From Parcubacteria group bacterium (GTDB lineage Bacteria; Patescibacteriota; Minisyncoccia; Phycocordibacterales; WO2-35-19): 32,282 bases of DNA. Under the pieces are notes generated by a model. That model did not search any database, was not told the origin of the DNA, and saw only the letters and a list, made by a program, of their open reading frames with translations. Position numbers and translations under genes: made by a program. Location: NCBI GenBank assembly GCA_012514175.1, contig JAAZAU010000009.1, forward strand, positions 1 to 32,282, in the 5' to 3' direction. Position 1 is the stretch's first letter. Every line of letters starts with the position of its first letter. Below, in pieces: positions 1 to 32,282 of the stretch.

Positions 1-1068
1 AAAAACTCAAAAATTAAAATTCTTGCCACTGGTATTTTTAGAAAACTTACTAAAGAGACAAAAACTGTTTTTATTGATGAGTTTTTTAGACAAACTGGCC
101 TATATTTTAATATCATAGACCAAGACTTAGAAAACTTTTACCTTGAAACAGCTTTGGTTGGAAAATGTCTACTTAATGAACCGGTGTTGTTAGTCAATGT
201 CGGTGGTAGCTCTACAGAATTGGTTGTAATGTATGGTCGTGAAGCAATAGAGAAAAAGAACTTAGAGTTTGGGGTGGGAACAATCAACACTCAATTTCCA
301 AAAATAAACGAGCCCATAGCACAAACTTCATTAAATGAAATAATAAACCACATAAGCAATCATCTTCCAAATTTAATAAACCAAGTTAAACACACATTCT
401 ACACTGGTGGCGAATTAAAATATATGCAACTAGCTGGTTATGCTTTAGAACCCAATAAATTATTTTCTGATGACGATCACCCATCAATTATATCAACAAA
501 TAATTTCTCTAAGCGTAATAACGATATTTTTGAAAAACTGACATTAAACGAACTTGAATCTTTAATGCCAGAAAATCCAAAATGGATGCATGGTGCAAGA
601 GGTTGTTCGGCAATTGCACAAGCTATTTTTCAAAAATATCACATCCAAACCATTATCCCTTCTAACTCTAATCTCATAAACGGTGTAGAAAGGCAAGAAT
701 TCAGATACGTCACAATTAGTGGAAGCTTCAGAAAACACCTTGACTACATACTAAAAATTAAAGAACAAATTGGATCTAAAGGTGTTAAGATTCTCAGTCC
801 AAGATTTACTGAGCCAAAAAATCCTGGGGAAAAATTTGTTGTTTTTGTTGGCAAAGAAGGCCTAACTCCGCTTGAATTGGAGCGACACCACTTAAATTCC
901 ATATCAAAATCAGATGCTTTAATTGTTTGTGATCCTGGTGGGTATGTTGGTGCTTCTTCACTTATAGAAATCGGGTTTGCTAATGCTTTAGGAAAAAGGG
1001 TTATCTTTGTTGAAAAACCTGAAGAATTTATGCTGAATACGCTACCAGCAGAGATTGGGTTGTTATAA
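1..1068 (+). CDS. Ppx/GppA phosphatase-like domain fused to C-terminal nucleoside 2-deoxyribosyltransferase-like domain (5' partial)
   Basis: Frame is open to base 1 (KNSKIKILATGIFRKLTKETKTVF...), so the listed start at 154 (TTG) is probably internal. VLLVNVGGSSTELVVM is a Ppx/GppA-type phosphate-binding motif. The C-terminus ITISGSF-like...SKSDALIVCDPGGYVGASSLIEIGFANALGKRVIFVE resembles the nucleoside deoxyribosyltransferase fold. Confidence 0.7.
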   Translation, partial: KNSKIKILATGIFRKLTKETKTVFIDEFFRQTGLYFNIIDQDLENFYLETALVGKCLLNEPVLLVNVGGSSTELVVMYGREAIEKKNLEFGVGTINTQFPKINEPIAQTSLNEIINHISNHLPNLINQVKHTFYTGGELKYMQLAGYALEPNKLFSDDDHPSIISTNNFSKRNNDIFEKLTLNELESLMPENPKWMHGARGCSAIAQAIFQKYHIQTIIPSNSNLINGVERQEFRYVTISGSFRKHLDYILKIKEQIGSKGVKILSPRFTEPKNPGEKFVVFVGKEGLTPLELERHHLNSISKSDALIVCDPGGYVGASSLIEIGFANALGKRVIFVEKPEEFMLNTLPAEIGLL

Positions 1069-1071
1069 TTG

Positions 1072-1446
1072 CTATAAATAACGACGTGTCAATAAATCCA
1101 ATTGATTCATTAGCATTGCATCTCCATTGAACGTGTTTTGTTGCAGGTGATGTGCGAAAAAAGAATATCGCCACCTATCCGCAATGACAATCTTGTCGGA
1201 CATAAGCGCCTCATGAACTTCATGATATTGAGCTGCGTGCAGCGCCTGGAACAAAAACATAACCGCATTTTGATCGGCCTTGATTCCCGATAAATTCATA
1301 AAATCAGAGATTGCCTTGCGGCGTTCTCTTTCGTATACAGCGCTTACAAAAACATCCTTACCTTTTACATTCTTCAAATAATCAGCAAGAAGCTTTGTCT
1401 GTGTAGTTTTTCCACTGCCTGCGATGCCTTCAAAACAAATAAACAT
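1072..1446 (-). pseudogene. dTMP kinase-like P-loop kinase, C-terminally truncated
   Basis: MFICFEGIAGSGKTTQTKLLADYL (P-loop) and DRWRYS motif, but only about 124 aa. It stops before the LID/C-terminal region usual in dTMP kinases (about 200 aa). Met at 1446 is a better start than 1497. Confidence 0.6.
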
Positions 1447-1453
1447 ATCATGT

Positions 1454-1852
1454 CTAAATTTCCTTAAAAAAGGGTTTATTACTATAAAGCCACTCAATGA
1501 TTCCGTCTTTAAGATTAACGGGAAGGATTTTATAATTTTTCAAATCGTTTTTGGCAACAGAGATGAATTCAATATGATCCTCTTTCGTTTTTGGTTCAAT
1601 ATCATCCGGAACACTGACCGCAAGGATGATATTCATCTCGTGTTGAAAGACGCCTTCCTCCAGTGGAAAAATATTTTCACAAGCACCGACAAAAGAAATT
1701 ATATTATAATCGCCTTCACCAATTTCTTCACGTAGTTCGCGTAGTAGTGCAACTTTTGCTGATTCGCCGTCTTCAATATGGCCTCCTGGCAGAAAAAACC
1801 ACTTTGCATCTTTGACGCGACATAAGATTACATTGTTTCCATAGAGAAGCAA
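1454..1852 (-). CDS. Nudix hydrolase (possible 5' frameshift)
   Basis: Nudix box: GGHIEDGESAKVALLRELREEIGE. Homology-like sequence IQFQGPKSHIHLIARG continues upstream of 1852 in the same frame up to a TAA at 1910-1912 with no ATG. Confidence 0.75.
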   Translation of the reverse strand: MLLYGNNVILCRVKDAKWFFLPGGHIEDGESAKVALLRELREEIGEGDYNIISFVGACENIFPLEEGVFQHEMNIILAVSVPDDIEPKTKEDHIEFISVAKNDLKNYKILPVNLKDGIIEWLYSNKPFFKEI

Positions 1853-1980
1853 TCCACGAGCAATGAGGTGTATATGTGATTTTGGTCCTTGAAATTGTAT
1901 ATTGACATTTTAGCACATTTCTTTGACTTTTCATAACACCGACATCATAGAGCTTTCGTAAAAAAATAAATTTCATGCGA

Positions 1981-2192
1981 GCGGGCAAAAATTGGGGGAG
2001 TTTGAGGGGGAAAATTTTTGCCCGCGAGCGTTGGTAGCCCCGCCCGCCCGAACACTTGAAGGGTGGAACCGAGCAGAAATTTCCCTTTCCTTTTTTGAAT
2101 TTTTTTCAGGGGCGCGCGCAAAAGAAAAATTGTAAGGGAAATTTCTGCGAGGTTGCCGCCGGAGCGTCAGCGGAGGCGGGCGGCGGGGCGGG
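1981..2192. repeat. GC-rich nested palindromic intergenic element (REP/MITE-like or structured RNA candidate)
   Basis: Perfect inverted repeats gcgggcaaaaatt (1981-1993)/aatttttgcccgc (2013-2025) and gcagaaatttccctt (2073-2087)/aagggaaatttctgc (2134-2148), plus outer GC arms ccccgcccgcc (2038-2048)/ggcgggcggcgggg (2175-2188). Confidence 0.6.
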
Positions 2193-2270
2193 ATGATTGG
2201 TTTCGGTCAGAGATTATTGCTAAAATAGGTTCGAGCTTGGTTGTATAAATATACCAAAACATAAAATTCA

Positions 2271-2302
2271 ATCAAAAAATCCCCAAACAGGGATTTTTTG
2301 AT
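2271..2302 (-). terminator. Intrinsic terminator (bidirectional) downstream of HU gene
   Basis: atcaaaaaatccc-caaaca-gggattttttgat perfect 13-bp stem with A/T flanks. Confidence 0.75.
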
Positions 2303-2342
2303 AAGTGGAAAATTTTCAACTTAAAATAAAATATTAAATATT

Positions 2343-2615
2343 TTATTTTACTGCATCTTTCAAAGCTTTAGCGGCTCTGAATTTAGGAACTCTCATAGCT
2401 GGAACATCTACTGTGGCTCCAGTGCGAGGGTTTCTAGCTGTTCTAGCAGCTCTTTGCTTAGTTGAGAAAATACCCAATCCGGCAATAGAGACTTCTCCGC
2501 CTTTTTTAAGAGTATTTACAATGTCGTTAATTATAGTTTCGATGACTTCTTCGGCTTGAACCTTAGTGCCACCGATTTTTTCATGAACTGAATTTACCAA
2601 ATCTGCTTTATTCAT
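2343..2615 (-). CDS. hup: HU family DNA-binding protein
   Basis: MNKADLVNSVHEKIGGTKVQAEEVIETIINDIVNTLKKGGEVSIAGLGIFSTKQRAARTARNPRTG. Start refined to ATG at 2615. Confidence 0.92.
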   Translation of the reverse strand: MNKADLVNSVHEKIGGTKVQAEEVIETIINDIVNTLKKGGEVSIAGLGIFSTKQRAARTARNPRTGATVDVPAMRVPKFRAAKALKDAVK

Positions 2616-2761
2616 ATTTTTTAAAATTAAAAAATTTATAATTTCTCGACCTCCACACTTGCCCAACCTTACTTTGGCTGAGCTTTTCCTCCAACTATAA
2701 GTATATATTTATTAGGTTTTTTAGCAATATCTTGACTAAAAGGTTGTGGATATGTAAAAAA

Positions 2762-3106
2762 TTAGGAAACTTTAGCCACAATTCTTGAAAAAGTTTCTGG
2801 TTTTGAGGTAGCAATCTCAGAAAGCATTTTGCGATTTAAATCAATGTTATTTTTTTTAAGAGAATCTATAAATTTACTATAAGAAAGACCTTTATCGCGC
2901 AAAACCGCATTTATCCTTACATTCCAAAGCCTTCTAGCATCACCTTTTTTGTCTCTACGATGAGCAAAAGCATAAGCGCCGGCGTGAGCGATAGCTTCGT
3001 AAGCCATTCTCTCTTTTTTAGATCGTCCAAAACGATAGCCTTTAACTTGCTTTAATACATTCCTTCTTGTTTTTAGAGCGTTTACTCCCTTTTTTACTCT
3101 TGCCAT
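2762..3106 (-). CDS. rplT: 50S ribosomal protein L20
   Basis: MARVKKGVNALKTRRNVLKQVKGYRFGRSK...; adjacent to rpmI and infC. Confidence 0.95.
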   Translation of the reverse strand: MARVKKGVNALKTRRNVLKQVKGYRFGRSKKERMAYEAIAHAGAYAFAHRRDKKGDARRLWNVRINAVLRDKGLSYSKFIDSLKKNNIDLNRKMLSEIATSKPETFSRIVAKVS

Positions 3107-3120
3107 ATTTTTTATCTAAA

Positions 3121-3306
3121 CTAAGCGTTATTAAGAAATCTGCCCCGATTTTTGTTTGTCATTTGAAACGGAACAGCGCGACGCTTTTTGAGCGTAGTTT
3201 TACTATTATTTTTAGCATTAAAGTGATTTTGACCAATTTTTCTAGTGATCAGCTTGCCATTCTTAGTCACTTTGACGCGTTTTAAAAATGATTTATTTGT
3301 TTTCAT
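3121..3306 (-). CDS. rpmI: 50S ribosomal protein L35
   Basis: MKTNKSFLKRVKVTKNGKLITRKIGQNHFNAKNNSKTTLKKR; start refined to 3306; between infC and rplT. Confidence 0.88.
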   Translation of the reverse strand: MKTNKSFLKRVKVTKNGKLITRKIGQNHFNAKNNSKTTLKKRRAVPFQMTNKNRGRFLNNA

Positions 3307-3313
3307 GTCCTGT

Positions 3314-3826
3314 CTATTTTGCACGTTCTATCACAGATGTCAACCCCTTAGGGCCTTTCTTGGGAGCTTCAGCGATTTTAAAGTCTTCTGTTATCAACTT
3401 AAAAACCCTATCCAATCTTTCTTTCAAAAAGGCTTCGTCCATATATTTAGCCCTTCCTGGTAAAAATAAATCTATTCTTACTCGGTGTCCTTCTTTGAGC
3501 CATTCCGAAGCTTTTTTAGCTTTTAAGTTTAAATCGTGTTCTCCAGTGCCCAATTTTATCTGTAAGCTTTTAACTTCAACTGTGCGAGCTTTAGATTTTA
3601 TAGCTTTTTGTTTCTTGCTTTCGGTGTAAAGAAACTTGCCGTAATCTATAATTTTAGCAATTGGTGGATTAGCTTTTGGAGATATTTCCACCAAATCAAG
3701 ACCAAACTCAACCGCTTTCAAGATAGCTTCTTTGGTCGCTACAACTCCCAGATTTTCACCTTCAGGACCAATTAAGCGAACATTCTCGGCTTTTATTGAA
3801 TTGTTGGTTCGGTATTTGATAGACAA
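3314..3826 (-). CDS. infC: Translation initiation factor IF-3
   Basis: YRTNNSIKAENVRLIGPEGENLGVV...KANPPIAKIIDYGKFLYTESKKQK; non-ATG start (TTG 3826, in-frame TAA two codons upstream). Confidence 0.95.
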   Translation of the reverse strand: MSIKYRTNNSIKAENVRLIGPEGENLGVVATKEAILKAVEFGLDLVEISPKANPPIAKIIDYGKFLYTESKKQKAIKSKARTVEVKSLQIKLGTGEHDLNLKAKKASEWLKEGHRVRIDLFLPGRAKYMDEAFLKERLDRVFKLITEDFKIAEAPKKGPKGLTSVIERAK

Positions 3827-3887
3827 AAATTATAAAGCTAACTTCTAACTTAAGCAAGTATACCATACGCGCTTTAAATATCCAGTT

Positions 3888-4850
3888 TTAGAAAGGATTT
3901 TTAGCGCCACGAATTTCAAAGTGAAGGTGTGGACCAGTAGACTTACCAGTGCTACCAATTGCTCCAATAACATCGCCCTGTTTTACTGTGTCTCCCACCG
4001 AAACATTGTTTTCACTATTGTGAGAATAAAGAGTTTGAGTGCCATTTGGATGACGAATAACTATATAATTGCCATAACCTCCATTCCAACCTCCAGATTT
4101 ACTAATAATAACTTCGCCATCAGCGGCTGCAAATATCGGAGTGCCTATAGGAGCGGCCAAGTCCACAGCGTTGTATCCGTGAATACCCTGAGTTCTTTTA
4201 CCGCCAGCGATAGGTCGCATATAGTAACCACTATATTCTTTCAAACCAGAACCTGAAGAATTAGTATAAGTGCCAGAACTGGTTTTAATCACCGCCTCTC
4301 CGTCAGGAATAATTATAACTTCGCCAGCAACTAGAGCTTCTCCTTCTTTTAGGTTGTTGTAAGCGATAATTTCATCTATATCACCTTTGTATTTTTTCGC
4401 CAAAGAAGACAGAGTATCACCTTTAACAATTGTGTGTTTGACGCCAGAAATCGGCAAAATAATGAGTGTTTGCCCCGTTTTAAGAGTGTTTGAAGACAAA
4501 TCGTTACTCCATTTTATGGTATTGATGTTGACATCAAACATTTCAGCAATCTGAGACAAAGTGTCTCCTTCGCGCACCACATAAATACTAATTTGATCGC
4601 TAGTTGGTTTTGCCACAGAATTTTTAGCTTCACCTAAAGGACTGACCTCGGAAACTAGTGCGTCTTTTTCTATTGTGAGTTGGTCAAGAGTTTGATTGCC
4701 AACTGGGGGAATGATAGTAGCTGAGAGCAGTGCCATATTTTGAACACTTTTCACCACAGACAGGTTTTCTTTGCTAGAACCTCTAAAAATGCTGTTCAAA
4801 AAATTCCCCATTGGACCAGCAGAAACAGAAATTGGCAATAGCAAGAACAA
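3888..4850 (-). CDS. Secreted M23 family metallopeptidase with two LysM domains
   Basis: LysM motifs IYVVREGDTLSQIAEMFDVNINTIKWSND and HTIVKGDTLSSLAKKYKGDIDEIIAYN. M23 motifs GIHGYNAVDLAAPIGTPIFAAADGEV and GPHLHFEIRG. The signal-peptide-like segment extends upstream in frame (KIKKNIILIKKISFKKVLAVFLFLLLPISVSA) without an ATG. Confidence 0.9.
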   Translation of the reverse strand: MFLLLPISVSAGPMGNFLNSIFRGSSKENLSVVKSVQNMALLSATIIPPVGNQTLDQLTIEKDALVSEVSPLGEAKNSVAKPTSDQISIYVVREGDTLSQIAEMFDVNINTIKWSNDLSSNTLKTGQTLIILPISGVKHTIVKGDTLSSLAKKYKGDIDEIIAYNNLKEGEALVAGEVIIIPDGEAVIKTSSGTYTNSSGSGLKEYSGYYMRPIAGGKRTQGIHGYNAVDLAAPIGTPIFAAADGEVIISKSGGWNGGYGNYIVIRHPNGTQTLYSHNSENNVSVGDTVKQGDVIGAIGSTGKSTGPHLHFEIRGAKNPF

Positions 4851-5137
4851 AAAAACAGCCAGAACCTTTTTAAAAGATATCTTCTTGATTAAAATTATGT
4901 TTTTCTTAATTTTCCTTACAAAACAAGGACATTTGGGGACAGGGTCATTATGAGAATTTAAAATAAGCCTAAGGTTAATGATAATTCCGGATTTTCTGTA
5001 AAAAATGGCTTTGTTAAGCCATATTTCTGATACACGGCAATCTTAAAACTGCACCCAAAATTATATCAAAAACTCTCTCTTTTTCTACTTTACATGTGGA
5101 TTAAAAATTTTATAAATTTTTTTGGTAAGATATACAA

Positions 5138-7108
5138 GTGAAAGAAAAAAATATTTTTTACGAACTTAACGAGGCCCAAAGACGAGCAGTAGAGACGACT
5201 GAAGGACCTTTGCTGGTGCTTGCTGGAGCGGGAGCAGGGAAAACCAAAACCATCACTTACCGCATCTTAAATCTGATTCAAAAAGGTGTCGCGCCAGAAA
5301 ATATTTTAGCAGTAACATTCACCAACAAGGCAGCCAAAGAAATGCAGGAGCGAATTTTTAGTCTCTTAGACCAAACCCCTGAGATGAACAGACCAATTTC
5401 TCAGACTGGCAAACCTTTTGTTGCCACCTTTCACGGACTTGGCGCTTTTATCATCAAAGAAAACACTACCGAAGCCGGACTTAAAAAACACTTCAGTATT
5501 TACAACAGGGAAGATTCCAAAAGAGCCATAAAGGAAGCCCTGAAACAAAATGGTTTCAGCCCTAAAGAATTTGAGCCTGGAAGAATACTCTCCATTGTTT
5601 CACGTGAAAAGGGTAATTTTGTCACCGCTGAAGAATATGCGATTGATGCGTCTCAAGAATATTTCGGTAGCATCGTCTCTAAAGTTTGGGAAGATTATGA
5701 ATTGATTTTAAAAAAAGAAAACGCTTTAGATTTTGATGATTTGATTTTGGTAGCTGGCAAACTTTTACAAAAACCACAAATAAGAAAAAGGTATGAAGAA
5801 AAATGGAACTACGTGCTCATAGACGAATATCAAGACACTAACAGAGTTCAATATGAAATAACGGCCGCCATTGTTGGTAAAAATCAAAACATTTGCGCAG
5901 TTGGAGACATAGACCAAAATATTTACAGTTGGCGTGGTGCTAGCATTAGAAACATTTTACATTTTGAAAAAGATTACAAAAATGCTCAATTGGTGGTTTT
6001 GGAAGAAAATTATCGCTCCACCCAAACCATTTTGGCTGTTGCCAACAAAATCATAGAAAAAAATAAATTCCGAAAAGAAAAAATATTGGTGACCAAAAAC
6101 GATATCGGTGAAAAAGTTGGTCTTTTTGAGGCTCTTTCTGAAAATCACGAGGCCCAATTTGTAGTTGAAAAAGTTAAAGAACTCCAAAAAGCTGGTGTTA
6201 AACTTTCTGAAATAGCGGTGCTTTACCGAGCCAATTTTCAGTCTAGAGTTTTGGAAGAAGAATTTTTGGCTAAAGATGTGCCTTATCAGGTGCTTGGTAC
6301 CAGATTTTTTGAGAGAAAAGAAATAAAAGACGTTTTAGCTTTCCTGAGATTTGCTTTCAACCCAGAAAGTATTTCCGACCTAAAACGGATCATAAACGTG
6401 CCCCCACGAGGCATTGGTCAAACCACCCTTCTAAAAATGGTTGAAGGTAAAGAAGAAACTTTGCCAACTAAAACAAAGGTTAAGGTGGCTAATTTCAGGG
6501 AGATGCTCAGAAAAATTAAAAATTTTGCTCTTCAAAACCCTCCTTCCAAAACTGTTTTGTTTATCGCGGAAGAAGCAGGACTAAACGAAAACTTAGAAAA
6601 AAGCGATGAAGGTCAAGAAAGAATAGAAAACATAAAGGAACTCAGTGCGTTAGCTTCGCGTTATGACGAAATGTTTACCTTTGAAGACAATATAAAAAGT
6701 TGGGAAGAGGGAATTGAGAAACTTTTAGAAGACACCTCGCTAGTATCAGATCAAGACAGCAACAAAGAAGAGCAAGACGGAGTGCGACTAATGACAGTGC
6801 ACGCTAGCAAAGGTCTTGAATTTTCTTATGTTTTCATTACTGGACTGGAAGAGGGCTTGTTTCCACACGAAAAAGACGGGGGCACAAGCGAAGAGGATGC
6901 TGAAGAAGAAAGGCGACTATTTTATGTAGCAGTCACTCGCGCCAAAAAAAAGCTTTTCCTGTCTTATGCTCAAACGCGCTCTATTTTTGGAAACCGCACC
7001 GTTAATATCCCTTCAGAATTTATCTTGGAAATTCCCGATGAATATTTAGAAGGTGAATTTTTAGATTACACCCCCAAACGCAAACCTTTGTTACATATTG
7101 AATTCTAA
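5138..7108 (+). CDS. pcrA: UvrD/PcrA family ATP-dependent DNA helicase
   Basis: LNEAQRRAVETTEGPLLVLAGAGAGKTKTITYRI, VLIDEYQDTNRVQYE, VGDIDQNIYSWRGA, LMTVHASKGLEFSYVFITGLEEGLFPH; GTG start. Confidence 0.93.
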   Translation: MKEKNIFYELNEAQRRAVETTEGPLLVLAGAGAGKTKTITYRILNLIQKGVAPENILAVTFTNKAAKEMQERIFSLLDQTPEMNRPISQTGKPFVATFHGLGAFIIKENTTEAGLKKHFSIYNREDSKRAIKEALKQNGFSPKEFEPGRILSIVSREKGNFVTAEEYAIDASQEYFGSIVSKVWEDYELILKKENALDFDDLILVAGKLLQKPQIRKRYEEKWNYVLIDEYQDTNRVQYEITAAIVGKNQNICAVGDIDQNIYSWRGASIRNILHFEKDYKNAQLVVLEENYRSTQTILAVANKIIEKNKFRKEKILVTKNDIGEKVGLFEALSENHEAQFVVEKVKELQKAGVKLSEIAVLYRANFQSRVLEEEFLAKDVPYQVLGTRFFERKEIKDVLAFLRFAFNPESISDLKRIINVPPRGIGQTTLLKMVEGKEETLPTKTKVKVANFREMLRKIKNFALQNPPSKTVLFIAEEAGLNENLEKSDEGQERIENIKELSALASRYDEMFTFEDNIKSWEEGIEKLLEDTSLVSDQDSNKEEQDGVRLMTVHASKGLEFSYVFITGLEEGLFPHEKDGGTSEEDAEEERRLFYVAVTRAKKKLFLSYAQTRSIFGNRTVNIPSEFILEIPDEYLEGEFLDYTPKRKPLLHIEF

Positions 7109-8725
7109 ATTAAACAAAAGAAGCAAAACGCTGACTAAAACAAACAAGAAATAGGTTACGAAGAGAGGTTTCTCTGTATAAGGTTTTTTGTTTACATAAT
7201 AATATGAAAAAATTGAAGCGGGGACAGCCGACAAATACAACATATTCAAACCAGAAAAAAGTGGCACTAAAATAAAGGAAAAACCAGTAAACAAACCAAC
7301 CACTCTGGGCCCCCACACATCACCCAACAAAACCGGCACTGTATTTATACCAAAAGCCTTATCTCCTTTTATATCTTTTATGTCACGAGCGTGGGACAAA
7401 AAAGTAATAATAACCACCACCGCCACAAATAGTTTAATTGGGAAAGCTGAGACTATTTTTAATGGAGAAACCAAAAAGAAACCCGCTAAAGCCGTTGTTG
7501 AGTAGCACAAACCGATTATAAACGAAGAGAAAAGAGGAATTATTTTAAATCGTGTTGGTGGGACGCTATAAACATAATAAAGACTTATAAAAGTTATGAC
7601 GAAAAAGAAAGCGGTATAACCTGATAAAAAAGCAGCAATTAAAGAAGCAACCAAAAAAATGATGCTCGCTTGTTTCATTTCTTCTCTACTTAAAACCCCA
7701 GAAACCAAAGGGCGTTCTTGGTTAGATATTTTATCAATACCCTCATCTACTAAATCATTGGTGCATATAGAAAACATTCCCGCAAAATAAAAAGCCAAAC
7801 AAAGAGTAAGAACAGACAACCAATCTGTCCAATTAAGCTCTAATGGGTAAAATTTAAAATAAGCAAAAATTATGCCTATAAATATGGTTAAAATGTAATG
7901 AGCTGCTCTTTCTTTGCGAGAATTACGAAACACAGCAATAAATTTTGGTTTAAAGTTTAAGTAAAACCATAAAGCCACAAGTATACTTGAAATCAGAAAC
8001 AAAACTTTGCCCATAACAAAATTAAAACCTATTTCGTAGACCCTATAAGCAGAGCCATAATCTAAAGAACCGTGAAGATTGTTTGCCAAAGTGAGAGATT
8101 CAGACATAGCTTGCCCAAAAAACACAACCGGCTCTACCACAAACAAACTTTTTACTTGAGCCAAAAAAGAAATAAATGAAGGTAAAGAAGCAAAAACAAA
8201 AACCATAGCATAAACAACTATTGGAGCTAAAATGGCTCTTATAAAACTTTTTTGAACCAAATAAACAAAAACCCCCAAACAAAGTAAAACGATTAATATT
8301 TCAATTCTTAACCCTATAGTTACTCCTGACGAACCGAAATTTAAAAAAGAACTGAAAATTTCCTCCGGCATATCAAAAAAATAAGTTGTCTTGAAACCTT
8401 TACCGCCACTAACTATTAAATCTACTATTGGAGGAATAAAAATGGCTGGCAAAGTTATAGCTGTAAATTGGGGGATAATGTTTTTCCAATTCGGAATAAA
8501 AACCTTTAAAATTAACATTAAAGCAAACAGACCACCTATAAAAAACAAGTAGTAGTGAATCAGCGTGGAAGCGTCAGAAGCAAAAAAACCGCTAGCATTA
8601 AAACTAGAAAAAGATTCCAAAAAAAACCTTACCATTAAAACCCCAGAAACACCCAGGAGCCAACTTGTGGGAGTAATGGGTATAGTTTCTAAATAAGTTT
8701 TAATATTATTTAATATGCGTTGCAT
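7091..8725 (-). CDS. UbiA-family prenyltransferase-like polytopic membrane protein with long N-terminal membrane extension
   Basis: NDLVDEGIDKISNQERPLVSG matches the UbiA NDxxDxxxD motif; second Asp-rich motif HARDIKDIKGDKAFG. About 270 aa of additional hydrophobic N-terminal sequence. Start refined to MQRIL at 8725. Confidence 0.78.
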   Translation of the reverse strand: MQRILNNIKTYLETIPITPTSWLLGVSGVLMVRFFLESFSSFNASGFFASDASTLIHYYLFFIGGLFALMLILKVFIPNWKNIIPQFTAITLPAIFIPPIVDLIVSGGKGFKTTYFFDMPEEIFSSFLNFGSSGVTIGLRIEILIVLLCLGVFVYLVQKSFIRAILAPIVVYAMVFVFASLPSFISFLAQVKSLFVVEPVVFFGQAMSESLTLANNLHGSLDYGSAYRVYEIGFNFVMGKVLFLISSILVALWFYLNFKPKFIAVFRNSRKERAAHYILTIFIGIIFAYFKFYPLELNWTDWLSVLTLCLAFYFAGMFSICTNDLVDEGIDKISNQERPLVSGVLSREEMKQASIIFLVASLIAAFLSGYTAFFFVITFISLYYVYSVPPTRFKIIPLFSSFIIGLCYSTTALAGFFLVSPLKIVSAFPIKLFVAVVVIITFLSHARDIKDIKGDKAFGINTVPVLLGDVWGPRVVGLFTGFSFILVPLFSGLNMLYLSAVPASIFSYYYVNKKPYTEKPLFVTYFLFVLVSVLLLLFNLEFNM

Positions 8726-8758
8726 TTTAATAAAAAATATTATTTTATTAATGATAAC

Positions 8759-9625
8759 ATGACACACGCAAAAAAATCATTGGGGCAAAATTTCCTGAAA
8801 GACAAAAAAATCTTAAAAAAAATCGTTGATTTTGCTCAAATTAAAAAAACAGACACAGTGGTAGAGGTTGGTCCCGGGCAGGGAAGTCTGACTGAGCTTT
8901 TGGTGGAACGCGCAAAAAAGATTATCGCAATTGAAAAAGACGAAAATTTAGTCGTGTTGCTAAAAGATAAATTTGCAAAAATCATAAAAGAGGGACGGTT
9001 AGAAATTGTTGGGGGCGATATTTTAGATCTTAAACTTAAAAAAAATTCTTGTTCGCTTAGCGCTTACCAAATTCTGCTAAATTTTTGCTCCACCCAATCC
9101 ACCAGCGCACATTCACAAGATTGTTCTCGGTTTTCAACAGAAAAATATTTACTTGTTGGGAACATTCCATATTACATAACTGGCGCTTTGTTTAAAAAAG
9201 CGTTTGAAGCCAAAAAGACTCCAGAATCCTTAACCTTCGTTGTGCAAAAAGAGGTGGCTGACAGAATTTTAGCCAAAGACGGCAAGGAAAGTATTTTAAG
9301 TATTTCAATAAAAGCTTACGGTGAGCCACATTTTGGCGGAATCATAAAAGCTGGTAGCTTCAATCCAAAACCAAAAGTAGATTCGGCCATTATTGCGGTG
9401 AGAAATATAAACAAAAAAAGGTTTCTAGAAACTCAAAAGCAAAACGATTTTGAAAAGAGGTTTTTTGAAATTTTAAAAAAGGGTTTCGCTCACAAAAGAA
9501 AACTTCTCGCGAAAAATTTAAACATTAAAAGTGAAATACTTAAAAAATGTGGTCTCTCAGAAAAAGCGAGGGCAGAGGATTTAAAAATTAACGACTGGAT
9601 AAATTTAGCAAAAGAAATTGTTTAG
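8759..9625 (+). CDS. rsmA: 16S rRNA (adenine(1518)-N(6)/adenine(1519)-N(6))-dimethyltransferase
   Basis: MTHAKKSLGQNFLKDKKILKKIVDFA, VVEVGPGQGSLTELL, VGNIPYYITG; start refined to 8759. Confidence 0.93.
   Translation: MTHAKKSLGQNFLKDKKILKKIVDFAQIKKTDTVVEVGPGQGSLTELLVERAKKIIAIEKDENLVVLLKDKFAKIIKEGRLEIVGGDILDLKLKKNSCSLSAYQILLNFCSTQSTSAHSQDCSRFSTEKYLLVGNIPYYITGALFKKAFEAKKTPESLTFVVQKEVADRILAKDGKESILSISIKAYGEPHFGGIIKAGSFNPKPKVDSAIIAVRNINKKRFLETQKQNDFEKRFFEILKKGFAHKRKLLAKNLNIKSEILKKCGLSEKARAEDLKINDWINLAKEIV
9043..9142. repeat. Apparent in-frame insertion within rsmA, possibly a palindromic element
   Basis: Encodes Cys/Ser-rich NSCSLSAYQILLNFCSTQSTSAHSQDCSRFST between LDLKLKK and EKYLLVGNIPYYITG. 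Imperfect arms cttgttcgcttagcgc (9048-9063) and gcgcacattcacaag (9105-9119). Confidence 0.4.
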
Positions 9626-9681
9626 AGTTTTCCCCAAAAAATCTCTTTTTTGCTTTAAACTTGCTATAATTACAGTAAATT

Positions 9682-10533
9682 ATGCCCAGCAAAAGAGTTT
9701 TAGGTGTCATCATTGTGGTCACTGCTTTAGTGACTTCTATCATCATTGCTTTTGGTAAAGAAAAAAGCAGTGCCACCATTGATTTGGCTAGTAACCTTAT
9801 CGTCGGACAAAAAATTTCCATTCCAGAAAACCCTAATTGGAAGGATGAAATCGGTCAACTTGACGGAAAAACACAAACCCTATCAGAAGCCGAAAGAAAG
9901 CCCGCTGAAAAAGAGGATGAAACTGTTACTGATACTGTTTCAAGAAGTTTAATGGCTAATTATTTAGCTTTAAAACAAGCCGATCAGCTAGATAAAGAGT
10001 CCGCCCAAAAACTGATAGATCAAGCTATAAACTACATAGAAAACACCTCTGAGCCAGAAAAAACCATCACAAATTTAAATATCATAGAAGATAGTAGCGT
10101 TCAAGCAATAGCAAATTACGGGGAAAGTCTCGGTCAAATCGCTAAAAAACACAGTGTTTTAAAAACACAACAAGAATTAAACATTCTTGTGGAAATACTG
10201 CAAAACCAAGACGCATCAAGGTTGGGAGAATTGGATAAGGTTGTAGATAATTACAACAAAATTACAGTTGAACTTATAGAAGTGGTGGTGCCAAAAATTT
10301 TCTATAAAAATCATTTTGATTTAGTAAACAGCACCAACGGTATGGCGGTTGCAATTAAAAAAATGAAGGATATTTTTAATGATCCTTTTTCAGGAATACA
10401 AGCTTTGCAAGCTTATCAACAGAACCTAATTACTTTTTCTCAAGCAGCTGACACAATAATATCTTCAATCAAAAAAAACAACATCCCTTATAAACAGGGC
10501 AGCGGTGGTTACTATTTGTTGTATGAAATATAA
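9682..10533 (+). CDS. Membrane-anchored protein of T4SS-like cluster, unknown function
   Basis: N-terminal TM segment VLGVIIVVTALVTSIIIAFG followed by a mostly helical, charged exterior; co-directional with the T4SS-like genes. Confidence 0.6.
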   Translation: MPSKRVLGVIIVVTALVTSIIIAFGKEKSSATIDLASNLIVGQKISIPENPNWKDEIGQLDGKTQTLSEAERKPAEKEDETVTDTVSRSLMANYLALKQADQLDKESAQKLIDQAINYIENTSEPEKTITNLNIIEDSSVQAIANYGESLGQIAKKHSVLKTQQELNILVEILQNQDASRLGELDKVVDNYNKITVELIEVVVPKIFYKNHFDLVNSTNGMAVAIKKMKDIFNDPFSGIQALQAYQQNLITFSQAADTIISSIKKNNIPYKQGSGGYYLLYEI

Positions 10534-10544
10534 TTAATAAGAAT

Positions 10545-12173
10545 ATGCTTAAATTTTATAAAATCATAATTACCTCATTGCTTGTTGTTTGTGTCACTTT
10601 TTCTCCCAAGTTTGCTCAAAGGGTTTATGCTCAATATGTAGACATTGTCCAAGATGTTAAAGAGTTATACCTTGACCCTTTGGCTTGGATCACAGCCAAA
10701 ATGATTTTAGAAAAATTTACTGCTAGCGCTGTTAGTTGGATAAATAGCGGTTTTGACGGAAGTCCAGCCTTCGTAACCAATCCTGGGTCATTTTTCACCA
10801 CAGCGGCAGACGCAGCCATAGGTGAGTTTATATTTAGTAATGATGAATTAAATTTTCTTTGTACTCCTGATTTAAGTGTCAAACTTAAAATAGCCTTAGC
10901 CCGAGCCGCTGATAGAGAAAGAAATTATTATCAATGTACTTTAACTGATGTGGTTGATAATGTGGAAGATTTTATGAATGATTTCAACAGAGGGGGTTGG
11001 GATGCTTTTTTGGAGATGACCCAAAACCAAAGCAACACACCGCTAGGTCTTTATATACGAGCAGAAAACAAAATGATGCAAAGAGCAGAAGCCCGGGTTA
11101 ACGAAAGGTTAAAAGATTTGGATTGGGGTGGAGGTATGATGTCTTTCAAAAGTTGCTCTGCCTCAACAGCAAAATTTTGTGAAGAAGCCTGCGCCGATGC
11201 TGGTGATAACAAAAAAAATTGTATAAACTCTTGCAAAGACAAACCAAAAGAGGAGTTGTGTAATCTTGCTGGCGGAACCCTGAGCACCAAAACCCCGGGA
11301 AGTGTTATTGGAGCTCAACTTGAAAGAGCTTTAGGTTCGGCAGGTGCCACCTTGGAAATCGCAGACGAAGTGAGTGAAATAGTTGGGGCATTAACCGTTC
11401 AACTAACCAGTAAGGTTTTCAGCAGCGGTGGACTTTTGAGTGCGTCTTCCAAAAAAGATGGGTACTCTCTTGTAGATAGACTTGCTGAAAACTCAGAGAG
11501 AGCTGTTTCTGATGTTTATGGTGAATATAGTCAGGGCAACGTTGTCCCAGAGACACCAACCATACCAAAAACTATAAAAATAAAAGATGACAAAATTATT
11601 ATTGATAACAATCCGATCGGCCGATTAGAAAGTGTAAATTATCAAACTTTTGAAGGTTGGGCTTGTGACGCTGATGATTACGAAAAAGCTCTCACCATCA
11701 GATTTTATAATGGTGAATTAAATAATGGTGGAATACTTATCGGTTCTACCATAGCCAATCTCACAGGCGGACCAAACGTATCCACAAATTGTGGAGGTTA
11801 TTCGGCTCACAAGTTTTCTTTTGCTACCCCTTATTATTTCCAAAACACCAGCTCTTATAATATTTATGCTTATGCTGTAAATCTTGGATCGGAAGATTAC
11901 ATAAAACTAGAAGGTTCACCGAAAATTCTTTCAGGAGGATCTGGCTCAACAACAGACCCCGTAGTTAATCCTGTAACTAACCCAACGATAGACCCAATTT
12001 CTGACCTAGTATTTGGAGACCGCGATTGTTTGATGACAGACCCAACCGCTATAAACGCGATGGCGCAACCTTTTATAAATTCGTTACCACCAAATATGGA
12101 TGCTTTGGAAAGAGAAATTTTGATTAGAAATTATTTGTCCACATTAGATTGTCCACCAGAAGGTATACATTAG
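10545..12173 (+). CDS. Secreted T4SS-cluster protein with Cys-rich segment and C-terminal GWACD-type beta domain
   Basis: Signal-like N-terminus IIITSLLVVCVTFSPKFAQRVYAQ. Cys-rich segment KSCSASTAKFCEEACADAGDNKKNCINSCKDKPKEELC. C-terminal module FEGWACDADDYEKALTIRFYNGE...NCGGYSAHKFSFATPYYFQ..YNIYAYAVNLG. Confidence 0.6.
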   Translation: MLKFYKIIITSLLVVCVTFSPKFAQRVYAQYVDIVQDVKELYLDPLAWITAKMILEKFTASAVSWINSGFDGSPAFVTNPGSFFTTAADAAIGEFIFSNDELNFLCTPDLSVKLKIALARAADRERNYYQCTLTDVVDNVEDFMNDFNRGGWDAFLEMTQNQSNTPLGLYIRAENKMMQRAEARVNERLKDLDWGGGMMSFKSCSASTAKFCEEACADAGDNKKNCINSCKDKPKEELCNLAGGTLSTKTPGSVIGAQLERALGSAGATLEIADEVSEIVGALTVQLTSKVFSSGGLLSASSKKDGYSLVDRLAENSERAVSDVYGEYSQGNVVPETPTIPKTIKIKDDKIIIDNNPIGRLESVNYQTFEGWACDADDYEKALTIRFYNGELNNGGILIGSTIANLTGGPNVSTNCGGYSAHKFSFATPYYFQNTSSYNIYAYAVNLGSEDYIKLEGSPKILSGGSGSTTDPVVNPVTNPTIDPISDLVFGDRDCLMTDPTAINAMAQPFINSLPPNMDALEREILIRNYLSTLDCPPEGIH

Positions 12174-12198
12174 TTTGATTTTGATTGTTTAAACAAGA

Positions 12199-13959
12199 AT
12201 GAAAAAAAAGTTTTTAAAATTCGGAATATTGACACTAATCTTGATTGCGATACTTGCGCCAACAAATATTGCATTGGCTGGGCCTGTTGATGCAGTGGTT
12301 GATGCAGCGGCTTGGGCAGGTAAAAAAATACTTGATCCAGTAGTTGTATCACTTTTTCAAGGTATTTCTCAACTTCTGATAACATTGTCTTCTCTAATTT
12401 TGGGGCTTTCCGGAAAAATATTTGATTTCATTGTTGAGTTTACAATACTAGAAATGGCAGAAAACCTGGATGGAGGGTTGGGAGACGGAATAAACACAGC
12501 TTGGGCTACACTGCGAGATATCGCCAATATTTTCTTTATATTTGTGTTGCTTTTTACCGCCTTCAAAGCAATGTTTGATCTTAATATTGAAAGCCTCAGA
12601 AAAACATTGGTAGATATTATTATAATCGCCCTACTTATAAATTTTAGCCTCTTCCTTTCAAAAATAGTCATTGACGCCTCAAACGTTGTCTCTATTGGGT
12701 TTTATGACACCATAGCAGTAAGCGCAAACGAACAACAAATAGGAGACAATGTTATTTTTACAGGTGTTTCTGGGGGTTATATGAAAATGCTTGGCGTCCA
12801 CAGCCTATTTAATGCCGACATTTTAGATATGCCTGGCGTAAACGACCCTATCAAAATACTTCAAGTGGGAGTTATGAGTGCCATCTTTTTACTTGTCAGC
12901 GCCATAATCCTTATAATTTCTTCTGTTATGTTCATCACCCGTTTCATAATTTTAATTTTCATAATGATTCTTTCTCCGTTGGCTTTTGTGGCTTTCATAG
13001 TTCCTGGGATGAAAGATTATCATAGTCAATGGAAAGACGCTCTGATTAATCAATCGTTTTTTGCTCCTATATTTTTCGCTTTAACTTGGGTGGCTTTTAA
13101 ACTTGGATTCGCCCTCAGAGCAATGTTGATGAAAGGTCAAGGTGATTTTAGTTTTACTGCAACTTTTAAAGATCCGGGTGCCGCAATAGGTATTTTAGTT
13201 AATTATGTTGTTATAACAGGCTTTGCTATCGCCGCTCTTATTATCTCCAAAACGATCGCCAACAAAACTCCTGGGTTTGCTCAAGTTAACAAGTTTCTTG
13301 GTGGTGCTACCATCGGTGCTTCAGCTTGGGCTGGGAGAAAAACTGTTGGCAAATTAGGACAACGTGTTGCTGATAGCAAGTGGCTTAGAGAAAAAGCTCC
13401 TGATAGTCGGCTCGCAAGCACTGCTCTCTCGGTGGGTAAAAAAACTGGTTCCGCAAGTTTTGATCTTAGAGCCAGTAAAACCGTTGGAACAGTCCTTGGT
13501 GATGGAATGAAAGGTTTTGGTAAAGCCGGAGGTAAAGGTGGATATCAATCAGCTAGAGAGGCCTCAATCAAAAGAAAGATGGAATTTGCAGAGAAAGACT
13601 TAAAAGACAATGTGACTGGGGCCGATGTTGAAAGAGAAATGAAAAAAATTGGTTACGGTATAAAAGAAAACAAACGACAAAAGAGAAGCGCTTCCGAGGT
13701 TGAGGCAAAAAGAAAAGAAGTGCAAAAGTCTCTTGAAAAGAAAGCCACATCTAATACAAAATCAAGACAAGAAAAATATCGTCACCGTCTCAGTCAAAGC
13801 GGTGTATATGTAAACACTGAAGCAGCAAGAAGAATGAGAGCTGGTCAAAAAACAAAATCGGAGTCAGAAAAAATAATAGATTTACTCAAGGAAGAATTGA
13901 GAAAAGAAGAGAAAGAAAAAGAGGTTACAACAGACAACAAACCACCAGCAACTAGTTAA
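12199..13959 (+). CDS. TrbL/VirB6-like polytopic membrane protein of T4SS
   Basis: Multiple TM helices including WATLRDIANIFFIFVLLFTAFKAMF and LVDIIIIALLINFSLFLSKIVIDASNVV; charged cytoplasmic-like tail; synteny with PrgI and VirB4. Confidence 0.75.
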   Translation: MKKKFLKFGILTLILIAILAPTNIALAGPVDAVVDAAAWAGKKILDPVVVSLFQGISQLLITLSSLILGLSGKIFDFIVEFTILEMAENLDGGLGDGINTAWATLRDIANIFFIFVLLFTAFKAMFDLNIESLRKTLVDIIIIALLINFSLFLSKIVIDASNVVSIGFYDTIAVSANEQQIGDNVIFTGVSGGYMKMLGVHSLFNADILDMPGVNDPIKILQVGVMSAIFLLVSAIILIISSVMFITRFIILIFIMILSPLAFVAFIVPGMKDYHSQWKDALINQSFFAPIFFALTWVAFKLGFALRAMLMKGQGDFSFTATFKDPGAAIGILVNYVVITGFAIAALIISKTIANKTPGFAQVNKFLGGATIGASAWAGRKTVGKLGQRVADSKWLREKAPDSRLASTALSVGKKTGSASFDLRASKTVGTVLGDGMKGFGKAGGKGGYQSAREASIKRKMEFAEKDLKDNVTGADVEREMKKIGYGIKENKRQKRSASEVEAKRKEVQKSLEKKATSNTKSRQEKYRHRLSQSGVYVNTEAARRMRAGQKTKSESEKIIDLLKEELRKEEKEKEVTTDNKPPATS

Positions 13960-13966
13960 TAAAAAT

Positions 13967-14560
13967 ATGAACGAAAAACAAATATTAAAAGAAAGATTAG
14001 AAATACTACCAGAAAAACTTCAGGAATTTGTTTTGGATGAAAATTGGACAAAAGAATCTGAAAAAATTGCCAACAGCTTTAATTTAAATGAGGCTAATAG
14101 GGTTATATTTGAAAACGAAATATTTTTTGTTCTTATGGGTTTTGAGTTACAAACTAATTTTGAAGAGAATATAAAAAGAGAATTAAATCTTGAACAAGAT
14201 ATAATTAAACAAATTTCAGAAGAAGTGGAACAAAATATTTTTAGTGAAGTTTTAGAAGAATTAAAAGAGGTCAAACCAAGCACATCTCAAAAAACAGAGG
14301 AAGAAATTGAAGAAACCGAAAAGCCAACCCAAACAAACCCTATTGGGCAGTCATTTGAACAAATCATCTTAAATCAAGCTAAAGCAATGCAACCAGCTAG
14401 ACCAGCGGGGTGGATACCTCCAGAAAGAAACGGGGACAACGAACCAAAAACAATAGACCAAGAAGAAGGGTCTGCAAACCCACCAACAAAGGACAACGAG
14501 CCAAAAGTTATACACAACTATATAAACAAACCAGATCCTTATCGCGAACCTATTGAATAA
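13967..14560 (+). CDS. Hypothetical acidic helical protein in T4SS-like cluster
   Basis: Clean ORF 7 nt after the VirB6-like gene; Glu/Lys-rich N-terminus, Pro/Asn-rich C-terminus. Confidence 0.6.
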   Translation: MNEKQILKERLEILPEKLQEFVLDENWTKESEKIANSFNLNEANRVIFENEIFFVLMGFELQTNFEENIKRELNLEQDIIKQISEEVEQNIFSEVLEELKEVKPSTSQKTEEEIEETEKPTQTNPIGQSFEQIILNQAKAMQPARPAGWIPPERNGDNEPKTIDQEEGSANPPTKDNEPKVIHNYINKPDPYREPIE

Positions 14561-14619
14561 AATAGGGTATAATTATCTTTGTTGGTATTGTTGGTCCGTA
14601 TTTTGTAATAAATCACACT

Positions 14620-15057
14620 ATGAGATTTCAAATCCCACAATTTATAGACGTAGAAGATAAATTATTCGGCCCCCTTACTCTAAAACAATTTATTTATTTG
14701 GCTGGCGGAGCCAGTGTGACTGTAGCTGCCGTTGTTTTTTTGGGGCTTTTTTTTGGACTTATTGTTGCTTCTCCTGTGATAGTTTTGGCTGTTGCTTTAG
14801 CTTTTTATAGACCAAACAACAGACCTTTTATTAATTACTTAGAATCAATATTACAATATTACACTAAAGACAAACTTTATATTTGGAATAAAAAAGGACC
14901 GATAACAACTTTTACCGAAACAGAAGACGCAACAAAAAACAGAAAATATTCTTCAATTGTTGTGCCCAATCTTTCCCAAAGCAAACTAAAAGATATGAAC
15001 TGGGAATTGGATGTTAAGAAAAAACAAGATGAGGATTTAAGTGATAATGCTGTATAA
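14620..15057 (+). CDS. PrgI family protein
   Basis: MRFQIPQFIDVEDKLFGPLTLKQFIYLAGG, two TM helices, ...INYLESILQYYTKDKLYIWNKK; immediately upstream of VirB4-like genes. Confidence 0.85.
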   Translation: MRFQIPQFIDVEDKLFGPLTLKQFIYLAGGASVTVAAVVFLGLFFGLIVASPVIVLAVALAFYRPNNRPFINYLESILQYYTKDKLYIWNKKGPITTFTETEDATKNRKYSSIVVPNLSQSKLKDMNWELDVKKKQDEDLSDNAV

Positions 15058-15064
15058 TGTATCT

Positions 15065-15703
15065 ATGTCAAAAAACGCCACCCAAGAATTTGTGCCAATA
15101 GATGATGTTAGAGACGGTATCGCCATACTAAAAAATGGAAGTATGCGTGGTATCTTTATGGCTTCGTCTGTAAACTTTTCACTCAAATCTATTGATGAAA
15201 AACAGGCAATTTTAATGCAATTTCAAAACTTTTTGAATTCTCTTGATTTTCCGGTGCAAATTATAATTCAATCCAGAAGACTAGACATCAGACCTTATTT
15301 AGCTTTGTTAAAAGAAAGGCACAAAGAACAAACTAATGATTTAATGAAAATTCAAATTGAACAATACATTGCTTTCATAAGAAGTTTCACCGAATCGTCC
15401 AATATTATGACGAAAAATTTCTATGTTGTAGTTCCTTATGATCCTGCCATAATTTCAACCAAAAAAGGTAGCGGAGGTTTACCTTTACCAAACCTTGGCC
15501 CTAAACAACCGCAAAGCACCCTTAAAGAAGAAGATTTTGAAGAAAGGAAAAACCAATTAGAACAAAGGATGGGGGTGGTAGAGCAGGGTTTAGTTCGTTG
15601 TGGTGTTAGAGTGGCGAAACTTGGCACTGACGAAGTAGTAGAACTTTTTTATAAAACCTTTAATCCAGGAGAAAGCGAGAAGCTCGTTAAACTTCAAGAA
15701 TAA
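15065..15703 (+). CDS. TraC/VirB4 N-terminal domain protein (separate ORF)
   Basis: EFVPIDDVRDGIAILKNGSMRGIFMASSVNFSLKSIDEKQAILMQFQNFLNSLDFPVQIIIQSRRLDI; start refined to 15065; 3 nt upstream of the ATPase ORF. Confidence 0.8.
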   Translation: MSKNATQEFVPIDDVRDGIAILKNGSMRGIFMASSVNFSLKSIDEKQAILMQFQNFLNSLDFPVQIIIQSRRLDIRPYLALLKERHKEQTNDLMKIQIEQYIAFIRSFTESSNIMTKNFYVVVPYDPAIISTKKGSGGLPLPNLGPKQPQSTLKEEDFEERKNQLEQRMGVVEQGLVRCGVRVAKLGTDEVVELFYKTFNPGESEKLVKLQE

Positions 15704-15706
15704 ATT

Positions 15707-17527
15707 ATGTTTGATTTTTTCAAAAAGAAAGAAAGTGATGATGTGGCAATTTCTATTTTGCCTCAATCTGTTACTGATAGTTCCGAATTAGAACTACGAG
15801 ATATTTTAGCGCCCAGCGCCCTCAAGGTTAATGCTAAAGAGCTCAACTTGGGAGAAAAACTAGTAAGAAGTTTCTTTGTCATCTCATATCCTAGATTTGT
15901 TTCAATAGACTGGTTCTCACCGATTATCAATATGGATCAAATGTTTGACGTTTCTATATTTATACACCCCTTAGAGACTTCAAGAATTCTTCGCAGTTTC
16001 CAAAAAAAAGTCGCTGAAGTTCAAAGCCAGATAAGCGAAAGAGAAAGAAAGGGTTTGGTCAGAGACCCAATGCTTGATACCGCTTATCAAGATTTGGAAA
16101 ATTTACGCGACGACTTGCAACAAGCTCAAGAAAAAATGTTTGAGGTTGGTCTTTATATATCAATTTATGCCAATACCAGCGACGAGCTAGACAAAATTCA
16201 ATCAGAAATCAAATCTATCCTTGAATCTAAAATGGTTTATGTTAAACCGGCAATTTTCCAACAAGAACAAGGTTTTAAGAGTATTTTACCAACAGCAAAC
16301 GATGAACTAAAAGTTCATTGCAAAATAAACTCTTCTCCGCTTTCAAGTATCTTTCCGTTCGTTTCTTTCGACCTAACATCAAACACGGGTGTTCTTTATG
16401 GTATCAATCGTCACAATTCCTCTTTAGTGCTTTTTGATAGGTTTACTCTAGAAAATTATAATTCCGTCACTTTCGCAAAAGCTGGTTCCGGTAAATCTTT
16501 CGCCATCAAGCTAGAAATACTTAGAACCCTTATGTTTGATACTGAAGTCATTGTTATTGACCCAGAAAATGAATATCAATATATGGCTGAAGTGGTAGGG
16601 GGTAGATATTTCAACATTTCCTTAAATTCTGATCACCACATCAACCCGTTTGAGCTACCCACACCAGCTGAGGACGAATCTTTTGCTAGTGTTTTGCGGG
16701 GTCAAATCATAAACTTAGTTGGGCTTTTCAGACTTATGTTGGGTGGTCTTTCCCCTGAAGAAGACGCTTTGATTGATAGAGCCATTGCTGAAACTTACGC
16801 TTTAAAAGATATTACTGCTGATTCTGATTTTAGAAACACAGAACCACCACTACTTTCTGATTTTGAAATGGTGCTTTCTGGTATGGAAGGGGGAGAATCT
16901 TTAGTTCAAAGACTTTCTAAATACACCAAAGGAACTTGGTCTAACTTCATAAATAAACCCACCAACATTGATATGAATAAAAAGTTTGTGGTTTTCTCAA
17001 TTAGAGATATGGAAGACGAACTCAAACCTGTCGCAATGTATATTATTATGCACTATATATGGAGCGCTATCCGTCGCGAACTCAAAAAAAGACTTCTGGT
17101 TGTTGATGAAGCTTGGTGGATGATGAAATCTGAAGATACAGCTTCTTTCCTTTTTTCTCTCGCCAAAAGAGGCCGTAAGTATTACCTGGGGCTCGCAACT
17201 ATTACTCAAGACGTGGACGACTTCTTAAAATCACCTTATGGAGGCCCCATTGTTTCAAACTCTTCTATTCAAATTTTACTCAAGCAGTCGCCAACCGTAA
17301 TTGATAAGCTTCAAGAAGTATTCAACTTAACGGATGAAGAAAAATATTTACTTTTAGAATCAGGAGTAGGGGAAGGTATTTTCTTTGCTGGACTCAAACA
17401 TGTCGCTATTAAAATCATCGCCTCTTATACCGAAGAACAAATTATCACCTCAGACCCTTCACAAGTTCTGGCTATGAAAAAACAAAGACGAGAAATGCAG
17501 GAACAGGAAGAATATGAAAACGAATAA
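15707..17527 (+). CDS. virB4: VirB4-like T4SS ATPase
   Basis: FAKAGSGKSFAIKLEILR (Walker A), VIVIDPENEYQYMAEVVGGRYFNIS, LLVVDEAWWMM (Walker B), LATITQDVDDFL. Confidence 0.9.
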   Translation: MFDFFKKKESDDVAISILPQSVTDSSELELRDILAPSALKVNAKELNLGEKLVRSFFVISYPRFVSIDWFSPIINMDQMFDVSIFIHPLETSRILRSFQKKVAEVQSQISERERKGLVRDPMLDTAYQDLENLRDDLQQAQEKMFEVGLYISIYANTSDELDKIQSEIKSILESKMVYVKPAIFQQEQGFKSILPTANDELKVHCKINSSPLSSIFPFVSFDLTSNTGVLYGINRHNSSLVLFDRFTLENYNSVTFAKAGSGKSFAIKLEILRTLMFDTEVIVIDPENEYQYMAEVVGGRYFNISLNSDHHINPFELPTPAEDESFASVLRGQIINLVGLFRLMLGGLSPEEDALIDRAIAETYALKDITADSDFRNTEPPLLSDFEMVLSGMEGGESLVQRLSKYTKGTWSNFINKPTNIDMNKKFVVFSIRDMEDELKPVAMYIIMHYIWSAIRRELKKRLLVVDEAWWMMKSEDTASFLFSLAKRGRKYYLGLATITQDVDDFLKSPYGGPIVSNSSIQILLKQSPTVIDKLQEVFNLTDEEKYLLLESGVGEGIFFAGLKHVAIKIIASYTEEQIITSDPSQVLAMKKQRREMQEQEEYENE

Positions 17528-17530
17528 AAA

Positions 17531-17980
17531 ATGAATGAAGATTATCCACAACAAAACACAACTTATCTTAGAAGACCCGTAAGACGCTCCGAAGAACCGC
17601 AAAAAGAAAAAAAGGATCGTATAAAAATCTGGGTGGGTGCAGCTATGGTTGTTTTTGCCTTTTGTGTAGATTTGGTAGAAATGCTGTTAGAATGGCTCGG
17701 AATAGGGATTTTAGGCTTGAGCACAATTATTTCAGTTTGTGCCTCTTTGGTATTTTGGATTTGGTTCAAAATGTGTAGTGTAGAATTTGTTGGTAGCCCT
17801 AAAAAGTTTATTACTTCTCTTAGCACCTCCTCTTTAGAAATGATACCTGGATTAGATTCTTTGTTTGGATTTGTTTGGACCGCAGGAATTATAGCTTTGG
17901 TAGTTATGGTAAGAGCCGAAGATAAAGGTGGGGCTTTAGGTAAAATAGCTGGTGCTACGCAGGGCAAACTGGCTCATTAA
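17531..17980 (+). CDS. Small membrane protein in T4SS-like cluster
   Basis: Short gap after virB4; TM segments IKIWVGAAMVVFAFCVDLVEMLL, ILGLSTIISVCASLVFWIWF and FVWTAGIIALVVMV. Confidence 0.65.
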   Translation: MNEDYPQQNTTYLRRPVRRSEEPQKEKKDRIKIWVGAAMVVFAFCVDLVEMLLEWLGIGILGLSTIISVCASLVFWIWFKMCSVEFVGSPKKFITSLSTSSLEMIPGLDSLFGFVWTAGIIALVVMVRAEDKGGALGKIAGATQGKLAH

Positions 17981-18516
17981 AAGTTCTTCTCCCGAACAAC
18001 TTTCATAATTTCGTCCTTAACTTTTTCAGGATAAGGCACTTGCATAAATTTAAACTTCTCATTAGCTCCAGCTGTCTGTATTTGCACATCGCCAAATTTA
18101 AAAAATGTTTGAATTAAACCTTTGGTTTCCACTGAGACATCTTGCACTCTAGCCAAATGTAATTCAGACACGGTGCGATTAAAAAAACCGTGCTGTTTGT
18201 TGTCTATTATCCGACGATTAGTAACTATCCAAACGTCTAAAGTATATACTGTCAAAGTGTAGAAAATACCCGACCAAATCAAAAGATACCACGAACTTAA
18301 AACAAACCAATATAAAACAAACAAATCGTGAGCGCACAAAAATCTGGAAAAAACAAGACCAGCCACAAGAGGCAACAAAACCAAAAACACAAAAAATATC
18401 AAACGAAGTATGATGAAGAATGGGTGACGACGAAGCAACAATATCACTTCTTCTCCGTCTTCTTTGCCTTCAAAATGATTACCAGACTTGGTAAATAAAG
18501 AAATTATGGCTTTCAT
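17977..18516 (-). CDS. PH-domain (bPH2/YdbS-like) membrane protein
   Basis: Two TM helices followed by YTLDVWIVTNRRIIDNKQHGFFNRTVSELHLARVQDVSVETKGLIQTFFKFGDVQIQTAG, typical of bacterial PH-domain proteins. Confidence 0.8.
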   Translation of the reverse strand: MKAIISLFTKSGNHFEGKEDGEEVILLLRRHPFFIILRLIFFVFLVLLPLVAGLVFSRFLCAHDLFVLYWFVLSSWYLLIWSGIFYTLTVYTLDVWIVTNRRIIDNKQHGFFNRTVSELHLARVQDVSVETKGLIQTFFKFGDVQIQTAGANEKFKFMQVPYPEKVKDEIMKVVREKNF

Positions 18517-18770
18517 TTCACTAGAAATTTATTTATTAAAATTTCAGACTTAGATTTCAAATTGTCAAAATCTATATAAGAAAATGTTGTAACACAAAAC
18601 ACAAAAATAGTTATGGCTCCCATAAGAAAGGAGGCTGCCATTTTTTTAGGTTGGGTTCCAATACCAAACCTGGTTAAATGATAAATAATAACAAAATTAA
18701 AACCCCAATACACCAAAACAGCCAGTAATGCTAAAAACAAAAATATAATTTTAGGGGTTAGAAAATCCAT
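18513..18770 (-). CDS. Small membrane protein, unknown
   Basis: 85 aa with two or three TM helices; 4-nt overlap with the downstream PH-domain gene. Confidence 0.6.
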   Translation of the reverse strand: MDFLTPKIIFLFLALLAVLVYWGFNFVIIYHLTRFGIGTQPKKMAASFLMGAITIFVFCVTTFSYIDFDNLKSKSEILINKFLVK

Positions 18771-18838
18771 TACTTAAAGTATACAACATTATCAACAACC
18801 CACAAATGACAGCTGTATAAAATGATATAATGTAACAG

Positions 18839-19837
18839 ATGTTAAACAGAATTTTAAAAGGAATAGTAATACTTACTATAATTCCGGTGTTTTTGCCAAT
18901 AACAACTTCCGCACAAATAATAAAATCTTCAGATTTTATAAATGAGCTTGAGGTTTCTGTAAGCCCTGATTATCCTAGACCGAACGAAAAAGCCTATATA
19001 ACTTTGTATATGTATACTAGAGACTTGAATTCCGCAGATATTACTTGGTATCAAGACGGTAAAATTGTTTTGGAAGGCAAAGGCGAGACTAGTTATTCTT
19101 TTAAAACCGCCTCAGCTGGCACAAAAACGAATATAAAAGTTGATGTTAAATTTTTAAATGGAGTTTTATTTACAAAAAGTTTAAGCATAAACCCGGCTTC
19201 TGTAGACTTGGTTTGGGAAGCTAATTCTTATACTCCACCTTTTTACAAAGGCAAAGCTTTACACCCGAGGCAAGGAAATTTGAAAGTTGTAGCTATGCCT
19301 GAGTTTGTTGTTAATGACAAAACAATCCCCCCCGAAAAACTCATTTATAATTGGTCAAACGAAACCAAAGGTTACCAAAATCAATCCGGTTATGGTAAAA
19401 ATTCTTTGATAGTAGAAGGATCAATTCTTGGGCAAAGCAACACCGTTAAAGTTTTGGTAACAGACCCCGTAACCAATTTGACCGCTCAAAACTCCATAAA
19501 AATTACCCCAACCGATCCTCAAATAGTTTTTTATAAAAACGACCCATATTATGGTTATATTTTTGATTCAGCTCTTATAAATTCGTTTAACTTAACTTCA
19601 GAAGAGGTTCAAATCTTAGCAGTCCCTTATTATTTCACCAAAGAAAAAGATAGTGATCTAAAATATAATTGGAAGCTTAATAACCAAACCATTTCGGCTT
19701 TAACCGGTTCAAGAATAGCTATCTTCAAAAAACCAGAATCACAAGAAGGTTGGTCTTCCGTTTCTTTGGAAATCACAAATTTAAACCGAATATTACAACA
19801 AACCAAAAGTAGTCTGGTTATGAATTTCACAAAATAA
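18839..19837 (+). CDS. Secreted/membrane protein with Ig-like repeats
   Basis: Signal peptide ILKGIVILTIIPVFLPITTSAQ; beta-rich Ig-like segments (NEKAYITLYMYTRDLNSADITWYQDGKIV; LIYNWSNETKGYQNQSGYGKNSLIVEG). Confidence 0.65.
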   Translation: MLNRILKGIVILTIIPVFLPITTSAQIIKSSDFINELEVSVSPDYPRPNEKAYITLYMYTRDLNSADITWYQDGKIVLEGKGETSYSFKTASAGTKTNIKVDVKFLNGVLFTKSLSINPASVDLVWEANSYTPPFYKGKALHPRQGNLKVVAMPEFVVNDKTIPPEKLIYNWSNETKGYQNQSGYGKNSLIVEGSILGQSNTVKVLVTDPVTNLTAQNSIKITPTDPQIVFYKNDPYYGYIFDSALINSFNLTSEEVQILAVPYYFTKEKDSDLKYNWKLNNQTISALTGSRIAIFKKPESQEGWSSVSLEITNLNRILQQTKSSLVMNFTK

Positions 19838-19838
19838 A

Positions 19839-20732
19839 ATGAAGAAGAAAATACTTAACGTATTAATACTGAGCCTCATTATTATCTTAAGCGTGCCTGT
19901 TTTTAGTTATGCCCAAGAAACAGAAGATGGTTATATCTTTTTGGCCCCATTAGCAGGTTTAAAGAAAGTGTCACGTGATCACGCTTTACAAGAATACATT
20001 CCTTTTATTTTTAAATTGCTCATAGGTTTGTCAGCAGTTTTTGCTGTCTTGTCTATAGTTGTTGGAGGTTTTCAATATATTTCAACAGATGCTTTTCAAA
20101 AGAAAAGTGAAGGAAAGGCTAGAATCAAGAATTCTATTTTGGGACTAATTTTAGTGATAGGGTCTTGGTTAATTTTACACACCATAAACCCCGACTTACT
20201 TGAAATAAATCTAGAATTGGAAACCCCCGTTATGGAAGAGATGCCAGAATCCTCTGGATCATTAAGACCGGGTGGATCTAGAGTAGCAACAGGGGCTGAT
20301 TTATTATCCGGAACAAGCCTGGCGGCTGACGAAAGCATAAGAAAACAACTTGAATCTGCTGGTATAAAGATTAATAACCCACCTTGTACCGCGGATAGAA
20401 CTTCCAATTGCACAAATTTAAATGGATTACCTCAGTCCACTATTATAACCCTAGCTGCTTTAAAATTGGATTGCTCAAACTACCACGGGTCAGATTGCCC
20501 AATCGTAATTACAGCTGGCACAGAAACATCTTTACATAACAAAGGAACTGCACACAGACCAGGAAATGGTGTGATAGACCTAAGACCAACCCCTAAACTC
20601 AACGCTTATTTAGGAAACACTTCTCCAAAAGATGGTGAACAAATTGTTAAAAATGGTTTTAAGTTTACTTACGAAGTGATCGGCTCAAATCCTGCAAGCA
20701 CAGCCGACCATTGGCACGTAGTAACTCAATAA
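19839..20732 (+). CDS. T4SS pilin-like (VirB2/TrbC-like) protein fused to M15 peptidase-like domain
   Basis: Signal peptide plus two-TM pilin-like core FIFKLLIGLSAVFAVLSIVVGGFQYISTDAFQKKSEGKARIKNSILGLILVIGSWLILHTINPDLL. C-terminus SLHNKGTAHRPGNGVIDL...DHWHV resembles M15 zinc ligands. Confidence 0.65.
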   Translation: MKKKILNVLILSLIIILSVPVFSYAQETEDGYIFLAPLAGLKKVSRDHALQEYIPFIFKLLIGLSAVFAVLSIVVGGFQYISTDAFQKKSEGKARIKNSILGLILVIGSWLILHTINPDLLEINLELETPVMEEMPESSGSLRPGGSRVATGADLLSGTSLAADESIRKQLESAGIKINNPPCTADRTSNCTNLNGLPQSTIITLAALKLDCSNYHGSDCPIVITAGTETSLHNKGTAHRPGNGVIDLRPTPKLNAYLGNTSPKDGEQIVKNGFKFTYEVIGSNPASTADHWHVVTQ

Positions 20733-20742
20733 CAAAATTAAA

Positions 20743-21999
20743 ATGAAAAAAATACTTTTAATAATAGGAATATTAGCAATATTAGGAACAGCGGTATTTT
20801 TTATACTAAATTCCACACCAACAAGCGAAGAAGGTGAGAGTCGTATTGGTTTTTCTATAAGAAACTATATTCCTTTTGGAAAAGGTGAAGAACCAGACTT
20901 AGATGATGACGACACAACTCCAATTAGCGACGATGCAAACCAAATTAGCGACACACCATATTTAGATGACCAAAAAATTCCTAGACTGAGAAAAATATCA
21001 AATGAACCTGTGGCTGGAGCTGTGATATTTAACACAGGCACCAGTAGTGTTGTAAGATTTATAGAGAAGGGAACTGGTAATATTTATGAAGCCAAATCTG
21101 ACACCACAACTATCACCAGACTAACCAACACAACCATACCGAAAGTAATTAGAGCCTTTTGGTTACCTAATGGTTCTGGACTCTTAGCTCAAACCATACC
21201 ATCTGAATATGAAATAGTAGAAACTAGTTTTATAAAACTCACCAAAAACACAGCCACGAGTAGTAGTGAGGAAAATCTAACTCCTTTTAGGGTGGTTACC
21301 AGCAAATTACCGACTGATATTAAAGAAATATCCGTAAAACCCGACAGTTCTAAGATTTTTTATTACGTTATTAACAAATCACATTCAGATTGGTATATTT
21401 CAAACCCTGATGGCACGGGTAGCAACCTAGTAGCTTCTAATGCTCTTACAGAATGGCTCCCTAAATGGCTCTCGGGTAATAAAATTTCAATGCAAACCAA
21501 AAGCAGTTCTGGTAGTTTAGGTTATTCTTATGTTTTTGATGTTTCAGATGGAAGTTTAAAAAAAGCAGGCTCAGGTTTTTGGGGAATTTCTGCCAATTTA
21601 AAAAATGATGGATCAAAAAGTTTGGTGTCTAGCGGTCGTTCATTTCCAGAATTATACATTCAAGACAACGATGACAATTCTTTAGAAAAAATGTGGGTAA
21701 AAACTTTGGCAGAAAAGTGCCTTTGGGGTAATAAAAACAATTTAATATATTGCGCAATACCAGAACAAATACCAAACGGCAACTATCCTGATGTTTGGTA
21801 TAAAGGTTTAGTATCAACTGAAGATTTTATAGGAAAGTTTGATATAGATAATGATATTTATTACAATTTAGCCAACCTAACCTCTCTTTCTGGAGAAAAA
21901 ATTGATGTAATAGATATAAGTATGTCTCCAGACCAAACCCACATTATATTCAAAAATAAAATTGATGGCTTTTTGTGGATGCTCAGAATAGAAGAATAA
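20743..21999 (+). CDS. Membrane-anchored beta-propeller-like (TolB/WD40-type) protein
   Basis: N-terminal TM IIGILAILGTAVFFILNSTP; repeated propeller-like motifs (IRAFWLPNGSGLLAQT, EISVKPDSSKIFYYV, DISMSPDQTHIIFKN). Confidence 0.65.
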   Translation: MKKILLIIGILAILGTAVFFILNSTPTSEEGESRIGFSIRNYIPFGKGEEPDLDDDDTTPISDDANQISDTPYLDDQKIPRLRKISNEPVAGAVIFNTGTSSVVRFIEKGTGNIYEAKSDTTTITRLTNTTIPKVIRAFWLPNGSGLLAQTIPSEYEIVETSFIKLTKNTATSSSEENLTPFRVVTSKLPTDIKEISVKPDSSKIFYYVINKSHSDWYISNPDGTGSNLVASNALTEWLPKWLSGNKISMQTKSSSGSLGYSYVFDVSDGSLKKAGSGFWGISANLKNDGSKSLVSSGRSFPELYIQDNDDNSLEKMWVKTLAEKCLWGNKNNLIYCAIPEQIPNGNYPDVWYKGLVSTEDFIGKFDIDNDIYYNLANLTSLSGEKIDVIDISMSPDQTHIIFKNKIDGFLWMLRIEE

Positions 22000-22008
22000 T
22001 TAGGAAAA

Positions 22009-22731
22009 TTAAGAAAGGGAAGTTTTTTTAATTTTTCTCCTAATACAAGCTTCTTGAATAAGGCTGGTGATGTTGCTCACAAACCAATACAAGGCTATTA
22101 TGGCCGATATTTTCCAAGAGATAAAGAATACCATAAACGGCATAGTGTATTTCATTTGTTTAGCCATAATTTGAGAAAAATCTTCTTTTACTACACCAGA
22201 AACAGGTTTATTTTGAGTGCTTTTAGAAGCTAGTTGCATCTGTAAAAAACTTGAGACTGCTGCTAAAATAGCTAAAAAGACGCTTTTTTGGGAAACATCA
22301 ATAATACCTAAAAATTGCATTGAAATCGCTTCTGGTATTTTTACAAAAGAATACAACATACTTGTATCAACAACCGGCAACCCTGATTTATAGAATATGT
22401 AGTAAAGAGAAAAAACGACCGGAATTTGAATTATTATAATAAAAATACTAGAAAAGGGGTTGATATTATTAGTTTTATAAAACTCCATAATTTTTAGCGC
22501 CTGTTCTTGTTTGTCTTTATACTTTTCTTTTATTGAAAACAGTTCTGATTCTTTCTCTTTCATTAAAATTTGAGTTACCATCGCTTTTTTAGCAAGAGGG
22601 TAGAGAATTATTTTTACCAAAACCGTAAGAATAACAGCGGCTAAACCGGCATCTATCCAATTTATATTCAAAATAGCAATGAGTGCGTTATAAAGAGGAA
22701 TATAAATTATAGTTTTAAAAAAAGTAATCAT
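22009..22731 (-). CDS. yidC: Membrane protein insertase YidC/Oxa1
   Basis: AGLAAVILTVLVKIILYPLAKKAMVTQILMKEKESELFSIKEKYKDK...KYTMPFMVFFISWKISAIIALYWFVSNITSLIQE; next to rnpA. Confidence 0.92.
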   Translation of the reverse strand: MITFFKTIIYIPLYNALIAILNINWIDAGLAAVILTVLVKIILYPLAKKAMVTQILMKEKESELFSIKEKYKDKQEQALKIMEFYKTNNINPFSSIFIIIIQIPVVFSLYYIFYKSGLPVVDTSMLYSFVKIPEAISMQFLGIIDVSQKSVFLAILAAVSSFLQMQLASKSTQNKPVSGVVKEDFSQIMAKQMKYTMPFMVFFISWKISAIIALYWFVSNITSLIQEACIRRKIKKTSLS

Positions 22732-22737
22732 TTTGTT

Positions 22738-23088
22738 TTATTTATTTCGCTTAGCGAAACTGGTTTTAAGTTTTTTTAAAATTAAAGTTATGTTTGATTC
22801 AATTTCATCGTTATTTTTAGGTAGTTTTTTAAATCTAAAAACAGCAATAATTCCAACTTTTATATCATCTATTTTTTTACTTAAAATCCTATAACTAGTG
22901 CGTCGTATACGATTTCTAACTACAGCGCTTTTAGATATTTTTTTAGACACTGAAAAACAAAAACGACTGTTTGGTTCTTTTGAAAAAACAAACTTGAAGT
23001 TAAATAATTCATTTTCAAGAGTTGTTCCTTCCTTAGAAGACAACAAAGGGAACATTTTTCTAGGAATCCTTTGTTTTTTAGGCAACAT
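22738..23088 (-). CDS. rnpA: Ribonuclease P protein component
   Basis: FCFSVSKKISKSAVVRNRIRRTSYRIL (RnpA signature); between rpmH and yidC. Confidence 0.9.
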   Translation of the reverse strand: MLPKKQRIPRKMFPLLSSKEGTTLENELFNFKFVFSKEPNSRFCFSVSKKISKSAVVRNRIRRTSYRILSKKIDDIKVGIIAVFRFKKLPKNNDEIESNITLILKKLKTSFAKRNK

Positions 23089-23222
23089 TAGACTGATAGT
23101 TTTTTTCTACCTTTTCGTCGACGATTTTTTAAAACCTTAGAACCACCAGCGCTTTTACTACGCTTCAAAAAACCGTGTGTTTTGGCTCTTTTTCTTTTTT
23201 TAGGTTGATATGTAGTTGACAT
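23088..23222 (-). CDS. rpmH: 50S ribosomal protein L34 (absent from the supplied ORF track)
   Basis: Manual translation: [44 protein letters not shown] (44 aa); stop overlaps rnpA start by one nucleotide (TAATG). Confidence 0.95.
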
Positions 23223-23378
23223 TGTTTTTTATTAAATCTCTAAAACTTATTAACCACGTGTCAACAGATTATAAACATATTTATGGATAAATACAAGTTC
23301 CATAAATAAAATTTAAATATATAATAACAACTATAAGCTTTAAAAGAATTACTAACTAATATAAATTAATCTCACCCA
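23223..23378. promoter_or_regulatory. oriC: Candidate oriC, rpmH-dnaA intergenic region
   Basis: Divergent rpmH / dnaA; very AT-rich (aaataaaatttaaatatataataac); DnaA-box-like TTATCCATA (complement of ttatggataa at 23281-23290). Confidence 0.5.
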
Positions 23379-24722
23379 ATGGACACTAAGGAACTTTGGG
23401 ACAATGTCCTAACAGAAATAGAATCTTTCGTATCCAAAGCTAATTTTGCGACGTGGTTCAAAGATACAAAAATCTCTGGTTTTGAAGATGGGGTAATTTA
23501 TTTAAGTGTTCCTAACACTTTTGTTCAAGAATGGCTTTTAAAAAAATTTCATAACCTTATATTAAGACTTTTAAGAGAATCTTCAGAATCAATTCTTGCT
23601 TTAGAATACGTTATAAAAGAGGATGTAAAACAAAAAAACCAATATATACCAACAAAATCTTCTTCACCAACTAAAGAACTACCTTTGTCTGAATATTATG
23701 TTAATAAAGAAGATAATTTAAACCCTAGATACACTTTTGAATCCTTTGTGGTTGGTCCATTTAACGAACTTGCTTACGCAGCTGCTCAAGCGGTTATTAA
23801 AAATCCTGGCATAACTTACAATCCCTTCTTTGTATATGGTAATAGTGGTCACGGTAAAACCCATTTAATACAAGCTATAGGTAACGCTGTAAAAGCTATA
23901 GATCCATCAAAAAAAATTTTTTATTTTACTTCTGAAAAGTTTTTAAACGATTATGTAAATTCAGTTCAAACTAATAAAATAGATCAATTTAAAGAAAGAT
24001 ACAGAAAATACGATATGCTTATAATGGATGATGTTCAATTTCTTTCTGGAAAAGAAAAAACTCAAGAAGAACTCTTTCATCTTTTTAATATTATGAAAGA
24101 TAATAATAAGCATATAGTTTTTTCTTGTGATAAACATCCAAATTTTGTAACTGGACTTGAAGATAGGCTTAAATCTCGGTTTGCGGCAGGTATGGTTATA
24201 GATATTCCAGCTCCTGATCATGAATCAAGAGTTGCTATAATAAAATCAAAATGCGCTAGTATAAATCTTTTTATAAGTGATGAAATTGTTGATTATTTAG
24301 CTGATTCAATACGTGGCAACATAAGAGATTTAGAAGGTGTTATAAACCTTATTGTTTGTCAAACAGAAACTAAAAATAAATCTTTAACTTTAAATGAAGT
24401 AAAAGATTTAGTTAAAAACAGTATAAAACAAAAAAAACTTCTTTCTTACAAAGAAGTTGTTAAGATAATTTCTGATTTTTATAAAATTGAAGAAGAATCT
24501 ATTTATAAAAAAACTAGAAAAAAAGAGGTTATAAAACCAAGACAAATAATAATGTATATTTTAAGAGAAGATTTTAATATATCTTATCCATCAATAGGGG
24601 AGAAACTTGGAGGTAGAGATCACACTACAGTTATACATTCTTATGAAAAAATCAAAAAAGAATCAAAAGTTGATATGTTACTTTCAAAAGAGATTCAAGA
24701 AATTCGTTCTATTATTGGTTAA
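23379..24722 (+). CDS. dnaA: Chromosomal replication initiator protein DnaA
   Basis: NPRYTFESFVVGPFNELAYAAAQAVIKNPGITYNPFFVYGNSGHGKTHLIQAIGN...GGRDHTTVIHSYEKI. Confidence 0.97.
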   Translation: MDTKELWDNVLTEIESFVSKANFATWFKDTKISGFEDGVIYLSVPNTFVQEWLLKKFHNLILRLLRESSESILALEYVIKEDVKQKNQYIPTKSSSPTKELPLSEYYVNKEDNLNPRYTFESFVVGPFNELAYAAAQAVIKNPGITYNPFFVYGNSGHGKTHLIQAIGNAVKAIDPSKKIFYFTSEKFLNDYVNSVQTNKIDQFKERYRKYDMLIMDDVQFLSGKEKTQEELFHLFNIMKDNNKHIVFSCDKHPNFVTGLEDRLKSRFAAGMVIDIPAPDHESRVAIIKSKCASINLFISDEIVDYLADSIRGNIRDLEGVINLIVCQTETKNKSLTLNEVKDLVKNSIKQKKLLSYKEVVKIISDFYKIEEESIYKKTRKKEVIKPRQIIMYILREDFNISYPSIGEKLGGRDHTTVIHSYEKIKKESKVDMLLSKEIQEIRSIIG

Positions 24723-24910
24723 TTAAGTGTGGATTGTGTGTTTATTAATTGTGTAATTTCTGTTTCTAAAAAAATGAATTTAGTAGTATGCTTAAAATAA
24801 TAACCTTGATATAAACAGTTTTTAAAAAATTAATTTTATATTTAACCTTTAAAATAAAGCTAAAACAAAGTAATACACTAATCCACAGTCTTAATATAAA
24901 AAATAAATTT
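24723..24910. promoter_or_regulatory. dnaA-dnaN intergenic region with DnaA-box-like 9-mers
   Basis: TAATCCACA at 24879-24887 (8/9 to TTATCCACA) and tgtggattg at 24728-24736 (complement CAATCCACA, 7/9). Confidence 0.45.
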
Positions 24911-26008
24911 ATGAAGTTAGAATGTGAAAAATCAAAAATTGAATTAGCTATTCAAAAAGCTTCAAGATTAGCAAACAAACATCTTACTCTTCCAGTTCTT
25001 TCTTGTGTTTATTTAGATGCTCTAGGGGATAAGTTGGTGATTAAATCAACTAATTTAGATTTAGGTGTAGAAATAAAAGTTAAAGTGAAAATAATAGAGA
25101 GAGGTGTGGTAGCTGTGCCGGCCAATATTTTAGTTGGAGTTTTATCTTCTATAAAAGAAAACAATCTTACTTTTGAAAGTGAAGGTGATAATTTAAAGAT
25201 ATATTCTGGTAAAAATTCAGCTACTATAAAATGTATGCCTTATGATGATTTTCCAAGTATTCCAAGATTGGAAGAAGTAAAATCAATAAAAATTAACTCA
25301 AACGATTTAATGTTAGGTTTTAAATCTGTTTGGTATAGTGCTTCAAATTCAAATATAAAACCAGAGCTTTCTAGTGTTTATATATACAAAGGTGATAATA
25401 ATTTAGTTTTTGTGTCAACAGACTCTTTTCGTTTGGCAGAAAAGAAAATAAATACCAAAATTAGTGATGATTTTCCTCAAATTTTAATACCTTATAAAAA
25501 TGTAGCAGAAATAGTAAAATTTTTTGAAGATTATAATGGTGATATTAATATAATTTTTGAAAAAAATCAGGCTGCTTTTATTAATGATGAAATTTATATA
25601 GTTTCAAGATTGATTGACGGTAATTTTCCTGATTATAAACAAATAATACCAAAAACATTTATTACTTCAGCCACCATCTTAAAAAATGATTTTTTAAACT
25701 CATTAAAAGCTTCAAATGTTTTTTCAGATTCATCAAATCAAGTTAAATTAAAAATTGAGGCAAATGATAAATCTCTTAAAGTTGAATCAAAAAATAATGA
25801 TATTGGAGAATATAAAGAATCTATAAACGCTACTGTTTCTGGTGAGGGGATAGAGCTTAATTTTAACAATCGTTATATAGTGGATTGTATGCAATCTATA
25901 CTATCAGAAAGTTTAACACTTAATTTCGCTGGTGTAGGTAAAGCTCTTGTTATAACTGGAGCTACAGATAAAAGTTTCTTATATATAGTGATGCCGATGA
26001 ATCGTTAG
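24911..26008 (+). CDS. dnaN: DNA polymerase III beta subunit (sliding clamp)
   Basis: MKLECEKSKIELAIQKASRLANKHLTLPVLSCVYL...STDSFRLAEKK...GKALVITGATDKSFLYIVMPMNR. Confidence 0.95.
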   Translation: MKLECEKSKIELAIQKASRLANKHLTLPVLSCVYLDALGDKLVIKSTNLDLGVEIKVKVKIIERGVVAVPANILVGVLSSIKENNLTFESEGDNLKIYSGKNSATIKCMPYDDFPSIPRLEEVKSIKINSNDLMLGFKSVWYSASNSNIKPELSSVYIYKGDNNLVFVSTDSFRLAEKKINTKISDDFPQILIPYKNVAEIVKFFEDYNGDINIIFEKNQAAFINDEIYIVSRLIDGNFPDYKQIIPKTFITSATILKNDFLNSLKASNVFSDSSNQVKLKIEANDKSLKVESKNNDIGEYKESINATVSGEGIELNFNNRYIVDCMQSILSESLTLNFAGVGKALVITGATDKSFLYIVMPMNR

Positions 26009-26011
26009 TTT

Positions 26012-26260
26012 ATGTTAAATATAGGTAATTTTTTACAAAAATTTTTAAACCTTGAAAAAGATAATAAATTAAAACTATCTTTAATTACTGAATCTATAAA
26101 AGAAATTACAGGTTTAGATTTAACAACAGAAATGCTTGAAATAAAACAAGATAAATTAAAAATAAATTGTAATCCTGTTTTTCGTAATGAAATTTTTATA
26201 CACAAAAACAAAATAGAAGATGTTTTAAAATCTAAAAAAATTTTTCTTAAATTATATTAA
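26012..26260 (+). CDS. DciA-like (DUF721-like) small protein
   Basis: 82 aa; LKINCNPVFRNEIFIHKNKIEDVLKSK resembles the DUF721/DciA core (KV.SPVWANEL...K..LL..L); directly after dnaN. Confidence 0.5.
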   Translation: MLNIGNFLQKFLNLEKDNKLKLSLITESIKEITGLDLTTEMLEIKQDKLKINCNPVFRNEIFIHKNKIEDVLKSKKIFLKLY

Positions 26261-28413
26261 TAATTTATGATAACTGGTTTATCAGCAGAAAGACCGTGTT
26301 CTTGAGCCCAAACCCGAACACTATATTCCCAACGTTCATATTGAGGATCTAAATTAGGGTTCTCAGGATACTCTCCTCTAGGATTATCTTTATCAACCCA
26401 ATTTAAAATAGAATGAACTCCACCAGTAAGCACTGTTTGATTTAAAGTGGAAGTGGCTAACATACCACCTTGCCAAATACCTTGTAATACAGGTTTTAAA
26501 GTATTTTGATCTTCTATTAAAGGTTCTTCAAATTGCTCATTTGGTATTCTTGCTAAAACTTGATCCATAAAAGCTCTCCATATTGGCGCCACAATAAATC
26601 CAGCAACTTTTTTTTGCATTGCAGAGTTATCATTATTTCCTGCCCAAGCTCCCACAGCAATGTTTGGAGTGTATCCCATTATCCAAGCGTCTTTATAATC
26701 GTTAGTAGTTCCTGTTTTTACAGCCACGTCTCTATTAGGAAAATACAAAGCTGAAGTTTGTCCAAACGAAGGTGCTCTAGCAACGTTATCAGAGAGAATA
26801 CTTGAAATTTTTAAAGCAACTTCTTTATCTAAAACTTGTTTTGGATTGGGTTCGTGTTTCTCAAGAGTTTCTCCGGTTTTGTCTTTTATTTCAATAATAG
26901 GAGAAAGGTTGGTTTTTATACCATTGTTAGCAAAAACTCCGTAAGCACCAGTAAGTTCAAGTGGGGTGACTTCGCCGCCTCCAAGCACCAAAGTAAGACC
27001 ATAATTACCTTTATTGTTTATGGATTCAATACCCATATCTCTCGCGAGTCTTATTGATTCATTTAAACCAGCTAAATACAAAACTTTAACCGATGGTATG
27101 TTGAGTGATTGAGCTAAAGCACTTCTTAAAGTTACAGGACCTCTAAAAACCCCATCATAGTTGTCTGGTGCGTAACAACCACCACTCATAGTGAGATTTT
27201 GAGGCGCGCAATTGGTAGAAAATTGAGTTTTTAAGTCAAACACTACTGTTTCTGGAGTGTATCCTTTTAGAAAAGCTTGTGAATAAACGAAGGGTTTAAA
27301 GGTTGACCCTGGTTGTCTTTTAGCGGTAGTTACATTAAAAGCACCATCTATTTCCTTATCAAAATAATCTCTTGAACCAACCATAGTTAAAATTTCTCCA
27401 TTTTTTGGATTTATAGCAACTAAAGCGGCATTTTCAGCATTGAATTTTTCTTTGTTTTCCATTGCGTAATCATAAGCTATTTTTTCTCCTATTGATTGCA
27501 AACTGTAATCTAAAGAGGTTATAACCCTCAAACCACCACTGTCTATCAAATCTGCGCCATATTTTTTATTTATGTAGTCTAAAACATAAAATACAAAATG
27601 AGGAGCTTTAATGCTGGTGTCTCCTTTGTTTATAAAAGTTACCTCCTCTTTTTTTGCGTCATTATATTCTTCATCGTCTATAAAATTATTTTCCAACATT
27701 TCTTTTAGAACTAAGTTTTTTCTGTCATCCAACTTGTCTTTATTTTTTCCGTAAGGGGAATAAAAAGTAGGAGCTTTTGGTAAAGCTGCCAAATAAGCTG
27801 CTTCAGCAAGACTGACATCTTTAGAAGATTTACCAAAGAAAGCTTGACTAGCTTCTTCTACACCATAAATTACACCACCATAAGGTATTTCATTGAGATA
27901 CATTGAAAGGATTTCATCTTTGCTAGCCACTTGTTCTAATTTTACAGCCAACACCCACTCTTTTAGTTTTCTAGAAATAAGTTTTTCTGAAGTTAATAAT
28001 GAATTTTTAACAACTTGTTGAGTGATAGTAGAACCTCCTTGGCTAAAATTCAAAGAAAGCATATTTACTAATACAGCTCTAAAAAAAGATAAAGGTTGAA
28101 CACCACGATGTTCATAAAATTCTCTATCTTCTATGGCAATAGTGGCATTTTTTATATTTCTGGATATTTCTTCTATTGGCACAGTGCTTCTTCTTTCGTT
28201 GCCTCCAGTATCGTAAAGAAGAATTTCTCCCGTTCGGTCGTATATTTTGGTTGATTCTATAACTCTCCTTTCTCTGATTGATTCCAGAGTAGGCACTTTA
28301 AACGTGCTTATCCAAACTAAAGATACAGCACTGATTATAAAAAAAGCTGAAAAAACCAACATTATCAATGTTTTGATAGAAAACCTGTTCTTTTTAAAGA
28401 ATTTTTTTACCAT
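26257..28413 (-). CDS. Penicillin-binding protein 1A family (transglycosylase/transpeptidase)
   Basis: ATIAIEDREFYEHRGV, GGSTITQQVVKN, RQPGSTFKPFVYSQAF (SxxK), AVKTGTTNDYKDAWIMGYTP (KTGT). Confidence 0.94.
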   Translation of the reverse strand: MVKKFFKKNRFSIKTLIMLVFSAFFIISAVSLVWISTFKVPTLESIRERRVIESTKIYDRTGEILLYDTGGNERRSTVPIEEISRNIKNATIAIEDREFYEHRGVQPLSFFRAVLVNMLSLNFSQGGSTITQQVVKNSLLTSEKLISRKLKEWVLAVKLEQVASKDEILSMYLNEIPYGGVIYGVEEASQAFFGKSSKDVSLAEAAYLAALPKAPTFYSPYGKNKDKLDDRKNLVLKEMLENNFIDDEEYNDAKKEEVTFINKGDTSIKAPHFVFYVLDYINKKYGADLIDSGGLRVITSLDYSLQSIGEKIAYDYAMENKEKFNAENAALVAINPKNGEILTMVGSRDYFDKEIDGAFNVTTAKRQPGSTFKPFVYSQAFLKGYTPETVVFDLKTQFSTNCAPQNLTMSGGCYAPDNYDGVFRGPVTLRSALAQSLNIPSVKVLYLAGLNESIRLARDMGIESINNKGNYGLTLVLGGGEVTPLELTGAYGVFANNGIKTNLSPIIEIKDKTGETLEKHEPNPKQVLDKEVALKISSILSDNVARAPSFGQTSALYFPNRDVAVKTGTTNDYKDAWIMGYTPNIAVGAWAGNNDNSAMQKKVAGFIVAPIWRAFMDQVLARIPNEQFEEPLIEDQNTLKPVLQGIWQGGMLATSTLNQTVLTGGVHSILNWVDKDNPRGEYPENPNLDPQYERWEYSVRVWAQEHGLSADKPVIINY

Positions 28414-28453
28414 TCTTATATTCTATGTTAAAAAATGAAATTTTGGTAGGGGA

Positions 28454-28492
28454 AAATAAAAATCCACCGAAATTTTTGGTGGATTTTTATTT
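28454..28492 (-). terminator. Intrinsic terminator (bidirectional)
   Basis: aaataaaaatccacc-gaaattttt-ggtggatttttattt, perfect 15-bp stem with T tract on either strand; downstream of the acidic ORF. Confidence 0.8.
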
Positions 28493-28512
28493 TTTAAAGA
28501 AGTCTACAAAAC

Positions 28513-28692
28513 TTATTCATCATCTTCTTCAAACTCGTCTTCGTCTTCCTCATCCTCTTCTTCACCATCTTCTTCAACTTCATCCTCATCGTCTCCTGTT
28601 ATCTCCTCATCTTCTTCATCTTCCTCATCTCCTAAATCTGATAAATCTAACTCTTCATCGTTTTCATTTTCATCTTTATATTCGTCGTCCAT
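28513..28692 (-). CDS. Hyperacidic small protein (absent from the supplied ORF track)
   Basis: Manual translation: MDDEYKDENENDEELDLSDLGDEEDEEDEEITGDDEDEVEEDGEEEDEEDEDEFEEDDE* (59 aa); followed by a strong terminator. Confidence 0.65.
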   Translation of the reverse strand: MDDEYKDENENDEELDLSDLGDEEDEEDEEITGDDEDEVEEDGEEEDEEDEDEFEEDDE

Positions 28693-28781
28693 ATTTTTTA
28701 AAATTATACTTTTTAATTATTACCATCTAAATAATGGTAAGCTACTTTTTATCATACTCAAAAATTTTTGCAATAATACTA

Positions 28782-29285
28782 TTAAACTTCTGTGGATAGT
28801 GAAATAGCTGAGCAGGTGAGGGCTATAGCAATAGCGTCGTATTCATCATCGTGTCTTTTTTGTTCCTTAACTGTTTGAGGTAATTTAACTAACTTTTTAA
28901 CCATACTAATTACTTGTTTTTTGTCACTCTTGCCGTAGCCTGTGATGGCTAATTTTATTTGGTTGGGATTAAATTCTCTCAAGATAACATTTTGTCTAGC
29001 CACTTCTAAAAGTATGACACCGCGAGCTTCTGCTACTTGTAGCGCGGTTTTTTTATTTTTACTCCAAAGTAGTGTCTCAACAGCTACTTGTTCGGGTTTA
29101 TATTTTTTAATTATCTCTTTGATTTTCTCTCCTATAGTTAAAAGTCTTTGAGAATGGGGGAGTTTGGCGTCCGTTTCTAAACATTCAGAGTAAACCAAAA
29201 CAGGATTACCTTTACTTTTTTCAATTACGGCCAAACCTATACGACCATAACCAGGATCTATTCCAAGAATAATTTTATTCTGCAT
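28782..29285 (-). CDS. ruvC: Holliday junction endodeoxyribonuclease RuvC
   Basis: IILGIDPGYGRIGLAVIEK...PEQVAVETLLWSKNKKTALQVAEARGVILL...DDEYDAIAIALTC; start refined to 29285. Confidence 0.94.
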   Translation of the reverse strand: MQNKIILGIDPGYGRIGLAVIEKSKGNPVLVYSECLETDAKLPHSQRLLTIGEKIKEIIKKYKPEQVAVETLLWSKNKKTALQVAEARGVILLEVARQNVILREFNPNQIKLAITGYGKSDKKQVISMVKKLVKLPQTVKEQKRHDDEYDAIAIALTCSAISLSTEV

Positions 29286-29808
29286 TGGTGAAAACTTCTT
29301 GAACCTCATCGTTTTCTTCAAGTTCTTCAATGAGGATGTTTAATTTCTCTCCATCTTCGTCTGAAATGGGGGTAGTGTTTTTTGGTGACCAACCCGAACC
29401 AATTTGTTTTTCAAAAGCCCAAGAGGCTGAACCTGGTGTAGCCAATTCAAAACCGTTTTTAGAAAGAATATGTTTTATTTCTTGAGCTGCTTTGTTGCGG
29501 TTCTCTGTTAAGGCTTCAATAATAAGCGCGCAACCTCCTGGCCCGTAAGCTTCATAAGTGATTTGTTCCATTTCACCGCTTTCACCCCCAACACCCTTTT
29601 TTATCGCTCTTTCAATGTTGTCGTTTGGCACATTAGCTTCTCTGGCTTTTTCAATAGCGGTTCGCAAGCCGGGAGAATTAACATCACCCTTAGCTTTTTT
29701 TGATTCTACAGTGATGAAACGCACCAATTTCCCAAAAATTTTACTTTTTTGAGCATCAGTAACAGCTTTTTTATTTTTAATTTTTGACCATTTATTATGT
29801 CCCGCCAT
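29275..29808 (-). CDS. YebC/PmpR family protein, shortened
   Basis: MAGHNKWSKIKNKKAVTDAQKSKIFGKL...; 177 aa with an apparent internal deletion after GSASWAFEK. Confidence 0.92.
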   Translation of the reverse strand: MAGHNKWSKIKNKKAVTDAQKSKIFGKLVRFITVESKKAKGDVNSPGLRTAIEKAREANVPNDNIERAIKKGVGGESGEMEQITYEAYGPGGCALIIEALTENRNKAAQEIKHILSKNGFELATPGSASWAFEKQIGSGWSPKNTTPISDEDGEKLNILIEELEENDEVQEVFTNAE

Positions 29809-29820
29809 ATTACATACAAG

Positions 29821-30873
29821 TTACAATAATTTTTTTTGTTTGTCTTCTGGAAAATCTAAACCCAGATGTTTGTAAGCCCGTTCGGTTAGTGTTCGTCCAC
29901 GAGGGGTGCGCTCCAAAAAACCTAATTGTAAAAGGTAGGGCTCGTGAAATTCTTCTATTGTGTTTTCTTCTTCTGCTAAAGAGGCTGCTAAAGTATTAAG
30001 CCCAACCGGACCACCTTTAAATTTTGAAGCGATGGTTTGAAGGAGTTTTATATCCGAAGCGTTTAGTCCTATATAATCTATACCCAAAAGCTCAAAAGCT
30101 TCACTTGCCATTCTTTCGTCAATGTCTTTTTTTTGAACCTGAGCATAGTCTCTAGCTCTTTTTAAAAGATAATTGGCGGTGCGGGGGGTAAAACGACTTC
30201 TTTTAGCAATAGAACTGGCAGCGGTGTCGTCTAGAGAAACCCCCAAGATTTTAGCGGAGCGTTTGATAATTTTTACAATTTCTTCTTCGTTGTAAAATTC
30301 TAAACGGAAAACCCCACCAGAAAATCTAGAACGTAAAGGTGAAGAAAGCATAGCTAGTTTGGTGGTGGCGCCAATTAAAGTAAAAGGTGGTAATTCTAGT
30401 TGAATAGTTCTGGCTGAAGGACCTTTACCCAAAATAATATCTAAAGACCCGGATTCCATAGCGGGGTAGAGCACTTCTTCAATTGTTTTGTTTAATCTGT
30501 GAATCTCGTCTATAAAAAGAATGTCTCCAGGGGAAAGGTTTGTTAGTATTGAAGCCAAGTCACCAACTTTTTCAATGGCTGGTCCCGAAGTGTTGCGCAT
30601 TTGACTCGCGGTTTCTTTCGCTATAAGATGTGCCAGTGTGGTTTTACCAAGTCCTGGCGGCCCATAAAACAAAAGGTGTTCTGGTGGGTGGTTGCGTTCT
30701 TTAGCGGCAGAAAGCAAAATCTTTAGATTTTGCTTTATATTTTCTTGACCAATGTATTCGTCCCATTTTGAAGGGCGCAAAGTTTGATCAAGAAAATCAA
30801 AATCTCCATTTGAGATATCGTCGTCTATATGAACAGAGCCAGGTTTAGGTTTTTTAGTGTTGTTCCTTGACAT
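29821..30873 (-). CDS. ruvB: Holliday junction branch migration helicase RuvB
   Basis: LRPSKWDEYIGQENIKQNLKILLSAAKER...HLLFYGPPGLGKTTLAHLIAKE...LFIDEIHRLNKTIEEVLYPAMES. Confidence 0.96.
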   Translation of the reverse strand: MSRNNTKKPKPGSVHIDDDISNGDFDFLDQTLRPSKWDEYIGQENIKQNLKILLSAAKERNHPPEHLLFYGPPGLGKTTLAHLIAKETASQMRNTSGPAIEKVGDLASILTNLSPGDILFIDEIHRLNKTIEEVLYPAMESGSLDIILGKGPSARTIQLELPPFTLIGATTKLAMLSSPLRSRFSGGVFRLEFYNEEEIVKIIKRSAKILGVSLDDTAASSIAKRSRFTPRTANYLLKRARDYAQVQKKDIDERMASEAFELLGIDYIGLNASDIKLLQTIASKFKGGPVGLNTLAASLAEEENTIEEFHEPYLLQLGFLERTPRGRTLTERAYKHLGLDFPEDKQKKLL

Positions 30874-30895
30874 AATATGTGCTATATGATATACT
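30867..30895 (+). promoter_or_regulatory. Near-consensus sigma70 promoter reading away from ruvB
   Basis: TTGACA (30867-30872), 17-nt spacer, TATACT (30890-30895). The -35 overlaps the ruvB start codon. Confidence 0.65.
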
Positions 30896-30901
30896 TATGT
30901 G

Positions 30902-31160
30902 TGAGTTTGAAATTTAAATATTGGAGACACAAATCTCTAAACAGCATTTCGTTTTTCGAGATTAGACATTAAATCAAGGGAGAACCGGTACCGTTCTGTT
31001 CAGGAGGGCCACTAGTTCTTTCCTCAGAGTAATGTTTTGCTTTTGGTTTAATTACTGAAAGTGCTGTTTAGAGATTTGTATCCCTAATTACTCTATATCT
31101 AATTCCCATTATTCACAAAAGCCCTCTCGGAGCAATTTTTTTTGTGAATAACTTTTTTAT
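30902..31160 (+). ncRNA. Candidate structured non-coding RNA
   Basis: Perfect 18-bp closing stem acaaatctctaaacagca (30929-30946)/tgctgtttagagatttgt (31062-31079). Second 10-bp stem attaaatcaa (30968-30977)/ttggtttaat (31043-31052) with one U.G pair. Promoter upstream, terminator-like hairpin downstream, no convincing ORF. Confidence 0.6.
31109..31158 (+). terminator. Intrinsic terminator-like hairpin
   Basis: ttattcacaaaa (31109-31120)/ttttgtgaataa (31140-31151), 12-bp perfect stem followed by actttttta. Confidence 0.6.
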
Positions 31161-31233
31161 TTCAACAAACTAGAGACAAAACAAAATTTTATTTTTATTT
31201 TGTTTAAATAAAGTTAATAAAATACACAGTGTT

Positions 31234-32282
31234 TTATCCCTCTAAATCAATAACACGACTGAGTTCGTCAAGAGAAGTGATGCCTTGCAAGACTTTAATA
31301 ACACCGTCTTGTTTCATATTTAAAATATTTTGACTTTCAGAGGCTTTGTTTATCTCTCTTTCGCTTGGGTTTTGGATGATTACTTTTTCAACTTTTTCAT
31401 CAGTTAGGATTGCTTCAAAAATGCCGGTGCGTCCTTTAAAACCAGTGAAATTACAAGCTTCACAACCCACCGACTCGTAGACATTGTTTATATCCAAATC
31501 TTCTAAATAGGTTTTGTCGGTAATGCTGTCCAGGGTGTTTTTTATGATTTTGTTTTCAGCTTCTGTTAACTCAGTTTTCTTTTTACATTTGTTACAAAGT
31601 TTTCTTAAAAGTCTCTGAGCCATAGCAATATTGATAGCTGAAGTGATAACTTTTGGATTGACCTCTAAGTCTATGAGACGAGGAAAAGTGCCAGCGACGT
31701 TGTTGGTGTGCAGTGTTGAGAACACCAAGTGTCCTGTCAAAGCCGAATTCACTGCAATTTTAGCTGTTTCTTTATCTCTAATTTCACCCACCATTATTAC
31801 GTCTGGGTCTTGGCGCAAAGCGCTACGGAGTCCTTCCAAAAAAGTATAACCCTTTTTTTCGTCGGTTTGAGTTTGAACAACGCCTTTCAGGTGGTATTCA
31901 ATTGGATTTTCAATGGTAATTATTTTTATTTCTGGCGTGTGTATTTTTTTTAGAAAAGCATAAAGAGTGGTGGTTTTACCGCTTCCAGTTGGGCCAGTAT
32001 TGAGAAGCATACCGTTGGGTTTTTTTAATTCACGTATCAAAATCTTTAAAAGTCTTTCGTTAATACCCAATTCTTCAAGTGGCACTGATATTGTGTCTGG
32101 ATTTAAAATACGCAAAACAATTGATTCTCCATAATTACCAGGCAGGAGGGAAGTACGAGTTTCAATTTCTATACCCTTTAGTTTAATACTAAAACGACCA
32201 TCTTGAGCTTTGTTTTTTATATTAAGTTTTAGGTTTGATAAGAGTTTGATACGAGAAAGCAAAAGATCGTAAGTGGTGTGAT
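31234..32282 (-). CDS. GspE/PilB/PilT-type secretion or pilus ATPase (5' partial; runs off window end)
   Basis: GNYGESIVLRILNPDT, NGMLLNTGPTGSGKTTTLYAFL, ALRQDPDVIMVGEIRDKETAKIAVNSALTGHLVFSTLHTNN, CxxC motifs LCNKC and CEAC. Frame stays open to the window edge. Confidence 0.93.
   Translation of the reverse strand, partial: HTTYDLLLSRIKLLSNLKLNIKNKAQDGRFSIKLKGIEIETRTSLLPGNYGESIVLRILNPDTISVPLEELGINERLLKILIRELKKPNGMLLNTGPTGSGKTTTLYAFLKKIHTPEIKIITIENPIEYHLKGVVQTQTDEKKGYTFLEGLRSALRQDPDVIMVGEIRDKETAKIAVNSALTGHLVFSTLHTNNVAGTFPRLIDLEVNPKVITSAINIAMAQRLLRKLCNKCKKKTELTEAENKIIKNTLDSITDKTYLEDLDINNVYESVGCEACNFTGFKGRTGIFEAILTDEKVEKVIIQNPSEREINKASESQNILNMKQDGVIKVLQGITSLDELSRVIDLEG

Follow-up and report, generated by a model that had tools for sequence, protein, structure and literature searches.

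Organization of the locus

The window, meaning the whole stretch of DNA analyzed (32,282 nucleotides), lies on contig C3 of a 100%-complete genome (G000) of 0.64 Mb, and the source organism is an ultrasmall, probably host-dependent bacterium. A group of T4SS genes and their neighbors lies on the plus strand of the window:

12199–13959, plus strand: VirB6-like polytopic membrane protein, assigned by position, hydrophobic segments and conserved neighborhood (no Pfam match)
14620–15057, plus strand: PrgI/VirB3-like protein (PF12666, E 5e-12)
15041–15703, plus strand: ORF preceding the main VirB4 ATPase ORF and interpreted as the N-terminal portion of VirB4; co-located with the ATPase in relatives (no Pfam match)
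15707–17527, plus strand: main ORF of the VirB4-like ATPase with the TraG P-loop (PF19044, E 2e-29)
18839–19837, plus strand: Ig332, the upstream partner, 332 aa, secreted, a conserved neighbor
19839–20732, plus strand: fused gene, 297 aa, ATG to TAA, with a signal peptide, a T4SS-pilin-type two-TM hairpin, a linker and an M15/Hedgehog-type LAS-like domain
20743–21999, plus strand: 418, the downstream partner, 418 aa, with an N-terminal membrane segment, a conserved neighbor

The stop codon of Ig332 lies 1 base before the ATG of the fused gene, and 418 starts 10 bases past its end. Given these short gaps, the three genes are probably co-transcribed. The arrangement recurs in related genomes: in 33 of 39 loci, the gene for the C-terminal domain is located beside Ig332 and/or 418, in a region with the order VirB6-PrgI-VirB4-...-YidC-rnpA-dnaA. 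VirB4 itself is seemingly split into two adjacent ORFs (15041–15703 and 15707–17527), and the split is kept in related loci.

The fused gene can be divided as follows:

19839–19913, plus strand: signal-peptide-like N-terminus, residues 1–25, ending in SYA
19989–20180, plus strand: T4SS_pilin hairpin, residues 51–114 (PF18895, 36.0 bits, cut-off 26.6)
20205–20270, plus strand: low-confidence linker, residues 123–144, probably flexible (AlphaFold2 pLDDT<50)
20310–20729, plus strand: C-terminal LAS-like domain, residues about 158–297

The initial annotation had described one ORF joining a VirB2/T4SS-pilin-like two-TM segment to a C-terminal domain, and this description agrees with the ORF boundaries and with the PF18895 match, which reaches 39.8 bits in a six-frame search. 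A hydropathy scan reveals a signal-peptide-like segment (residues 1–27) and two hydrophobic segments (residues 52–82 and 95–114) separated by a positively charged loop (QKKSEGKAR). An AlphaFold2 model of the full-length protein, of moderate confidence only (pTM 0.54), places helices at residues 50–82 and 86–116. An NCBIfam model for related conjugal pilin-like proteins also matches the pilin half, at a score under the model's own cut-off. The PF18895 score is above the gathering cut-off, and the signal peptide, the two-TM hairpin with its short charged loop, and the VirB4 locus near dnaA are features shared with the VirB2-like pilins of Patescibacteria (PMC12102498). The combination of signal-peptide-like start, two hydrophobic helices and positively charged loop predicts an extracellular C-terminal part, and the conservation of four cysteines in it (183, 191, 212 and 220) fits this prediction. 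The fusion of the pilin-type hairpin to this domain is virtually certain to be real; a contig or frame artifact is ruled out by the presence of the same ORF in many independent assemblies.

The hairpin may also be read in another way, with the protein being a plain membrane-anchored wall peptidase that plays no structural part in the T4SS and resembles pilins through the shared shape of a two-TM hairpin. PF18895 is a short, hydrophobic model, and the full-length AlphaFold2 model was uninformative in Foldseek, both of which would fit such a protein. We consider this reading rather unlikely, in view of PF18895 scores above the cut-off both in the window protein and in three relatives (L398–L400, described below), and of the fixed place of the gene in the VirB4 operon (33 of 39 loci).

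Ordinary pilins are encoded elsewhere in the same genome, in a seven-gene array on contig C4 (8386–10892). They are short (about 87–151 aa) and lack an added domain, whereas the pilin in the window carries one. With the ordinary pilins encoded separately, the fused protein would more probably serve as a minor or basal subunit than make up the filament. Some genomes have a pilin at the slot of the fused gene without such a domain (L259, L261 and L262), and thus the domain is not universally required.

Conserved motifs of the C-terminal domain

Three groups of conserved residues are found in the domain:

20523–20537, plus strand: TE..LH motif (E229 and H233)
20553–20579, plus strand: H239-x7-D247, predicted zinc ligands, aligned with SxHxxGxAxD of M15
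20709–20717, plus strand: H291-W-H293, the HxH motif of the LAS rule, comprising the predicted catalytic histidine and third zinc ligand

Both motifs quoted in the initial annotation are present: SLHNKGTAHRPGNGVIDL spans residues 231–248 (H233, H239, D247) and DHWHV spans residues 290–294 (H291, H293). Conservation was counted on 49 homologues that were not fetched by motif; loci collected with a gapped DNA pattern are biased towards the motif and were, therefore, excluded from the count. E229, D247 and H291 are invariant (49/49), and H233 and H239 are each present in 48 homologues. H293 is conserved in 44, the remaining five having an aspartate at this position, and W292 in 43. A chance motif is ruled out by this conservation. 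Matches to the gapped DNA pattern in viral contigs were all chance matches, and an apparent domain match at L020 proved spurious, containing stop codons.

The annotation had further likened these residues to the zinc ligands of M15 peptidases. These metal-ligand-like residues are nearly invariant, with one correction as to spacing. The textbook M15 spacing is H-x6-D, while the window protein has x7; x6 itself occurs in 11 of 48 homologues, as it does in family B, a different pilin-carried domain discussed below. The LAS superfamily is defined by the zinc ligands H-x(3–6)-D...H together with an HxH motif, of which the first histidine is catalytic (PMC4087270, PMC6027127). H239-x7-D247 is, thus, one residue longer than the LAS consensus. 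The H-x-H element is found as H291-W-H293 in the window protein and in the same 44 of the 49 homologues, with HxD in the other five.

Direct searches and predicted structure

Searches with the C-terminal domain against Pfam, NCBIfam, PHROG and PDB sequences gave no direct match. The domain reaches no cut-off of a Pfam M15 model or of HH_signal (PF01085) and, as a result, we do not class it as a Pfam M15 member. A search of plasmids gave no match to the domain, and a search of phages gave non-significant matches only.

The structure of the domain was predicted confidently by AlphaFold2 from an alignment of 29 sequences (pLDDT 86.9, pTM 0.82). In domain numbering (protein numbering is +138), the model contains a helix (61–78), a strand (84–88), a second strand (107–110, with D247), a helix (114–119), and a last strand (153–158) that bears H291 and H293. 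The order of these predicted elements is that expected for M15. In a Foldseek comparison of the domain model with the PDB, the best E-value was 0.06 and all TM-scores were below 0.5, the usual fold threshold. The top two query-normalised TM-scores among the 50 PDB matches listed are those of Ply500 (0.33, E 0.41) and MepA (0.31, E 1.7), both of which are LAS peptidoglycan enzymes. Wall enzymes were frequent among the matches to viral structures ("Endolysin, peptidase domain", "Peptidase M15B", "Putative peptidase"), with a best E-value of 3e-3 and TM-scores below 0.5. We regard these sub-threshold matches as suggestive, in a supporting role only.

Relationship to M15 and Hedgehog-type peptidases

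Although the window domain has no direct Pfam match, the M15-like reading proposed for it is supported through its relatives. A fusion of a pilin to an M15 peptidase certainly exists within the order: one 348-aa ORF (L398) matches both PF18895 (40.1 bits) and PF08291, Peptidase_M15_3 (59 bits, E 5.9e-16). It is located beside another pilin and not at the T4SS slot.

A scan of the order with PF01085 returned three further proteins (L395, L399 and L400), all of which occupy the same T4SS slot as the window fusion (L403–L405). In L395, HH_signal (33.3 bits, cut-off 22.1) is joined to a pilin-like region that a fused-pilin HMM built here recognizes at 1e-34 and that scores below the PF18895 cut-off. 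The profile of family A, as we call the family of the window domain, also matches this protein. L399 and L400 are pilin-fused, with PF18895 scores above the cut-off, and their tails match the family A profile at 1e-16. The same two proteins show sub-threshold matches to HH_signal (0.011 and 0.024, respectively) and to M15_4 (E 0.066 and 0.013), and the motif of L399 reads SLHYQGRAVD. Connection of the window domain to the pilin-M15 fusions through the intermediates L399 and L400 is, at the level of sequence, well supported.

A second line of evidence comes from family B, which occupies the same slot at the two loci whose context was examined (L250 and L254). Family B is found in 11 of 148 genomes, with none among the 94 genomes that have family A; the family B genomes without family A include one of the same genus as the window. 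An HMM-HMM comparison of families A and B with hhalign gave a p-value of 3e-5 (probability 73), as compared to p-values of at least 0.05 for 13 unrelated-family controls. When the family B profile was searched blind against 177,635 PDB sequences, the top matches were 21 chains of the Hedgehog N-domain (best E 0.0024), and the alignment is in register through TE...H...H-x6-D, the TE of family B aligning with that of Hedgehog. Hedgehog proteins are the "S" of LAS. Profile comparison of family A with phage M15_3 endolysins gave a weak match that is in register (p 0.0069); for families A and B combined the p-value was 0.0015, the best control being 0.13. The link was not strengthened with the HWD-variant subfamily (p 0.099).

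It is, thus, highly probable that the window domain is homologous to the M15/Hedgehog LAS peptidases and, as judged from these comparisons, it is nearer to the Hedgehog-type M15/LAS branch than to a typical D-Ala-D-Ala carboxypeptidase. In profile alignments it shares with M15 peptidases (PF08291), which are of the L-Ala-D-Glu or D-Ala-D-Ala type and include phage endolysins, the order helix, strand, H...D, helix, H(x)H, and differs from them by its longer H-x7-D spacing, the extra invariant E229 and near-invariant H233, the four cysteines, and the absence of a match to any M15 model. Likeness to the Hedgehog N-domain and BacHh proteins (PF01085) arises from the register of family B, the HH_signal fusion in L395 and the motif of L399, while the window domain is itself undetected by PF01085. 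The N-terminal regions of the BacHh proteins described to date are of other kinds and include no T4SS pilin (PMC6027127).

The domain could have kept the LAS fold and the metal site and yet act chiefly in binding or adhesion, to peptidoglycan, a glycan or a host receptor. For animal Hedgehog proteins, a binding rather than an enzymatic role has been argued. The Hedgehog-like relatives, the atypical H-x7-D spacing and the change of HxH to HxD in five members would be consistent with such a role. However, the candidate ligands and the HxH motif are all retained in most members, and where H293 is lost an aspartate takes its place, itself a possible ligand. We therefore view a binding module as decidedly unlikely. 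The domain is probably an active zinc peptidase.

At the same slot, L255 (6896–8155) may have a third kind of pilin-fused domain (CHYGGG..MAVDF...GNHLHV), which we assign to neither family A nor family B.

Distribution of the fusion

The family A domain is present in 94 of the 397 sampled genomes of the order. Phylum-wide, it was found in 14 of 380 genomes, seven of which are outside the order and include other Patescibacteria classes. There are 60 distinct family A ORFs, three of which are cut by contig ends and were left out of the fusion count. Among the 57 complete ORFs, 54 are fused to a pilin (49 identified by HMM, and five from the two-TM pair). The initial annotation called the design unusual. 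This holds relative to described systems, but within the order the pilin/LAS-like fusion is recurrent.

The three unfused exceptions are a fusion to a T4-type lysozyme (L018/L157), a single-TM second copy adjoining a pilin-fused copy (L021), and a 1403-aa protein (L214). The lysozyme fusion, from Vogelbacteria RIFOXYD1_FULL_44_32, is an ORF of 552 aa in which the domain is joined, after DGxDNDGDG repeats, to the lysozyme (PDB lysozyme, E 1e-8). Its gene lies at the beginning of the T4SS locus in the reverse orientation, and the protein looks like a two-enzyme endolysin. In the 1403-aa protein (L214/L164), also encoded at a T4SS locus, the domain is N-terminal, and L164 has a Pfam match to MgtE_N at about residue 350. 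Members from other Patescibacteria classes (L376, L378 and L382) have a single TM segment and a Gln/Glu-rich N-terminus, predicted to be cytoplasmic, with HWD replacing HWH.

Proposed function

We propose, with a probability of roughly 0.55, that the gene encodes a pilin-like T4SS subunit carrying a divergent M15/Hedgehog-type LAS peptidase, which opens the cell wall locally in the stead of VirB1. After removal of the signal peptide, the membrane or the pilus base would hold the two hydrophobic helices; the charged loop would face the cell interior, and the C-terminal domain would lie outside, in the zone of the wall. Zinc would be bound by the predicted ligands H239, D247 and H293, with H291, and perhaps E229, assisting. 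The enzyme would cleave the peptidoglycan beside the secretion machine at its stem or cross-link peptides, and the resulting local opening would let the channel or pilus pass, which is the job of a separate VirB1-type hydrolase. That peptidoglycan is the substrate appears likely, slightly less so than the peptidase activity itself, and for the VirB1-like local role we would give even odds.

The likeness to VirB1-type hydrolases is one of probable role, namely opening peptidoglycan locally on behalf of a T4SS. VirB1, PrgK and TrsG/CD419 are proteins in their own right, with lytic transglycosylase and CHAP domains (PMC12102498), whereas in the window it is the pilin that bears a metallopeptidase-like domain. 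The window protein has no SLT or CHAP/NlpC Pfam domain and, thus, the comparison with VirB1 concerns how the protein would work.

The same enzyme might instead be aimed at the host, with the fused pilin displayed on the outside of the pilus or at its tip and digesting the wall of the host (prey) at the contact site. Patescibacteria are epibionts, and the epibiotic growth of Southlakia requires its T4SS and pilins (PMC10633639, PMC12102498). Differing LAS-type domains at one slot across genomes would be expected if host walls differ, and one relative pairs the domain with a T4-type lysozyme, as in an endolysin. Yet a filament with a 140-residue domain on every subunit would be hard to pack; the ordinary pilins are encoded separately; and the distant members L376, L378 and L382 are anchored by a single TM segment without a pilin. 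A host target is, on balance, unlikely. Quite unlikely, in our view, is a pilus-borne drill in which exchangeable LAS peptidases (family A, family B and Hedgehog-like), carried in the T4SS pilin, digest host peptidoglycan where the cells touch, the type of peptidase tracking the chemistry of the host wall.

A pilin with its own wall-opening peptidase would, if our preferred reading is correct, explain how such machines pass peptidoglycan. A survey of T4SSs in Patescibacteria counted 1,948 assemblies with both VirB4 and VirB2-like pilins, and states that a recognizable VirB1 is absent from most genomes that have such pilins (PMC12102498). In Southlakia, the only Patescibacterium examined in this respect, the T4SS is essential for epibiotic growth, yet the usual wall-opening helper is not recognizable in most of the pilin-bearing genomes, which is why a wall-peptidase pilin matters; the occurrence of the same fusion in many related genomes suggests how a T4SS without this helper might cross the wall. 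The proposal is a directly testable single-gene hypothesis of how ultrasmall cells reach through a wall, be it their own or that of a host, and it places Hedgehog-like peptidases in a new bacterial setting. The main text of the 2025 survey makes no mention of a peptidase fused to a pilin (PMC12102498), and neither a fusion of a T4SS pilin to a LAS peptidase-like domain nor varied LAS-type domains at one locus were found in the open-access papers searched. The parts are of known kinds, and their joining appears to be new within that literature.

With regard to other wall hydrolases in the 100%-complete genome G000, no SLT transglycosylase above the cut-off was detected in a search limited to the SLT family, and a LysM-M23 hydrolase is encoded. 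The pilin array on contig C4 (L247, 8242–10937) adjoins a lysozyme-like ORF without a Pfam match, located on the minus strand at 11016–12128.
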